Source of the DNA: Bdellovibrio svalbardensis
Lineage (GTDB): Bacteria; Bdellovibrionota; Bdellovibrionia; Bdellovibrionales; Bdellovibrionaceae
DNA length: 64,000 nt
Direction: 5' to 3'
Assembly (NCBI RefSeq): GCF_029531655.1
Contig: NZ_JANRMI010000001.1
Coordinates: 186,001 to 250,000 of the forward strand
Position numbers and translations under genes: made by a program. Below are positions 1 through 64,000 of this stretch, one piece after another. Every line of letters begins with the position of its first letter. The first letter of the stretch is position 1. The notes beneath the pieces were generated by a model that saw only the letters and a program-made list of their open reading frames with translations, did not search any database and was not told where the DNA came from.

Positions 1-148
1 TCTCCTCGATCTCTCGTTTTTCAGAGGGCGTAATCACGTTTACACCTGTCGAGGCCTTGATGAGATGCTTAATAAAAGCTTCTTTCACGCTGTCCGGCGC
101 ATTTTTGTTAAATCCCAAATCTTGCATTAGCTGATCAATCTTCTTCAT
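1..148 (-). CDS. hypothetical protein, 5' part only
   Basis: An open frame on the minus strand starts at an ATG at 148 and runs off the left edge after 49 codons. The start is preceded by a purine-rich AAGGA ribosome-binding site about seven bases upstream. The visible N-terminus begins MKKIDQLMQDLGFNKNAPDS and is charged and helical-looking, with no signal peptide. I recognise no domain. The clear ribosome-binding site and lack of stops support a real gene, but the function is unknown and the rest lies outside the window. Confidence 0.6.
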   Translation of the reverse strand, partial: MKKIDQLMQDLGFNKNAPDSVKEAFIKHLIKASTGVNVITPSEKREIEE

Positions 149-378
149 AAGCCATTCCTTGGTCTAGTGATCGGAAGTTTGATGTTCGAGCTTTAGAAGA
201 AAATCATGATGGATGCCGTCGCTAAGATGTCTCTCAATAAGACAGACCCACGACGCAGAATTTAAAGGTTAAAGCTTTAGGATATTTTCAGCGCAATTAA
301 ATGCTCGGCGCATTAAGTGCCCGCAACCTTAGGGACTATCAAATACACATCTGGAGAAACGCATAATAAAAAAGAACG

Positions 379-423
379 AAAAGGTGCCTGCCGCTTTTTC
401 CGAAAAGATGGCAGGCACCTTTT
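379..423. repeat. interspersed hairpin repeat, copy 1
   Basis: Two perfect 14-base arms, AAAAGGTGCCTGCC (379-392) and GGCAGGCACCTTTT (410-423), enclose an inner CTTTT/AAAAG stem. A second copy lies at 61787-61825, next to the patatin-like gene. The T-rich end means it could terminate transcription, here downstream of the minus-strand TIGR02147 gene. Near-identical sequence at two distant sites points to a dispersed palindromic element rather than a chance terminator. The rest of the gap (149-378) shows nothing else that I can support. Confidence 0.8.
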
Positions 424-433
424 CAAACCAGGC

Positions 434-1255
434 CTATTTTTTTAAATCAAAGAAGTCCATTGTCAGACAGAAAAGTTGTTCTTCCTTGGATTCCTTAATC
501 ACAGAAATGCTGTTCTTAATCGATTCCAAAAGAAGATCTTTGATTTTCACTACGTCTTGCGTGGAAAGACTGACGACACCTGAATAGTGCAGTTCATTCA
601 GACGTTCGCGCTCAAGACTTTGCATCGCTTGCAGACGCCAGTTGGTATGATGCTTAAGAATATAGTGCGAATCTTTACCCAGGCGAATCTCTTGTTGGCC
701 AGGATGAAATTCGAAGCCTTCTTTTCTTACCAAACCAATCGCTTCAAGATGTTCCAGGGTTTCAACTATTTTCTCTGATGAAACTTGCAGGGCCTCGGCG
801 ATTCTTTCGACCGTTCTTAGCGTGGGAATTGTGGTCGCAATGTGTACCGCAGAGGGAATCCAACTGGAATAATACCAACTGCGATCTTTATCTTCGAGTT
901 GTTGAGTCTTCCCCAAGCGCTCGGTCAGAACCAAACGTGATTTTAGAATGTCTTCCATTTGCTTTTGAAAATACTCACGCAAGGTTTTCGTACCGGCACG
1001 GTCTTTCTGAACTAATAGTAAGAAGTAGTGTGCTTCCTGGGTCGTATGCTTAAAAAAGATATTCGCAGCCTCTGCCTGTTCAAGGCTAAGATGCGCACTT
1101 TCCTGAAGTACTTGCGACACATAAGTGGCCTGCACGCCCATGATGATTGCAACCTGTGCCTTGCTGCCACGAGCCCCGGCGGCCTCAAGTCGCGCCCTCA
1201 AATAGGGTCTATAATGTGAAAATTTGAAAACATCTTTTTCCATATATTTCAGCAT
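434..1255 (-). CDS. TIGR02147-type family protein, putative regulator
   Basis: The 273-residue protein matches my recollection of the TIGR02147 (DUF4423-containing) family, which is expanded in Bdellovibrio-like and Fibrobacter-like bacteria. Visible hallmarks are an N-terminal FxxYRPYLRARLEAAG segment, a helix-turn-helix-like stretch with TYVSQVLQ, and a central YYSSWIPSAVHIA block preceding a winged-helix-like region. It has no signal peptide or membrane segment, so it is probably a cytoplasmic DNA-binding protein. Neither candidate start (1255, or the internal ATG at 1243) has a strong ribosome-binding site, so the first four residues are uncertain. Its target is unknown. Confidence 0.8.
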   Translation of the reverse strand: MLKYMEKDVFKFSHYRPYLRARLEAAGARGSKAQVAIIMGVQATYVSQVLQESAHLSLEQAEAANIFFKHTTQEAHYFLLLVQKDRAGTKTLREYFQKQMEDILKSRLVLTERLGKTQQLEDKDRSWYYSSWIPSAVHIATTIPTLRTVERIAEALQVSSEKIVETLEHLEAIGLVRKEGFEFHPGQQEIRLGKDSHYILKHHTNWRLQAMQSLERERLNELHYSGVVSLSTQDVVKIKDLLLESIKNSISVIKESKEEQLFCLTMDFFDLKK

Positions 1256-1400
1256 CTTATCGTCATTTATAAATTTTTACTTAAGTTATTTATGAATAAT
1301 AAAGTTATTTCATCTGGAAGCCTTAGTCACATTGCGTTAAAACTCATCCATCGCAGAGATGCATTACTTTAACGACCCTTTAAAACCTTGGAGGTTTGAA

Positions 1401-1751
1401 ATGAAAAAGACTCTACTTTTGACCCTTGTGATTCTAGCAAGTTCTTTAGCCCAAGCCGAAATTAGCGGTAACTGCAAAAACAGTATGAAAAAAGTGGCTG
1501 TTGGCTATCACGAAACACTGGAAGCCATCAAAACTGGCGACATCACTTCTGAAACCGCACAAGTCCTTCTGGGTGGATGGGAAGATGCGGCTCGTTCAAC
1601 TGCACTTGGTTGTGTCGGAATCATGCAAATCAATATGGAAAGATCGCTTCGCGGAAGAATGGGATTAATCTCTGACAACGAAGTTGAGCGCAAGTCGGCG
1701 CAAACTTATGAAGAAGCAATGTCTTACTACAACTCACTTATCACTAAATAG
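1401..1751 (+). CDS. small exported protein of unknown function
   Basis: The start is placed at the ATG at 1401 because GGAGG sits just upstream and the first 20 residues (MKKTLLLTLVILASSLAQA) form a typical Sec signal peptide. An upstream in-frame ATG at 1359 would bury it. The predicted product is 116 residues, mature from about residue 20, with two cysteines (in GNCKNS and LGCVG) that could form one disulfide. It is the first of three same-strand genes for exported proteins ending at 3745. I recognise no family. Confidence 0.75.
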   Translation: MKKTLLLTLVILASSLAQAEISGNCKNSMKKVAVGYHETLEAIKTGDITSETAQVLLGGWEDAARSTALGCVGIMQINMERSLRGRMGLISDNEVERKSAQTYEEAMSYYNSLITK

Positions 1752-1759
1752 GAGAATTT

Positions 1760-2308
1760 ATGAAAACATCAAACATCAAAAAACAAATGGTTTCGTTGGC
1801 GACTCTTTTTACTCTTGGAATGACAATGCTTGCTGGAAATTCGGCATTTGCCTCGCAAGAAGTAAGCCCTGGAGTTTCACGCTTTGCTGCTCTTTTCACA
1901 CTTAAAACAATGGTTTCTTCAAGCGCTGAAAGCACTGGAAGACTTGAAGAAAGCGTACAGGAAAACAGCGAGTACTACCAAAGCTTACGATTCTTTCAAC
2001 TGAGTGAAAAAAGCAGAGCGGGCAGAACGAATTGCGCAAATATTCAATCAACATTTATGACTAGCGCAATCATGCTTTCAACTGTGATTGAAGCAAATCG
2101 TGAAGCATTAAAGCAGATTCCTGAAATAAATAACGACGTCACTTTAGCAAAGCTTTCTAAAATCACCGAATACCTTCATGAAGCGAAAGCGGCGCAAGAC
2201 AATTGCTCTATCCCCTCTGCAAGTCTTGTCCATGTTAAGAAAGCACGTCTGCTGATCACAGAGGTAAATGCTTATCTTGAAAAGATTCAGAACGAGCTTC
2301 CTCAATAA
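1760..2308 (+). CDS. exported protein of unknown function
   Basis: A strong AGGAG site precedes the ATG, eight bases after the previous stop, which indicates co-transcription. The 182-residue product has a longer N-region and a hydrophobic stretch (residues about 12-27) ending SAFA, consistent with Sec export and cleavage near residue 31. The mature part looks helical and has two cysteines, in TNCANI and DNCSIP. No catalytic motif or known domain is visible. Its arrangement with the genes at 1401 and 2354 suggests that the three products act together in the envelope or outside the cell. Confidence 0.75.
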   Translation: MKTSNIKKQMVSLATLFTLGMTMLAGNSAFASQEVSPGVSRFAALFTLKTMVSSSAESTGRLEESVQENSEYYQSLRFFQLSEKSRAGRTNCANIQSTFMTSAIMLSTVIEANREALKQIPEINNDVTLAKLSKITEYLHEAKAAQDNCSIPSASLVHVKKARLLITEVNAYLEKIQNELPQ

Positions 2309-2353
2309 GTGAACCTTGGCCCTGTCTTTGCTTTTACTATTACAGGAGGCTTT

Positions 2354-3745
2354 ATGAAGCTGTCTCAATTTGGAACAAAAATTTTTGCTTTAGCGACATT
2401 CACATTGCTAGCTGCAAATAGCTTCGCAGTGGCGGGTGAGAGTCTCAATCCGAGCCAAGAGGTTTTGGCATTTAAAGCCCGCCTAAAGCAAATTTACGAG
2501 GACAAAAATCGTCCCGTTCCTAAGGATTCGACAGCTGAGCTTTCGATCAAAACAAATAAGAAAATAAAGTTTCCTGTGTCCAATGCGGCAGTCAAAATGG
2601 GTGGGGTCAGCGACGGTGGCGGCAATGCTGTTGGCAGTACTCTTTTTGATTTTTATGAAAACGCGGGCTCGTTGGAAATTACTCTTGAACAGCTTTTAAA
2701 TCTGGAGCCAAAAGCAAAACAAATGGTTGAGTTACTGAATCAGCAAGTGCCAGCGGTCGACCATGTTGAATCGGGTGGCTTGGGTGAGATTTTGAAAAAC
2801 TCATTAAACGGAAAAAAGATCTATCTTGAATCAAAGCCTATCTCATCAGAGGCCTGTAAAAATCAAAGTCTTGTTTCTACTGATCAACAAATCGTAGCCG
2901 CCTGCCAGTCAGACAAAGAACTGCGTCTTGATGTAAACTGGTTGCAAAGCGCCTCTGCAAATAATCGCGCTGGGCTTATCAATCATGAATTGATTCTGGC
3001 TTGGGCCAGAAAGAAAAGTGCTTCAGATGCCAAAGACGTTCTCGAGCAAAAAGTTCGTGAGCTCAATCGCGAGTGCTTTGTCGCGCACTCCAGTGGCGAT
3101 CAAATGCCAGATGCGGTATCGCGTATTTTTTCTGTTCGGGCGTTTAGCGCCAAAAGATTCAAAATAGCTGCCGGTCTTCCAGCTAGAGTCAAAGCAGCAA
3201 CAGTGGCTTTCTGTAATAATCCCACAACTGATATCAATTCTGCATTTCAAGATGTGTGGAATGATGATTTCCTGACATCTGAAGCCCGCATTGTGCCTGG
3301 CAACCTTCAATCAATGAAAGAAGTTTCAATGGCGGCTCTACTGGGTGAAGACAAAAGTATCGTGGCGAAGTCACAAGCTGATTTGTGCAAATACTATAAT
3401 ATCGACAATACGCCAATTCATGAACCACGCATGGATATTATTCCTGATGGTTGTGTTAACCATCTTCAGAAATCAATCGACATGACCGCATCTTATTACA
3501 CCGCCGAATTCAAAGACATCACTGCGGATAATTTGATGTATTTTAGAGCTAGCGCAAAAGATGTGATTGAGTCGAGCGCGCTGCTTTGCAAAGGCCTCAG
3601 AGGAAATCAACTACAGAAGCAGTGGTTTATGACGAAAGAAAAGGGCTATGCGATGATGGACGAAACTTACGGCGAAGCCATCAATTTCGTTAGATATGTT
3701 TTAAAGAAAAAGAAAATTAACTATTCTTTCTTCGATCCAAAATAA
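2354..3745 (+). CDS. large exported protein with GGGN and NHE motifs
   Basis: The start at 2354 follows ACAGGAGG and begins a clear signal peptide (MKLSQFGTKIFALATFTLLA, likely cleaved after about residue 26). The 463-residue product shows a glycine-rich GGGN at residues 88-91 followed by LFDFYE, and NHE at about 210-212 within a hydrophobic helix. This spacing recalls a family of secreted Bdellovibrio proteins with GGGN and HE motifs that I remember only loosely. A metalloprotease-like role is possible but unsupported. Several cysteines fit an oxidising compartment. It ends the three-gene cassette, just before a strong terminator. Confidence 0.75.
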   Translation: MKLSQFGTKIFALATFTLLAANSFAVAGESLNPSQEVLAFKARLKQIYEDKNRPVPKDSTAELSIKTNKKIKFPVSNAAVKMGGVSDGGGNAVGSTLFDFYENAGSLEITLEQLLNLEPKAKQMVELLNQQVPAVDHVESGGLGEILKNSLNGKKIYLESKPISSEACKNQSLVSTDQQIVAACQSDKELRLDVNWLQSASANNRAGLINHELILAWARKKSASDAKDVLEQKVRELNRECFVAHSSGDQMPDAVSRIFSVRAFSAKRFKIAAGLPARVKAATVAFCNNPTTDINSAFQDVWNDDFLTSEARIVPGNLQSMKEVSMAALLGEDKSIVAKSQADLCKYYNIDNTPIHEPRMDIIPDGCVNHLQKSIDMTASYYTAEFKDITADNLMYFRASAKDVIESSALLCKGLRGNQLQKQWFMTKEKGYAMMDETYGEAINFVRYVLKKKKINYSFFDPK

Positions 3746-3773
3746 AAAAAGGGAGTCCTAAGACTCCCTTTTT
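3746..3773. terminator. bidirectional intrinsic terminator
   Basis: AAAAAGGGAGTC (3746-3757), loop CTAA, GACTCCCTTTTT (3762-3773). A perfect 12-base stem flanked by A and T runs lies between convergent genes, so it can stop both the exported-protein operon and the sdhCAB operon. Confidence 0.9.
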
Positions 3774-3797
3774 AATTTCTTAATTTGCCAAATCAGA

Positions 3798-4586
3798 CTA
3801 TCCAGCGCCGCCGTCAGAATGCTTCGGACGTTTTGTTGTCGAAGCGACGAAGAATTCGCGATTCATGCGTGAGATATTCGTAAGTTGAATGTCTTTAGGA
3901 CAAGCGGCCTCACAAGCACCTGTTGTTGTGCAAGATCCAAAGCCTTCAGCATCCATCTGTGCAACCATGCGAAGAGCACGTTCTTTTCTTTCAACCTGAC
4001 CTTGTGGAAGCAAAGCCATATGAGAGATTTTTGCAGAAGTGAAGAGCGCTGCAGAGGCATTTTTACAAGCCGCTACGCACGCGCCACAACCGATGCAAGT
4101 TGCAGAAGACATTGCTTCGTCAGCATCCGCCTTCGGAACCAAAATCGCGTTAGCGTCAACAGGATTGCCGGCATTTTGAGAGATATAGCCACCTGCTGAG
4201 ATCACGCGGTCAAAAGCAGATCTTTCAACCATCAAATCTTTAATCACAGGGAAGGCTTTTGCGCGGAACGGTTCGATTGTAAGAACGGCACCGTCAACAA
4301 AGTTTCTCATGTGCAATTGGCACACTGTTGTCGATTTCATCGGACCATGAGCTTCACCATCGATAACGAAACCACAAGCGCCACAAATACCTTCGCGGCA
4401 ATCGTGGTCAAAGGCGATAGGGTCATCACCTTTTGAAATAAGCTCTTCGTTCACAGCATCGATCATCTCCAAGAATGAAGCATCTTCAGAAACGTTGTTC
4501 GCTTTATATTCAGCGAAACCGCCTTTATCTTGAGGACCTTTTTGTCTCCAAACTTTCAAAGTCAAATTGATATGTTTTCCAGCCAT
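3798..4586 (-). CDS. sdhB: succinate dehydrogenase/fumarate reductase iron-sulfur subunit
   Basis: This subunit carries electrons between the flavoprotein and the membrane quinone site. The N-terminal half has the plant-type 2Fe-2S cysteines ([11 protein letters not shown] and a later C), and the C-terminal half has [14 protein letters not shown] and [15 protein letters not shown] for the 4Fe-4S and 3Fe-4S clusters. The length (262) fits the family. It is the last gene of sdhC-sdhA-sdhB, 10 bases after sdhA. The order and partner type match the Bacteroides/Wolinella-like SQR/QFR class, which can run in either direction. Confidence 0.95.
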
Positions 4587-4596
4587 TTTTCGCCTC

Positions 4597-6513
4597 TTAT
4601 TTATAGCTACGAGTTGCCAAGTGAACGTTTTCGAAAGTTAGCTCTTCTTTGTGACGAACTTCTGGTTTGTTATCGCCAGTGTATTCCCACGCAGCTACAT
4701 GACAGAAGTTTTCGTCATCACGTTTTGCTTCACCATCAACTTGATATTCTTCACGGTAGTGACCACCACAAGACTCTTTACGTTCAAGAGCATCGCGACA
4801 CATCAACTCACCAAGTTCGATGAAATCAGCCACGCGGCCGGCTTTTTCAAGCTCAACGTTTAGGTAGTTAGCATCACCAGGAATGCGCACGTTATTCCAG
4901 AACTCTTCTTTAAGCTTTGGAATTTCTTGCAACGCTTTCTTAAGACCTGCTTCATTACGACCCATACCGCAGTTTTCCCACATGATATTGCCAAGCTCTT
5001 TATGGAAGCTGTCAACCGTGCGGTTACCTTTGATATTCATCATTTTAGTGATCTCAGTTTTCACGCCGTCTGCAGCAGCTTTAAACGCATCGTGAGTCGT
5101 CGTAACTTTATCAAGCTTCGTTCCACCAAGGTAGTTACCCAATGTGTATGGAAGGACAAAATATCCGTCTGCCAAACCTTGCATAAGCGCCGAAGCACCC
5201 AAACGATTTGCACCATGATCTGAGAAGTTTGCTTCGCCAGCACAGAACAATCCTGGAATCGTTGTTTCCAAATTGTAGTCTACCCACAAGCCACCCATTG
5301 TATAGTGAGGCGCAGGATAAATCATCATCGGTTGTTTGTAAGGGTTTTGACCTGTGATTTTGTCGTACATTTCGAACAAGTTTCCGTATCTTTCAGAAAT
5401 CTTATCTTGTCCCAAACGTTTAATCGCATCTGCGAAATCAAGGTAAACTGCTTTACCGGTTTCATTCACGCCACGGCCTTCATCACAACGGTACTTCGCT
5501 TGACGAGAAGCAACATCACGTGGAGCCAAGTTACCGAAAGAAGGGTAAACGCGCTCTAGATAATAATCGCGTTCGTTTTCTGGGATGTCATTTGGATGAC
5601 GTTTATCGCCAACCGCTTTTGGAACCCAAACACGTCCGTCATTACGAAGAGACTCAGACATCAAAGTTAGTTTTGATTGGTTTTCACCGTGAACAGGAAT
5701 GCATGTTGGATGGATTTGCGTGTAACAAGGATTTGCGAAGTAAGCGCCACGTTTGTGAGCTTTCCAAGCCGCTGTCACCGCACAGTTCATCGCATTCGTA
5801 GAAAGGAAGAACACGTTAGAGTAACCACCACTTGCGATTACAACTGCATCAGCTTCGTGGGATTCAATTTCACCAGTCAAAAGATTGCGCACGATGATAC
5901 CACGAGCTTTTCCGTCGATGACGACAACATCGAGCATCTCGCGGCGATAGCGAAGCTCCACCGTTCCAGCATCAACTTGTCTCATCATTTCAGAGTAAGC
6001 ACCCAACAACAATTGCTGGCCGGTTTGTCCGCGGGCGTAGAACGTACGGGAAACCTGCGCTCCACCGAAAGAACGATTTGCCAAAGTTCCGCCGTATTCA
6101 CGAGCGAAAGGAACACCTTGAGCAACCATTTGGTCGATGATGTTCGCTGACACTTCAGCCAAACGGTAAACGTTCGCTTCACGAGCACGGAAGTCTCCGC
6201 CTTTTACTGTGTCATAAAACAATCGGTAAGTAGAGTCGCCGTCGTTTTGATAATTTTTTGCGGCATTAATACCACCCTGAGCCGCCACAGAATGGGCGCG
6301 GCGAGGAGACTCATGCACGCAAAATGCTTTAACTTTATAACCAAGCTCACCAAGTGAAGCAGCTGCCGAAGCACCCGCAAGGCCGGTACCAACAACGATG
6401 ACAGAGTGTTTTCTCTTGTTCGCTGGGTTTACCAGTTTGTAGTCAAACTTAGTGTCTGACCATTTCGACTCAATAGGGCCACTAGGAATTTTGCTATCTA
6501 GTTTGTTAGCCAT
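4597..6513 (-). CDS. sdhA: succinate dehydrogenase/fumarate reductase flavoprotein subunit
   Basis: This is the catalytic subunit, interconverting succinate and fumarate with covalent FAD. The dinucleotide-binding [10 protein letters not shown] motif is near residue 41, and [12 protein letters not shown] contains the FAD-linking histidine. The capping-domain and FAD-binding [19 protein letters not shown] block is also present. I chose the ATG at 6513 (MANKLDSK, 638 residues) because AAGGAG precedes it at good spacing. An upstream in-frame codon at 6537 lies in the sdhC end and lacks a site. The protein is cytoplasmic-facing, bound to the membrane through SdhB and SdhC. Confidence 0.95.
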
Positions 6514-6526
6514 GTTCAAATTCTCC

Positions 6527-7186
6527 TTATTGAGCAATCAAAAAGAGGTAAGTAGGTTGAGCGATAAAACCCAAAGCAACGATAACTGCATAAGCGTAGC
6601 TTAGTTTTTTCCAAGTATTGCGATAAGTGCCTTCCATCAAACCCAAAGATTGGAATGTGGATCCCACACCGTGACTTAAATGGAAACCAAGAAGGATCAA
6701 GCAGACAACATACCAGGCTACATAGCCCGGGCTTTGAAAGACTTCGGCCATCAACTTCGCAAGGTCACGCATCTCAACGCCTTTAACAGTCGTAGAGTAG
6801 TAAGTGCCATACTTGAATGTGATGATGTGAAGAATGATAAATACTAGAATCAAAGAACCTTGGATCGCCATTGTACGTGAAGCCAAAGAAACTTTTTTCT
6901 TTCCGCCCGCAGACACAGCATATCGCTGATCTTTAGCCGTACGATTGCTGATCGTCAGTGAGATCGCAGTGTAGACGTGAACAATCAATGCCAAAACTAG
7001 CACTGTTTCAGCAACGTAAATGATGTTGCCGCTAGTAAGTGCGTGGCCATATGAATTGTAAGCATCGTGACTTACGAAGATGAGTAAATTTCCGGCCATA
7101 TGAGCCAGCACAAAGCCCGCCCAAATCAAACCAGTGATCCCCATTAAGTACTTTTTCCCGACGGTAGAACCGAGAAATCCAGACAT
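6527..7186 (-). CDS. sdhC: succinate dehydrogenase cytochrome b subunit, single-polypeptide type
   Basis: This 219-residue membrane anchor has five predicted helices and conserved histidines in FVLAHMAGN (H29), [18 protein letters not shown] and GFHLSHGVG. These are the expected axial ligands of two b hemes. The single large subunit in place of separate SdhC and SdhD places it in the Bacillus/Wolinella-like class that uses low- or high-potential quinones. It is the first gene of the operon. The 178-base divergent gap to etfB should hold its promoter. Confidence 0.93.
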
Positions 7187-7263
7187 GGTGTTGAACCCCT
7201 TATTTGTTAGTTTTGTATTCTCAATAAGTTTTTAATAAACTACTCCTCCGGCCTAGAACTGTC

Positions 7264-7279
7264 CATGACACAGGTCATG
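7264..7279. promoter_or_regulatory. palindrome between divergent sdhC and etfB
   Basis: CATGAC-acag-GTCATG is a perfect inverted repeat with a four-base centre, placed 78 bases before sdhC and 86 before etfB. The form resembles a dimeric-regulator operator of CRP/FNR-like geometry, but the half-site does not match a consensus that I can name. Control of respiratory genes by a redox- or energy-responsive regulator is an inference. Confidence 0.45.
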
Positions 7280-7364
7280 TTTCGCAATACGTTAAATTTG
7301 GATTTTAGTTTTGCGTTTCCTAGACTTGCGATAGAACAAAACCTCTAAAAAACGGGGTAAAACT

Positions 7365-8138
7365 ATGAAGATTTTTGTGTGCATCAAGCAGGTGCCTGAC
7401 ACCGAAACAAAGATTAAAATCTCTCCCGACCAAACCGGAATCGAAGCGGCGGGCATTAAGTGGGTTATGAACCCATATGACGAGTATGCAGTTGAGGAAG
7501 CTAACAAGCTTCGCGACGCCAACCCAGGATCCCAAGTTTGGGTTTTGAGTGTTGGACCAAAGGCTCGTGTTGTGGAATCTCTTCGCACCGCTTTAGCAAT
7601 GGGCTCTGATGAAGCCATTGTGGTGAACGCTGAAGGTTTGGACAGTTTTGCAACTGCAAAAGCACTTGCTGAAGTGATCAAAGCTGAAGGTGGCGCAAAA
7701 GTAATCTTCTCTGGCAAGCTTGCGATTGATGACAATGCTTCATCCGTCAGCCAAATGATGGCTGAATTCCTGGGTGTTCCGCATACAACTGTGGTTTCTA
7801 AGTTTGCATTCACCCCTGAAAGCGTCACTGTAGAACGTGATATCGAGGGCGGAGCAAAAGAAGTTGTACAGATGATGACTCCAGCAGTAGTTGCGGCAAA
7901 CAAAGGCTTGAATATGCCTCGTTACGCAAGTCTTCCGGGAATCATGAAAGCAAAAAAGAAAACGATCAAAGAGATCGAATTTGCTTCTTTAAACATTCCA
8001 GCGACAGACATCAAAGTTAAGTACTCTGGTATGACTCTTCCTGCTGAAAAACCAGCTGTGAAAATGATCTCTGGCGATGCGGCTGCACAAGCTTCTGAGT
8101 TGGTTAAACTTCTTCGCGATGAAGCGAAAGTTCTGTAA
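7365..8138 (+). CDS. etfB: electron transfer flavoprotein beta subunit
   Basis: EtfB pairs with EtfA to collect electrons from acyl-CoA and other dehydrogenases and pass them to the quinone pool through ETF:quinone oxidoreductase. The N-terminus (MKIFVCIKQVPDTET) and the VERDIEGGAKEVV and MPRYASLPGIMKAKKK segments are typical of the family, including the AMP-binding region. The length of 257 is normal. It is preceded by a GGGG site eight bases from the ATG and is followed by etfA after a short gap. It diverges from sdhC. Confidence 0.95.
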   Translation: MKIFVCIKQVPDTETKIKISPDQTGIEAAGIKWVMNPYDEYAVEEANKLRDANPGSQVWVLSVGPKARVVESLRTALAMGSDEAIVVNAEGLDSFATAKALAEVIKAEGGAKVIFSGKLAIDDNASSVSQMMAEFLGVPHTTVVSKFAFTPESVTVERDIEGGAKEVVQMMTPAVVAANKGLNMPRYASLPGIMKAKKKTIKEIEFASLNIPATDIKVKYSGMTLPAEKPAVKMISGDAAAQASELVKLLRDEAKVL

Positions 8139-8150
8139 GGAGCAATGAAT

Positions 8151-9119
8151 ATGGGTAAAGTATTAGTTTTTGCTGAACACACGAACGGAAAACTCAAACG
8201 CAGCTCTATCGAACTTATTCAAGCGGCTGCAAAATCTGGAAACACTGTGGTTGCAGTAGCATTCGGAGCTCACGCTGCGGATGTAACAGCAGCAATGGGT
8301 CACAATGGCGCCAACGAAGCTCACATCGTAAAAGATGCAGCTTTGGACGCTTACAATCCAGAATCTTTTACTGCAAACATCGTTGCAATCATCAACAAAG
8401 TTCAACCTTCCATCGTGCTTGCGTCTGCTTCTTCTACTGGTAAGGACTTGTTCCCAAGAGTTGCAGCTCGTTTGAACACAGGCGTTGCAAGTGACTGCAC
8501 AGAGCTAAAGATCTCTGGCGACAATGTTACTGCTGTTAAGCCTATGTATTCTGGCAAAGCATTTGCGACTGTAAACTTTGAAAACAGCCCTATCAAAATC
8601 GTTTTGATGCGCGCAAATCAACTTCCAGTTGAAGCTGCTGATACAGCAAAAACTGCAAACGTTGTTGAACATGCCGCTGCCGCAACCGACCTTAAAACTT
8701 TGATCAAAGAGATCGTTAAGGGCGCTAGCGAAAAGCTTGATTTGACTGAAGCAAACATCATCGTTTCTGGTGGTCGCGGCTTGAAAGAGGCCGGCAACTT
8801 TAAAATGTTGAATGATCTTGCTGACGTATTGGGTGCCACTGTTGGTGCTTCCCGTGCCGTTGTTGACGCTGGTTGGGTAGGACACGGCATGCAAGTTGGA
8901 CAAACTGGAAAAACAGTTGCTCCTACTTTGTATATCGCTGTTGGTATCTCTGGCGCGATTCAACATTTGGCTGGCATGAGCGGTTCTAAAGTTATCGTTG
9001 CTATCAACAACGATGCAAATGCGCCGATCTTCCAAAAAGCCACTTATGGTATCGTTGGTGACGCTTTTGACATTGTTCCTAAATTGACTGAAGAGTTCAA
9101 AAAAGCTCTTCACCACTAA
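8151..9119 (+). CDS. etfA: electron transfer flavoprotein alpha subunit
   Basis: EtfA provides most of the FAD site of the ETF heterodimer. The C-terminal FAD domain is clear: SGGRGLKEAGNF near residue 205, GASRAVVDAGW, QVGQTGKTVAPTLYIA and GISGAIQH. I prefer the ATG at 8151 (322 residues) because AAGGAG lies eight bases upstream. The ATG at 8145 would be only two bases from that site. It is co-transcribed with etfB, and the next gene follows within about six bases. Confidence 0.95.
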   Translation: MGKVLVFAEHTNGKLKRSSIELIQAAAKSGNTVVAVAFGAHAADVTAAMGHNGANEAHIVKDAALDAYNPESFTANIVAIINKVQPSIVLASASSTGKDLFPRVAARLNTGVASDCTELKISGDNVTAVKPMYSGKAFATVNFENSPIKIVLMRANQLPVEAADTAKTANVVEHAAAATDLKTLIKEIVKGASEKLDLTEANIIVSGGRGLKEAGNFKMLNDLADVLGATVGASRAVVDAGWVGHGMQVGQTGKTVAPTLYIAVGISGAIQHLAGMSGSKVIVAINNDANAPIFQKATYGIVGDAFDIVPKLTEEFKKALHH

Positions 9120-9125
9120 AGAAAT

Positions 9126-9788
9126 TTGGGCTTGGTGTTTAGAAAATATATCCTTCCGATAATTGTTTTCATTTTTTATCGAACCCTCTCGTGGACGTGG
9201 AGGGTTCGAATCATCGAGCCTGAATCTCTTCAAAAATCCCTTGAAGATAGAAAACCTGTTGTTCTTTCTCACTGGCATGGCGATGAGCTTGCGTTGATTT
9301 CCATTGTTAAACGCTACAACATCGCCACCATTGCCTCCCAATCCAAAGATGGCGAATTGATGTCCAAAGTACTTGGATGGCTGGGCGCAAGAACCAGTCG
9401 TGGCTCTTCATCTCGCGGTGGAGTTCAGGCCCTTAAGGGCTTGTTGCGTTTACTAAAAGACGGGGGAAATTGCAGCTTTGCAGTAGATGGCCCGAAAGGT
9501 CCGTTACACAGAGTGAAGCCTGGAGTCTTTGAACTTTCGCGCATGATTCATGGCCCAATTTACGCTGTCGGTGTGTACTGCGATCGCGCTATTTATTTTC
9601 CAAAATCTTGGAATAAAACTTACCTGCCGAAGCCCTTCGCTCGAGTGATCATTTATTGGGTTGGCCCCATGGATGAGATCAAAAAAGAGGTCGATCCAAG
9701 AAACCCAGACCTTGCTCTAGAGTTAGAGACGCTTTTGCACCACGCACGGGCCCAAGCTCTTAATTCCATTGCCGATAATGATGCCTAG
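9126..9788 (+). CDS. DUF374-type lysophospholipid acyltransferase family protein
   Basis: The 220-residue product has the DUF374/LPLAT pattern: an N-terminal hydrophobic anchor (IVFIFYRTL), SHWHGDE in place of the usual HxxxxD motif region, IASQSKDGE, RGSSSRGG and FAVDGPKGP. These proteins are thought to acylate lipids on the inner-membrane face, sometimes in the lipid A pathway. The substrate cannot be read from sequence. No ATG is available. Candidate starts are TTG 9126, TTG 9132 and GTG 9135, with a poor ribosome-binding site, so the N-terminus is uncertain. It may be co-expressed with etfBA. Confidence 0.85.
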   Translation: MGLVFRKYILPIIVFIFYRTLSWTWRVRIIEPESLQKSLEDRKPVVLSHWHGDELALISIVKRYNIATIASQSKDGELMSKVLGWLGARTSRGSSSRGGVQALKGLLRLLKDGGNCSFAVDGPKGPLHRVKPGVFELSRMIHGPIYAVGVYCDRAIYFPKSWNKTYLPKPFARVIIYWVGPMDEIKKEVDPRNPDLALELETLLHHARAQALNSIADNDA

Positions 9789-9841
9789 TGCTAGCCTTTT
9801 TCCATAGTACGAATTCAACTTTTTAAAGGGACTTTTAAAGT

Positions 9842-10651
9842 ATGAAACTTGTTATCAGCATCTTGATGCTCATCTCGGCGACCTCTTTTGCACAGAAATC
9901 CACGGAAGTGGTGGCGCAAGTGGGTAATAAAACAATCACACTTGAGGACTTCAATAAAAAGTACAATGAAATACGTACTCAAACGATCAATCCTCCATCG
10001 AAACAACTCTTCCTTGAAGATATGATTCGTTACGAAGTGGGCGTTCAGGAAGCTAGAAAACGTGGCTTCGAGAAGGATCCCATCGTTCAAGACCAATACA
10101 ATCAGGTTCTTTACAAAGCTCTTCTTGAGAAAGAGCTAGGTCAAAAAGTTCAAAAGATCCAAGTTTCAGACAAAGAAATGGAAGCTTGGTATAAAAACAA
10201 TCCAGAACTTCGCACCAGCCATATCTTGATCGAATACAAGCCAGGCGCGACGCCAGCCCAAGTCGCAGAAGCACAAAAACGTGCGACTGAAATCTTCGAA
10301 GAAGTTAAGAAAAGCAAACGTCCTTTTGAAGAACTTGTTAAATTGTACTCTGACGATGCTCTTTCAAAACAAGTTGGTGGCGACATCGGCTGGCAATCTC
10401 GTGTAACGCTTGTTCCGAATTATTACGATGCAATCCAAGCAATGAAAGTCGGTGAAATCAAGGGCCTCATCGAGACTCAGTTTGGCTTCCATATCGTAAA
10501 ATTGACAGGTCGTAGAAGCTTTGAGAACGCAAATAAGCGCCAAATCAGAGCTGCAGTATTCGATGAAAAGAGAAAAATGCTTTTCAACGAGTACTTTGAG
10601 AAGTTGAAAAAGACTTACTCTATTAAAGAAAATAAAAGTGCTCTTAAATAA
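9842..10651 (+). CDS. exported parvulin-type peptidyl-prolyl isomerase
   Basis: The 269-residue product has a signal peptide (MKLVISILMLISATSFA) and an N-terminal helical chaperone region containing an AQVGNKTITLEDF start motif. A PpiC/parvulin domain follows at about residues 120-215 (RTSHILIEY, FEELVKLYSDD, GGDIGW, QFGFHIVKL). It probably folds or escorts proteins in the periplasm, like SurA, PrsA or PpiD. It is the first of three parvulins in a row (next at 10715 and 11676). The start follows GGGAC with suitable spacing. Confidence 0.9.
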   Translation: MKLVISILMLISATSFAQKSTEVVAQVGNKTITLEDFNKKYNEIRTQTINPPSKQLFLEDMIRYEVGVQEARKRGFEKDPIVQDQYNQVLYKALLEKELGQKVQKIQVSDKEMEAWYKNNPELRTSHILIEYKPGATPAQVAEAQKRATEIFEEVKKSKRPFEELVKLYSDDALSKQVGGDIGWQSRVTLVPNYYDAIQAMKVGEIKGLIETQFGFHIVKLTGRRSFENANKRQIRAAVFDEKRKMLFNEYFEKLKKTYSIKENKSALK

Positions 10652-10714
10652 TTGATTGTCTCGCTAAGGCGAATAACAATCCCTTTTGCTTAGGCAAAAA
10701 AGGAAACACTTTAA

Positions 10715-11683
10715 ATGAAATTTCTTAAGAGCCCCGCAAAAACGGGGCTTTTTATTTTGATGACTCTCGCATTGGCAGGATGTCCTTCCAAATATCAACG
10801 TCTTTCCAAAAAGCCGGTTGAACAAGTGAATGATCACGTTTTAACAACGAAGGAATTTGCCAACCAGCTTGCCAGAAAACTTCGCAATTTCGACGCGCTG
10901 GCCGCCAAAGACCCGAATAACATTCACCGAATTAAAGAAGAAATTTTGCGCGATTTCCTGGTGAAGAGTCTGACTCTGGATTGGGCAAGATCACAAAGCA
11001 TCGTCGTTTCGGAAAATGCTCTGGATAAAGAAGTGGATAAGTTGCGAGCAAACTACCCGGATGATCTGTCATTCAGAAGATCCTTGGCTCAAGAAAATCT
11101 CTCCTTTTCGGAATGGCGTGAAGAACTTCGTTATGTTCTGATCGAGCGGGAAGTCTTTAAAAAAATTAATGAAAAGGTGAAGAATCCCTCCGACGAGGAG
11201 ATCAAACGCTATTACGAAGACCGCAAGGATCAGTATAAACGCAAAGAACGCATCTATATTCGTCAGGTTGTTGTAGATAACGAGGCTAAGGCTGACGCCA
11301 TCAAGGTCGATCTTAAGTCCAAGGACTTTGCCGATATCGCCAGGAAGTTTTCCATCACTCCAGAGGCAAAAAACGGTGGCCTTGTCGGTTGGATTGAAAA
11401 AGGGACTGTAGACTACTTTGATCCTCTTTTTAATGCAGGCTCCGGAATCCAAACGGTTAAAAGCCCCTTTGGCGTTCATCTTATCAAGGTCGAAAAGAAG
11501 GCCCCTGCTTCAACAGCTCCACTGGAAGAGGTTAAAGCTCAGATCATACGAGCTCTAAAAGCGCAACGCGAGCAGGCAGAATATGTCGCATGGCTTGATG
11601 CACAGCTCAGAAGTAGTAAAGTCCTCAAAGACTATGATTTGATGAACTCTATCTCTGTCGACACTCGAGGGACGAATGATTAG
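10715..11683 (+). CDS. lipoprotein with parvulin-type peptidyl-prolyl isomerase domain
   Basis: The signal peptide ends in a lipobox, LALAGC, with the lipidated cysteine at about residue 23. A SurA-like helical N-domain is followed by a parvulin domain at about residues 170-265 (ERIYIRQVVVD, FADIARKFSI, GGLVGW, PFGVHLIKV). The histidine usually found early in the domain is replaced (YIRQVV rather than SHIL), so isomerase activity may be weak. The start at 10715 has AAGGAA upstream. The signal-peptide codons contain a strong terminator hairpin (10730-10753). The gene overlaps the following SurA-like gene by eight bases. Confidence 0.87.
   Translation: MKFLKSPAKTGLFILMTLALAGCPSKYQRLSKKPVEQVNDHVLTTKEFANQLARKLRNFDALAAKDPNNIHRIKEEILRDFLVKSLTLDWARSQSIVVSENALDKEVDKLRANYPDDLSFRRSLAQENLSFSEWREELRYVLIEREVFKKINEKVKNPSDEEIKRYYEDRKDQYKRKERIYIRQVVVDNEAKADAIKVDLKSKDFADIARKFSITPEAKNGGLVGWIEKGTVDYFDPLFNAGSGIQTVKSPFGVHLIKVEKKAPASTAPLEEVKAQIIRALKAQREQAEYVAWLDAQLRSSKVLKDYDLMNSISVDTRGTND
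10730..10753 (+). terminator. intrinsic terminator inside a coding sequence
   Basis: AGCCCCG (10730-10736), loop CAAAAA, CGGGGCT (10743-10749), then a T run with ATTTT after it. It meets all sequence criteria for a Rho-independent terminator, yet lies within codons 6-13 of the lipoprotein gene that starts at 10715. It could end most transcripts of the upstream parvulin gene, with translation-coupled read-through into the downstream genes. Confidence 0.75.
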
Positions 11684-12620
11684 TGTATTAATTGTTTTGA
11701 TGTTTTCTGCACCAGTAAAAGCCGAAGTTGTTGAAAAAACTTTGGCCGTGGTTAATTCCGAGATCGTCATGGAATCGGATTTAAAGCTTTTGCAAAAACG
11801 TATGACGAAGCCAGGCATGGTTGATGATGCTCTTTTAATGGATAAATCCGTTGAGAGCCTTAAAGGCGATCGCAAAGCTCAGCTCGATTATTTGATTAAC
11901 GAAAAGATTATTGAATCAGAGATCAAGCGCTTGAACTTAACCATCACCAATGATCGCGTGGAATCCGAATTCAAAGACATGGCGAAAAGAAACAATGTGC
12001 CTGAATCAGAATTGGAAAATATTCTTAAGGGCCAAGGCATCTCGTCCGCTGAATATAAAGTCTTCTTGAAAGAGAAGATCGAGAAGCAATCACTCATGGA
12101 TCAGGAAATCATTTCGAAACTTCGCATTTCTGATGACGATGCATTGAATGAATACCTCAAAAACAATCCTAACAGCCGCCCTTCAATCGACGAATTTAGC
12201 GTGGCGCATATCTTCTTCAGCCCTAAAAAGGGTGGGCCCGAGGCGGCTTATAAAAGAGCCGAAACAGTTCTGGCTAAACTTCGCAACGGTGAAAGTTTTG
12301 AAACTTTAGCGGAACAATACAGCGAAGATCCCAACTTCTCTTCTGGTGGAACCTTGGGAACATTCAAATCCGGCGAATTCCTTCCGGAGATCGAAGCAGC
12401 GATTTCAAACCTCAAAGTAGGTGAAACGACTGGAATCGTAAAATCACGTTTGGGTTACCACATCGGCAAATTGACTGGTAAAAAACTCACAACAGATCCC
12501 AAGTTTGAGAAAGCCAAAGAACGAATTAAAGCTCAACTTTTGGAAACCAGTTTTAAACGTCAACTTAAGTTCTGGCTTCAGAATAAGCGAGACGAGTCTT
12601 TTGTAAGAATTAACGAGTAG
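11676..12620 (+). CDS. surA: SurA-like periplasmic chaperone/peptidyl-prolyl isomerase
   Basis: The 314-residue product has a short signal sequence (MISVLIVLMFSAPVKA), a SurA-type N-domain (VVEKTLAVVNSEIVMESDL) and a C-terminal parvulin domain (EFSVAHIFFSPKKG, FETLAEQYSEDP, GGTLGTF, RLGYHIGKL). Only one parvulin domain is present, whereas E. coli SurA has two. Its position directly before pdxA mirrors the surA-pdxA order in Enterobacteria and supports the assignment. It probably helps outer-membrane protein folding. It overlaps the previous lipoprotein gene by eight bases, so translation is likely coupled. Confidence 0.88.
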   Translation: MISVLIVLMFSAPVKAEVVEKTLAVVNSEIVMESDLKLLQKRMTKPGMVDDALLMDKSVESLKGDRKAQLDYLINEKIIESEIKRLNLTITNDRVESEFKDMAKRNNVPESELENILKGQGISSAEYKVFLKEKIEKQSLMDQEIISKLRISDDDALNEYLKNNPNSRPSIDEFSVAHIFFSPKKGGPEAAYKRAETVLAKLRNGESFETLAEQYSEDPNFSSGGTLGTFKSGEFLPEIEAAISNLKVGETTGIVKSRLGYHIGKLTGKKLTTDPKFEKAKERIKAQLLETSFKRQLKFWLQNKRDESFVRINE

Positions 12621-12624
12621 ATCT

Positions 12625-13581
12625 GTGGGTGTGCTTAAAGTCGTACTCACCACTGGGGATCACGACGGCATTGGCTTGGAAGTCACTGCCAAGGCACTTC
12701 ATAAAATGGGTCCACAAAAAGGAGTTCAATTCTTTTTGTGGCGTAAAGACGGAATCTCATCAAAATACCTAAAACTTATCGACCAAAAATTCACTCGCAT
12801 CACGGTCGATGATCTCGAAGAGGCTTTAAAAATTGAAGGCCCTTATCTTGTCGACATAGCCTCAGATCTGACACCCGCACATTGGGTCGAACAGACCGCT
12901 AAAGCCTGCTTTCAAAAGAAGGTCGATGCCATGGCAACGGCCCCTCTATCTAAAACCTCAATCAAAGAGGCTGGCTTTAAGGATCTTGGACATACCGATA
13001 TTTTGAAGCGCGTTTCAAAGGTTAAATCCGTGCATATGGGTTTTATTGGCGATCACTTCAACGTCGTTCTGGCTACCGGGCACCTGCCGATTGCCCAGGT
13101 GACCAAACATCTTAGCTTTTCTGTTGTTGCCGAAGCTCTCCTGCACGCGAATCAAGTGCGCAAATCTCTTCCACCGGCACAACAAAAAAAGCCAATCGGT
13201 ATTTTGGGGTTAAATCCTCATGCCGGCGAAAATGGTCTGATTGGGCAAGAGGAGCTTTTGATTTTTCCAAATCTAAAATCCTTTGCGAAAGAACATAAGA
13301 TTCCGATAGAAGGACCCTTGGTTCCCGACGCTGCTTTCTTCCCGGAAAACTGGAAGAAGTACTCCGTCTATGTGGCTCTTTATCATGACCAGGGCTTGAT
13401 TCCGTTTAAGATGATTCATGGGCAAGATAGTGGAGTTCATATCTCTTTAGGCATTCCTTTCGTCCGCACGAGTGTCGATCACGGCACAGCGAAGGATATT
13501 TTTGGTAAAAATAAGGCTAATCCAAGCTCAATGCTTGATGCCATTCGCTGGGCTATAAAATTAGCTCGACAGCATTCATAG
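12625..13581 (+). CDS. pdxA: 4-hydroxythreonine-4-phosphate dehydrogenase
   Basis: PdxA oxidises 4-phosphohydroxy-L-threonine in the DXP-dependent pyridoxal phosphate pathway. Family blocks are visible: TTGDHDGIGLE, ATAPLSKTSIKEAG with GHTDIL, a LNPHAGENGLIGQEE stretch, HDQGLIPFKM, and VDHGTAKDIFGKNKANP with the metal- and substrate-binding residues. The usual GDPxGIGPE is altered to GDHDGIGLE. The start is GTG at 12625 or GTG at 12631, four or ten bases after the surA-like stop. The protein is cytoplasmic, with a length of 318 that is normal for the family. Confidence 0.93.
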   Translation: MGVLKVVLTTGDHDGIGLEVTAKALHKMGPQKGVQFFLWRKDGISSKYLKLIDQKFTRITVDDLEEALKIEGPYLVDIASDLTPAHWVEQTAKACFQKKVDAMATAPLSKTSIKEAGFKDLGHTDILKRVSKVKSVHMGFIGDHFNVVLATGHLPIAQVTKHLSFSVVAEALLHANQVRKSLPPAQQKKPIGILGLNPHAGENGLIGQEELLIFPNLKSFAKEHKIPIEGPLVPDAAFFPENWKKYSVYVALYHDQGLIPFKMIHGQDSGVHISLGIPFVRTSVDHGTAKDIFGKNKANPSSMLDAIRWAIKLARQHS

Positions 13582-13655
13582 TTAATATTATTTCTAATGG
13601 TTTCAATTACTTACTCGGACGAAGTCAGAGTGTAGATAGGTAAAGTGAGGTTACA

Positions 13656-15026
13656 ATGTACGTACCAGTAATTTTCAGAGAATACGATATCCGCGGCGTT
13701 TATAACGGTCAGTTCGACGATCATTTCGCATACCTTTTGGGTCGCGCTTATGTTGTGTACATGAAGCAAAATAAGAACATTTCCAACCCAACAGTAACCA
13801 TCGGTCACGATGCTCGCGTAAGCTGTGATGCTATCGTAAAAAATCTTGCAAAGGGCCTTACTGATTCTGGTGCTAAAGTTATTCACTTGGGTCTTGTTAC
13901 AACTCCAGTATGTTACTTCTCAACATTTGAAATGAAGGGTGTGGATGGGGCTGTGCAAGTCACAGGCTCGCACAATCCTCCAGAATTCAACGGCTTTAAG
14001 ATCTCTGTTGGTAAATCCACGATCTTCGGGGCTGAGATTCAAAAGCTTCGCGAAATTATTGAGAAGAATGAATACATCGACGGCAAAGGCTCCGAGGAGC
14101 ATTTCGATATCAAACCGATGTATTACGAGCGTTATAAAAAAGAATTCGGCCAAATGAAGGGCATTAAAGTTGTCCTGGATTGCGGAAACGGTGCTGGCGG
14201 ATCTGTTGTTAAAGGTCTTTTTGAGGCAGTCGGATTGACGCCAACAATTCTTTTCGAAAAACCAGATGGCACATTCCCGAATCACCATCCGGATCCTACC
14301 GTTGAAGAAAATTTGCAGGATCTTGCGAAGCAAGTTCTTAAAGAGGGCGCTGTTTGCGGTATCGGTTTCGACGGAGATGCGGATCGCATTGGTGTTGTTG
14401 ATCACACCGGCCGCATGATTTATGGCGATGAATTGATGGTCATCATTTCTCGCGCAATTCTTGAAACACAAAAGGGTGCGAAAATTATCGGCGACGTAAA
14501 ATGCTCTGATCGTTTGTATCACGACATTGCTAAACATGGCGGTCACCCAATCATGTGGAAAACTGGTCACTCTTTGGTTAAAGAAAAAATCAAAGTAGAA
14601 AAAGCTCCCTTCGGCGGCGAGATGTCTGGTCACGTCTTCTTTGCGGATCGTAATTATGGATACGACGATGCACCTTACGCAGGACTTCGTTTGGTAGAAA
14701 TCTTGGCAAAAACCGGTAAAACAATTCCACAATTGCTCGAAGGTTTGCCTCCAGCTTTCAACACTCCAGAAATTCGCATTGATACAACTGAAGAAAAGAA
14801 AGTTCTGATCGTAGAAAAAATGATCGAAGCCTTCCCTGAAAAAGCAGGGGCTGATTATAAAGTGGATTTCACAGACGGTATCCGTTTGAGTTTTGCAGAC
14901 GGTTGGGCTTTGTGCCGCTCTTCAAACACACAACCAGTTTTGGTTGTTCGTTATGAAGCAACAACGGCAGAGGGTATGAAACGCATTCAAGATCGTGTTG
15001 AAGCTGTCGTAAATAAATATCTCTAA
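13656..15026 (+). CDS. phosphomannomutase/phosphoglucomutase family protein
   Basis: This is an alpha-D-phosphohexomutase of the AlgC/ManB type, interconverting hexose 1- and 6-phosphates for envelope polysaccharide and nucleotide-sugar synthesis. It has the phosphoserine loop TGSHNPPEFNGFK near residue 104, the metal loop GFDGDADRIG near residue 240, the sugar-binding GGEMSGHVFF near residue 325 and the phosphate-binding RSSNTQP loop at the C-terminus. The length of 456 is typical. Preference for mannose or glucose cannot be decided by eye. GAGG precedes the ATG, and a strong terminator follows at 15052. Confidence 0.92.
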   Translation: MYVPVIFREYDIRGVYNGQFDDHFAYLLGRAYVVYMKQNKNISNPTVTIGHDARVSCDAIVKNLAKGLTDSGAKVIHLGLVTTPVCYFSTFEMKGVDGAVQVTGSHNPPEFNGFKISVGKSTIFGAEIQKLREIIEKNEYIDGKGSEEHFDIKPMYYERYKKEFGQMKGIKVVLDCGNGAGGSVVKGLFEAVGLTPTILFEKPDGTFPNHHPDPTVEENLQDLAKQVLKEGAVCGIGFDGDADRIGVVDHTGRMIYGDELMVIISRAILETQKGAKIIGDVKCSDRLYHDIAKHGGHPIMWKTGHSLVKEKIKVEKAPFGGEMSGHVFFADRNYGYDDAPYAGLRLVEILAKTGKTIPQLLEGLPPAFNTPEIRIDTTEEKKVLIVEKMIEAFPEKAGADYKVDFTDGIRLSFADGWALCRSSNTQPVLVVRYEATTAEGMKRIQDRVEAVVNKYL

Positions 15027-15051
15027 ATATTTAATCGACTTCTTACTCTTC

Positions 15052-15085
15052 AAAAAAGGACCTCTAGAAATAGGGTCCTTTTTTT
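15052..15085 (+). terminator. intrinsic terminator after phosphohexomutase gene
   Basis: AAAAAAGGACC (15052-15062) and GGTCCTTTTTT (15074-15084) form a perfect stem around an 11-base loop, followed by further T. It lies 26 bases after the stop at 15026. Confidence 0.9.
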
Positions 15086-15258
15086 ATTCTGCATTTCTTA
15101 ATTTTAAGAAATGAGCCATGAAATCTGTGGCTACCCACAGAGCCTCGTATAAGACTTTTATAATTCGAACCACTTTTCACAAGCTTCCGTAAATAATTTG
15201 ACTCAGATGAGTAATTCTACGATTTAGAGGCACAACTTATTAATCGAAAGGATTTTCC

Positions 15259-15540
15259 ATGAAAGCACTTCTTGCTGCTATGACTTTGGTATTCGCTTCT
15301 CCAGTATTCGCTAACTGCGTAAGCGAAATGATGGCTACAACAACTCACGGTGACCGTGACGCTGCTGCTCGTCTTTGCTCACACAGCCAAGCTGTTTGCA
15401 ACCTTAGCCAAATCATCGCTACTCACAATGGCATGAACTACAGCCAAGCTATCGAACTTTGCGTTCGTAACTTGAAATCAAACGCAGACGTTATTGAGTG
15501 CGTTTCTAAAGGTTACAACTACTCTGAGTGCCAACACTAA
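15259..15540 (+). CDS. small cysteine-rich exported protein
   Basis: The 93-residue product has a clean signal peptide (MKALLAAMTLVFASPVFA) and a mature part of about 75 residues with six cysteines at positions 20, 40, 47, 68, 81 and 91. This suggests up to three disulfides. AAAGGA precedes the ATG. The gene stands alone between two strong terminators, so it is a monocistronic unit. Its codons look highly biased (GCT, CGT, AAC), which would fit high expression. The 232-base upstream gap holds a small inverted repeat, TCTGTGG-ctac-CCACAGA (15124-15141). No family is recognised. Confidence 0.8.
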   Translation: MKALLAAMTLVFASPVFANCVSEMMATTTHGDRDAAARLCSHSQAVCNLSQIIATHNGMNYSQAIELCVRNLKSNADVIECVSKGYNYSECQH

Positions 15541-15575
15541 GAATAGTACATACAGCAATTTATTGCGTATGAGAG

Positions 15576-15603
15576 AAGGACCACCAAAAAGTGGTCCTTT
15601 TTT
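15576..15603 (+). terminator. intrinsic terminator after cysteine-rich protein gene
   Basis: AAGGACCAC (15576-15584), loop CAAAAA, GTGGTCCTT (15591-15599) and a run of T to 15603. It separates this unit from the convergent MerR-type gene. Confidence 0.9.
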
Positions 15604-15611
15604 ATTTTAGA

Positions 15612-16598
15612 CTAAGAAATTCTTAAATTATCTTGATCGATTCCAGCGGTCAAAACAGCAGCTATAGAAGATAGCAGTGCAATCTCTTCTTCGTACGCCA
15701 TGATGCGATTTAACTTCAGGTGCACTTTGGGTTTCAAGTTGAATCCATACATGTCCAACTCTTCGCCATCACTGATAACACCACCTATATGTTGAATCTG
15801 TGACTCCAAAGCCCGATTCTTAGAAAAATAGAAAATTCGCCCTTTTTGAACCTCCAGGTTTCCTGCAAAAGAAACAGAAGCACGATCATCCGCATTGATC
15901 ACTGTAGTTACGTGGGGGCCTGCCTCAGCGAATAAGCGAAGATAATTTCGCTCCACCTCATTCGAGTGTGTACTTAGACTTTTAATAACTATCACGTCGG
16001 CATTGATGGCCAAGACTTCATCCGAAGATAGATATCTCTCTGGAACAACTAAAATATAAGGTTTTTCGTCCGGTAATATAAAGCCCTCATACCACTGAAG
16101 AATCGAGATATCTTGATGTGAGTTGCGGTAGTGCTGTTGAATAAAAATTGCGGTTTTATCTAAACCCTCACAGCCCGTAACAAGAATCGAAACCTTACCA
16201 TAAAAACTCATGATCGCTCTCCTTTGTTGAGCCTTTAGTGGCTCTGTTTTCTTTTGCAAAGAGGAGAGGATATTTTCGATTTGATTTTTTTGTTCACGAA
16301 GAAGGTCTGCTTGCCCTTCAATGAATGATAACCGAGACTTCATTCCAACTATCAATTTTTCGGAATCAAGATCACCATCGGATTCTAATAGACCCTTGAT
16401 ATCGGCCAAAGAAAATCCAAGATCTTTGAATTCCTTCAAACGACGAGCTTTATGTAGCTGATCCTCTTGATAATAGCGATAACCGTTTTCGCCACGAGCA
16501 TGGGATTCGATAAGACCTATTTTCTCATAGAGGCGTAGTGCCCTAGCAGACACGCCAATTTTTTTAGAGAATTGTCCGATGGTAAGCCAGTTCTTCAT
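15612..16598 (-). CDS. MerR-type regulator fused to a Mur-ligase-like domain
   Basis: Residues 5-72 form a MerR winged helix (TIGQFSKKIGVSARALRLYE, then GYRYYQEDQ and LGFSLADIKGLL). A coiled coil follows at about 75-125. From residue 135 the sequence resembles the central domain of Mur ligases or cyanophycin synthetase: VTG at 140-142 with a disrupted nucleotide loop (GCEGLDKT), DVIVIKSLSTHS at about 201-212, and INADD at 234-238. A family-like C-terminal helix ends in AVLTAGI. The ligand may be a cell-wall peptide or nucleotide, by inference only. AGGATG lies directly at the start. It sits downstream of atpE, behind a terminator. Confidence 0.8.
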   Translation of the reverse strand: MKNWLTIGQFSKKIGVSARALRLYEKIGLIESHARGENGYRYYQEDQLHKARRLKEFKDLGFSLADIKGLLESDGDLDSEKLIVGMKSRLSFIEGQADLLREQKNQIENILSSLQKKTEPLKAQQRRAIMSFYGKVSILVTGCEGLDKTAIFIQQHYRNSHQDISILQWYEGFILPDEKPYILVVPERYLSSDEVLAINADVIVIKSLSTHSNEVERNYLRLFAEAGPHVTTVINADDRASVSFAGNLEVQKGRIFYFSKNRALESQIQHIGGVISDGEELDMYGFNLKPKVHLKLNRIMAYEEEIALLSSIAAVLTAGIDQDNLRIS

Positions 16599-16613
16599 CC
16601 TAACCTCAAAAAG

Positions 16614-16645
16614 ACTCTCGAGGTTGCCCTTGGGTCAAGGTCAAA
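16614..16645 (-). promoter_or_regulatory. possible MerR-type operator/promoter
   Basis: Read on the minus strand, ACCTTGACC and GGGCAACCT form an imperfect inverted repeat just upstream of the MerR-type gene. A TTGACC element lies at 16644-16639. Autoregulated MerR promoters often carry such a repeat in a long spacer. No convincing -10 element is visible, so this is tentative. Confidence 0.35.
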
Positions 16646-16665
16646 GACTTTTGGAAGGGTAGAAA

Positions 16666-16693
16666 ATAAAAAAGGCCGGGTTTCCCCAGCCTT
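16666..16693 (-). terminator. intrinsic terminator after atpE
   Basis: On the minus strand AAGGC-t-GGG, loop GAAA, CCC-g-GCCTT is followed by a T run. It ends the gyrA-lipoprotein-atpZ-atpI-atpB-atpE direction, 26 bases past the atpE stop. Confidence 0.85.
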
Positions 16694-16718
16694 CTTAAAA
16701 TCATTTTTGAATTTCTAA

Positions 16719-17030
16719 TTAAGAAAGTTTCAAAGCGATGATCAACGCGTAGATAACCAATGACTCGATCAACGCAAGACCCAAGATCATTGGGATCAAA
16801 AGTTTACCAGAAGCCGCTGGATTGCGAGCGATACCTTCAAGTGCTGTAGCAGCAGTTTTACCTTGAGCCATGGCGCCACCGAATACTGCAACTGCGATAG
16901 TCAAAGCAGCAGCCAAAGCAACCATACCTTTATCAGCAGTAACAACTGGAGCAGCAGCAACAGCAGCTTCTTGTGCGAATGCAGATACAGAAGCCAACAA
17001 AGCAACCATAGCAACGATCATTTTTTTCAT
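16719..17030 (-). CDS. atpE: ATP synthase F0 subunit c with N-terminal signal sequence
   Basis: This is the rotor-ring subunit. It has two hydrophobic helices joined by the polar loop IARNP, with the ion-binding glutamate E89 in LIESLVIY. The 103-residue length exceeds the usual 75-85 because of an N-terminal signal-like segment (MKKMIVAMVALLASVSAFA) and a linker, as I recall for Helicobacter-type c subunits. Q56 and S90 match two of the Na+ ligands of Ilyobacter-type c rings, but the following threonine is a leucine, so H+ coupling is more likely. It is the last gene of the atpZ-I-B-E cluster, 36 bases after atpB. Confidence 0.93.
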   Translation of the reverse strand: MKKMIVAMVALLASVSAFAQEAAVAAAPVVTADKGMVALAAALTIAVAVFGGAMAQGKTAATALEGIARNPAASGKLLIPMILGLALIESLVIYALIIALKLS

Positions 17031-17066
17031 GTGAATCTCCTCTTATTGAGTGGTTATTTTTGCTTT

Positions 17067-17756
17067 TTAGTGATCGTGTGCAATCGCGAATGCCACGTAG
17101 ACCATTGAAAGCAAAGTAAATACAAAAGCTTGAACAAAACAAACGAACAATCCCATTACGTAGAATGGAATTGGAACGCCAATTGGAACGAGATCAAGGA
17201 ACACAGAAAGTACTGTGTGGTCACCCATCATAACGTTCGCAAGACGAAGACCTAATGAGAAAGGTCTTACCAAGTGAGATACGATTTCGATTACAAACAT
17301 CAATGGAGCCAAGAAAATCACCGGACCCATGAAGTGCTTCAAGTAAGCAACGATCCCGTTTTCTTTCACACCCTGGAAGTTATAAAACAAGAACATCAAG
17401 ATACCGAAACCGAATGTCGTATTGATGTTTTCAGTCGCAGGAGTCATTCCTGGAATCATACCAACCAAGTTGTTGAATACGATAAAGAAGAATACTGAAG
17501 TGAAGAACGGAACATAGTGTTTACCGTGCTCGCCGATAACCATTTCAGCTAAGCCTGACATTGTCTCAGTCAGCATTTCCATAACACCACGAAGAGAGAA
17601 TTTATCTGCAGGCAATACAGCGGTTTCGCCTTTACCCAAAGATGCACGAGCAGCAACACCGATACCGACAGTTGCAGCTGTTGTGATTGCAAGAGTTGCA
17701 ACGTGATCGTAGTGGTGGCCTACGCCAGGAATAAGTTGTGTCCAATTAAATGACAT
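17067..17756 (-). CDS. atpB: ATP synthase F0 subunit a
   Basis: This 229-residue multi-pass membrane protein forms the ion half-channels against the c ring. The essential arginine is in PFSLGLRLANVMMGDH, and the N-terminal region with GHHYDHVATL faces outward. NLVGMIPGMTPATENINTT is a family block. Its start overlaps the end of the upstream subunit I gene by 11 bases, so translation is probably coupled. The remaining subunit genes are about 20 kb away (38.3-44.2 kb). Confidence 0.94.
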   Translation of the reverse strand: MSFNWTQLIPGVGHHYDHVATLAITTAATVGIGVAARASLGKGETAVLPADKFSLRGVMEMLTETMSGLAEMVIGEHGKHYVPFFTSVFFFIVFNNLVGMIPGMTPATENINTTFGFGILMFLFYNFQGVKENGIVAYLKHFMGPVIFLAPLMFVIEIVSHLVRPFSLGLRLANVMMGDHTVLSVFLDLVPIGVPIPFYVMGLFVCFVQAFVFTLLSMVYVAFAIAHDH

Positions 17757-18114
17757 TGTCGTTTCCTTCTTTTAAAGCTGATCTAAGGGACTCGTCGATG
17801 GCAAAATAAATCGCCGAGAGTACGAAACTCGCAACTCCCATCGCAAACCACAATGGTGTGAACCATGGCAGCTTCACGATCGTGAAGATAATAATCCCTA
17901 AAATCGCATACTTAAATACAATGATCGAGATGGCTAGGGCAATCAATTTCTTCTCGAAGATAAGGCTGAAGCCAATTCCAAGCATAAGAAAGCTAAGAAA
18001 AATAACTAAAGAGCCGGCCAGGAATGAATAACCCTGGTGCGCCGCGGTAAAGATTGCTATCAGGAAGCTTCCCAAGGCACTGACAAGCAGGTGGGAAATA
18101 AGGACTTTTTTCAT
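17746..18114 (-). CDS. atpI: ATP synthase subunit I (AtpI-type)
   Basis: This small membrane protein of 122 residues has four hydrophobic segments. Size, topology and position immediately before atpB match the ATP-synthase I family, which helps c-ring assembly or Mg2+ supply. It begins MKKVLISHLLVSALGSFLIA and ends with a charged tail. It lies two bases after the AtpZ-type gene and overlaps atpB by 11 bases. The sequence signature is weak, so the assignment rests mainly on context. Confidence 0.78.
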   Translation of the reverse strand: MKKVLISHLLVSALGSFLIAIFTAAHQGYSFLAGSLVIFLSFLMLGIGFSLIFEKKLIALAISIIVFKYAILGIIIFTIVKLPWFTPLWFAMGVASFVLSAIYFAIDESLRSALKEGNDNVI

Positions 18115-18116
18115 TT

Positions 18117-18341
18117 TTACTTTTCGTCTTTTTTCGAACTTTTATCTTCTTGGTCCTGCATACGCTTTAAAAGCCAAATGACTCGAAAAAGCCATCCCAT
18201 CAAGCTTGCCAAACTCAGACCCACAAAAATAAGGCCCTTTGTGTGAAACTTCGTATCCAGATATTCACCTAGGTAAAAACATCCGATGATCAACCCGACA
18301 AGTTCAAAGCCAATAGATGCAAAAATTATATAGTTTCTCAT
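18117..18341 (-). CDS. atpZ: AtpZ/AtpI-type F0 accessory protein
   Basis: The 74-residue product has two membrane helices and fits the short AtpZ-like family: GFELVGLIIGCFYLGEYLD carries the glycine- and glutamate-containing first helix and the conserved LGxxLD. It ends in a lysine/aspartate-rich tail. AtpZ with AtpI is reported to support Mg2+/Ca2+ transport and ATP synthase assembly in other bacteria. The start codon overlaps the stop of the upstream TPR lipoprotein gene by one base. It is first in the Z-I-B-E order. Confidence 0.75.
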   Translation of the reverse strand: MRNYIIFASIGFELVGLIIGCFYLGEYLDTKFHTKGLIFVGLSLASLMGWLFRVIWLLKRMQDQEDKSSKKDEK

Positions 18342-19138
18342 TACTTCCTTAAGCCTCGCGCGCCGGGAGCATTCTTTTGGCGTTCTTGCAGTCTCTTAAT
18401 GCGAAGTTCAATATATTCAGGAGGGTTGTACTTCCCCCGGTATTCTTCCAAAACTTTGATGGCTTCTTTGAAGTTGTTATTTTCCTCATAACAGACGGCG
18501 AGCGTAAGGCCTACGTTCTCTTGTATCGATTTTTGAGGATAGTTCTGCATGAGCGTTTTAAAGATGTCCGTGGCTTTAGCGTACTCCTTTTTACCGACCA
18601 GAATATTTCCTTTAAGCATAAGCGCATTGAACCTGATGTTGTCGTCGGCCCTTAATCTCAAAAGGTTGTCGATTTCCGACTCTGCTTGAAAGAAATTGTT
18701 CATATAATAGTGAGCCCGCGCCACATTCATTTTGTACTGTGCAGCTTCAAGATCCGTGTGTGGCATCTGTTGTAGCTTGCTGTATTCGATAATCGCCAAA
18801 TGATAGTCTTGAAGGTTGTTGAAATAGATCGAGGCAATTTGTTTTTGAGCCTCAAGACGCTCTTTTTCATTCGGAGCATGTAAAACAATGAAGTGATAAT
18901 ATTGTATCGTCTTTGGATAGTCTTTGAGTTCAAAGAATGAAATTCTAGCGGCCTCTCGGGCTGCCTCTAATGGGAGTTCGCTGGGTGAATTTCGCAAAAT
19001 CACACGGTCCAAAAAAGTCAGGGCCACCTTATGGTGACCCTGTGCAATGTTTTTCTGTGCTTGTTTAAAGTCGCCCTCTTCCTGCGAAGAACAGGCGGAG
19101 AGTACCAGCACTAAAACAATCAGAAGAGTTCTGATCAT
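18341..19138 (-). CDS. TPR-repeat lipoprotein
   Basis: The start is placed at the ATG at 19138, one base after the gyrA stop, giving a lipoprotein signal MIRTLLIVLVLVLSAC with the lipidated cysteine at residue 16. A longer frame from 19204 would bury the signal within gyrA. The 265-residue product contains several tetratricopeptide-like helix pairs (AREAARISFFELKDYPKTIQ, YFNNLQDYHLAIIEYSKL, GKKEYAKATDIFKTLMQNYP). It resembles BamD or YfgC-type scaffold lipoproteins, but no specific match can be claimed. GAGGGTG upstream can serve as the ribosome-binding site. Confidence 0.82.
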   Translation of the reverse strand: MIRTLLIVLVLVLSACSSQEEGDFKQAQKNIAQGHHKVALTFLDRVILRNSPSELPLEAAREAARISFFELKDYPKTIQYYHFIVLHAPNEKERLEAQKQIASIYFNNLQDYHLAIIEYSKLQQMPHTDLEAAQYKMNVARAHYYMNNFFQAESEIDNLLRLRADDNIRFNALMLKGNILVGKKEYAKATDIFKTLMQNYPQKSIQENVGLTLAVCYEENNNFKEAIKVLEEYRGKYNPPEYIELRIKRLQERQKNAPGARGLRK

Positions 19139-19139
19139 T

Positions 19140-21617
19140 TTAGTGTTTTTCACCCTCTGGAACCACAACAGCTTCTTCAGAGTGATCATCTTCGACCACT
19201 GCAACCCCTGTTACAGTTTCATCTTTTTCATCGATATTGATCAGGCGCACACCCTGAGTGTTACGTCCAAGAATCGAGATGTCAGACATCTTCATACGGA
19301 TAACTTGTCCGTTATCAGTTGAAAGAATCAGCTCGTGTTTCTCTGAAACTTTTTTAGTTCCGATTACAACACCAACTTTATCGGTTGTTTTCTGAGTGAT
19401 AATACCGACGCCACCTCTTGATTGGATGCGGTATTCGCTCGTCTCAGAACGTTTTCCGTAACCTTTAGAAGTAACCATCAGGATTGTATCAGTAGTGTTT
19501 TTCTCCAAAACTTCCATTGCTACAACAGAATCATCTTTAGCAAGAGTGATTGCTTTCACACCGCGAGCGGTACGACCCATTTCACGAACATCATTTTCGT
19601 TAAAGCGGATCGACATACCTTCCTTAGTCGCAATGAAGATATCACTTTGACCGTCAGAAATCTTAACAGCGATAACACCGTCATCAAGATCTGTCGTCAA
19701 GGCGATAATACCTGCTGTTCTTGGATTCGCGAATGAATCCAAAGAAGTCTTTTTGATAATACCTTTTTCAGTGAGCATAACAACGAACTGTTTATCATTG
19801 AACTCGTCAACCGGAAGAATCGCACGAACGCTTTCTCCGTTAGCAAGTTGAACCACGTTCGCCAATGACTTACCTTTTGAAGTTCTGCTGCCTAGTGGAA
19901 GTTTATGAACTTTACACCAGTAAACTTTACCCTTGTCAGTGAATACAAGAAGCATCGTTTTAGTCGAAGCAGAGAAGAGATCCGTTACGTAATCTTCTTC
20001 TTTAGTCTCCATACCTTTCAAGCCTTTACCGCCACGTTTTTGTACGCGGTATTCAGCTGTCGGCATACGCTTGATAAGTCCTGTGTTTGTCACAGTGACA
20101 ACCATATCTTCATCAGCGATCAAATCTTCGTCTTCAATATCTGACAAATCACCTGTGATTTGTGTACGACGAGGATCTGCGAAGCGTTTTTTGATTTCTT
20201 CGAGTTCGCCAACGATAATTTTGTAAATTTCTGAAACGTCTGCCAGAACAAATCTCAACCAATCAATTTGTTTTTGAAGTTCTGCTAGTTCAGCGATGAT
20301 TTTATCTCGCTCCAAACCGGTCAAACGTTGTAGACGCATTTCCAAGATCGCAACAGCTTGACGTTCGCTGAACTCAAATTTCTCCATCAAAGCTTCACGA
20401 GCCGCATTAGCTTCTTTAGAAGCGCGGATCGTTTTAATTACTTCTTCAATGTGATCCAGTGCTTTTTTCAAACCCTCAAGGATATGAGCGCGTTCCAAAG
20501 CTTTCTTAAGTTCAAAGATACAACGTTTTGTAACAACGTCACGACGGTGATCAATGAATGCTTCCAACATGCCTTTAAGATCGAAGGTAACCGGTTGGTT
20601 CTTCGCATCCAAAGCAAGCATGATGATACCAAAGCTGGTTTGTAGCTGAGTGAATTTATAAAGTCTGTTCAGGATAACGCTGGCATTTTCGCCGCGCTTT
20701 AGAACAACAACGATACGCATACCTTCACGAGAAGATTCATCACGGATATCAGAAATACCTTCGATTTGCTTATCACGAACAAGGTCCGCCATGCTTTCGA
20801 TAAGCTTCGCTTTATTCACTTGATAAGGAATTTCTGTGATGATGATTTCTTCGCGATCTTTTACGCTAACAACTTCAGCAACACCCTTCAAAGAGATGAT
20901 GCCACGGCCTTTTTTGTAAGCCTGAAGAATACCTTCACGGCCAGCGATCACACCAGCAGACGGGAAGTCCGGGCCTTTGATAAACTGAAGTAGATCCTCA
21001 AGTTGCGCCGTCGGATTATTGATGAGGTGAATACAACCATCAATAACTTCGCCCAAGTTGTGCGGAGGAATGTTGGTCGCCATACCTACGGCGATACCAG
21101 TTGAACCGTTTACCAGCAAATTCGGGAATTTAGCAGGAAGAACAAGTGGAATTTCTAAAGAGTCATCATAGTTGGGACCGAAAGGAATTGTTTCCTTCTC
21201 GATATCCGCCAGCAATTCTTCTGCAAGATGAGTCATACGGATTTCGGTGTAACGCATAGCTGCTGCGCTATCGCCGTCGATAGAACCGAAGTTTCCTTGA
21301 CCATCTTCGAGTGGATATCTCAAAGAGAAGTCCTGGGCCATACGAACCATGGTTTCGTAAACCGCAGAGTCACCATGTGGATGGTATTTACCGATTACGT
21401 CGCCGACAACACGGGCTGACTTCAGATAAGGACGATTCGAACGATTGTTCATCTCGCTTTGCGCGAAAAGAACACGACGGTGCACGGGTTTCAAACCATC
21501 ACGAACGTCAGGAAGAGCACGACCAACAATGACCGACATTGAGTACTGAAGATATGCGCCACGCATTTCTTTACTAATATCGACGAGTGTTACGCCTTTT
21601 TCGTTATTATTTTCCAT
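19140..21617 (-). CDS. gyrA: DNA gyrase subunit A
   Basis: GyrA cuts and reseals DNA and introduces negative supercoils with GyrB. The catalytic tyrosine is in [11 protein letters not shown] (about residue 123), and the quinolone-resistance region around [17 protein letters not shown] has Ser and Glu at the usual positions. The C-terminal wrapping domain carries the GyrA box QKRGGKG. It ends in an acidic tail ([16 protein letters not shown]). The length of 825 is normal. It lies 31 bases after gyrB and runs directly into the TPR lipoprotein gene. Confidence 0.97.
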
Positions 21618-21648
21618 AAACTTTTCACCAATTCTAAGTAACTAAAAA

Positions 21649-24096
<2,448 letters not shown>

Positions 24097-24142
24097 TCAA
24101 AAAATTCACGATGAAAAATTTCATCGAAAAATTAAAGTAGCG

Positions 24143-25267
24143 TTAATCAAGGATAAGACCATCCTTGATTCGCACGACGGAAAGCTGATCGAGGCTGAAA
24201 CTATCAGGTAAAGTGAAATCCGTGGTCGTTACAAAAATCTGCGTATTGATCTCGTGTAAGAACGTAATCAACGCTTCTCTTTTGGCTTTATCGAGCTCGG
24301 AAAGTACGTCATCTAACATCAGCACAGGATAGGTTCCGTGAGCCTTCCTATGATACACAATTTGGGCCATTTTGAAAGACAATATGATCGCTCTCTGCTG
24401 CCCCTGGCTACAAAAAAATCTTGAGTCTTTTCCACCATATAGGAAGACGATGTCATGCTTGTGAGGACCCACCAAACTTGTTCCACTTGAGAGCTCTGCA
24501 TCATGAAGTTCGCGCAGACGTTTTTCTAGTGCATTTTGGATTTCTTCTCTTGTGAATTTCAGCGCATTTTGATCGGAAACCACATATTCCACGGAGATAT
24601 CCACAGCAGAGTTGCTGGAAATGTACTGCATGGCATTATTGAACTCTTTGGCCAATCCTTGCAAAGCAGAGACGCGGGCATAGGTTAAATCGGTCGCCAA
24701 ACGCACAAAACTGGGGCTTAGAGACTCCAAAAGGTTCTCCGTGACCATTTTATCCTGCAAACCCTCCAAAAAGTTTTTAAGGATCTTGTTGCGCGTTTTG
24801 AGTGCTTTTCGATAATCGGAAATTAAATTCATATTTTTTCGGTCAAAAGTAACTAAAAGTTCATCCACGAGTTCGCGGCGATGATCAGCGCCTTCTTTTA
24901 TGGAAGCCAGACTTTCAGGACTAAACACTACACTAGCAAATATTTTTCGAATGTCTGATGAGTTCACACGCTTTTCATTCAAGGTCAGAACTTTGCGACT
25001 TTTGCTTAAGCCCATTTTTAATTTGTAGTGAAGGTCGTTTTGACTAATCAACGCCTGGATAAGTGCTTCCTGATTATTTGAATTTATCAATGTGGAATTG
25101 TCAGAGTAGCGGAATGAGTCTCCTTGAGAGATCATATACATGGCTTCAAGAAGATTTGTTTTTCCTTGGCCGTTCTCTCCCAGAAATACATTCACTCGAG
25201 GAGAGAAAGAGAGCACTACGTCTCGGTAATTCCGAAAATTAACAAGACGTAGTCTTTCAAAAATCAT
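24143..25267 (-). CDS. recF: DNA replication and repair protein RecF
   Basis: RecF is an SMC-like ATPase that helps load RecA at gaps. Walker A is GENGQGKTN near residue 29, the signature motif is SQGQQRAI, and Walker B is LMLDDVLSELD. I start it at the ATG at 25267 (MIFERLRL, 374 residues), which overlaps the dnaN stop codon (TGATG). A start further upstream would lie inside dnaN. This tight coupling to dnaN is common. Confidence 0.95.
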   Translation of the reverse strand: MIFERLRLVNFRNYRDVVLSFSPRVNVFLGENGQGKTNLLEAMYMISQGDSFRYSDNSTLINSNNQEALIQALISQNDLHYKLKMGLSKSRKVLTLNEKRVNSSDIRKIFASVVFSPESLASIKEGADHRRELVDELLVTFDRKNMNLISDYRKALKTRNKILKNFLEGLQDKMVTENLLESLSPSFVRLATDLTYARVSALQGLAKEFNNAMQYISSNSAVDISVEYVVSDQNALKFTREEIQNALEKRLRELHDAELSSGTSLVGPHKHDIVFLYGGKDSRFFCSQGQQRAIILSFKMAQIVYHRKAHGTYPVLMLDDVLSELDKAKREALITFLHEINTQIFVTTTDFTLPDSFSLDQLSVVRIKDGLILD

Positions 25268-26373
25268 CAGATTCTCATAGGCATGATCACGCAAGTGTAA
25301 GACTGGTCATTGTGAGGTCTTACTAAGCCTGGTGATAGATGATCATTTAACTCAAAATCAACTTTTTCGTTGTTGATGCTAGTTAGAATATCCGTGATGT
25401 ACTTTGCATTGAAACCAATTTTGATTTCATTACCTGAATACTCAACTTCAATTTCTTCTTTCGCATCACCCAACTCTGGATTGTTAGAAGAAATTTCCAT
25501 ACGGCCGTTAGTTAGATTCAAGTGGACTGCTTTTGACTTTTGGTTCGCCAGCAAAGACACACGTTTTAAAGAAGTTAAGAAAGCTTCTTTGTTGATCATA
25601 ACTTTTTGCGGAAGTTTCTGTGGAATAAACTGTTGATAATTCGGGTACTTTCCCTCAATCAAACGAATCATCAAAATTGTCGATGAATGTTTTAGTACGA
25701 ATTGAGATCCTTCAACTGCAATTTCTACCTGGCCATCGATACCTTCCAAGATTTTTTTAATCTCATGAAGACCTTTGCGAGGAATGATTACACCTTGGGT
25801 TGTAGTAACTTTAATTTCTGATGAAGCTTTACTTACCAAGCTCATACGATGGCCGTCTGTAGCAACCATCTTAAAACCTGTTTGTGGATTTAATTCAAAG
25901 AAGACACCGTTCAAGTGGTATCTAGTTTCATCATTCGATACAGAGTAAATAGTTTTATCGATCATCTCTTTCAAAACTTGGGCATCAATTTTAATAAATG
26001 CCTGGGAATTGAATGTTGGGAAGATCGGATATTCCTCAGCTGAAATACCAACAATTTTTGAAGTGTACTTGCCTTGTTTGATTTCCAACCAATTATTTTC
26101 TTTTTTGATCAAAGTGATTGGACCCTCAGAAAGCTCTTTGGCAATTTCGAAAAGGCTTTTTGCCGAGACTGCTACTTTTCCTGGTTGATGTACTTGAGCT
26201 TTGATTTGGTCAGTAAGACTTACTTCCAAATCTGTAGCGAAGACTTTCAACAAGTTTTGATCTGCCTCAAGAAGTACGTTGATGAGAATCGGCATGGTGT
26301 TGCGCTTCTCAACAATGTTTTGAGTTTTTCCGATAAGGCTTAACAGATCTCTCTTATCAATTTCAATTTTCAT
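25267..26373 (-). CDS. dnaN: DNA polymerase III beta sliding clamp
   Basis: The clamp encircles DNA and tethers polymerase and partner proteins. The 368-residue product has the three-domain pattern, with MKIEIDKRDLLSLIGKTQNI at the N-terminus, central YHLNGVFFE and ATDGHRMSLVSK, and the C-terminal YTCVIMPMRI that ends nearly all clamps and forms part of the peptide-binding cleft. It sits between the predicted origin (26396-26641) and recF. AGAGGACTTT precedes the start. Confidence 0.97.
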   Translation of the reverse strand: MKIEIDKRDLLSLIGKTQNIVEKRNTMPILINVLLEADQNLLKVFATDLEVSLTDQIKAQVHQPGKVAVSAKSLFEIAKELSEGPITLIKKENNWLEIKQGKYTSKIVGISAEEYPIFPTFNSQAFIKIDAQVLKEMIDKTIYSVSNDETRYHLNGVFFELNPQTGFKMVATDGHRMSLVSKASSEIKVTTTQGVIIPRKGLHEIKKILEGIDGQVEIAVEGSQFVLKHSSTILMIRLIEGKYPNYQQFIPQKLPQKVMINKEAFLTSLKRVSLLANQKSKAVHLNLTNGRMEISSNNPELGDAKEEIEVEYSGNEIKIGFNAKYITDILTSINNEKVDFELNDHLSPGLVRPHNDQSYTCVIMPMRI

Positions 26374-26426
26374 AAAGTCCTCTTAAAAACGCTCTCTTAT
26401 TATCTATTACTTATAATATAAATAAC

Positions 26427-26453
26427 TAGTAGTAGTAGTAGGGGCGTGGAAAA
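26427..26453 (+). promoter_or_regulatory. DnaA-trio element with adjoining DnaA box
   Basis: Five consecutive TAG triplets (26427-26441) are followed by GGG and CGTGGAAAA, a DnaA-box relative of TGTGGATAA with two mismatches. An AT-rich tract lies on the other side. In known trio origins DnaA loads from the box onto the single-stranded triplets and opens the AT-rich DNA. The orientation here is as expected. Confidence 0.65.
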
Positions 26454-26495
26454 CCTAACAAATCCCCTAAGTACGTGTAAACACTAAAAAACACT

Positions 26496-26504
26496 TGTGG
26501 ATAA
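26496..26504 (-). promoter_or_regulatory. perfect DnaA box
   Basis: TGTGGATAA, the exact complement of the consensus TTATCCACA, lies in the dnaN-dnaA gap 54 bases past the TAG triplets. It is probably the highest-affinity site of the origin. Confidence 0.85.
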
Positions 26505-26588
26505 AGACCCTGTACAACTTTGCCTTAAAAGCTCTGTTTTTGGGGGTAACTCGGATCCACATTTTTAACCCCAGAGACTTCCACACCT

Positions 26589-26597
26589 CTATCCACA
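26589..26597 (+). promoter_or_regulatory. near-perfect DnaA box
   Basis: CTATCCACA matches the DnaA box consensus at eight of nine positions and lies just past the dnaA stop, in the opposite orientation to the perfect box. Confidence 0.7.
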
Positions 26598-26605
26598 GTC
26601 CACAT

Positions 26606-28033
26606 TCACACCCCTGTGATATTGTGGATTCTCTGTTCCAAGTCTTCGATATCCTTCGCGATATCTTGATCCGTAGCCTGTAGATTCTTGACCCGTTCCA
26701 GAGCATTCATCACAGTTGTGTGATCTTTTCCGCCAAAAGCTTTGCCGATATCTACTAGAGATTTATCCAAAAACTTCTTAATTAAATGCATGGCAATTTG
26801 ACGTGGAACGACAATTGGCTTCGCTCTAGTTGATGCTTTTAGGTCTAAAACTCGCACTTTAAAGTGATCTGCGACCAATTTTTGAATCTCTTCCACTGAA
26901 ATAGTGGATTGAGTTTCATGATGCGAAAGAATGCGTTTTACGAGCTCACCATCAATCGGTAAACCTTGAAGCTCAGAGAACATCTTAACTTTTTTAAGGT
27001 TGCCCTCTAGCTCTCTAATTGAGCGTTTGGAGATCCTTGCGATATAGGTCGCTACGTCTTCAGGCATACGAACATTATATTTCTCTGCCTTATAGCGAAG
27101 AATGGCGATACGGGTTTCCAGATCCGGCATTGTAATATCCACAATCAAACCGCGTTCAAGGCGGGTACGACTGCGGTCTTCAAGGCCATGAATATCCTTA
27201 GGCATGCGGTCGCTAGCCAGGATAACCTGCTTGCGGCTATCGATAAAACTATTCACAGTATGAAAAAATTCCTCTTGGACGGCTTCCCCTCGGGCAATAA
27301 ATTGAACGTCATCGACGAGCAAAATATCTGAATTCTCTCGGTATTTTTGTCTAAACTTATCCATCTCGTGACGGCGAATTGCCGAAATACACTCGTTCAT
27401 AAAGCGTTCTGCAGAGATGTAAGTGATCCTAAGGTGTTGAAATTGATCGCGAATATGGTTTCCAGTCGCGTGCAAAAGATGGGTTTTACCCATTCCAACC
27501 GGTCCATATATATAGAGGGGATTGTAATCGTCAGCTCCGGGGTTCCTAGCTACGTTATAGCAGGCCGCATGGGCAAACTCTGAGTTCTTACCCACGACAA
27601 AGGTCGAAAAAGTAAGATCACTATTTAAAGAGCCTTCAGAACTAGACCTATGTTGAGTAGTCTGAGTACCCTGACTACGCCCAAGTTGAGCCTGGAGGAC
27701 TTCAGATCCACCAAGGGCCTCCTCAAGAGAGCTCCCAGCCGTTTCGATATGAGCATTCACTTTGCTTCCAGTAATACTGAATTCAACTTCAAATGGCCTA
27801 TTGTAAGTATCTGAAATCTCTGCATAAATCTTGTCTTGCAGGTTCTCAATAACAAAGTATTGATGTAGGGCATTGGGTACCCCGAGTATCAATTTGGGAC
27901 GCTCCTGAGTACCCGCGGTGCTGATATACTCAATCGGATCAAGCCAAGTATCCAATAACTTATTGTTATCGTTACGGCTCTTCATTTTCGTTTTAATCAA
28001 ATTCCAGAAAGAAGAGTTTAACTCCACGCTCAC
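26606..28033 (-). CDS. dnaA: chromosomal replication initiator protein DnaA
   Basis: DnaA binds the DnaA boxes and opens the origin. It has an N-terminal helicase-contact domain, a variable linker rich in S, Q and T (about 100-140), an AAA+ domain with Walker A GPVGMGKT (177-184) and Walker B LLVDDVQF, and a C-terminal helix-turn-helix ending GGKDHTTVMNAL. The start is GTG: 28033 gives 475 residues, but the GAGGGG site is only two bases away. A second GTG at 28027 is eight bases from it and may be the true start (MELNSSFW). It diverges from rpmH. Confidence 0.96.
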   Translation of the reverse strand: MSVELNSSFWNLIKTKMKSRNDNNKLLDTWLDPIEYISTAGTQERPKLILGVPNALHQYFVIENLQDKIYAEISDTYNRPFEVEFSITGSKVNAHIETAGSSLEEALGGSEVLQAQLGRSQGTQTTQHRSSSEGSLNSDLTFSTFVVGKNSEFAHAACYNVARNPGADDYNPLYIYGPVGMGKTHLLHATGNHIRDQFQHLRITYISAERFMNECISAIRRHEMDKFRQKYRENSDILLVDDVQFIARGEAVQEEFFHTVNSFIDSRKQVILASDRMPKDIHGLEDRSRTRLERGLIVDITMPDLETRIAILRYKAEKYNVRMPEDVATYIARISKRSIRELEGNLKKVKMFSELQGLPIDGELVKRILSHHETQSTISVEEIQKLVADHFKVRVLDLKASTRAKPIVVPRQIAMHLIKKFLDKSLVDIGKAFGGKDHTTVMNALERVKNLQATDQDIAKDIEDLEQRIHNITGV

Positions 28034-28125
28034 GTCCCCTCGAACTGGCTTAGACTCCGACTCCTTCGGAGTGTGAGCTTAGGCCTAGGGCACCTCTTAA
28101 CAAGGGGAGCTGAAGTTTTCAACAG

Positions 28126-28153
28126 TTGACCTTGATGCTGCATTGTGATTAAT
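28126..28153 (+). promoter_or_regulatory. candidate rpmH promoter
   Basis: TTGACC (28126-28131) and ATTAAT (28148-28153) are separated by 16 bases, giving a sigma70-like pair about 140 bases before rpmH. It lies in the divergent dnaA-rpmH gap and would leave a long leader containing the hairpin at 28205-28255. Confidence 0.4.
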
Positions 28154-28204
28154 TAGTGCCCCACGTATCTAGTTGGAAGCAACTTTGTGGGAAGCACATT
28201 TAGT

Positions 28205-28255
28205 CGCCGTTGAAGCAGTCAGTTTTTTTGGCTTCAGTTGGACGGCGTAACTGAC
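28205..28255 (+). promoter_or_regulatory. structured leader before rpmH
   Basis: CGCCGT-TGAAGC (28205-28216) pairs with GCTTCA (28231-28236) and ACGGCG (28242-28247), with a five-base bulge. The loop contains GTCAG (28218-28222), which can pair with CTGAC (28251-28255) outside the stem, forming a pseudoknot or an alternative fold. This is a candidate autoregulatory or stability element for the L34-RNase P operon. Confidence 0.45.
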
Positions 28256-28291
28256 GTTAATCGTCGTAAAAAGTATCAGGAGAGAGAGAAC

Positions 28292-28441
28292 ATGAAACGT
28301 ACATACCAACCATCAAACAAACGTCGCAAAACTACTCACGGTTTCCGTGCAAGAATGGCTACAAAAGCTGGTCAAGATGTTCTTAACCGCCGTCGCGCAA
28401 AAGGTAGAAAACGTTTGACGGTTTCTACTGGTGGAAAATAG
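28292..28441 (+). CDS. rpmH: 50S ribosomal protein L34
   Basis: The 49-residue basic protein [20 protein letters not shown] and the rest match L34 throughout, including the C-terminal [14 protein letters not shown] use the ATG at 28292, which has AGGAGAGAG just upstream. A longer frame from 28238 would add 18 residues not found in L34. It starts the rpmH-rnpA-yidD-yidC cluster next to dnaA, a very common arrangement. Confidence 0.97.
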
Positions 28442-28790
28442 TTCTCCACTAATTATTAAGCGCAGTTCTGAATTTCTCGCTCTCAAACAATCTGGGAAAA
28501 GACACTGGCCTACGAAATGGTTGCTTCTGAATTTTCAGAAGAACTCAGTAGGTCAGTTGCGTTTTGGGGTAACGGCAAGTCGTAAAGTCGGCTCTGCTGT
28601 TGTTCGCAATAAATTGAAACGTTGGAGCCGCGAATATTTCAGAGAGTCGCTTAAAGCTGGGAACCCACTTGAAGCCGACATCAATCTTATCTTTAGACCC
28701 ATGGAAGAAAACTTCTACAAAGGCCTCCCACACGGGGAATTTGTTCAAGCTTTGGAACGTGGTATACAAGTTGTACGAAAAAACCTTTAA
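28431..28790 (+). CDS. rnpA: ribonuclease P protein component
   Basis: This protein binds the RNase P RNA and helps cleave tRNA 5' leaders. The 119-residue sequence keeps the family core: [39 protein letters not shown] (the RNR-type motif near residues 45-68), and the basic, short C-terminus. The GTG start at 28431 overlaps the rpmH end by 11 bases and has no strong ribosome-binding site, so its expression may depend on rpmH translation. Confidence 0.92.
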
Positions 28791-29037
28791 GGCTTTCCTT
28801 TGGTTTTTCGTCGCTGCCTATAGATCTATCGGAACCACTCATCTTGGTGGTGCCTGTCGCTTCGAACCAAGTTGTTCAGCATATGCCCTTGAGGCAATTC
28901 AAACACATAAGACACATAAAGCTCTTTGGTTAATTGGTAAAAGAGTTTGTAAATGTAGACCGGGTGGACCTTATGGTTACGATCCGGTTCCACTCCCGGG
29001 AGGGAAGCTTCATGCAGCCGCAACAACAGAACGATAA
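28771..29037 (+). CDS. yidD: membrane protein insertion efficiency factor YidD
   Basis: YidD is a small protein that aids YidC- and Sec-dependent insertion. The 88-residue frame holds an amphipathic N-terminus ([18 protein letters not shown]), then [21 protein letters not shown] and [13 protein letters not shown], the family hallmarks. The start is not certain: TTG at 28771 gives the usual length, GTG at 28759 adds four residues, and an ATG at 28669 would extend deep into rnpA. It overlaps rnpA at its start and yidC at its end. Confidence 0.9.
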
Positions 29038-30634
29038 ATCTTTTTTTGATCCAAAAACACTTATCGCTATCGCCGCCGTCGCATTAGTTTATTTCGGATG
29101 GCAGACGTATCTTGGTAAGAAATATCCTAACTATAATAAGCCTAAGACTGAAGTCGCTCAAACGACGGCAGCAACACCTTCCGCAACTTCCGCAGCAGCT
29201 ACAATAAATCCTGTTGAATCCAAATCCGGCACTGTTTCTGCACCTGTCGTTATTCCAGAACAAAAATTTACTTTCTCGAATGATAAAGTGGCCTTCACCC
29301 TGACTAATTTCGGTATGGGTCTTAAAGATTTCACCGTTAACAATTACGAAGACAAAGAGAAAAATAAAATTAAACTTGGTGTTTCTGATCAGGTTGCTTT
29401 GTTTTCTATGAAGTTGACTGGAACAGATAAGCCGCTTGAGTTCAATGTGACGGAGCAAGCTCCAGGTCACTATGTCGGTATCGCGCAAGTTGGAGAAATG
29501 ACCGTAAAAAGAGAATTGCAGTTTGATGCTGCGAGCTCTTCATTTAAAAACACGATTTCAATCTCTAAAGCGACTGATTCTATTAAGAATGGCTTCTCTT
29601 TATTGATTCCAGAACATATCCATGAGGCGAAATCTTCTTCTTTCTTGTTCCCTTCATATTCACACCAGGATTTCTTTGTCGGGCACAATGGTAAAAACGA
29701 AACGGTAAATTTTAGTGGTGCTAAAGAAAACTTCAAAAAAGGTTTTGAAAATTCTCCGCTTGTTTCTGTAGGTTCTCAGTATTTCACGGCTGTTGTTTTG
29801 GATAAATCACAAATCACTCCGGAAGTTAACTTGGTTGCTGATGTAACTAATAAAAGTGCTCTTGCAGAAGTTACCTATAAACCTGTGCAAATAGCTCCTG
29901 AGATGACTTTCAGCCAGATCTTTTATGCGGGTCCTAAATCTATCGATGTTCTTAAGTCAGTGGATCCAGAACTTGCAGGGGTTATTGATTTCGGTTTCTT
30001 TGGTATGATTTCACGTCCGTTGTTGTACGTGATGAAGGCTTTCCATGGTTTCGTGGGAAACTGGGGTTTTGCGATCATTATGCTGACGCTTTTGGTTCGT
30101 CTTTGTGTTTTGCCATTCAACTTGATGTCGGCGAAGTCTATGAAAGCTATGCAAAAGGTTCAGCCTGTCATTGCAGCTCTTCGTGAGAAGTATAAAGACG
30201 ATGCTATGCGCTTGAATACAGAAATGATGGCTGTAATGAAGCAACATGGTGCGAATCCTGTTGGTGGCTGTCTTCCGATGTTGATTCAAATTCCGGTATT
30301 CTTTGCTTTGTATCGCGTAATCGGAAGTAGTGTTGAGTTATACAATTCGCCATTTATTCTTTGGATTCACGATCTCAGCGCTCATGATCCGTTCTATGTG
30401 CTTCCAGTTTTGATGGCCGTGTTTATGTTTATTCAACAAAAAATCACTCCATCAACAATGGATCCTACACAAGCTAAAATCATGTTGTTCTTGCCGCTTG
30501 TGTTCTCTGTGTTCATGTTGCAATTGCCAGCGGGTCTTACACTTTACATGGTTGTGAGCACTTTGTTCGGTATCATTCAACAGTACTTTATTATGAGAGA
30601 TGTTAAGCCAGTAACTAAAGCCGTTAAGGCGTAA
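29012..30634 (+). CDS. yidC: membrane protein insertase YidC
   Basis: YidC inserts and folds inner-membrane proteins, including F0 subunits. The 540-residue product has a signal-anchor ([20 protein letters not shown]), a proline/alanine/threonine-rich linker, a periplasmic beta-rich domain to about residue 330 and the conserved C-terminal membrane domain ([56 protein letters not shown]). The ATG at 29012 has GGGAGGG upstream, and yidC overlaps yidD by 26 bases. The large periplasmic domain marks the Gram-negative type. Confidence 0.96.
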
Positions 30635-30639
30635 TAACG

Positions 30640-30676
30640 AGGCCAGCGTAAGTTGGCCTGAGTGGTTGAAAACCAC
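30640..30676 (+). promoter_or_regulatory. double hairpin between yidC and jag
   Basis: AGGCCA/TGGCCT (30640-30645 and 30654-30659) and GTGGTT/AACCAC (30662-30667 and 30671-30676) form two adjacent short stems six bases after the yidC stop. No T run follows, so this is not a standard terminator. It could be an RNA-stability or processing structure. Confidence 0.4.
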
Positions 30677-30717
30677 GGTGAATTTAAACTTTTATTTATT
30701 ATATGTAGGGGGTTTCA

Positions 30718-31278
30718 GTGGGTTTTTTCAGTAAGCTTTTTGGTGGAAAAAACAAAAGTGCTAACAGCGAAGTAGAATCACTTGTTCAAACGACTCTTGA
30801 GGGGATCATCGAAAAGGCTCAGTTTGACCTTTCTTTTGAAATCACTTCCGAGAAAGAAGAAGACGGCGGCGCAATTTTGGCTATTCAATTCTCTGGCGGC
30901 GACGAAGAGATGTTGAAAGATAAAAAAGGTCAAATGCTTGATGCTTTCCAGTTGTTCTTGAAACGCGTTGTTCAACACAATTTCCCTGAAGATAAAACAA
31001 ACATCACTGTTGATTGTGGTGGATACCGTGATGAATCTGCGAATGCATTGATCGAACGTGCAGAGAATTTGAAAGCGATCTGTATTGAACAAGGTAAGTC
31101 TGTTTATTACAGAGCTTTGCCTCCAAAAGATCGCAAAGTTGTTCATCAATACCTGGCTAAAGATCCTCGTATCAAAAGCCGTTCACTAGGTGACGGTCTT
31201 TATAAGAAAATTAAAATTTATCCTGCTAAAGGTGGAAATAATTCTGCTGGTGGCACTGAAGACGCTCACCACGAGTAA
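30718..31278 (+). CDS. jag: Jag/KhpB-type RNA-binding protein
   Basis: The 186-residue protein has a short N-terminal segment (MGFFSKLFGGKNK), a KH-type middle and a C-terminal R3H domain (YYRALPPKDRKVVHQYLAKD and IKSRSLGDGLYKKIKIYP). Jag/KhpB proteins bind RNA and, in several bacteria, affect cell-envelope homeostasis. The gene normally follows yidC. The GTG start has AGGGGG six bases upstream. The acidic N-terminal half is weakly conserved relative to other Jag proteins. Confidence 0.88.
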   Translation: MGFFSKLFGGKNKSANSEVESLVQTTLEGIIEKAQFDLSFEITSEKEEDGGAILAIQFSGGDEEMLKDKKGQMLDAFQLFLKRVVQHNFPEDKTNITVDCGGYRDESANALIERAENLKAICIEQGKSVYYRALPPKDRKVVHQYLAKDPRIKSRSLGDGLYKKIKIYPAKGGNNSAGGTEDAHHE

Positions 31279-31301
31279 TCTAAATTAAGTAAGAGGGCAC
31301 T

Positions 31302-32765
31302 ATGACATTCCGAGGAGATCGAGACAAAGATACCGTCTGTGCGGTCTCCACTCCACACGGAGTGGGCGGAATTTCTGTGATCAGAGTTAGTGGCCCTCTG
31401 ACTCTTTCTATCGTTTCAAAGATTTGTGCCTTCTTACCTGCACATCCTGAATCTCATCGAGTTTATTTTGGGAATTTAACATATGCCCAAAGCACAAATA
31501 CCCCAGGGAATCTGGAGGGTAGACAAGATGTGATTGACGAGGTTCTGGTAACTTACTTCAAGCAAGGTAAATCATTTACCGGCGAAGAAGTGATTGAGAT
31601 TTCCTGTCATGGAAGTCCACTCATTTGTCAGACTATCTTGGGGCAACTCGTTCAATTAGGTGCTCGCCCGGCTGATCGCGGTGAGTTTACCTATCGTGCA
31701 TTCATGAATGGAAAACTTGATCTCGTTCAGGCAGAAAGTGTTCTTTCTCTGATTGAGTCGCAAAGTCAGCAAGCTGCGAAGCTGGCCCTGCGCCAGCTTA
31801 AAGGTCAGCTTTCTCATAAGCTTGAAGAAATTGAAGACGATATGACCTGGATTCTTGCCCATGCAGAAGCCAGTATTGATTTCTCTACCGAGGGAATCAC
31901 TGTGGTGGAAGATGATGTTGTGCAAGTTCGTCTTCGAAAAATTGAAGCTAGTCTTAAAGAATTGGTCGCTACCTTTAAGGTGGGCCGTCTTCTTAAAGAT
32001 GGTTTTAGAATCGTTTTAACGGGTCTTCCGAATGTGGGTAAATCCAGTCTTCTGAACACTTTTTTGGAAGATGAAAGAGCGATCGTGACAGATATTCCTG
32101 GAACCACTCGCGATGTGATCCATGGGGATACTTCATTCCAGGGTGTGAAGTTTACTTTCGTGGATACGGCGGGACTTCGCGATGAAGCGACGGATTTGGT
32201 TGAGCGCATAGGCATTCAGAAAAGCTATGAAGCTCAGAATGAATCCGATGTGGTTTTCTTTGTCTTTGATATCGAGAAGGGCATGGGCCCTGAAGAAATC
32301 CAGATTTTGGAGTCTTTGGACCCTCAAAAGACCTTCATTTTAGCTAATAAAAACGACCGAATTGGGGGCTCTAAGCCCTTAGAAACTGTCGAAAAAGCCC
32401 TTAAAAACAGTAAATTTTTCCAAAAGATCCAAGATCCCCAGGCCTTCTTCACAAGAAGGGTGTTCTTTGTCAGCGCTCTTGATAAAAAGGTGCGTTCTGA
32501 TGTGTTGAATGAGCTAGTGAAGGAATTCGCTGATTTGCAGGTGGAAAACACAGTTTTGATTTCCAATGCTCGTCACTACGAAAATCTCACAAGAGCACTT
32601 GAAAATACTCAGAGGTCGCAAGCTTTGGTGGATCAAGGGATGGGTGCTGAATTTTTGGCTCTTGAGTTGAAAGAGTCCCTCATCGCGATTCACGAAACTT
32701 TAGGAAAGCGATTCGATGATCAAATCATGGATCGAGTTTTTAAAGAGTTTTGTATCGGGAAGTAA
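31302..32765 (+). CDS. mnmE: tRNA modification GTPase MnmE
   Basis: With MnmG, MnmE makes the 5-carboxymethylaminomethyl group at wobble uridine 34. The N-terminal folate-binding domain begins TVCAVSTPHGVGGISVIRVSG. The helical region is interrupted by the G domain, with GLPNVGKSS, GTTRD, DTAGLRD and NKND. The C-terminus ends in FCIGK, the expected catalytic-cysteine motif. The length of 487 is normal. The next gene, mnmG, follows after three bases. Confidence 0.96.
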   Translation: MTFRGDRDKDTVCAVSTPHGVGGISVIRVSGPLTLSIVSKICAFLPAHPESHRVYFGNLTYAQSTNTPGNLEGRQDVIDEVLVTYFKQGKSFTGEEVIEISCHGSPLICQTILGQLVQLGARPADRGEFTYRAFMNGKLDLVQAESVLSLIESQSQQAAKLALRQLKGQLSHKLEEIEDDMTWILAHAEASIDFSTEGITVVEDDVVQVRLRKIEASLKELVATFKVGRLLKDGFRIVLTGLPNVGKSSLLNTFLEDERAIVTDIPGTTRDVIHGDTSFQGVKFTFVDTAGLRDEATDLVERIGIQKSYEAQNESDVVFFVFDIEKGMGPEEIQILESLDPQKTFILANKNDRIGGSKPLETVEKALKNSKFFQKIQDPQAFFTRRVFFVSALDKKVRSDVLNELVKEFADLQVENTVLISNARHYENLTRALENTQRSQALVDQGMGAEFLALELKESLIAIHETLGKRFDDQIMDRVFKEFCIGK

Positions 32766-32768
32766 TTT

Positions 32769-34700
32769 ATGACTAATAAAAAATTTGATGTGATCGTAGT
32801 TGGCGCCGGACATGCTGGTATCGAGGCTTGCTTATCCGCGGCTCGTTTGGGTGTTCAAACTTTGATGATTACGACCAATACGGATCGCATCGGTTACATG
32901 AGTTGCAACCCTTCCATCGGTGGTCTTGCAAAAGGTCATATGGTTCGTGAACTGGATGTCCTTGGTGGGCAGATGGGTATTGCGGCCGATGAAACGACTA
33001 TTCAATACAAGCGTTTGAATTCCTCCAAGGGTCCTGCAGTTCGCGGAACTCGAGTTCAAAACGATAAACACCTTTATTCTCAATTTCAAAAAGACGCTCT
33101 TTACAATCAGCCAAATCTTTCCGTTCTTCAGGGTGAGGTGAAACGCCTTATCTTGGAAAATGATTTGTGCGTGGGTGTGGTTCTGCAGGACGGTTCTGAG
33201 ATTTTCGCGAAAGCGACGATCATTACGACTGGGACTTTCATGAACGGGGTGATGCATATTGGTCTTCGCCAAGAAGCGGGTGGCCGTGTGGGCGATAAGC
33301 CTTCTATTGGTTTATCAGATCAGTTGGCTCAATTCGGCTTTGAAGTTAAACGTTTGAAAACGGGAACTCCTGCGCGTCTTCATAAAGATAGCATCGATTG
33401 GTCGAAGACTATTCCTCAGGGTGGTGATGAAAAGGTTTATCCTTTTAGCTATCGCTCATCGACTCAATTGAAACTTCCGCAGATTCTTTGTTATCTCACT
33501 CGAACGACAGAACTTACTCACGATATTATTCGTGGAAACCTCGATAAATCACCTATGTATTGTGGGATTATTGAGGGTGTTGGTCCTCGCTATTGTCCTT
33601 CGATTGAAGATAAAGTGACTCGTTTCGCGGATCGCGTGAGTCATCAGACATTCTTAGAACCAGAGGGCTTGAATACAGATTTAATTTATCTTCAAGGTAT
33701 CTCTACATCCTTGCCGGAAGAAACTCAGGATCAGTTCCTTAAAACTATTCCTGGCTTGGAAAACGTTAAAGTTGTTCGCTATGGCTATGCCGTAGAGTAC
33801 GACTATATTGAACCCACTCAAATCTGGCATCGCCTGGAAACAAGGACAATTCGTCAATTATTCCTGGCGGGGCAAATCAACGGAACTTCTGGTTACGAGG
33901 AAGCTGCTGGACAGGGTTTGATTGCTGGAATCAATGCGGCCCACAGCATCCTCGGGCGAGAAGAATTTATTCTTGGTCGCGATGAAGCCTATATGGGTGT
34001 GTTAATTGACGATCTGGTCACTAAAGGAACTCGTGAACCTTACCGTATGTTCACTTCACGTGCTGAACATCGTTTAGTTTTAAGAGAAGATAATACTATC
34101 GATAGATTAGCTGATATTGCAGCTCGTATTGGTATTGTTTCTACTGAGTCTTTGGACATTCTATCTTCGCTTAGAAGCCGTAGACAGGATCTGCATGAGA
34201 AAATGCGTTCTACGAAGATTTATCCGACCAAAGATGTGCAAGAGTTGTTGGCTAAAATTCCTTCTGCAGAAATGACAAAGTCCTTGTCTTTCGAAGAGTT
34301 GCTGCGCCGTCCTGAGATTTCGAGTTCTCATTTAGAGATATTTAATTTTACGGTAGATCCTGATCCAAATGTAACAGAACCGGTTGAAATTGAAGTGAAG
34401 TACTCTGGTTATATTAAAAGGCAAATGGACCTAATTGAGCAGTCTAAAAGGCTCGAGGAATTGGTCCTTCCTGAGGCACTTTCTTATGCGGAAATCCGTG
34501 GTCTTTCTAATGAAGAGAAGGATAAGTTGCAACGCGTCAAGCCCCGTACCTTAGGTCAAGCTCAAAGGATAAGTGGTGTTAATCCATCTGCCATTCAGGC
34601 TATAATGATTCATCTAAAAGGTCATAAGAAGCTCAAGGAGATCAGTGTAGATGGACAACAACGAACAGCAGGCGCCGACGATATACTGGCGCGTGGATGA
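32769..34700 (+). CDS. mnmG: tRNA uridine-5-carboxymethylaminomethyl(34) synthesis enzyme MnmG
   Basis: This is the FAD-dependent partner of MnmE. It has the dinucleotide motif VVGAGHAGIEA (residues about 10-20), a CNPSIGGLAKGHMVRELD block, FAD-binding GGRVGDKPSIGLS, and NGTSGYEEAAGQGLIAGINA. Catalytic cysteines occur in CNPS and in ILCYLTRTT. The length is 643. The last 50 bases overlap the rsmG start, so its C-terminus (ISVDGQQRTAGADDILARG) shares DNA with that gene. Confidence 0.96.
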   Translation: MTNKKFDVIVVGAGHAGIEACLSAARLGVQTLMITTNTDRIGYMSCNPSIGGLAKGHMVRELDVLGGQMGIAADETTIQYKRLNSSKGPAVRGTRVQNDKHLYSQFQKDALYNQPNLSVLQGEVKRLILENDLCVGVVLQDGSEIFAKATIITTGTFMNGVMHIGLRQEAGGRVGDKPSIGLSDQLAQFGFEVKRLKTGTPARLHKDSIDWSKTIPQGGDEKVYPFSYRSSTQLKLPQILCYLTRTTELTHDIIRGNLDKSPMYCGIIEGVGPRYCPSIEDKVTRFADRVSHQTFLEPEGLNTDLIYLQGISTSLPEETQDQFLKTIPGLENVKVVRYGYAVEYDYIEPTQIWHRLETRTIRQLFLAGQINGTSGYEEAAGQGLIAGINAAHSILGREEFILGRDEAYMGVLIDDLVTKGTREPYRMFTSRAEHRLVLREDNTIDRLADIAARIGIVSTESLDILSSLRSRRQDLHEKMRSTKIYPTKDVQELLAKIPSAEMTKSLSFEELLRRPEISSSHLEIFNFTVDPDPNVTEPVEIEVKYSGYIKRQMDLIEQSKRLEELVLPEALSYAEIRGLSNEEKDKLQRVKPRTLGQAQRISGVNPSAIQAIMIHLKGHKKLKEISVDGQQRTAGADDILARG

Positions 34701-35313
34701 GTGGTTCCCTGATCTAAGTCCAGAAATAAAAACTCGACTAAAGACGTATCACGAAGAGTTGATAAAGTTTAATCGTACATTGAATCTTATTTCGCCAAAG
34801 ACGGTCTTTGTTGCTGATGCGATCCATTTTGCAGACTCCATCATTGCTTGTAAGACTATTATTCTGTCTAACCCCAATATTGATAAAATCTACGACCTTG
34901 GTAGTGGAAATGGCTTCCCTGGGGTTGTGATGGCCCTTCTTAAGCCTTCAACTCAAGTTGTGCTTGTTGAGGTGGATCAAAAGAAGTGTGAGTTTCTAAA
35001 ACATCTCGCGAACGTGCTTGGTTTAAAGAATGTGACTGTCGAGAACAAGAACGTCGATACTTTGCCCGATAATTCAATTCAATATGCTGTCACTAGGGGA
35101 TTCGGAAATATTTCTCGCACGATTTTAAGTGCACGGAAGTATATGGTTAAAGGCGGGGCTCTCTATCATCTGAAAGCCGAAGAGTGGGGTATTGAGGTGG
35201 GAGAAATTCCAAGTCAACTCTGTGCAATCTTTTCGCCGTCACTTGTGGGTGAATATAAGCTTCCAGTGGGTGCCGTGAAGTTTGGTATCGTTAAAACCGA
35301 AAAAGTCCGATAG
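34651..35313 (+). CDS. rsmG: 16S rRNA (guanine527-N7)-methyltransferase RsmG
   Basis: RsmG methylates G527 in the 530 loop of 16S rRNA using SAM. The SAM site YDLGSGNGFPG lies at residues 81-91, followed by VVLVEVDQKKCEFLKHLA, and YAVTRGFGNISR is the family substrate region. The length of 220 is normal. The ATG start has AAGGAG upstream and lies inside the mnmG end (50-base overlap). A parS site begins 18 bases after the stop, preceding the segregation genes. Confidence 0.94.
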   Translation: MDNNEQQAPTIYWRVDEWFPDLSPEIKTRLKTYHEELIKFNRTLNLISPKTVFVADAIHFADSIIACKTIILSNPNIDKIYDLGSGNGFPGVVMALLKPSTQVVLVEVDQKKCEFLKHLANVLGLKNVTVENKNVDTLPDNSIQYAVTRGFGNISRTILSARKYMVKGGALYHLKAEEWGIEVGEIPSQLCAIFSPSLVGEYKLPVGAVKFGIVKTEKVR

Positions 35314-35331
35314 CTTTTGGTGATTTTGGAA

Positions 35332-35347
35332 TGTTCCACGTGGAACA
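35332..35347. promoter_or_regulatory. parS centromere site 1
   Basis: TGTTCCACGTGGAACA is a perfect 16-base palindrome matching the bacterial parS consensus with C/G at the sixth and eleventh positions. ParB binds and spreads from it to load SMC and segregate the origin. It sits between rsmG and the small lipoprotein gene. Confidence 0.93.
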
Positions 35348-35352
35348 TTCCT

Positions 35353-35886
35353 TTAATGTTCGGCTTTCTCTGCCTTTTCTTCGCCTTTTCCTTCTCCGTG
35401 TCCTTCGCCTGCAGGTTTTCCACTTTCTCCAAATGAAATACCAGCTTCTTTCATGCGATCCTTAACGTCCCACGAGCGTTTGGCTTTTCTTAGCTTTTGT
35501 TCGGCCTGATAAGAAGCAAACTCTTTCGGATCGGGCCATTCTTCTTTCTTGTCGAAGGCTTTTCTGTAAGAAATGACCGCTGCCTTTCTTCTTTGCTCAA
35601 TTTTCAGCGTTAAATAGTTCTTTTCTTGTTCTAGCTTGTTAATTAGAGCTTGGGATTCAAATACTCTTTTCTGAGCGAACTTAATCTGGCCTGTTTGAGG
35701 TATTGTTCCCTTGAGATCATTTTCAAAACCTTCAAGCTTCTTTTTCTCAGCTTCAACAGCGGCAGTCGTGGCACCAAGTTGTGTTTGAAGGTCAGAATAA
35801 ATCGGATCCTTTAGCTCGGGGTTTGGATCCGGCTTATTACACGCGACAAGCGTAAAAAGAATAAGTATTGCGGTGATAATTCTCAT
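35353..35886 (-). CDS. coiled-coil lipoprotein between the parS sites
   Basis: The 177-residue product has the lipoprotein signal MRIITAILILFTLVAC, a long charged coiled-coil region (about 40-140) rich in K, E and Q, and a glycine/lysine/glutamate-rich tail. No enzymatic motif is visible. It is transcribed against the parAB direction and fills the space between two parS sites. The name and role are unknown. A possible tie to the divisome or envelope is inference from position only. Confidence 0.7.
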   Translation of the reverse strand: MRIITAILILFTLVACNKPDPNPELKDPIYSDLQTQLGATTAAVEAEKKKLEGFENDLKGTIPQTGQIKFAQKRVFESQALINKLEQEKNYLTLKIEQRRKAAVISYRKAFDKKEEWPDPKEFASYQAEQKLRKAKRSWDVKDRMKEAGISFGESGKPAGEGHGEGKGEEKAEKAEH

Positions 35887-35895
35887 AAATAGAGT

Positions 35896-35911
35896 TGTTC
35901 CACGTGGAACA
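35896..35911. promoter_or_regulatory. parS centromere site 2
   Basis: A second perfect TGTTCCACGTGGAACA, 103 bases before parA and 548 bases after site 1. Two such sites next to parAB identify the origin-proximal centromere. Confidence 0.93.
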
Positions 35912-36014
35912 TCGGAAAAAATGCAGAAAAACCTAAGGTGAGGTGCGAAAAACTAGTCTTTATTCTTGCATGATTTTAGGAAAAGGAGGATTTTTTCTAC
36001 ATCAAGGAGGAATC

Positions 36015-36848
36015 ATGGCAAAAACAATCTGCATAGCGAATCAAAAGGGTGGAGTAGGCAAGACAACGACGTCTGTTAATCTATCCTCAGCGCTGGCGAC
36101 ACTTGGCAAGCGAGTACTCTTGGTGGATATGGATCCACAAGGGAATGCATCAAGTGGACTAGGCATCAAACGCTTCGAGAGTCAGGATGCAAACTCCTAC
36201 CACGTACTCATCGGCGAAAAAACTTTAACTGAGGCTACTCAAAATACTTCAAATCCAAACTTGAAGATATCCACGGCTAATCCTGACCTAGTGGGTGCAG
36301 AGATTGAGCTTGTTGATATGCCGCAGCGTGAGTATCGCTTAAAACAAGCGATCGCTTCAGTGGCTGATCAATATGACTATGTGTTGATTGATTGCCCACC
36401 ATCTTTGGGACTACTCACTTTAAATGCATTGAATGCGGCGGATAGCTTCCTTGTCCCTCTTCAATGTGAATACTATGCGCTTGAGGGATTGAGCCAGTTG
36501 TTAAATACAGCGGGATTAATCAAAAAGAATTTGAATCCTCAATTGCATATTGAAGGCATCGTTTTAACGATGTTCGATATGCGTAATAACTTAAGCCATC
36601 AAGTTGTTACCGAAATTAAAAATCATTTTGGCGAGAAAGTTTTCAACGCCATCATTCCAAGAAATGTTCGTCTGAGCGAAGCACCAAGCCACGGTCAATC
36701 CATCCTTGAATACGACAGCAAATCCGTTGGTGCTATCCGCTATCTAGAGCTTGCTCGCGAGGTTGTTGCCCGCACTGAGGTAAAACCATCCGCAGAAATC
36801 GCTCCAGCAGCTGAACAAAATGCTTACCAAGGGGAAGTAAATGTCTGA
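36015..36848 (+). CDS. parA: chromosome partitioning ATPase ParA
   Basis: ParA is a Walker-type ATPase that moves ParB-parS complexes. The deviant Walker A KGGVGKTT lies at residues 11-18, Walker B-type LLVDMDPQGN and DYVLIDCPPSLG follow, and the C-terminus has NVRLSEAPSHGQSILEYD. The start at 36015 has AGGAGG seven bases upstream. A longer frame from 35943 would add a non-homologous extension. Two ribosome-binding-like purine runs occur in the leader. It overlaps parB by eight bases. Confidence 0.95.
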   Translation: MAKTICIANQKGGVGKTTTSVNLSSALATLGKRVLLVDMDPQGNASSGLGIKRFESQDANSYHVLIGEKTLTEATQNTSNPNLKISTANPDLVGAEIELVDMPQREYRLKQAIASVADQYDYVLIDCPPSLGLLTLNALNAADSFLVPLQCEYYALEGLSQLLNTAGLIKKNLNPQLHIEGIVLTMFDMRNNLSHQVVTEIKNHFGEKVFNAIIPRNVRLSEAPSHGQSILEYDSKSVGAIRYLELAREVVARTEVKPSAEIAPAAEQNAYQGEVNV

Positions 36849-37875
36849 TATCGCTGTCGAATCCTCAAACAATAAGAAAAAAGGCCTAGGTAAAGGCTTT
36901 GGCGCATTGCTGGGCGAGAATACACGCACAGAAATTCCTGTTGCAAAGCCTACTTCTTCTGCGCCTGCGGTCGCTACTACTCAAGCAACTTCTGTTGCTG
37001 CAGCATCAGTAGCTGCTCCAACTATTCAAAATACGAACTCTCAACCCGTTGCTCCTCCCGTAGACCCTGAGAGCAAAATTTGGAAAGTTGCGATTGATAA
37101 GCTTTCTCCAGGTAAGTATCAGCCGCGCAGTACGTTTGAAAAAGAACCACTTCAAGAGTTAGCCCAATCTATTAAAGAGAACGGAATCTTGCAGCCCATC
37201 GTGGCGCGTAGAACAGTATCTGGAAAATTGGAAATCGTAGCGGGCGAGCGTCGCTGGAGAGCTTCACAAATTGCGGGCCTCCATGAAGTTCCAGTTATCC
37301 TTAAGAATTTCGATGATAAACAGGCTCTTGAGTTGGCCATTGTTGAGAATATTCAGCGTGAAGATTTGAATGCGATCGAAGAGGCGGAGGGATATTCTCG
37401 CTTAATCACGGAGTTCAAATTGTCTCAACAGCAAGTTGCTGAAAAAGTGGGGCGCGATCGTGCCACTGTTGCCAATGCTGTTCGTCTTCTTTCTTTGCCA
37501 ACTGAAGTAAAAGAAATGATCTCAGGCAATGAGCTTTCTGTGGGGCATGCTAAAGTCCTTTTGTCTTTGCCGGATGTAAAAAAACAAACCGAAATGGCTA
37601 AGAAGGTCGTTAAAGAAAAAATTGCGGTCCGTAAGCTTGAAAAAATGGTTCAAGCCATCGTGAAGGGTAAAGAAGAGGAAGAAGCCCCTGTTTCTTTTGA
37701 TTCAAATGTGACGCAAAGACTCATTGCTGGATTGAGCGACGAGCTTCAAAAAATGCTGGGTACGAAAGTGAGTATTGATTATTCCAATTCAAAAGGTAAG
37801 ATCAGCATTCATTTCTATTCTGACGACGAACTGACCAATATGGTAGATAGGCTGAAAGAAGGATGGCAATCGTAA
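36841..37875 (+). CDS. parB: chromosome partitioning protein ParB
   Basis: ParB binds parS and uses CTP to clamp and slide. The N-terminus has the ParA-contact GLGKGFGALLG, followed by an alanine/threonine/proline-rich linker (about 30-75). The CTP domain contains YQPRSTFE, ENGILQPIV and GERRWRA. A helix-turn-helix (SQQQVAEKVGRDRATVANAVRL written in part) and a C-terminal dimer region follow. The length of 344 is typical. It overlaps parA by eight bases and the following bactofilin gene by 13. Confidence 0.95.
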   Translation: MSDIAVESSNNKKKGLGKGFGALLGENTRTEIPVAKPTSSAPAVATTQATSVAAASVAAPTIQNTNSQPVAPPVDPESKIWKVAIDKLSPGKYQPRSTFEKEPLQELAQSIKENGILQPIVARRTVSGKLEIVAGERRWRASQIAGLHEVPVILKNFDDKQALELAIVENIQREDLNAIEEAEGYSRLITEFKLSQQQVAEKVGRDRATVANAVRLLSLPTEVKEMISGNELSVGHAKVLLSLPDVKKQTEMAKKVVKEKIAVRKLEKMVQAIVKGKEEEEAPVSFDSNVTQRLIAGLSDELQKMLGTKVSIDYSNSKGKISIHFYSDDELTNMVDRLKEGWQS

Positions 37876-38228
37876 CTCCCGAAGCTTTTCAAGAAGATGT
37901 ACTTTCTGGCCATGTGACAGCGATCCTTGACCAGGGGACACATTTCGAAGGAAAGCTCAGCTTTGAGGGCACCGTCCAAATCGGCGGTGAATTTCAAGGG
38001 GAAATCTTTACTAAAGATACCATCATTATCAATGAGGGCGCCTCCGTGGCGGCCCAAATTGAAGCTGATACTATTATTATAAGTGGCCGGGTTGAGGGAA
38101 ATCTCTTTGCCCGCCGCAGAGTTATTATGCACCCGCCGGCTATATTTAAAGGCACGGTGACCTCTCCAAGCCTTCGAATTGACGAAGGCGTGGTCTTTGA
38201 GGGTGCGTCTTATATGCCTAAGTCTTAG
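37863..38228 (+). CDS. bactofilin family cytoskeletal protein
   Basis: The 121-residue product has the bactofilin right-handed beta-helix pattern of repeated hydrophobic-glycine strands (GKLSFEGTVQIGGEFQGEIF, IISGRVEGNLFARRRV, PSLRIDEGVVFEG). Bactofilins polymerise into cytoskeletal scaffolds. In Myxococcus, bactofilins are tied to ParB/ParA positioning, and this gene overlaps parB by 13 bases, which supports a shared role. The N-terminus is shorter than in many homologues and lacks a clear membrane anchor. Confidence 0.88.
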   Translation: MAIVTPEAFQEDVLSGHVTAILDQGTHFEGKLSFEGTVQIGGEFQGEIFTKDTIIINEGASVAAQIEADTIIISGRVEGNLFARRRVIMHPPAIFKGTVTSPSLRIDEGVVFEGASYMPKS

Positions 38229-38341
38229 GCATCACCTAACAACTGTTACGCGTTTAAAACAGATTTAAGAATTGACCTTGACCTTATCAAGGCTGAAATG
38301 CTAACTCCGAATGACTAAAAAACAGTAGGGATTTCAATCAA

Positions 38342-38776
38342 ATGGACATATTTGGACAATTAGGTATCAATTCAACCGCCGGCATCCAGTTCGTTCTTTT
38401 CGCGATTGCTTTGTTATTTTTAAATAAGGTTGTTTTCACACCTTATGCCCATGCTCTTGAAGAAAGAGAAAGAAAAACTAAGGGTGGCGAAGACCTCGCC
38501 TTGGAATACCAAGCAAAGTCGATCGAACTTCATACTCAATACGAAGCAAAAGCTCGTGAGTTGAATCTTGAGATCAAGACTATTATTGATGCTTCAAAAT
38601 CAGAAGCGAATAAAAAGTATGAAATTGTTGTTTCAACAACTCGTGCAGAAGCAGAGAAAAATATTTCTGAAAACAGAAAGAAAGTTTCTGCAGCAGTTCA
38701 AACTGCCGCACAGGAGTTGAAATCACAAACTCAAGCTGTCGCATTGGCAATCACATCTAAATTGCTTGGCAAATAA
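38342..38776 (+). CDS. ATP synthase F0 subunit b'
   Basis: The 144-residue product has one N-terminal membrane helix (IQFVLFAIALLFLNKVVFTP) followed by a long charged helix ending KLLGK. This is the b/b' stator architecture. It is followed directly by a second b-type gene, so it is the b' (second stalk) subunit. In the upstream gap, two tandem TTGACC hexamers (38272-38283) could form part of a promoter, although no good -10 is visible. It starts the b'-b-delta-alpha-gamma-beta-epsilon operon. Confidence 0.85.
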   Translation: MDIFGQLGINSTAGIQFVLFAIALLFLNKVVFTPYAHALEERERKTKGGEDLALEYQAKSIELHTQYEAKARELNLEIKTIIDASKSEANKKYEIVVSTTRAEAEKNISENRKKVSAAVQTAAQELKSQTQAVALAITSKLLGK

Positions 38777-38789
38777 GAGAGTCTATAAA

Positions 38790-39359
38790 ATGAAAGCATT
38801 CGTAAATCTTCTCATTCTTCTTGCACCAGCGCTGGCACTAGCTGCTGGAGCTGAGCACGGTGGCGATCATCATGCTATTGAAATTCCTAAAGCCGTTATC
38901 TACCAAGCAATCAACGTTGCTATCCTGGTGGGTGGACTTATCTACTTCACGAAAGATGGAATTGTTTCATTCTTTGCAGGAAGAAAAACAGCTTACCTTG
39001 AGGCAGCTCAAAAATCTGCTTTCGCACGTGAGCAGGCAGAAAAAGAATTCGTAGATATCAAAAACAAATTGGCTAACTTGGATAACACTCGCCAGGAAGA
39101 GCTAGGCAAAGCAAAGGCTCACGCTGATGATTTGAAAAAACAAATCATTGAAGAAGCTGAACTTGTAGCAAAGCGCATTCGTGACGAAGCGGAATTGACT
39201 GCAAAACTTGAAGTGCAACGTGCACAAAAAGATCTACGTCTTCAACTTATGAATGACTCAGTCGAAGCGGCTCGTATCGTTTTAACTAAAGACATCGGTG
39301 CTTCTGATCAGCAGAAGCTTCAAAAAGAATTTATCAACAACATCGAGGTCGTTCGATGA
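38790..39359 (+). CDS. atpF: ATP synthase F0 subunit b
   Basis: The 189-residue stator subunit links F0 to F1. It starts at the ATG at 38790, preceded by AAGAGAG, and has a signal-like N-terminus (MKAFVNLLILLAPALALAAG) before the family's membrane helix (IYQAINVAILVGGLIYFT). A long amphipathic helix follows and ends near IGASDQQK. A presumed signal peptide on subunit b parallels that on subunit c. It overlaps atpH by four bases. Confidence 0.9.
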   Translation: MKAFVNLLILLAPALALAAGAEHGGDHHAIEIPKAVIYQAINVAILVGGLIYFTKDGIVSFFAGRKTAYLEAAQKSAFAREQAEKEFVDIKNKLANLDNTRQEELGKAKAHADDLKKQIIEEAELVAKRIRDEAELTAKLEVQRAQKDLRLQLMNDSVEAARIVLTKDIGASDQQKLQKEFINNIEVVR

Positions 39360-39904
39360 AAGTAAATGAAGTATCTAAAAGATATGCGAAAGCCCTTCTT
39401 GCTGTAGCAAAGCAAAAAGGCATGCATGCGAAAGCATTCGCTGAATTGCAAACGGTTGCGGATTCTTTTAATAAAGACGCGGCTATTTCTGCATACTTTG
39501 AAAATCCAATGATCAGCTCTACTGAAAAAGTAACGGCGATCACAAATGCATTCCAAGGAAAAGGTCTTTCTGAAGAAGTTTTCAACACACTGATGTTGAT
39601 GGCTAAGAAGAACAGAATCCAATTCCTTCCAGAAGTTGCTCTTGCGTTCCAAGGTTTCTTGGATATCGAAGAAGGTGTAACTCGCGGAACTGTACGCTCA
39701 GCTCAACCATTGTCAGCTGAAGCACAAAAAGAACTCGAGTCGAAAGTAAGCAAGATCCTTAATAAAAAGATCGTTTTGACTTACCAACAAGATCCTAAGC
39801 TTTTGGGTGGCGCAGTTGCTCAAGTAGGCGGATGGACTTTCGACGACAGCATCGAAACTCACTTAACGAAATTGAATGAAGAATTAAACAGGAGAGCCAA
39901 CTAA
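39356..39904 (+). CDS. atpH: ATP synthase F1 subunit delta
   Basis: The 182-residue delta subunit (OSCP-like) caps the F1 alpha hexamer and joins the b stalk. It has the family's N-terminal six-helix bundle beginning [17 protein letters not shown], and the C-terminal region with [21 protein letters not shown], the typical beta-strand motif. The start overlaps atpF by four bases (ATGA), and atpA begins after a two-base gap, which shows tight coupling. Confidence 0.92.
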
Positions 39905-39906
39905 AA

Positions 39907-41430
39907 ATGGAAACTACAATCCGTGCCGACGAGATCAGTCGCGTTCTCAAAGAGCAAATCAATCAATACAATAAGAAGATTGAAGTTAGTGAAACAGGTA
40001 GCGTTCTTTCAGTAGGTGACGGGGTTGCCCGCATTTATGGTCTTGAAAACGCAATGGCTGGTGAACTTGTTGAGTTCCCAGGCGAAATCTACGGAATGGT
40101 GTTGAACCTTGAAGAAGGTCACGTAGGCGCCGTACTTTTCGGTGAAGATCGCCACATTAAAGAAGGCGACACTGTTAAAAGAACTAAGAAAATCGTTTCT
40201 GTCCCAGTTGGTGAAGCGCTTCTAGGTCGCGTTGTTGACGCTCTAGGAAACCCAATCGACGGTCGTGGCCCTATCAATACTCCTCACAGCCGTATCGTTG
40301 AAACTAAAGCCCCTGGTATCGTTTACCGTCATCCAGTTGAAGAGCCACTTCAAACTGGTATCAAAGCTATCGACGCTCTTGTACCAATCGGACGTGGTCA
40401 ACGTGAGTTGATCATCGGTGACCGTCAAACTGGTAAAACGACTATCGCGGTTGACACTATCATCAACCAAAAAGGTCAAAACGTTCAGTGCTTCTACGTA
40501 GCTATCGGTCAAAAACAATCGACTGTTGCTCTTGTTGTAGAAAAATTGCGTGCAGCGGGTGCTCTTGAGTACACGACTATCATCGCAGCCAATGCATCTG
40601 ACTCGGCTCCACTTCAATACCTTGCTGCATACTCTGGTACAGCAATGGCGGAATACTTCCGTGATACTGGCAGACATGCTTTGATCGTTTACGATGACTT
40701 GACGAAACAAGCTCAAGCTTACCGTCAATTGTCTCTTCTTCTTCGTCGTCCTCCAGGACGTGAAGCTTACCCAGGAGACGTGTTCTATTGCCATAGTCGT
40801 CTTCTTGAGCGTGCTTCTAAATTGTCTGCAGATAAAGGCGGCGGTTCATTGACTGCGTTGCCAATCATCGAGACACAAGCGGGAGACATCTCTGCTTACA
40901 TCCCTACAAACGTTATCTCTATCACTGATGGTCAGATCTTCCTTGAATCAGACTTGTTCTACAAAGGTATCCGTCCGGCTATCTCTGTGGGTAAATCTGT
41001 ATCTCGCGTGGGTGGTGCTGCTCAGATTAAAGCGATGAAACAAGTTGCGGGTTCTATGAAACTTGAACTTGCTCAATTCCGTGCGATGGAAGCATTCGCT
41101 GCGTTCGCTTCTGACTTGGATAAAGCGACTCAACAACAGTTGGCTCGTGGTCGTCGTCTTGTGGAAGTTTTGAAACAACCACAATACCAACCAGTAAAAG
41201 TTGAAGAGCAAATCGTAATGATCTTCGCAGCTTCTAACGCATTCATCGATAGCTATCCTGAATCAGATGCTAAGAGATACGAAGTTGAAATGGTAGAGTT
41301 CCTGAAAAACAAGCACTCTGACATTATCAAAACGATTTCTGAGAAGAAGGCGATCGGCGACGATACTAAAAAAGCGTTGTTGGCAGCTCTTAACGAGTTC
41401 AAAGCTATCTTCCAACCTTCTAACAAGTAA
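39907..41430 (+). CDS. atpA: ATP synthase F1 subunit alpha
   Basis: The non-catalytic nucleotide-binding subunit of F1, 507 residues. The P-loop GDRQTGKT is near residue 173, and the family segments [33 protein letters not shown] and [20 protein letters not shown] are present. The gene is cytoplasmic and co-transcribed in the atpFHAGDC order. No truncation is seen. Confidence 0.97.
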
Positions 41431-41442
41431 TTTGGTGCTTAA

Positions 41443-42327
41443 ATGGCAAGCTTGAAGGATATCCGGGCTCGAATTGAGTCCACAAAAAACACCCAGCAGA
41501 TCACGAAAGCTATGAAGCTCGTGTCTGCTGCAAAGTTGAGAAAGGCGCAGAATAACATCGTTAACATGCGTCCTTATGCTCTGACTTTGCGAAAGGTGAT
41601 TGCGGATATCGCTGTGACTAATAAAGTTTCGCATCCGTTGATGGAGAAGAAAGAACAAGTAAAGAATGTTTTGCTTGTTGTTATCACCTCTGATCGTGGT
41701 CTATGCGGCGCTTTCAACAGCAATATCAACAAATTTACTGAAGCTTATTATAAAGAAAACAAAGAGAAACTCGAAAAAATTGATTTCTTATTCATCGGTC
41801 GTCGTGGCCATGACTACTTTATCAGAAGAGATATCAAGCCGATTGATTACATCACGAAGCTAGATAAAGACATCTCTTACGAGTTGGCTTCTAAAGTCGC
41901 AAATCGCGTGATGAACGATTACCTTGAGGGTAGCTACGATGAAGTTCGTATTATCCACAATGAATTCAAATCTGCGATTTCTCAAATTGTCGTCGCTGAA
42001 ACAATCTTGCCAATTGATCTTGGCTTGACGACTTTCAACGTTGAAAACGAGACTGCGACTGATTTTGCTGTCGACATGATTTTCGAACCTGCTCCTGAAG
42101 CTATTATCAAAGAACTTCTTGAGAAGCATTTCGATCTTCAAGTTTACAGATGTATGTCTGAATCGGTTGCCGGCGAACATGGTGCTCGTATGAGCGCGAT
42201 GGAGTCAGCGACGAATAATGCGAAAGAGATGATCAATAAACTCACTCTGACATACAACAAATTGAGACAAGAAAAAATTACTACAGAATTGACTGAAATC
42301 GTATCGGGCGCGGAAGCGCTTAAATAG
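41443..42327 (+). CDS. atpG: ATP synthase F1 subunit gamma
   Basis: The central rotor subunit that turns inside the alpha3beta3 ring. The 294-residue product begins MASLKDIRARIESTKNTQQI and has SDRGLCGAFNSN near residue 80, and ends with the C-terminal helix RMSAMESATNNAKEMI and TELTEIVSGAEAL, the standard family ends. It lies 12 bases after atpA and 11 bases before atpD. Confidence 0.96.
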   Translation: MASLKDIRARIESTKNTQQITKAMKLVSAAKLRKAQNNIVNMRPYALTLRKVIADIAVTNKVSHPLMEKKEQVKNVLLVVITSDRGLCGAFNSNINKFTEAYYKENKEKLEKIDFLFIGRRGHDYFIRRDIKPIDYITKLDKDISYELASKVANRVMNDYLEGSYDEVRIIHNEFKSAISQIVVAETILPIDLGLTTFNVENETATDFAVDMIFEPAPEAIIKELLEKHFDLQVYRCMSESVAGEHGARMSAMESATNNAKEMINKLTLTYNKLRQEKITTELTEIVSGAEALK

Positions 42328-42335
42328 GGAGCTGA

Positions 42336-43745
<1,410 letters not shown>

Positions 43746-43774
43746 TCCTGAAGTCTTTTGCGAAAGGTTGATGT

Positions 43775-44191
43775 ATGTTTAAACTGACTATCGTGACTCC
43801 AGAGCGCCGCCTTCTTGTCGACCAAGAGGTTGAAGAAGTAACTGTGCCTGGTTTCAAAGGGGAATTAAATATTCTTCCTGGTCACGCGCCTCTAATCACT
43901 ACGCTAGGAATTGGCGTGATGAGATGGAAGCTTAAAGGTCAAGAAAAGCAATCCCAAGCAGTTATCAGCTGGGGATATTGCCAAGTAAGTACCGAAGGCG
44001 TGAATGTGTTGGCAAATGTTGCTAACTTGCCGGAAGAAATCGATCTTGCAGCTACTAAAGAGCAATTAGCTAAGTCTGAGAAGAATGTTCTAAACGAACC
44101 AATCGCAGCTACAGACTGGGACGAATTGCAACGTGAGTGGATTTATGCAAGAGCGAAAATCGAAGCTGCTGAAGGCCTTCCTAAGAAGTAA
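43775..44191 (+). CDS. atpC: ATP synthase F1 subunit epsilon
   Basis: The small rotor subunit that can inhibit ATP hydrolysis. The 138-residue product has the N-terminal beta-sandwich (FKLTIVTPERRLLVDQEVEE, GELNILPGHAPLITTLGIGV) and a C-terminal helical part. GAAAGG precedes the start. It is the last gene of the operon, followed by a strong terminator at 44223. Confidence 0.93.
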   Translation: MFKLTIVTPERRLLVDQEVEEVTVPGFKGELNILPGHAPLITTLGIGVMRWKLKGQEKQSQAVISWGYCQVSTEGVNVLANVANLPEEIDLAATKEQLAKSEKNVLNEPIAATDWDELQREWIYARAKIEAAEGLPKK

Positions 44192-44222
44192 TCCTTCACA
44201 CTCTGATTCTGCAAAAATATAT

Positions 44223-44255
44223 AAAGGCTCAAGTTTTCGAACTTGGGCCTTTTTT
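44223..44255 (+). terminator. intrinsic terminator after the ATP synthase operon
   Basis: AAAGGCTCAAGTT (44223-44235), loop TTCG, AACTTGGGCCTTT (44240-44252) with one G-T pair, then more T. It lies 32 bases past the atpC stop. Confidence 0.9.
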
Positions 44256-44309
44256 ATTTAAATAATCCGCCGGTCCATTTGCATTTATGCGATAAGATGA
44301 CCTCAATCC

Positions 44310-46724
44310 ATGGCGAAAAAAACCACTCAAAGAAAAATTAAAGTCGATATCACTCAGTTTGCGGTTCCTTGTCCGCGGGTGGGCAGTATTGAGCTGTATT
44401 CGGGCTATGGTCAGGTTCCGCAGCTGGGGCAGGAGATACACCAGTCCGTTCAACGTCGCCGCATACGCGAGGTCTCGGGCTATGTGGCTGAAAAAAAGAT
44501 GAGTATCGAGTTTTCTCGGGGCGAATATCTTTTTGTGGTGTCTGGTCGCGCCGATGGATTTATCGAAACGCCGGACTGCCAGATCGAAGAAATCAAGTCA
44601 GCATTTGATGTTGAAAGCCTTGAGCGCAAGGTTTCGGGCGACGAAAATCATCCCTATGTTTGGCAGCTTCGCACCTATGGCTACATTCACTACAAACAAA
44701 CAGGCGAAGTTCCAGAATTGAAAATGTTGTTGGTTTCTTCACGAAACTTCAAGACCAGCGAAATCTATTTTGATTTGGATGTTGAAGAATATGAAGCGTG
44801 GCTGGCTTTACGTTTGGCTGAACTGGTTGAGGAAACTAAGATTCGCGAAAAACTATTTAAGAAAAGGGTCGAGATTTCTGAAAATCTTCAGTTCCCTTTT
44901 TCATCACCTCGTCCCGGTCAGACGGAGCTGATTTCAAGCATTGAAGAAGGCTTTGCCGAAGAAAAATCGATAGTTGTGCAGGCGCCAACAGGCTTGGGGA
45001 AGACAATTGGTGTCTTGTATCCTTCGCTCAAGGACTCTTTGGCGCGAGGGCAGAAGGTTATTTACGTCACTCCTAAAAACTCTCAGCATCAGGTTGCCGA
45101 AGAGGCTGTGGATCGCATGCAAGAGTTGGGAGCAACCATTCGTCCGCTGACGATTACGGCTAAAAGCAAGATGTGCTTCAAGGCCGAGCCCATTTGCAAT
45201 CCGCAGTACTGTGAATATGCCCAAGACTACTATAAGAAAATCGCAGATAACGACCTTGTTAACAAAATTTCCAAACTACGCTCTTTAAGCCAGAAAAAGC
45301 TTCGTCAATTAGGTGAAGAGTTTCAAGTTTGTCCCTTTGAACTTTCAGTAGAAGCGATTGAGCGAGCCGATGTGGTGATTGCCGACTATAACTATGTCTT
45401 CTCAACCCGAAGTCTTCTGGGGCGCCTGCAGAATCCTTTGTTGGAGCCTGATGAGAAGGCCAACTTAGTTATTGATGAAGCCCATAATCTTCCATCAAGA
45501 GCCCAGGACTACTTTTCTCCATCGATATCAACCAGAGAGCTTCGTCAGATTGAGGAACCTTTGCTCAAAGTCGCGAAAAGATTTTCAAAACGTGGATTGG
45601 CTTTATGCAAAGAAGCGCAAGATCTCATTGAAGAGTACCGCGGGGAATCGCGTAATATCAGTATAGATTTTGATCCGGTGTTTGAACTTGAGAAAAAGCT
45701 TCGTGAATTTATGGCTGAATATCTTGAAGCGGATATTGAAGTACAACCACAGGATGGCGTTCTTCGTTTGACCAATGTTTGGAGCGATTTCGCACAAGCC
45801 CTGGAGTTGAAAGGGCCTGAATTTTTTCAAACCTATCAGAAAAACAAAATATTTGGCGAAGACAATGAAACCCTGAAGGTTACCTGTTGTGATGCTTCGG
45901 CACATTTAAATGAAATCTATAAGTCGTTCAAAAATGTTGTGGCCTTTTCAGCGACGCTGAAGCCATTCTCTTACTCCTCGAAGCTCTTGGGATTCACTGA
46001 AGAATCGACAAAGTGCCTGGAGTTTGTGTCTCCTTTTCCGAAGGAGAATCGCAAGATTATTGTCATTCCACAAATATCTACAAAATACAAAGAGCGCACA
46101 TTCAGCTCGCCACGAATTGCTGAGGCTATCGAGAAGATCATGGAATTGAAATCGGGAAATTACATTGCCCTATTTCCGAGCTTTGATTTTATGAAGGATG
46201 TTGAAAAACATTTGAAACAAACTTTTTACCAGCGTCTGATTCAACAACGAGAAATGAAGGCCGCTCGAGTTGATGACTTTCTTTCCTTCATGAAGAATAA
46301 CGATCATCCAACTTTGCTACTGGCGGTACAGGGCGGAGTCTTCTCAGAGGGTGTGGATTTCCCTGGGGATATGCTGATTGGTGCGTTTGTCATTGGGCCG
46401 GCGCTGCCGACTTTTGACTTTGAGAGAGAACAAATTCGCCAATACTACGAGAAGAGTCACGATAAAGACGAAGCTTTTAACTATACTTACGTATATCCGG
46501 CGATGGCTAAAACGATTCAGTCAGCGGGTCGTGTGATTCGTTCAGAAAGTGACAAGGGGATTATCGTCTTGATGGACTCTAGATTCCTGGAAAGTACTTA
46601 TTCAGAAACAATGCCTCAGGGTTGGTTTAAGGAGTCTCCTCGTGAATTGGTTTCTCAGAAGATTCTTTCTGACATTTCTGAATTTTGGCAAAGTATTGAA
46701 AAGGTCAAGGGCGTGGAGTCATGA
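44310..46724 (+). CDS. XPD/DinG-type Fe-S helicase with PD-(D/E)XK domain
   Basis: The 804-residue protein starts with a Cas4/RecB-like nuclease region: D82 in GRADGF, E94-x-K96 in IEEIK and a QLRTYGY motif. A superfamily 2 helicase follows, with Walker A APTGLGKT (225-232), four cysteines at 289, 296, 301 and 341 that suit an iron-sulfur cluster, DEAH at 389-392, SATL, and QSAGRVIR. This is the XPD/DinG layout, which unwinds DNA 5' to 3'. Its stop overlaps the next nuclease gene by four bases. No strong ribosome-binding site is seen. A repair or DNA-end role is likely. Confidence 0.85.
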   Translation: MAKKTTQRKIKVDITQFAVPCPRVGSIELYSGYGQVPQLGQEIHQSVQRRRIREVSGYVAEKKMSIEFSRGEYLFVVSGRADGFIETPDCQIEEIKSAFDVESLERKVSGDENHPYVWQLRTYGYIHYKQTGEVPELKMLLVSSRNFKTSEIYFDLDVEEYEAWLALRLAELVEETKIREKLFKKRVEISENLQFPFSSPRPGQTELISSIEEGFAEEKSIVVQAPTGLGKTIGVLYPSLKDSLARGQKVIYVTPKNSQHQVAEEAVDRMQELGATIRPLTITAKSKMCFKAEPICNPQYCEYAQDYYKKIADNDLVNKISKLRSLSQKKLRQLGEEFQVCPFELSVEAIERADVVIADYNYVFSTRSLLGRLQNPLLEPDEKANLVIDEAHNLPSRAQDYFSPSISTRELRQIEEPLLKVAKRFSKRGLALCKEAQDLIEEYRGESRNISIDFDPVFELEKKLREFMAEYLEADIEVQPQDGVLRLTNVWSDFAQALELKGPEFFQTYQKNKIFGEDNETLKVTCCDASAHLNEIYKSFKNVVAFSATLKPFSYSSKLLGFTEESTKCLEFVSPFPKENRKIIVIPQISTKYKERTFSSPRIAEAIEKIMELKSGNYIALFPSFDFMKDVEKHLKQTFYQRLIQQREMKAARVDDFLSFMKNNDHPTLLLAVQGGVFSEGVDFPGDMLIGAFVIGPALPTFDFEREQIRQYYEKSHDKDEAFNYTYVYPAMAKTIQSAGRVIRSESDKGIIVLMDSRFLESTYSETMPQGWFKESPRELVSQKILSDISEFWQSIEKVKGVES

Positions 46725-48295
46725 CACTAGCGGAATTGCCTCTGTTCTTTTTGGATTTGCAGACAACTGGATCAAAACCAGATAGTGGGGCTCATATTCT
46801 TGAGATGGCCTGGTCTTCATTGAACGGCGATATTGAAAGCACTTTGGTTCAGCTTCCTGCTGATGAGAAAATTCCATATCGCATTCAAATTATCACGGGC
46901 ATCTTCAATGAAGATATGGAAGCAGCTGTTCCAGTGGCAGAAGTTTTTTCTAGAATTGAAAATAGCTTTTCTGGATTGCCGTGCGTGATTCACTTTGCCC
47001 AATTTGAAAAACCTTTTCTGGCACATGCTTACGAACAATTGGGCAAAGAGAATTCTTTAAATATTTTATGCACTCACGAAATAGCCAAGAGACTTTTCCC
47101 AAATCTGCCAACCCGCGGGATTAAGGGTCTTGCGGGATACTTCGGTTTTCCTTCTTCAGATCTAAAAAGATCAGCCCAGCAGGTAGCGGCAACGAAGGTC
47201 ATTTGGAAAGGTCTTGTTGCGGCCTTGGCTGAGCAGGGCATTCATTCCTATGAAGAACTCCAACAATGGCTTCAGATCACGCCGAAAGGGACTCGCACGA
47301 AGTATGAGTATCCGCTACCAAAAGAAAAGCGTCTAAGCCTTCCAGACCAGCCGGGCGTTTATCGCATGGTGAGTAAGTGGGATGAGGTGCTGTATGTGGG
47401 TAAGGCGACCTCTTTGAAAGATCGCGTGAACAGTTACTTCCGCGGCCAGAAGAATCGCGATCCCCGAAAACTGGAAATGCTAACTCAGACCTATGATCTT
47501 CGCGTGACAGTTTGTGGGAGTCCTCTTGAGGCAGCTTTGCTTGAGACTGATGAGATCAAAAGATTGGATCCAAAATATAATATTAGTTTAAAAGCGGGTC
47601 AGCGCTCGATTGTATTTTTCAATCGTGATCTGACTGATTTCAACTTTGAGCAGAACGAAGAGTATTGTTTTGGACCTTTTTCGAACCCAATGGTTTTTGA
47701 TTCCATTCGCAACCTGAGTTCTTGCCTGATTGAAGGTCTTTTCCATGACAATATCTTCTACGAACCCGTTGATGGTGCGTTGGTTGAAAGTGGTTTTGGC
47801 TTATTCTGTGAACGAAATAATCTTTGCAAGGAAACTTTCAAATCCGTTCGATCAGTTTTGGCACAGGGGCTTTGGTGGAATCGACAATACGATATTGAAG
47901 AGGAAGAGCCGCTTGAAGAAGCAGAGGGTCTTGATGCCGTCGAGTCAGCCGGCGCTGAAGAATTAGACGAAGTCCAATTAACAGCCGAAGATATCGCGGA
48001 TAAGTTCGAGCGTCACTTTATGCGTGCCGGCCGTTCCTTTCTTCGCGCCAAACAACTAACCCGAATTTTGAATGCCGACATTGATTTTCATATAATGAAA
48101 GAAGATCTGAATTCAAAATACCATCTCAAAATTCGCAAGGGTTTTGTAAATAATGAAGCCCCTAGCGACAGAGTAAGAAAAGTTCAACTTTGGAATGGGC
48201 TTGATATCGACACATATGATCGCATGAGCGTACTGCTCTCTGAGTTGAATAAAATCGAAACTCAAAATGGTGAAGTTAAAATCCAACCCCTTTGA
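46721..48295 (+). CDS. GIY-YIG nuclease fused to a degenerate DnaQ-like domain
   Basis: Residues 5-170 resemble a DnaQ-type 3'-5' exonuclease, but the DEDD motifs are altered: DLQTTG (D12, Q14 in place of E), HFAQFE (D replaced by E96) and KRSAQQVAAT (H and D lost). Residues 210-290 form an intact UvrC/Cho-type GIY-YIG domain: GVY 212-214, YVGK, R235, and E275 in LLETDEIKRLDPKYN. A C-terminal region with an acidic linker (about 395-425) follows. The gene overlaps the helicase gene, so the two are probably translated as a pair for DNA incision and unwinding. Confidence 0.82.
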   Translation: MTLAELPLFFLDLQTTGSKPDSGAHILEMAWSSLNGDIESTLVQLPADEKIPYRIQIITGIFNEDMEAAVPVAEVFSRIENSFSGLPCVIHFAQFEKPFLAHAYEQLGKENSLNILCTHEIAKRLFPNLPTRGIKGLAGYFGFPSSDLKRSAQQVAATKVIWKGLVAALAEQGIHSYEELQQWLQITPKGTRTKYEYPLPKEKRLSLPDQPGVYRMVSKWDEVLYVGKATSLKDRVNSYFRGQKNRDPRKLEMLTQTYDLRVTVCGSPLEAALLETDEIKRLDPKYNISLKAGQRSIVFFNRDLTDFNFEQNEEYCFGPFSNPMVFDSIRNLSSCLIEGLFHDNIFYEPVDGALVESGFGLFCERNNLCKETFKSVRSVLAQGLWWNRQYDIEEEEPLEEAEGLDAVESAGAEELDEVQLTAEDIADKFERHFMRAGRSFLRAKQLTRILNADIDFHIMKEDLNSKYHLKIRKGFVNNEAPSDRVRKVQLWNGLDIDTYDRMSVLLSELNKIETQNGEVKIQPL

Positions 48296-48301
48296 ACGAA
48301 T

Positions 48302-49966
48302 TTAGTTTTTTGCGACGGGTGGTGAGGTGAGGCCGAGGATTTCGTTGAGGTGTTCGGCTACTTTTTTGCCTGAGTCTTTGTGATTGAAATAGAGTTGGAT
48401 GAGTTTGCGGTAGGGACCTTCTTTGGGAATGAGCCCTGGTGAGCCGAGGTTTACCACGATTGTTTTCTTTTTGAGATCATTCGGTAGAGCGCGAAGAAGC
48501 TTTGCTGTTTTCTTGCCGGTGACAGCGAGGATGACGACGGGGCATCGACCTTCAGACCATTGCATAATCTCCGTGGCGTCTGAATCGTTGGCGATACGAT
48601 AAGTTAGGACCTTTGCGGTTGTCGCTGAGACGAAACTATTTAGGAAATCTTTCGTTGGTGAAAGAGCGCAGACTTTTTTTAGTGAGGCGGGAGCGCGAAG
48701 TTTCTTAGCTTTTCCAGGCAAGGATCTGGCGATCAGATTGGATTTGATATTTTGTGAGAGAACCTGATCCTCAAGATCGGCGTACTGTTTGGAGCTCAAA
48801 CTTCCTGAAGATATAAATGAAGGCAGTGCAGGGTCTTTTTTGTAGATATTTGCGAATGCTTTGACCATAAGAATACGGTGCAGTTTTGCGTTGAGTTCTT
48901 TCGCTGAGATCTCTTTATCCACGACTGCTTTTCTTACGGTGCGAATAGCTTTTTCTTGGTCGGCAAACGACCAGGTGAGCATGACAATATCGGCACCAGC
49001 TTTAATCGCCTTAAGGGCCGCCATCTCTGGTCGAAGCAATTGTTTTGAACCCTTCATTTGCAAATCATCTGTGACGACCAGGCCTTTGTATTTCAAATCA
49101 TCGCGCAAAAGATTTGTGGATATCTTTGAGGAAAAACTGGCAGGCTCACGACTTGAATCAAGTGCCGGATAGATTGAGTGAGAGAGCATCACTGCGATGT
49201 TATTTCCCAGAGAGGAATATCCCTGAAATGGAATGAGATCCTTTGCCTTAAGAGAAGAAATGGAGGCGACGTTTTTCACTATAGTTGTGTGTGGATCGGC
49301 TTTTAGATCCCCAGTCCCAGGGAAGTGTTTTGCAGTGGGAATGACTCGGGAGCGCATTAAACCCTTTGAATAAGCGACCCCCAGCTCTTTGACCAATTCA
49401 GGATCTGCACCAAAGGATCGAACGCCAATGAAGCTTGTCGAAAATGGATTCGCTACATCGAGGACGGGTGCTAAATTCATGTTAAAGCCCACTTCTCGCA
49501 GGAACAAACCAGTTTGATATCCCATCTCCTCTGCTAGAAGTGGTGATTGTGTTTGTCCGATGGCCAAGGCATTCGGTGGAGCGGGGTCAATCGGCAGCCG
49601 AGAGACAGCTCCGCCTTCTTGATCTATGGCAATGAGTGGGGGCAATTTTGAACTCTTATAGGCTGCTTGATAGAGGCTGGCATTCAAGGCGGTGATTTGC
49701 TGAACAGAATGCACGTTTCGTTTGAATAGAAGGAAAGCACCTGGTTTGTGGGTCGCAATAAATTTATGAAGGTCCTTATCCATGGCAGTGTTAGGAAAGC
49801 CAACGATAAAGAGTTGCCCGACCTTTTCGTCGACAGTCATCGCTGAGATTTTGGCATCAATAATTTGATCGAGGGATTTTCCTTGAGCTAGAACAAGGGC
49901 GGGAAAAATACAAATCAGTATAGTAAAGCTCAAAATCCTAGAAATTTCCCTGATATACTTGCACAT
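48302..49966 (-). CDS. nagZ: exported GH3 beta-N-acetylhexosaminidase (NagZ type)
   Basis: GH3 enzymes of this type remove N-acetylglucosamine from muropeptides. The family motifs are IDQEGGAVSRLP, AKHFPGTGDLKADPHTT with the catalytic His/Asp, and VVTDDLQMKG with the nucleophile Asp. I start it at 49966 (MCKYIREISRI, 554 residues), which gives a signal peptide ending ALVLAQG. An upstream frame would overlap the divergent gene. Typical NagZ is cytosolic and about 340 residues. This one is exported and has a second, C-terminal GH3 domain, suggesting periplasmic or secreted action on peptidoglycan. Confidence 0.88.
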   Translation of the reverse strand: MCKYIREISRILSFTILICIFPALVLAQGKSLDQIIDAKISAMTVDEKVGQLFIVGFPNTAMDKDLHKFIATHKPGAFLLFKRNVHSVQQITALNASLYQAAYKSSKLPPLIAIDQEGGAVSRLPIDPAPPNALAIGQTQSPLLAEEMGYQTGLFLREVGFNMNLAPVLDVANPFSTSFIGVRSFGADPELVKELGVAYSKGLMRSRVIPTAKHFPGTGDLKADPHTTIVKNVASISSLKAKDLIPFQGYSSLGNNIAVMLSHSIYPALDSSREPASFSSKISTNLLRDDLKYKGLVVTDDLQMKGSKQLLRPEMAALKAIKAGADIVMLTWSFADQEKAIRTVRKAVVDKEISAKELNAKLHRILMVKAFANIYKKDPALPSFISSGSLSSKQYADLEDQVLSQNIKSNLIARSLPGKAKKLRAPASLKKVCALSPTKDFLNSFVSATTAKVLTYRIANDSDATEIMQWSEGRCPVVILAVTGKKTAKLLRALPNDLKKKTIVVNLGSPGLIPKEGPYRKLIQLYFNHKDSGKKVAEHLNEILGLTSPPVAKN

Positions 49967-50020
49967 AGGATTAGAGTACCACTCGCCAAATGCGAGAATA
50001 GACGAGATTTGAGATACAGC

Positions 50021-50740
50021 ATGAAATTGCACCAAAGTCTTAATATCATTTTTGCTCTTTTATTGGCTCTCGGGGCTCTGCCATCAATGGCTGCGACAGA
50101 AGGCCAGTCTCTGGTGGAAATGAGAGTGGCGCAGGATGCTTTGGCGCCTTACCGCGATCGTCGCGGAACCAATGGAATGTTCATCGGAATCGATTACGAA
50201 CCCCTGGTGCTAAAAAACTTTTTTTCAACGGAAGACGGTGCGACTTACAAAGACATCTTTGGGTCTGATGGAGTTCCTTTAGTTCATTTGTCGATCGACT
50301 ATAAGTTCAATTTTATGTTAGGGGCACTTACGGCCGGTGCCGATATTGGAATGGGTAGTATCACGGGTAATTCCTCAAGAAAACTTGATGTGATGAAATA
50401 TGGCGGAGGTGCGAGATACGTGGCCGATGCACTACTACCTGAACCATATATTGCTCCGTATGTAGGAGTTAATTTTTGGAAGATGCAAACGAAAGAGACT
50501 CTTACTTCGGGCGATACAATCTCAGAGACGACCGATATTGGATACAATTATACAGTTGGATTGCTGATCCAACTTGATTGGCTCGATTATGAAACTGCAA
50601 AGCAGGCGACCTTTAATTACGGCCTAGAAAATACATACATCGATATCTACGCCACCCAATATGCAAAAACCGGAAATCAAGCCGACGTCAATACTGAGAC
50701 CGATGTGCTTTGGGGCGCAGGCCTCAAATTTGAATTCTAA
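50021..50740 (+). CDS. outer-membrane beta-barrel-like protein
   Basis: The 239-residue product has a signal peptide (MKLHQSLNIIFALLLALGAL, ending SMAA) followed by alternating strands and glycine/aromatic-rich turns (GMFIGIDYEP, LVHLSIDYKFNFMLGALTAG, GYNYTVGLLIQLDWLDY), and it ends in LKFEF with a terminal phenylalanine, the usual beta-barrel signature. I take the ATG at 50021. A TTG at 50009 is also open. It diverges from nagZ and its stop interleaves with that of mfd. Function unknown. Confidence 0.72.
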   Translation: MKLHQSLNIIFALLLALGALPSMAATEGQSLVEMRVAQDALAPYRDRRGTNGMFIGIDYEPLVLKNFFSTEDGATYKDIFGSDGVPLVHLSIDYKFNFMLGALTAGADIGMGSITGNSSRKLDVMKYGGGARYVADALLPEPYIAPYVGVNFWKMQTKETLTSGDTISETTDIGYNYTVGLLIQLDWLDYETAKQATFNYGLENTYIDIYATQYAKTGNQADVNTETDVLWGAGLKFEF

Positions 50741-53700
50741 ATCTGCTTTAAAAGTTGTTCTAGTTCGGCGTGGACCGCGGACCAACTGATAGTCGCGAGC
50801 TTGATGTTCAGGCGATTGTCTGGCGTGAGAGAATACTTTTTATTCTCACGAACGGCCAACTGAATAACCGTTTCAGGTTTGAGTTTGGTTTTCTCTGTGA
50901 AGATCAATGAAATAGATTTTACTCCGGCACTGATATCACGAACGCCCAACTCTTTACACTGGCGACGGATGAGCATTAATCCCATCAAATTCAAAGTTTG
51001 ATCTGGAATTGGACCGAATTGATCACGCAATTCTTCTTCAATGCGATCAAGATCTTCGTTTGAAGTGATATCAGCCAACGCCTTATAATATCCAAGACGA
51101 ATACGGATGTCTTTGATGTAGCTGTCAGGAATAAGCGCAGGGATCTTTAAGTTGATCTCTGGATCTAACTCCATGTCCTCGATCACTTCACCTTTTGCTT
51201 CCGCGAGAGCTTCATTTAATAGATCCATATAGAGCTCATAGCCGACCGTATTCACGTGACCGGACTGCTCTTCGCCTAAAATATTTCCAGAACCGCGCAA
51301 TTCAAGATCGTACTGGGCGATCTTAATTCCACTGCCCAAAGCGGTATTCTCCTGGATGATCTTTAGTCGCTCTTGCTGATCTTTATCGAGCTTTCTATTT
51401 CTTGGCATCATCAGGTAGCAGTAAGCGCGGGTCTTACTTCTGCCGACACGGCCGCGCAATTGATAGAGCTGTGACAGGCCAAACATATGAGCGGAATCAA
51501 TGAACATCGTATTGGCTCGAGGAACGTCCATTCCGGATTCAACGATCGCAGTACAAATAAGCACGTCAATTTCATGATGGAAGAAAGCGAGCATCGCTTT
51601 TTCCAGCTCATGTTCTTCCATTTGTCCGTGTGCTACGCGAATGCGCGCTTCCGGCACAATCTGACGAATTTCATCAGCCAGCCCATAAAGAGACTCGATG
51701 CGATTATGAATAAAGTAGATCTGTCCACCGCGAGAGATCTCTGCGGTGATGGCCTTACGAATGGTCTCTTCGTCGAACTTTGTAACAAAGGTTCTAGTTG
51801 GCAGGCGATCGACGGGAGCCGTATTGATCAAACTTAAATCACGAATTCCCACCAAGGCCATGTTCAATGTTCTTGGAATCGGTGTCGCAGACAGAGTTAA
51901 AGTGTCCACGCTGGTTTTGATTTTTTTGATTTTCTCTTTGTGAGTAACGCCGAATTTTTGTTCTTCGTCGATAATCAAAAGCCCCAGATCTTTATAACCA
52001 ATGGTTGAACCTAAGAGCTTGTGTGTTCCAACAACAAGATCGACTTTGCCATCTTTAAGATCTTGAATAGTCTTTTTTGCCTCGGCTGGAGTCACAAAAC
52101 GATTTAAAACGCGAATGTCGACCGGCCATCCCTCGAAACGTTTTTTGAAAGTCTCGAAATGCTGGAAGGTCAGTACAGTGGTCGGAGCCAGGACAGCAAC
52201 TTGTCTTCTAGCTTGAATTGCAAAGAAGGCGGCGCGCATGGCAACTTCAGTCTTTCCAAAGCCCACGTCGCCGCAAACCAAACGATCCATGGGTTTCGTG
52301 GATTTTAGATCCCTCAAGATATCGTTGATGGCACGCAACTGATCGTCAGTTTCTTCGTAAGGGAAACCATTTTCAAAGAGCGCAATTTCTTCCTCTTTAA
52401 AGACAAAAGGAGGTCGGTGCATTTCCGCACGTTTTGCATACAGCGCAAGAAGTTCGGAGGCGATGTCTTTGACGTGGGATTTAACTTTCGCCTTGGTTTT
52501 TTCCCAGGCTGTTCCACCAAGCTTATCCAGAACACTGGTTGCTCCAGCTCCGGAAAACTTCTGCAGTTGTCCTACGCGATACACTGGAAGATAAAGCTTA
52601 TCTTTATCCTTGTAACTTAATTGAATGAACTCAGAGTCAACGCCTCCGATGTTCATAATCTTGAGGCCTTCGTAAACACCGATACCGTGCTTGATATGGA
52701 CCACGTGATCGCCAGGCTTCAAGTCACCAAAGGCCAAACGTTTTGCTTGCTTCTGGAAATCTTGAGCCGCTGAAGAATCACGCGAGCGAGCCTTCTTTCC
52801 ATAGAAATCTTCGTCGCGTAGGAAAATAATTTGTTCTTCATCAAAACGAAGACTGTCGGCTAGATAGCGCGGAACAATGTGAATGAGCTGCTTGTTGCCG
52901 TCTTGTTCCTGCAACCAACTATCCCACTTGTATTCGTCAGCGGTCACGCGAACTGCTTTAAGCTCGAGCTTTTCAAATATCAAAGCAAGTCGATCGATAT
53001 GCGATTGATTTTTAGTCCCAACAAAAACGCGATAGCCGTCGTCTCGCCACTTGTGGAGTTTATTGGTGGCGGCTTGCAACCATAATTCAGAGCCGACTGC
53101 ATTTGCCAGACTCAGATTGGTAAAGTCTTGAGTAAGTGAGGTCTTATATTCCACGCGCACATCATCAGACCCTTCAGATTCGAAGTATTCCAATGAAGAG
53201 AAATAAAGTTGCCGAGATTTTTCTGGATAAGGTAGTTTATCAAACTGACTATAGAGCTCATCCAGCTCCGGCCGTATGACGTGTGCCTCGCTACTTGCGT
53301 AGTCCGCCTTAAGCTCCGCCCAGAATTCATCGGCGCATCGGGATATTTCAATTGGATCTAAAAAGAAGACATTCAAGGCGCCAGAAAAATGATCCAGTGG
53401 CGAAGCCAGTTCGCCGTAAAAATAGGGAAGTAGAAACTCAATGCCTGGGAATGTATTCTTTAACACCAGAGAGCGCAGCATCTCGTCCGCTTCGGCCTTA
53501 TCAACCGCGCGACCATCAATACTTTTGCGAACTCGTTGAAGAAGTTTTTCGTGCAGTTCATCGCGGAAAAGAATTTCGCGAGCAGGGCACAGCTGGAAGG
53601 ACTGAATTTCGTCGGCACTTCTTTGATCGGCGACACTGAAGTGACGAATCGATTCGATTTGATCACCAAAAAGATCCAAACGAACGGGCATATTCTCTGT

Positions 53701-54258
53701 CGGTGGGAAGATATCTACGATTCCACCGCGCAAAGCATATTGACCCTTATCTTCCACCATCGGAGCCGAAACATATCCGAGAGTGTTTAAATACCCCGCA
53801 ATATCTTCCGGAAGTTCGTCGCCAGATTTCAAAGTTCGGGTGAACTCTTTCAAGATTTTCGGCGGCAAAGTCTTTTGCATCAATGCGTCAGACGAGGATA
53901 TGAAGATTTCTCCGGGTTTTGCGGTCTGGGCTCTGGTGAGAAAATTCAGTCGATCCGAGACGCTTTGAGTGTTTGGATAAAGACCCGAATACGCAGAAAC
54001 GTCGAAGGCTGAAAGAATCGCGCTCTGACGGAGTGGGTCAAAGAACTCAATCAGTTGTTGAAGTTCGATGGCCTCACCGTGACTGCCAACAACAACTAAG
54101 TGCGGCAAGCTGTTGATTTTTTTAGAGTAAGTTTGAGACAAAAAGAAAGCAAGCGCGAGCGGCGAGGAGGCTCCCGTGACTTGAATTTTTCCGCGCGATG
54201 TTTCGAAGGCCCGTTCGAGGATAGACTCGAGCCTTGTATGAGTCATTTCTGCTTTCAT
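50737..54258 (-). CDS. mfd: transcription-repair coupling factor Mfd
   Basis: Mfd removes stalled RNA polymerase and recruits UvrA. At 1173 residues it is full length. The N-terminus has UvrB-like modules, and the middle has the RNA polymerase interaction region (DHVVHIKHGIGVYEGLK). The translocase has Walker A GDVGFGKTE, DEEQKFGV, SATPIPRTL and QLRGRVGRSKTRAYCYL. The C-terminus is the usual TRCF regulatory domain. The start may be 54258 or 54246. Its stop shares bases with the convergent outer-membrane gene. Confidence 0.96.
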   Translation of the reverse strand: MKAEMTHTRLESILERAFETSRGKIQVTGASSPLALAFFLSQTYSKKINSLPHLVVVGSHGEAIELQQLIEFFDPLRQSAILSAFDVSAYSGLYPNTQSVSDRLNFLTRAQTAKPGEIFISSSDALMQKTLPPKILKEFTRTLKSGDELPEDIAGYLNTLGYVSAPMVEDKGQYALRGGIVDIFPPTENMPVRLDLFGDQIESIRHFSVADQRSADEIQSFQLCPAREILFRDELHEKLLQRVRKSIDGRAVDKAEADEMLRSLVLKNTFPGIEFLLPYFYGELASPLDHFSGALNVFFLDPIEISRCADEFWAELKADYASSEAHVIRPELDELYSQFDKLPYPEKSRQLYFSSLEYFESEGSDDVRVEYKTSLTQDFTNLSLANAVGSELWLQAATNKLHKWRDDGYRVFVGTKNQSHIDRLALIFEKLELKAVRVTADEYKWDSWLQEQDGNKQLIHIVPRYLADSLRFDEEQIIFLRDEDFYGKKARSRDSSAAQDFQKQAKRLAFGDLKPGDHVVHIKHGIGVYEGLKIMNIGGVDSEFIQLSYKDKDKLYLPVYRVGQLQKFSGAGATSVLDKLGGTAWEKTKAKVKSHVKDIASELLALYAKRAEMHRPPFVFKEEEIALFENGFPYEETDDQLRAINDILRDLKSTKPMDRLVCGDVGFGKTEVAMRAAFFAIQARRQVAVLAPTTVLTFQHFETFKKRFEGWPVDIRVLNRFVTPAEAKKTIQDLKDGKVDLVVGTHKLLGSTIGYKDLGLLIIDEEQKFGVTHKEKIKKIKTSVDTLTLSATPIPRTLNMALVGIRDLSLINTAPVDRLPTRTFVTKFDEETIRKAITAEISRGGQIYFIHNRIESLYGLADEIRQIVPEARIRVAHGQMEEHELEKAMLAFFHHEIDVLICTAIVESGMDVPRANTMFIDSAHMFGLSQLYQLRGRVGRSKTRAYCYLMMPRNRKLDKDQQERLKIIQENTALGSGIKIAQYDLELRGSGNILGEEQSGHVNTVGYELYMDLLNEALAEAKGEVIEDMELDPEINLKIPALIPDSYIKDIRIRLGYYKALADITSNEDLDRIEEELRDQFGPIPDQTLNLMGLMLIRRQCKELGVRDISAGVKSISLIFTEKTKLKPETVIQLAVRENKKYSLTPDNRLNIKLATISWSAVHAELEQLLKQI

Positions 54259-54377
54259 TTTGTGGGCTTATCTTGCCATGCTTATCACTCTGTTTGCATT
54301 CTAATTTCTTGGATTTCGCAGACGACACATATATAACTAATTGAAATCCAAATAATAACGACAACTTTGGAGGGTTT

Positions 54378-54746
54378 GTGCCACTCGGTGGAGTCATTTT
54401 CATCGTCATTTTTATTGCTCTGTTTGGAGCTTTTTTAGTCTGGCTTTCTATTAAGACAGGCGGAAAAGTTCATTATCACCCGGTTAAGTATGAACCCTAC
54501 GAGTGCGGTCTTCCTTCGCTCGATAAGAAAGATACGAAAGTATCGGTAAAATACTATCTTACGGCGATTCTCTTTATCCTTTTCGATATTGAGATCATCT
54601 TCATGTATCCATGGGCGACTACTTTCCGTGAGTTTATTGCTTCCGGTCAGGGTGCTGTGGTTTTTGGATCAATGATCTTCTTCTTGGCCGTGTTCATCTT
54701 CGGCTTGTTCTGGGAAGTAAAATCAAAAGCATTGGAATGGGATTAA
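54378..54746 (+). CDS. nuoA: NADH-quinone oxidoreductase subunit A
   Basis: A three-helix membrane subunit of complex I, 122 residues. The conserved loop has YEPYECGLPS (quinone-channel and NuoA/ND3 loop with its cysteine), followed by YLTAILFILFDIEIIFMYPW. The start is GTG at 54378 with GGAGGG upstream. It opens the nuoA-H-J-K-L-M-N cluster. Confidence 0.96.
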   Translation: MPLGGVIFIVIFIALFGAFLVWLSIKTGGKVHYHPVKYEPYECGLPSLDKKDTKVSVKYYLTAILFILFDIEIIFMYPWATTFREFIASGQGAVVFGSMIFFLAVFIFGLFWEVKSKALEWD

Positions 54747-54749
54747 TCA

Positions 54750-55907
54750 ATGAACATGGGTAAAGACGCATTCGAAATTATTGTTAACGGGCTTAAGCTC
54801 GTTATTATCTTTTTGATGATCGTACAACTCGTGCCAATCCTTGTATGGGTTGAGCGTCGTGGTTCTGCGTTTATTCAAAATCGCTTGGGACCAAATCGCG
54901 TAGGACCTTTGGGTTTGATGCAGTTGTTGGCCGATGCGGTTAAATTCTTAACGAAGGAAGCCTTCGTTCCGGATACAGCGAAGCCGTTGTTGTACTATGC
55001 AGCTCCAATCTTCGCGTTGATTCCAGGAGCTGTAGCATTCGCGGCGATTCCAATGTCGACACCTTTTACGGTGGGAACTTTTGAATTGTTCGGGCAAACA
55101 TGGGGTCCTTATACTTTCCTGGTTCAAGGTTACGACATCGGTATCGGTATCGTTTTCATCTTGGGCGTTTCTTCTTTGGCTGCTTACACGTTGTTGATGG
55201 CAGGTTGGGGATCAGGAAATAAGTATTCTTTGATGGGTGCTTTGCGTGCTTCGGCGCAAACAATTTCTTACGAATTGGCACTAGGTCTTTCAATCGTTGG
55301 TGTGATCATGATGTATGGCACATTCAATTTGAGCGAAATGATCGGAATGCAACAAGGTGGCCTGCACTTCACTTTCATGGGTTACACGATCGCTGCAAAC
55401 TGGTTGCCTAACTGGGGTATCTTCTATCAACCACTGGGTGCTTTGTTGTTCTTCACTGCGACTTTTGCGGAATCCAATCGTCTGCCATTCGACTTGGCAG
55501 AGGGCGAAGCAGAGTTGGTAGCGGGTTTCCACACTGAGTACGGTGGCTTCAAATTCAATATGTTCTTCATCGGTGAGTACGGCCATATGATGGTTGCTGC
55601 CGGTTTGATGATCATCTTCTTCTTTGGTGGCTACAGCATTCCTTATGTGTCTGTTGATCAAGTTCATCAATGGGCGGCTTCAGTAACTTCAACGCCAAAC
55701 TGGGCAAGTGCTTTGACGGCCTTGATCCACTTCTTGGTGTTCAATGTGAAGTTCTTTGCTTTCCTTTGGATATTTATCTGGGTTCGTTGGACTCTTCCTC
55801 GCTTCCGTTACGATCAGTTGATGGATTTGGGTTGGAAAACAATGCTTCCTTGGGCTTTGGGTAACACGATCCTCACGGCTTTCGTGATTTACATAGCGTC
55901 ATTGTAA
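54750..55907 (+). CDS. nuoH: NADH-quinone oxidoreductase subunit H
   Basis: The membrane subunit at the quinone site that contacts the peripheral arm, 385 residues with eight or more helices. Family blocks include VWVERRGSAFIQNRLGPNRV, GLMQLLADAVKFLTKE, and ESNRLPFDLAEGEAELVAGF with the charged E and D residues. A second ATG six bases into the gene gives MGKDAFE. It lies three bases after nuoA. No NuoB, C, D or I gene sits in this order. Confidence 0.96.
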   Translation: MNMGKDAFEIIVNGLKLVIIFLMIVQLVPILVWVERRGSAFIQNRLGPNRVGPLGLMQLLADAVKFLTKEAFVPDTAKPLLYYAAPIFALIPGAVAFAAIPMSTPFTVGTFELFGQTWGPYTFLVQGYDIGIGIVFILGVSSLAAYTLLMAGWGSGNKYSLMGALRASAQTISYELALGLSIVGVIMMYGTFNLSEMIGMQQGGLHFTFMGYTIAANWLPNWGIFYQPLGALLFFTATFAESNRLPFDLAEGEAELVAGFHTEYGGFKFNMFFIGEYGHMMVAAGLMIIFFFGGYSIPYVSVDQVHQWAASVTSTPNWASALTALIHFLVFNVKFFAFLWIFIWVRWTLPRFRYDQLMDLGWKTMLPWALGNTILTAFVIYIASL

Positions 55908-55917
55908 GGAGACTAAA

Positions 55918-56454
55918 GTGACAGCAGATTCTTTTCTATTTTGGTTCTTAGCAATCGTAACTTTAGGCTCTGGTCTAAGCGTTGTGTTGTTGAATAACCC
56001 TATCTATTCAGCGCTTTCATTGGCGATGACGATGGTAGGGATCTCTGCCTTGTTCGTAACTTTGAATGCTTTCTTTATTGCGGGCGTTCAGTTGATCGTT
56101 TACGCGGGCGCCGTGATGGTATTATTCACGATGGTAATCATGCTTTTCGACTTGAAACATGATGTGGCGGCTTTCACTCGCGGAAAACTTTCGGGCCTGT
56201 TGAAAATTGCTTCCGTAGGTTTGTTGGCGGGTTTGATTGTTGGCGCAATCGTTATGTCGGTTGGTCTGCTGACTGAAAAAACAACGGACAATCCGGTTCT
56301 TCAAGGAACAGGCATGGAGTCTACAAAAGCTCTGGGCCATATTCTTTACACCAAATACCTTTTCGGATTTGAAGCTCTTGGCGTTTTGCTTCTGGTGATC
56401 GCTGTGGGTGCGGTAGCTCTTTCTCGCAGTAAAGGCGGAACACATGAACACTAG
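55918..56454 (+). CDS. nuoJ: NADH-quinone oxidoreductase subunit J
   Basis: A five-helix membrane subunit, 178 residues. It has [20 protein letters not shown], and [19 protein letters not shown] near residue 70, which holds the family's pi-bulge helix. The GTG start has AAGGAG upstream. It overlaps nuoK by 11 bases. Confidence 0.95.
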
Positions 56455-56767
56455 TTTCATCAATGAAATTGGCCTTACACACTACTTGGTTTTGGCAGCA
56501 ATTCTATTTGTGATCGGAATGGCGGGGGTTCTTCTTCGTCGTAACGTGATCGTTCTTTTGATGTCGATCGAGCTTATGCTGAACTCTGTGAATTTAACAT
56601 TCGTGGCGTTCAGTAAATATCTTGGCAACCTTGATGGTCACATCATGGTTTTCTTCGTAATGACAATCGCAGCAGCGGAAGCCGCTGTTGGTTTGGCCCT
56701 TGCGGTATCAATCTTTAAACGTTTCAACGAAGTAAATATTCGCTTCTTTGAACACTTGAAAGGGTAA
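56444..56767 (+). CDS. nuoK: NADH-quinone oxidoreductase subunit K
   Basis: A three-helix antiporter-like membrane subunit. The hallmarks are [20 protein letters not shown] with the conserved glutamate, [12 protein letters not shown], and [19 protein letters not shown] with the second glutamate. The length of 107 is slightly above the usual 100. It overlaps nuoJ. Confidence 0.96.
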
Positions 56768-56774
56768 GTAGACA

Positions 56775-58706
56775 ATGAATCATTCTCTTTTGATGGCCAT
56801 TGTGATTCTTAGCCCGCTTGTTGGTTTCCTAATCAACGGCGCTAGATACAAAAAACATTCTGGCAACGTAGCCGGAACGATTGCGACCTTGGCTGTCGCA
56901 ATCTCTTTCATCTGTTCGATCCTTCTTGTTGTTGATCTTGTTGCGATGCCTGCGGAAGCGCGTCGTATCGCGGTCAGCTTCTTTGAGTGGATGGCGATGG
57001 ATAAATTGAAAATCAATGCGGGATTTGTGGTCGACCAAATCAGCGCCATCATGATCTTGATCATCACGGGCGTTGGTACTTTGATCCACTTGTTCTCTAT
57101 TGGTTACATGCACCACGATAAAGGTGTGGCGAAATACTTCGCGTACCTGAATCTGTTCATCTTTAATATGTTGTTGCTAGTTCTTGGTGACAGCTTGTTG
57201 GTGATGTTCGTCGGCTGGGAAGGTGTGGGACTTTGTTCTTACCTCTTGATCGGTTTCTGGTTCACAGATTCAGAAAAAGCAGCTGCGGGCATGAAAGCAT
57301 TCATCACGAACCGTGTTGGTGATGCCGCTTTCCTTCTGGGTATGTTTGTTCTGTTCATGACTTTCGGTACTTTGAACTTCAGCGAGTTGAATGCTTTGGC
57401 GCCAACAGTTGCGGAAGCTTCTTGGTTGGGTGCTGTGACTTTGGGAACAATGTTCTTGTTCATCGGAGCGACTGGTAAATCTGCTCAGATTCCATTGTAC
57501 GTTTGGCTTCCAGACGCGATGGCAGGTCCAACTCCGGTTTCAGCGTTGATCCATGCGGCGACGATGGTTACTGCAGGTGTTTATATGATCGTGCGTTTGA
57601 ATCCTCTTTTCATCATGGCTCCAAATACTATGATGGTGATTGCGATCATCGGCGCGGCGACGGCAGTTTTGGCGGCGACAATTGGTATGACCCAATGGGA
57701 TATCAAAAAGGTTCTTGCTTACTCTACTGTTTCGCAACTTGGTTACATGTTCTTGGCATGTGGTGTGGGCGCATTCGGAGCAGCGATGTTCCACTTGATG
57801 ACTCACGCATTCTTCAAGGCTTTGATGTTCTTGGGTTCAGGTTCTGTGATCCACGCGATGCATGAAGAGCAGGATATTCGTAAAATGGGCGCGTTGAAAA
57901 AGTACATGCCAATCACGCATATTACATTCCTTCTTGGCTGGTTGGCGATCATCGGGGTTCCACCATTTGCAGGATTCTTCTCTAAGGATGAAATCTTGGC
58001 TTATGCTTTCAACTCACCACTGGGTTCTCCTTGGTTGTGGGCTGCGGGTGCGTTGGGTGCGACTTTGACTGCATTCTATATGACTCGTTTGATGGCTTTG
58101 ACTTTCTGGGGCAAAAGCCGCGTTCCATCTGATGTACATCCGCACGAATCTCCTGCTTTGATGACGATTCCTTTGATCGTTCTTGCAGTATTGTCAGTAA
58201 TCGGTGGTTGGATCGGTATTCCACATGTAATCGGCGAGCATTTGGGCGAAATCCCAAATATCTGGGAGCACTGGTTGCACCCATTGATTCGCGAAGTTCC
58301 GAACATGCACCATATGGAAGCTTCAACTGAGTGGACTTTGATGGGCGTTTCAGTCGGTCTTGCAGTGGTTTCTGCGATCGTAGCTTATCAGTTCTATGTG
58401 AAGTCACCGGAAGCTCCGAAGAAATTCGCGGCAAGCATCAAGCCTGTCTACAACCTTGTTTATAACAAGTACTTCGTAGACGAGGCGTATTTCGGCGGAA
58501 TCATTAATCCTTTAGTAAACGGCAGCAAGAACCTTTGGTACTACGTTGACGTGAACTTGATTGATAAATGTACTTTCTGGATTGGTGATTTGATGAAGGG
58601 AATGGGCTCATTGTCCCGTTCTCTACAAACCGGAAATTTCCAGCAATATGCGATGTACATCGGTATCGGTGTTGTAGTCGTTCTATCCTTTGTGATCATG
58701 AGGTAA
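56775..58706 (+). CDS. nuoL: NADH-quinone oxidoreductase subunit L
   Basis: The distal antiporter-like proton-pump subunit, 643 residues. Family motifs include FVGWEGVGLCSYLLIGFW with the key glutamate, TGKSAQIPLYVWLPDAMAGP with the lysine, AYSTVSQLGYMFLACG, and a long C-terminal part with the lateral helix. It follows nuoK after seven bases and is followed by nuoM after four. Confidence 0.96.
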   Translation: MNHSLLMAIVILSPLVGFLINGARYKKHSGNVAGTIATLAVAISFICSILLVVDLVAMPAEARRIAVSFFEWMAMDKLKINAGFVVDQISAIMILIITGVGTLIHLFSIGYMHHDKGVAKYFAYLNLFIFNMLLLVLGDSLLVMFVGWEGVGLCSYLLIGFWFTDSEKAAAGMKAFITNRVGDAAFLLGMFVLFMTFGTLNFSELNALAPTVAEASWLGAVTLGTMFLFIGATGKSAQIPLYVWLPDAMAGPTPVSALIHAATMVTAGVYMIVRLNPLFIMAPNTMMVIAIIGAATAVLAATIGMTQWDIKKVLAYSTVSQLGYMFLACGVGAFGAAMFHLMTHAFFKALMFLGSGSVIHAMHEEQDIRKMGALKKYMPITHITFLLGWLAIIGVPPFAGFFSKDEILAYAFNSPLGSPWLWAAGALGATLTAFYMTRLMALTFWGKSRVPSDVHPHESPALMTIPLIVLAVLSVIGGWIGIPHVIGEHLGEIPNIWEHWLHPLIREVPNMHHMEASTEWTLMGVSVGLAVVSAIVAYQFYVKSPEAPKKFAASIKPVYNLVYNKYFVDEAYFGGIINPLVNGSKNLWYYVDVNLIDKCTFWIGDLMKGMGSLSRSLQTGNFQQYAMYIGIGVVVVLSFVIMR

Positions 58707-58710
58707 TGGT

Positions 58711-60264
58711 ATGATCCTGAGTGCAATTGTTTTTCTACCTCTTTTGTTCGCTTTGATCGTAGCCGTGTGGCCGAACGCTAAAACGCTTCGCCATTTGGCT
58801 TTGGGTCTTTCAGTGATCGAGTTCCTTTTAAGCCTTGTGATCTTGCAACAGTTCGATGCGAATTCTGCAAGCCTTCAAATGGTTGAGAAGTTTATGTGGA
58901 TCGAGCGTTTCGGAATTCAATACTTCATGGGGATCGATGGGATCTCTTTGTGGTTGGTTCTTTTGACGACCTTCCTTACTCCGATCATCATCCTGGCAAG
59001 CTGGACATCGATTTCAGAGAAAGTTAAGGGCTTCCACGTTTGTATGTTCATTCTACAAACGGCGATGCTTGGTACTTTCCTGGCAATGGATGCGGTTTTC
59101 TTCTATACGTTCTGGGAATTGTCACTGGTTCCGATGTACTTCATGGTGGGTATCTGGGGCGGCGCTCGCAGAATTTATGCGACTGTTAAGTTCTTTATCT
59201 TCACAATGGCGGGTTCGGTTCTAATGCTTGTTGCGATCATCTATATGATGTATCTGACACAAGAAGTGACTGGCCACATGAGCGCGAGTCTTCTTGATTT
59301 CTACAAATTGAAGATTCCATTCGTGGGCGGAACTTTCTTCAGCCTTCAAACATTGTTGTTCTTTGCTTTTGCATTGGCATTCGCAATCAAAGTTCCGGCG
59401 TTCCCGGTTCATACTTGGTTGCCAGATGCCCACGTTGAAGCTCCAACTCCGGGCTCTGTTATTCTGGCCGGTGTGATGTTGAAAATGGGTACTTACGGTT
59501 TCTTGCGCTGGGTGATTCCACTCTTCCCTGAGGCTTCTGAGTACTGGGCTTGGTTGTTCATGTTGATCGGTACTGTGGGAATTATCTACGGTGCTTTGGT
59601 GGCGATGGTTCAACCGGATGTGAAAAAGCTGGTCGCATATTCTTCAGTTTCTCACATGGGCTATATTCTTCTTGGTCTCTTCGCTTTCAATGCTTACGGT
59701 ATTGGCGGTGGATTGTACCAAATGCTGAATCACGGTATCTCAACAGGTGCTCTGTTCATCTTGATCGGTATGATTTACGAAAGAACGCATTCTCGCGAAA
59801 TTTCCAAATACGGCGGCTTGGCTGGTGTATTGCCGATCTTCACGATTTTCTTCTTTATCATCACTTTGTCTTCGATTGCGGTTCCTATGACGAACGGTTT
59901 CGTGGGCGAGTTCATGATCTTGCTTGGTACTTTCAAAGCGGCTCCGGCTTTTGCTTACTTCGCAGTTCTTGGCGTGGTGCTTGGCGCGGTTTACATGCTA
60001 TGGATGTTCAAACGCGTATTCTTTGGTCCACAAGGGGAGCTTGTTAAAGATGAGCATCATCCACTTCATGACTTGAATACTCGTGAGATCGCGGTTCTTG
60101 TTCCTATGGTTATTATGGTGTTCTGGATGGGTTTATTCCCGAACAACTTCTTGAATTATTCTAAGGCAAGTATCGACTTCCTGGTTAACAACAAGAATAA
60201 CTACAACCTTACTATTGCTACACCTGGTGCTGCTACAACAACTCAAGCACAGGGAGGTAACTAA
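58711..60264 (+). CDS. nuoM: NADH-quinone oxidoreductase subunit M
   Basis: An antiporter-like pump subunit, 517 residues. FFYTFWELSLVPMYFMVGIWG carries the conserved glutamate, AIKVPAFPVHTWLPDAHVEAP the lysine region, and KLVAYSSVSHMGYILLG the family centre. The C-terminus is threonine/alanine-rich. The stop and the nuoN start share one base. Confidence 0.96.
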   Translation: MILSAIVFLPLLFALIVAVWPNAKTLRHLALGLSVIEFLLSLVILQQFDANSASLQMVEKFMWIERFGIQYFMGIDGISLWLVLLTTFLTPIIILASWTSISEKVKGFHVCMFILQTAMLGTFLAMDAVFFYTFWELSLVPMYFMVGIWGGARRIYATVKFFIFTMAGSVLMLVAIIYMMYLTQEVTGHMSASLLDFYKLKIPFVGGTFFSLQTLLFFAFALAFAIKVPAFPVHTWLPDAHVEAPTPGSVILAGVMLKMGTYGFLRWVIPLFPEASEYWAWLFMLIGTVGIIYGALVAMVQPDVKKLVAYSSVSHMGYILLGLFAFNAYGIGGGLYQMLNHGISTGALFILIGMIYERTHSREISKYGGLAGVLPIFTIFFFIITLSSIAVPMTNGFVGEFMILLGTFKAAPAFAYFAVLGVVLGAVYMLWMFKRVFFGPQGELVKDEHHPLHDLNTREIAVLVPMVIMVFWMGLFPNNFLNYSKASIDFLVNNKNNYNLTIATPGAATTTQAQGGN

Positions 60265-61724
60265 TGAATTCGACTGTTGGACTTAGCGATATCTTGTTGA
60301 TCTCTCCAATGATCGCATTGTTCCTTACGAGCTTGATCCCTTTGACCTTGAAAGTGTTGCGCGGCAACCGCGAGCAAAGCCCTATCGTGACTTTGACTCA
60401 AGGTTTGATTGGTATCGTGATTGCGATTGCATTGTTGATGGTGTTCGGTGGAGCCGGCAAAACGGCTTTCAACAACGGATTGATCTTTGATGGTGTGACT
60501 CAGTGGATGAGCGTGATTGCTTTGTTTGCTGCGGGCGCTTCAATGATCATGATGTACGAAAATCCAGCGACAACAGGAAAACAATTCTCTGAATTGATTT
60601 TCTTGGCGATGTCTTCTGCGGTGGGCATGTTGATCTTGGTTGCAGCGGTGGATCTTTTGATGGTCTTTATCGGTCTGGAAATGATGTCTTTGGCATTGTA
60701 TCTAATGATCGCGATGAGCCACGAAGAGAAGCTTTCCAAAGAAGCGGCTTTGAAATACTTCGTGCTTGGTTCTTTCGCCTCTGCGATTTTCTTGTACGGC
60801 GTGGCCTTCATCTTCGGTTCAACCGGTGGCACAAATATCTTGAGCTTCATGGAAAATGCGTCTGAACTTATTCAAACTTCTCGTTTGTTCTTGTTCGGTA
60901 TTACTTTTGTGATCTTGGGTTTCTGCTTCAAGGTTTCAATTGCTCCATTCCATGCTTGGACTCCTGATGTTTATCAGGGTGCTCCGACTCCGCACACTGC
61001 CTTCATGGCAACAGCGGTGAAAGCGGTTTCTTTCGCAGCGTTCTTACGTGTGATTGCAACGAAGTCGTTGATTGGATCAGACCATTTGTTTGATATCCTT
61101 CAATGGTTGGCTGTTATCACAATGATCGTGGGTAACACTGCGGCGATTTTGCAAAACAACTTCAAACGTATGATTGCTTACTCTTCAATTGCTCACTCCG
61201 GCTATGTTCTAGTTGGTGTGATCACGGCGGGCGTGAGTGACAACGGAGCCTTCGGTGCTTCTGGAGTTATTTTCTATCTGCTTAGTTACTCATTGATGAC
61301 TTTGGGTGCTTTCGCGATCGCTGGCATGATGGAAAAATCTGAAAGCCATATCGTGAATATCGATGATCTTGCAGGTTTCGCAAAACAAAGACCAATGCTG
61401 GCGCTTTGTATGACGGTGTTCTTGCTTTCACTAGCAGGTATTCCGCCAACTTTGGGCTTCTTCGGTAAGTTCTACATGTTCAATGCGGCGATCGGTGAAG
61501 GTCTTCTTTGGTTGGCAATCTGGGGTATGTTGAATTCTGTTATCGCAGTTTACTACTACCTACGCCCAATCGTAGTTATGTACATGAAAGATGGCGACGC
61601 GGAAATCGCGGCACGTCCACTTAACGCAACAACAGTGACAGTCGTTGCAATGGCTTTGGCGATCGTACTCATGGGCTTCATGTCAGGCCCACTTTTCGCA
61701 GCCGTAGAAAAAAGCCTTCTTTAA
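60264..61724 (+). CDS. nuoN: NADH-quinone oxidoreductase subunit N
   Basis: The third antiporter-like subunit, 486 residues. VFIGLEMMSLALYLMIAMSH has the conserved glutamate, SIAPFHAWTPDVYQGAPTPH the lysine/proline block, and MIAYSSIAHSGYVLVG the centre. The ATG overlaps the nuoM stop (TAATG). It is the last gene of the cluster, followed by a strong terminator. Confidence 0.96.
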   Translation: MNSTVGLSDILLISPMIALFLTSLIPLTLKVLRGNREQSPIVTLTQGLIGIVIAIALLMVFGGAGKTAFNNGLIFDGVTQWMSVIALFAAGASMIMMYENPATTGKQFSELIFLAMSSAVGMLILVAAVDLLMVFIGLEMMSLALYLMIAMSHEEKLSKEAALKYFVLGSFASAIFLYGVAFIFGSTGGTNILSFMENASELIQTSRLFLFGITFVILGFCFKVSIAPFHAWTPDVYQGAPTPHTAFMATAVKAVSFAAFLRVIATKSLIGSDHLFDILQWLAVITMIVGNTAAILQNNFKRMIAYSSIAHSGYVLVGVITAGVSDNGAFGASGVIFYLLSYSLMTLGAFAIAGMMEKSESHIVNIDDLAGFAKQRPMLALCMTVFLLSLAGIPPTLGFFGKFYMFNAAIGEGLLWLAIWGMLNSVIAVYYYLRPIVVMYMKDGDAEIAARPLNATTVTVVAMALAIVLMGFMSGPLFAAVEKSLL

Positions 61725-61751
61725 TCAGAACGCCCAAATTCAAAAGCACAC

Positions 61752-61781
61752 AAAAAACCCCGGCCAAAACCGGGGTTTTTT
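61752..61781. terminator. bidirectional terminator after the nuo cluster
   Basis: AAAAAACCCCGG (61752-61763), loop CCAAAA, CCGGGGTTTTTT (61770-61781): a perfect 12-base stem flanked by A and T runs between the convergent nuoN and patatin-like genes. Confidence 0.93.
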
Positions 61782-61786
61782 CTTAG

Positions 61787-61825
61787 AGGTGTCTGCCATC
61801 TTATCGGAAAAGATGGCAGGCACCT
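61787..61825. repeat. interspersed hairpin repeat, copy 2
   Basis: AGGTGTCTGCCATCTT (61787-61802) pairs with AAGATGGCAGGCACCT (61810-61825) with one mismatch, over a short loop ATCGGAA, and is followed by T. Sequence and form match copy 1 at 379-423. It comes directly after another terminator, so its role is not simply to end nuo transcription. Confidence 0.8.
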
Positions 61826-61827
61826 TT

Positions 61828-63027
61828 TTAGATGTCGTGTTGGCGGAGGATATTGATGGCTGATTTGAAGCCGATTCGGACTATGCGGGCCAGGATTTCG
61901 GGGTTGAGACTGAAATGGTCGACGAAGAACATTTCGTAGTTTTGTGGGCGAGGGGCGATGTAGATGTAATCTACTTCGGGGCGGTGGTTTACCTTTTCCC
62001 GTATGATTTGTAGGAGCTTTTCACGGTGTTCATTTGGAACATCGGCTTGTTTTAAGTAACCATCGACAGCGTTGTAGATGTTTTTGATGTCGGTTTGGTT
62101 TTGGATATGCTTGGCAATCTTCTGTTGTACGACCTGATACAAAGCTTGGTTCAATATCAAAGGGATTCCGTACTTGTGCAGGGAACCCATCTCTTCGGTG
62201 TAGTGGTAAGGCTGAATTGAGTAAGAGGAAATGACTAAGTCAGCTCCGTTATCAGCAGCTACGTGAGTTGAAAGGGTGTCCCTGATCTCGCCATCATAAT
62301 AGAAGATCTCTTTGCCATCAGGGCGTTTGATTCCATAAGGAGCAAACACGGGTGGTAAGGACGTGGAGGCTGCTACCGCCTCACTGATGGTTGAATAATT
62401 GATGTACTTGGTATTACTAGTTTTGAAAGACTCGTGGAAATTCCCGAAGATAGCTTTCCTTGAGTGATTGAGTTGTGTACCTACGATGAACAGTTCCACA
62501 CCTAAACGAGCGAAGTCGTTGTCGATGAGGACCTCCTTACGCAGATAACTTTCAATTCCGCGGGTTGAAAACAGGCCGTTGAGTTTCAAACCGTTTTTCA
62601 GAAGAGACTCAATGCCTCCGCTCACCAAGGTTTTATCCAACAGAGTGCGGGGAATAAACTTCAAGAGACCGCTTGAATTCAAATTGAAAATATCGCGATA
62701 AGAAATCGGCTTCAAATAACGAAGATCTGATTTATCGAAAGAAGGATTAGTTCCAGATCCGATTTGAAAGGCGTTAATCAAAGATTCCACTGGATAGCCA
62801 GCACCCAAAATCGAAGCGACAAAAGCTCCAGCGCTAGACCCGACATAACAACGAATGGTCATGGGATCGTCTTCGTTCGTGTTTTGACGCACCATCTCTT
62901 TAGTGCCACCAGCGAACTTGAAACCTTTTTCCTGTAAAGCTAAGCAAACGCCAATATGGAAGGCGGCGGCTTTGATGCCTCCTCCACTTAATACCAGGGC
63001 TACTTTCTTTTTATCTTTAATACGCAT
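61828..63027 (-). CDS. patatin-like phospholipase
   Basis: The 399-residue product has the patatin fold: oxyanion GGGIK (15-19), nucleophile loop GSSAG (63-67, Ser65), and the catalytic aspartate D245 in YYDGE. These serine lipid hydrolases act on phospholipid or other acyl esters. The N-terminus is charged (MRIKDKKK), with no signal peptide, so it is cytoplasmic or exported by another route. It converges with nuoN. The substrate is unknown. Lipid turnover in a host cell is speculation. Confidence 0.88.
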   Translation of the reverse strand: MRIKDKKKVALVLSGGGIKAAAFHIGVCLALQEKGFKFAGGTKEMVRQNTNEDDPMTIRCYVGSSAGAFVASILGAGYPVESLINAFQIGSGTNPSFDKSDLRYLKPISYRDIFNLNSSGLLKFIPRTLLDKTLVSGGIESLLKNGLKLNGLFSTRGIESYLRKEVLIDNDFARLGVELFIVGTQLNHSRKAIFGNFHESFKTSNTKYINYSTISEAVAASTSLPPVFAPYGIKRPDGKEIFYYDGEIRDTLSTHVAADNGADLVISSYSIQPYHYTEEMGSLHKYGIPLILNQALYQVVQQKIAKHIQNQTDIKNIYNAVDGYLKQADVPNEHREKLLQIIREKVNHRPEVDYIYIAPRPQNYEMFFVDHFSLNPEILARIVRIGFKSAINILRQHDI

Positions 63028-63291
63028 ATTGATGACTTAAGTATCTGATTTCCTTTGGCCGCGAGCAAAGAGTTCTTTATTTGACCACGCAAAACTACAG
63101 ACAAAAGCATGCATAGTCAGACTTAGGTCCAGTGACCAAGAGTTGAATAGCCAGATCAAGGTCCTGTTTTTTCTTGAATTTGGATAAGTATTCACACTAA
63201 ATTTGACAGACTGAAGTCCTGTGATAAGTTTGATTACGCAAGCTGAGTAGGGCTGACCACCTAACCCGAAATGCTTGAAATGAGGAATTAG

Positions 63292-63777
63292 ATGAACGTT
63301 GAAGCTACCGATTCTTGGTTACCGCTAACGGACTATTCCACTAAACACAAAATTAGTGTGAGTACCCTCCGCCGAAGAATCAAAGCCAACGACATCAGAT
63401 TCCGCTTTGAAGAAGGCAAGTACTTCATCATGGACGAACCGGTGAGTACCCATCAAAGAGTATATCGCCCCTCCCAAGAAAGCGACCTGGCTTTGGTGGG
63501 TGCTCATCAAGGAATGATGAAAGGTAGTGACATGGCTTCTTCAAAGGATGAATTGAAGGCTCAGGACCTGGCAGATAAAACCGTTAAGGTTAACAAGGAT
63601 GAGCCCATTCTGACCGCTGCGAACAAACTTCTGAATGAGTTGAAGAAAGCTTACACCCTGATCTTACAAGAAAAGGAAGAGCATATTCTCCAACTAAGAG
63701 ATGAAGTTGCGGATCTCAAGACTCTCGTTCGAGTTTTGGAATCCGAAAATGATCGCCTCAAAGGTTTTAAACAGTAA
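63292..63777 (+). CDS. helix-turn-helix/coiled-coil protein of unknown function
   Basis: The 161-residue product has an N-terminal region that looks like an excisionase/MerR-type helix-turn-helix (LTDYSTKHKISVSTLRRRIK followed by a wing GKYFI), a polar linker and a C-terminal coiled coil (about 105-158, EEHILQLRDEVADLKTLVRV). It could bind DNA as a dimer. GAGGAA precedes the ATG. The 264-base upstream gap holds a TTGACA hexamer at 63203, with no clear -10. No family match by eye. Confidence 0.75.
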   Translation: MNVEATDSWLPLTDYSTKHKISVSTLRRRIKANDIRFRFEEGKYFIMDEPVSTHQRVYRPSQESDLALVGAHQGMMKGSDMASSKDELKAQDLADKTVKVNKDEPILTAANKLLNELKKAYTLILQEKEEHILQLRDEVADLKTLVRVLESENDRLKGFKQ

Positions 63778-63843
63778 AAGTTTTAAGTTCCCGAACCCAC
63801 CCGTAAGTACCAAAACAGAGCTCTTTCCCGCCAGTAAGTAAAA

Positions 63844-63999
63844 CTACTGAATGCAGGCAAGGGCTCTTTTTGCATTTAAATTCGTTGCGAATATGGTTCG
63901 CGCCCGAGTGACTGTGTTTTTGACGACATTGCTGGTGGTGGCAGCGCCGGATTGATTTTTTAAGGCAAGCGTTCCTTTAAGTTCCAAATAGACTGAATT
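63844..63999 (-). CDS. 3' end of an unknown gene
   Basis: An open frame enters from the right edge on the minus strand and ends at TAG (63846-63844), giving 51 visible codons with the run KNQSGAATTSNVVKNTVTRA and a final ALACIQ. Imperfect complementary arms downstream (AGAGCTC and GCTCT, 63830-63880) may form its terminator, overlapping the stop. No start or domain is visible. The frame is supported only by length and composition, so confidence is modest. Confidence 0.45.
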   Translation of the reverse strand, partial: NSVYLELKGTLALKNQSGAATTSNVVKNTVTRARTIFATNLNAKRALACIQ

Positions 64000-64000
64000 T

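Follow-up and report, generated by a model that had tools for sequence, protein, structure and literature searches.

Pairing of an EndoDinG helicase-nuclease with a predicted pseudo-DnaQ and GIY-YIG nuclease in Bdellovibrio svalbardensis and other bacteria: a candidate DNA-repair module

Described systems and the locus

EndoDinG proteins are DinG-like helicases that carry a PD-(D/E)XK nuclease at the N-terminus, and their representative is a protein of Bdellovibrio bacteriovorus HD100, the endonuclease activity of which has been reported as unpublished data only (PMC11981726). The nuclease domain is structurally nearest to RecE, EXO5, Cas4, AddA, and Dna2 (PMC11981726). In the open-access literature searched, no role is assigned to EndoDinG. 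Two other systems combine a helicase with a DnaQ-fold domain and act on crosslinks or mitomycin adducts. One is ExoDinG, represented by the DnaQ-DinG fusion SaDinG, which acts in crosslink repair; cells without it become sensitive to formaldehyde and mitomycin C, and both of its activities are required (PMC12345164). The other consists of the MrfA helicase and the MrfB exonuclease of Bacillus subtilis, which repair mitomycin damage independently of UvrABC (PMC11194089). Both systems use a catalytically active DnaQ exonuclease, and neither has been described with a GIY-YIG nuclease.

The locus analyzed here lies in a stretch of 64,000 nucleotides (hereafter the window) from the genome of Bdellovibrio svalbardensis (3.9 Mb in 10 contigs). 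It comprises two genes on the same strand, denoted A and B (Table 1), and the four-base overlap between them that had been noted in a preliminary description was confirmed. The flanks of the pair within the window carry genes for ATP synthase, a family 3 glycoside hydrolase, and Mfd. A link to Mfd, which lies 2.4 kb off, was considered and rejected, since this proximity is limited to the genomic context of the window itself (5 loci) and is absent elsewhere. The window contains no SOS (LexA) box of the TTACN3GTAA type, which counts against the repair module proposed below.

Table 1. Positions of the two genes and their features, numbered from the first letter of the window.
Feature	Position	Strand	Basis
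Gene A, EndoDinG, 804 aa, ATG start	44310..46724	+	
PD-(D/E)XK nuclease domain of A, aa 1-190	44310..44879	+	Conserved residues, 9kqh match, HD100 domain definition (PMC11981726)
Fe-S cysteine motif of A: C289, C296, C301, C341	45174..45332	+	
Four bases shared by the A stop and the B start	46721..46724	+	
Gene B, predicted pseudo-DnaQ plus GIY-YIG (UvrC/Cho-like) nuclease, 524 aa, ATG start	46721..48295	+	
Predicted pseudo-DnaQ domain of B, aa 1-186; DEDDh site = D12, Q14, E96, K149, Q154	46721..47278	+	Fold, residues
GIY-YIG domain of B, aa 201-292; Y214, Y225, K228, R235, E270, N287	47321..47596	+	

Architecture of the two proteins

Gene A encodes an EndoDinG: it has an SF2 helicase core, the N-terminal PD-(D/E)XK residues, and the four-cysteine Fe-S motif, with the same domain order as other EndoDinG proteins. 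As a member of this named group (PMC11981726), it does not represent a new kind of protein. The XPD/DinG Fe-S helicase region spans approximately residues 195–780, and A matches Pfam Helicase_C_2 (137 bits), DEAD_2 (49.7 bits), and DEAD; the Pfam search gave no nuclease match. In an alignment of 138 rows, of which 136–137 cover each of the sites other than E61 and in which some genomes appear twice, the putative nuclease residues (H44, E61, D82, E94, K96, Q119, and Y123) show zero substitutions in the covering rows, and the same holds for the Walker A residues and for Cys289, Cys296, Cys301, and Cys341. The earlier reading of A as a nuclease region joined to an Fe-S helicase with these four cysteines therefore agrees with both the residues and the domain matches. 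The closest solved relative is the DinG of Finegoldia magna (PDB 9kqh), which matches over residues 10–772, and the predicted model of A (pLDDT 83.9) was aligned to it with a TMq of 0.80. Foldseek matches of the model comprise 9kqh, XPD, and DinG, and the nearest named relatives are Bdellovibrio sequences. Within the source genome, A is the sole clear XPD/DinG-family helicase; a second helicase match is weak and, judged by eye from its sequence, DEAD-box RNA-helicase-like.

Two other readings of A were examined and set aside. A phage origin was rejected, as viral contigs give distant and partial relatives only. A CRISPR type IV reading, raised by a match to the PADLOC type IV DinG model, was rejected because the window flanks contain no cas-like genes; judged on the same flanks, A also lacks the csf/cas operon that serves as the criterion for CasDinG.

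The predicted model of B (pLDDT 87.7) has a DnaQ fold at residues 1–186, with a Z score of 19.5 to E. coli epsilon (PDB 2gui), and Pfam places RNase_T at residues 10–145 and GIY-YIG at residues 211–287. In the structure search, the GIY-YIG domain is UvrC-type (PDB 1yd6, 46–47% identity). Its catalytic residues are in common with those of UvrC and Cho: Tyr214, Tyr225, Lys228, Arg235, and Asn287 are present in 60/60 sequences and Glu270 in 59/60. The DnaQ domain presents a different picture. In the 60 sequences of A-linked B, the DEDDh site carries Gln14 in place of Glu, Glu96 in place of Asp, Lys149 in place of His (58/60), and His, Gln, Tyr, or Asn at position 154 in place of Asp; Asp12, Gln14, His91, and Glu96 are each found in 60/60. 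Since the substituted positions hardly vary among these sequences, we read this domain as a conserved pseudo-exonuclease, presumably inactive, that was repurposed rather than decayed. The preliminary description had B joining a DnaQ-like domain to an intact GIY-YIG domain; the DnaQ fold and the intact GIY-YIG site stand, but the exonuclease site is replaced in all 60 sequences.

B differs from the full-length families to which its domains are related. Against the UvrC model TIGR00194, it scores 85.3 bits (cut-off 285.45) over profile positions 4–133 of 574, which is short of full length, and residues 203–328 of B align with the UvrC N-terminus. Compared with UvrC, B is without the C-terminal nuclease half, has the pseudo-DnaQ domain added at its N-terminus, and differs at its C-terminus. 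Its score against Cho (NF007833) is 39.1 bits for a cut-off of 367, and the best score in the PRK07883 DEDD exonuclease series is 162.4 bits for a cut-off of 495, over profile positions 1–297 of 563. This series and the stand-alone DnaQ-GIY proteins of the phylum (430 aa) have the DnaQ and GIY-YIG domains in the same order as B. However, the four stand-alone proteins examined carry canonical DEDDh residues throughout and come from genomes without a detected A, whereas the site is replaced in A-linked B. An open-access literature search for DnaQ together with GIY-YIG and UvrC returned nothing relevant.

The pair also departs from SaDinG and MrfAB, in that its DEDDh site is replaced and its GIY-YIG site is intact. 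MrfAB is defined by a 3′–5′ MrfA-type helicase and an active DEDDh exonuclease, whereas the helicase of A is of the DinG/XPD type, and A-B has neither of the two defining features. By analogy, the DnaQ-DinG fusion in SaDinG hints that the DnaQ domain of B may contact A.

Genomic association of EndoDinG with nuclease genes

The phylum was sampled with 291 genomes; A, called at E ≤ 1e-20, is present in 66 of them and the fused B in 32. All 32 B-bearing genomes contain A, and B without A was not observed; conversely, 34 of the 66 A genomes are without B. In 30 of the 32 B genomes, the two genes are same-strand neighbors (B is downstream of A in 28 and upstream in two); in the other two genomes, they are unlinked. 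The pairing is far beyond chance, with a Fisher p value of 1.5e-24, or 2.9e-11 when the window's genus is left out, both values being uncorrected for genome relatedness. The doublet is kept at 19/19 loci in at least nine genomic contexts, with no third gene common to all. Furthermore, B is adjacent in 20 of the 80 named EndoDinG loci taken from species genomes, including loci of Melainabacteria/Obscuribacterales; locus L106, where a distant DnaQ match lies on the opposite strand, was excluded from this count. The preliminary description had staked its proposal on adjacency outside this strain, and such adjacency was indeed found across families and in two phyla. This conservation supports a functional linkage of A and B. 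Since A occurs without B in 34 genomes and apart from it in two, B is not necessarily a stable subunit.

In the trees of A and B, the Bacteriovoracaceae pairs fall among the Bdellovibrio pairs, which is consistent with the pair having moved as a unit. A mirror-tree comparison of A with B gave a correlation of r 0.84; as it was made without a control gene, it is not taken to show that the two proteins interact.

A second type of partner was observed in other EndoDinG loci. In 26 of the 80 named loci, another gene lies directly upstream of A in place of B. The upstream genes tested match TIGR04122 (372 and 387 bits, cut-off 325), with one truncated copy below the cut-off. This family is annotated as a beta-CASP/MBL "ligase-associated DNA damage response exonuclease", a name that is itself an annotation. 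The usual operon of TIGR04122-like nucleases contains a ligase and the Lhr helicase and is regarded as a repair cluster, the lesion being described as unknown (PMC10140301). Next to EndoDinG genes of the sister clade, TIGR04122 takes the partner position, but its fold is unrelated and it is encoded upstream of A. Within the 291-genome sample, TIGR04122 is directly upstream of A in 27 genomes, and A stands alone in nine; B and TIGR04122 are never both next to A, either in this sample or among the 80 named loci. The source genome has no TIGR04122 match above the cut-off. In a tree of 81 EndoDinG proteins, one well-supported branch separates the B-partnered from the TIGR04122-partnered proteins, with L079 not resolved. 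The type of partner nuclease therefore appears, from the tree, to have been fixed early in each clade, and repeated partner swapping is not claimed, as the split falls at one branch. From this pattern of partners, EndoDinG seems to act as a helicase-nuclease in concert with another nuclease.

The EndoDinG review (PMC11981726) contains no mention of GIY-YIG, UvrC, or beta-lactamase-fold genes, and a description of the A-B pairing was not found in the open-access literature. The conserved nuclease partners of EndoDinG are thus new here.

Proposed function and alternatives

Repair is the best-supported direction for the pair, because TIGR04122 replaces B in sister loci and because SaDinG acts in crosslink repair. 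We cautiously favor a model in which A and B constitute a two-protein DNA-repair module for bulky or crosslinked lesions, and in which the mechanism is as follows. EndoDinG would load on single-stranded DNA beside the lesion and translocate 5′–3′, and its PD-(D/E)XK domain would cut or trim one strand. The presumably dead DnaQ domain would hold B at the opened site, either by binding DNA or by docking on the helicase. The UvrC/Cho-like GIY-YIG domain of B could then make a structure-specific incision, by which the lesion would be released or unhooked. This reading draws support from SaDinG and MrfAB, both of which counter mitomycin damage, and from the endonuclease activity reported, as unpublished data, for the HD100 protein (PMC11981726). 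In this model, we infer the physical complex of A and B, the polarity, the substrate, the order of the cuts, and the repair role alike.

The source genome encodes canonical UvrB and UvrC, the latter at another locus (575 bits), and Mfd is encoded in the window, so that the pair would act beside UvrABC. The preliminary description had envisaged a self-contained excision pair mirroring XPD with a UvrC-like incision partner. A repair pair of this kind is plausible, but self-contained excision is not supported, since UvrB, UvrC, and Mfd are also present and no damage-recognition part is apparent in the pair. A broader reading, which we offer only tentatively, is UvrABC-independent lesion removal: cuts around adducts or crosslinks would be made jointly by a helicase-nuclease of the XPD family and a UvrC-like nuclease, DnaQ would serve as a DNA-sensing or docking domain, and the beta-CASP exonuclease would replace the incision partner in the sister clade. 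Lesion removal of this kind would be a bacterial parallel of XPD-assisted excision.

Branched DNA is a substrate of SLX1-type GIY-YIG enzymes, a property that would suit replication-fork, flap, or DNA-end processing in the manner of Dna2 or EXO5, with A resecting ends or removing flaps and B cutting branched intermediates such as forks. The affinities of the EndoDinG nuclease domain given above, which include EXO5 and Dna2, point the same way (PMC11981726). However, the GIY-YIG domain of B is UvrC-type, and the alternative partner TIGR04122 is named for the DNA-damage response. These features leave the alternative a modest probability. Anti-phage or anti-plasmid defense, in which the helicase-nuclease and the second nuclease would destroy foreign DNA, is improbable. 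Helicase-nuclease pairs are frequent in defense, the genomic location of A-B varies, and A reaches 404 bits against the PADLOC type IV DinG model, but that model fits only the generic helicase part of A. Moreover, housekeeping genes flank the pair in the window, and, unlike patchy defense genes, the pair is steadily kept in nearly all sampled members of the window's genus. The unlinked copies in two genomes and the 34 A genomes without B would fit a view in which B is no functional partner and two independent repair genes lie side by side through common ancestry or joint transfer; yet B occurs without A in 0/291 genomes, and only the doublet is kept across its contexts, which leaves this view little probability. 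Finally, predator-specific degradation of prey DNA by A and B, which the preliminary description had entertained and which would fit a Bdellovibrio-like organism, as such bacteria degrade prey DNA (PMC3593177), found no support and is very improbable, because the same pair is present in Obscuribacterales/Melainabacteria; related EndoDinG proteins occur in relatives of Geobacter and others not known as bacterial predators, the N-termini carry no evident export signal (judged by eye), and ATP-driven helicases act intracellularly.

With a GIY-YIG partner in the one clade and a repair exonuclease in the other, EndoDinG gains a testable pathway, and the fusion of a conserved pseudo-exonuclease with a nuclease that is apparently live poses a clear mechanistic question. 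If the model is true, bacteria would possess, beside UvrABC, a second incision system of the UvrC-like kind, which would alter the view of bacterial excision and crosslink repair.

Divergence of EndoDinG and its partner

EndoDinG, which joins a PD-(D/E)XK nuclease to an XPD/DinG Fe-S helicase, and its partner B, a pseudo-DnaQ domain fused to a GIY-YIG nuclease, both lie on extremely long branches in L237, a locus of genome G053. Despite its long branch, this EndoDinG has kept all the active-site residues checked. EndoDinG and the fused B are both absent from G004 and G013, two near-complete genomes of the window's genus. Stand-alone DnaQ-GIY-YIG proteins from four loci have an intact DEDDh exonuclease site and carry V, I or A at the position of E270 of the GIY-YIG domain; EndoDinG was not found in the genomes that carry them.

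Neighboring genes

Five related loci carry Mfd, the transcription-repair coupling factor, 2.4 kb downstream of the pair; other genomic contexts lack it at this position. Nine Bdellovibrio loci (L222–L224 and L226–L231), representing two unrelated contexts, contain homologous genes of 357–380 aa at the position equivalent to that of the L063 radical SAM gene; these were assigned to the PA0069 family by position and size, the profile score coming from L063 alone. The window lacks this gene, and the genome it comes from contains no match to the gene.

Coordinates of the features compared
Feature	Locus	Position	Strand	Remark
Radical SAM gene, PA0069 family	L063	4177-5271		directly upstream of EndoDinG; 478.6 bits (cut-off 360)
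EndoDinG	L237	~7563-9914		B downstream
Mfd	window	50737-54258	-	2.4 kb downstream of the pair
Stand-alone DnaQ-GIY-YIG (426-436 aa)	L201	4075-5364
	L202	3666-4976
	L203	3473-4765
	L204	4419-5699

CRISPR model match and TIGR04122-type gene pair

The PADLOC type IV CRISPR DinG model PDLC01439 scores 404 bits against the window's chromosomal EndoDinG (44310-46724), and such matches might lead to false CRISPR type IV calls.

Across several phyla, a gene for a TIGR04122-type beta-CASP exonuclease is located directly upstream of EndoDinG (loci L071–L075, L078, L080, L083, L085–L087, L089–L092, L094–L097, L102, L115, L120, L128, L130, L134, and L141). The two genes apparently constitute an undescribed pair.
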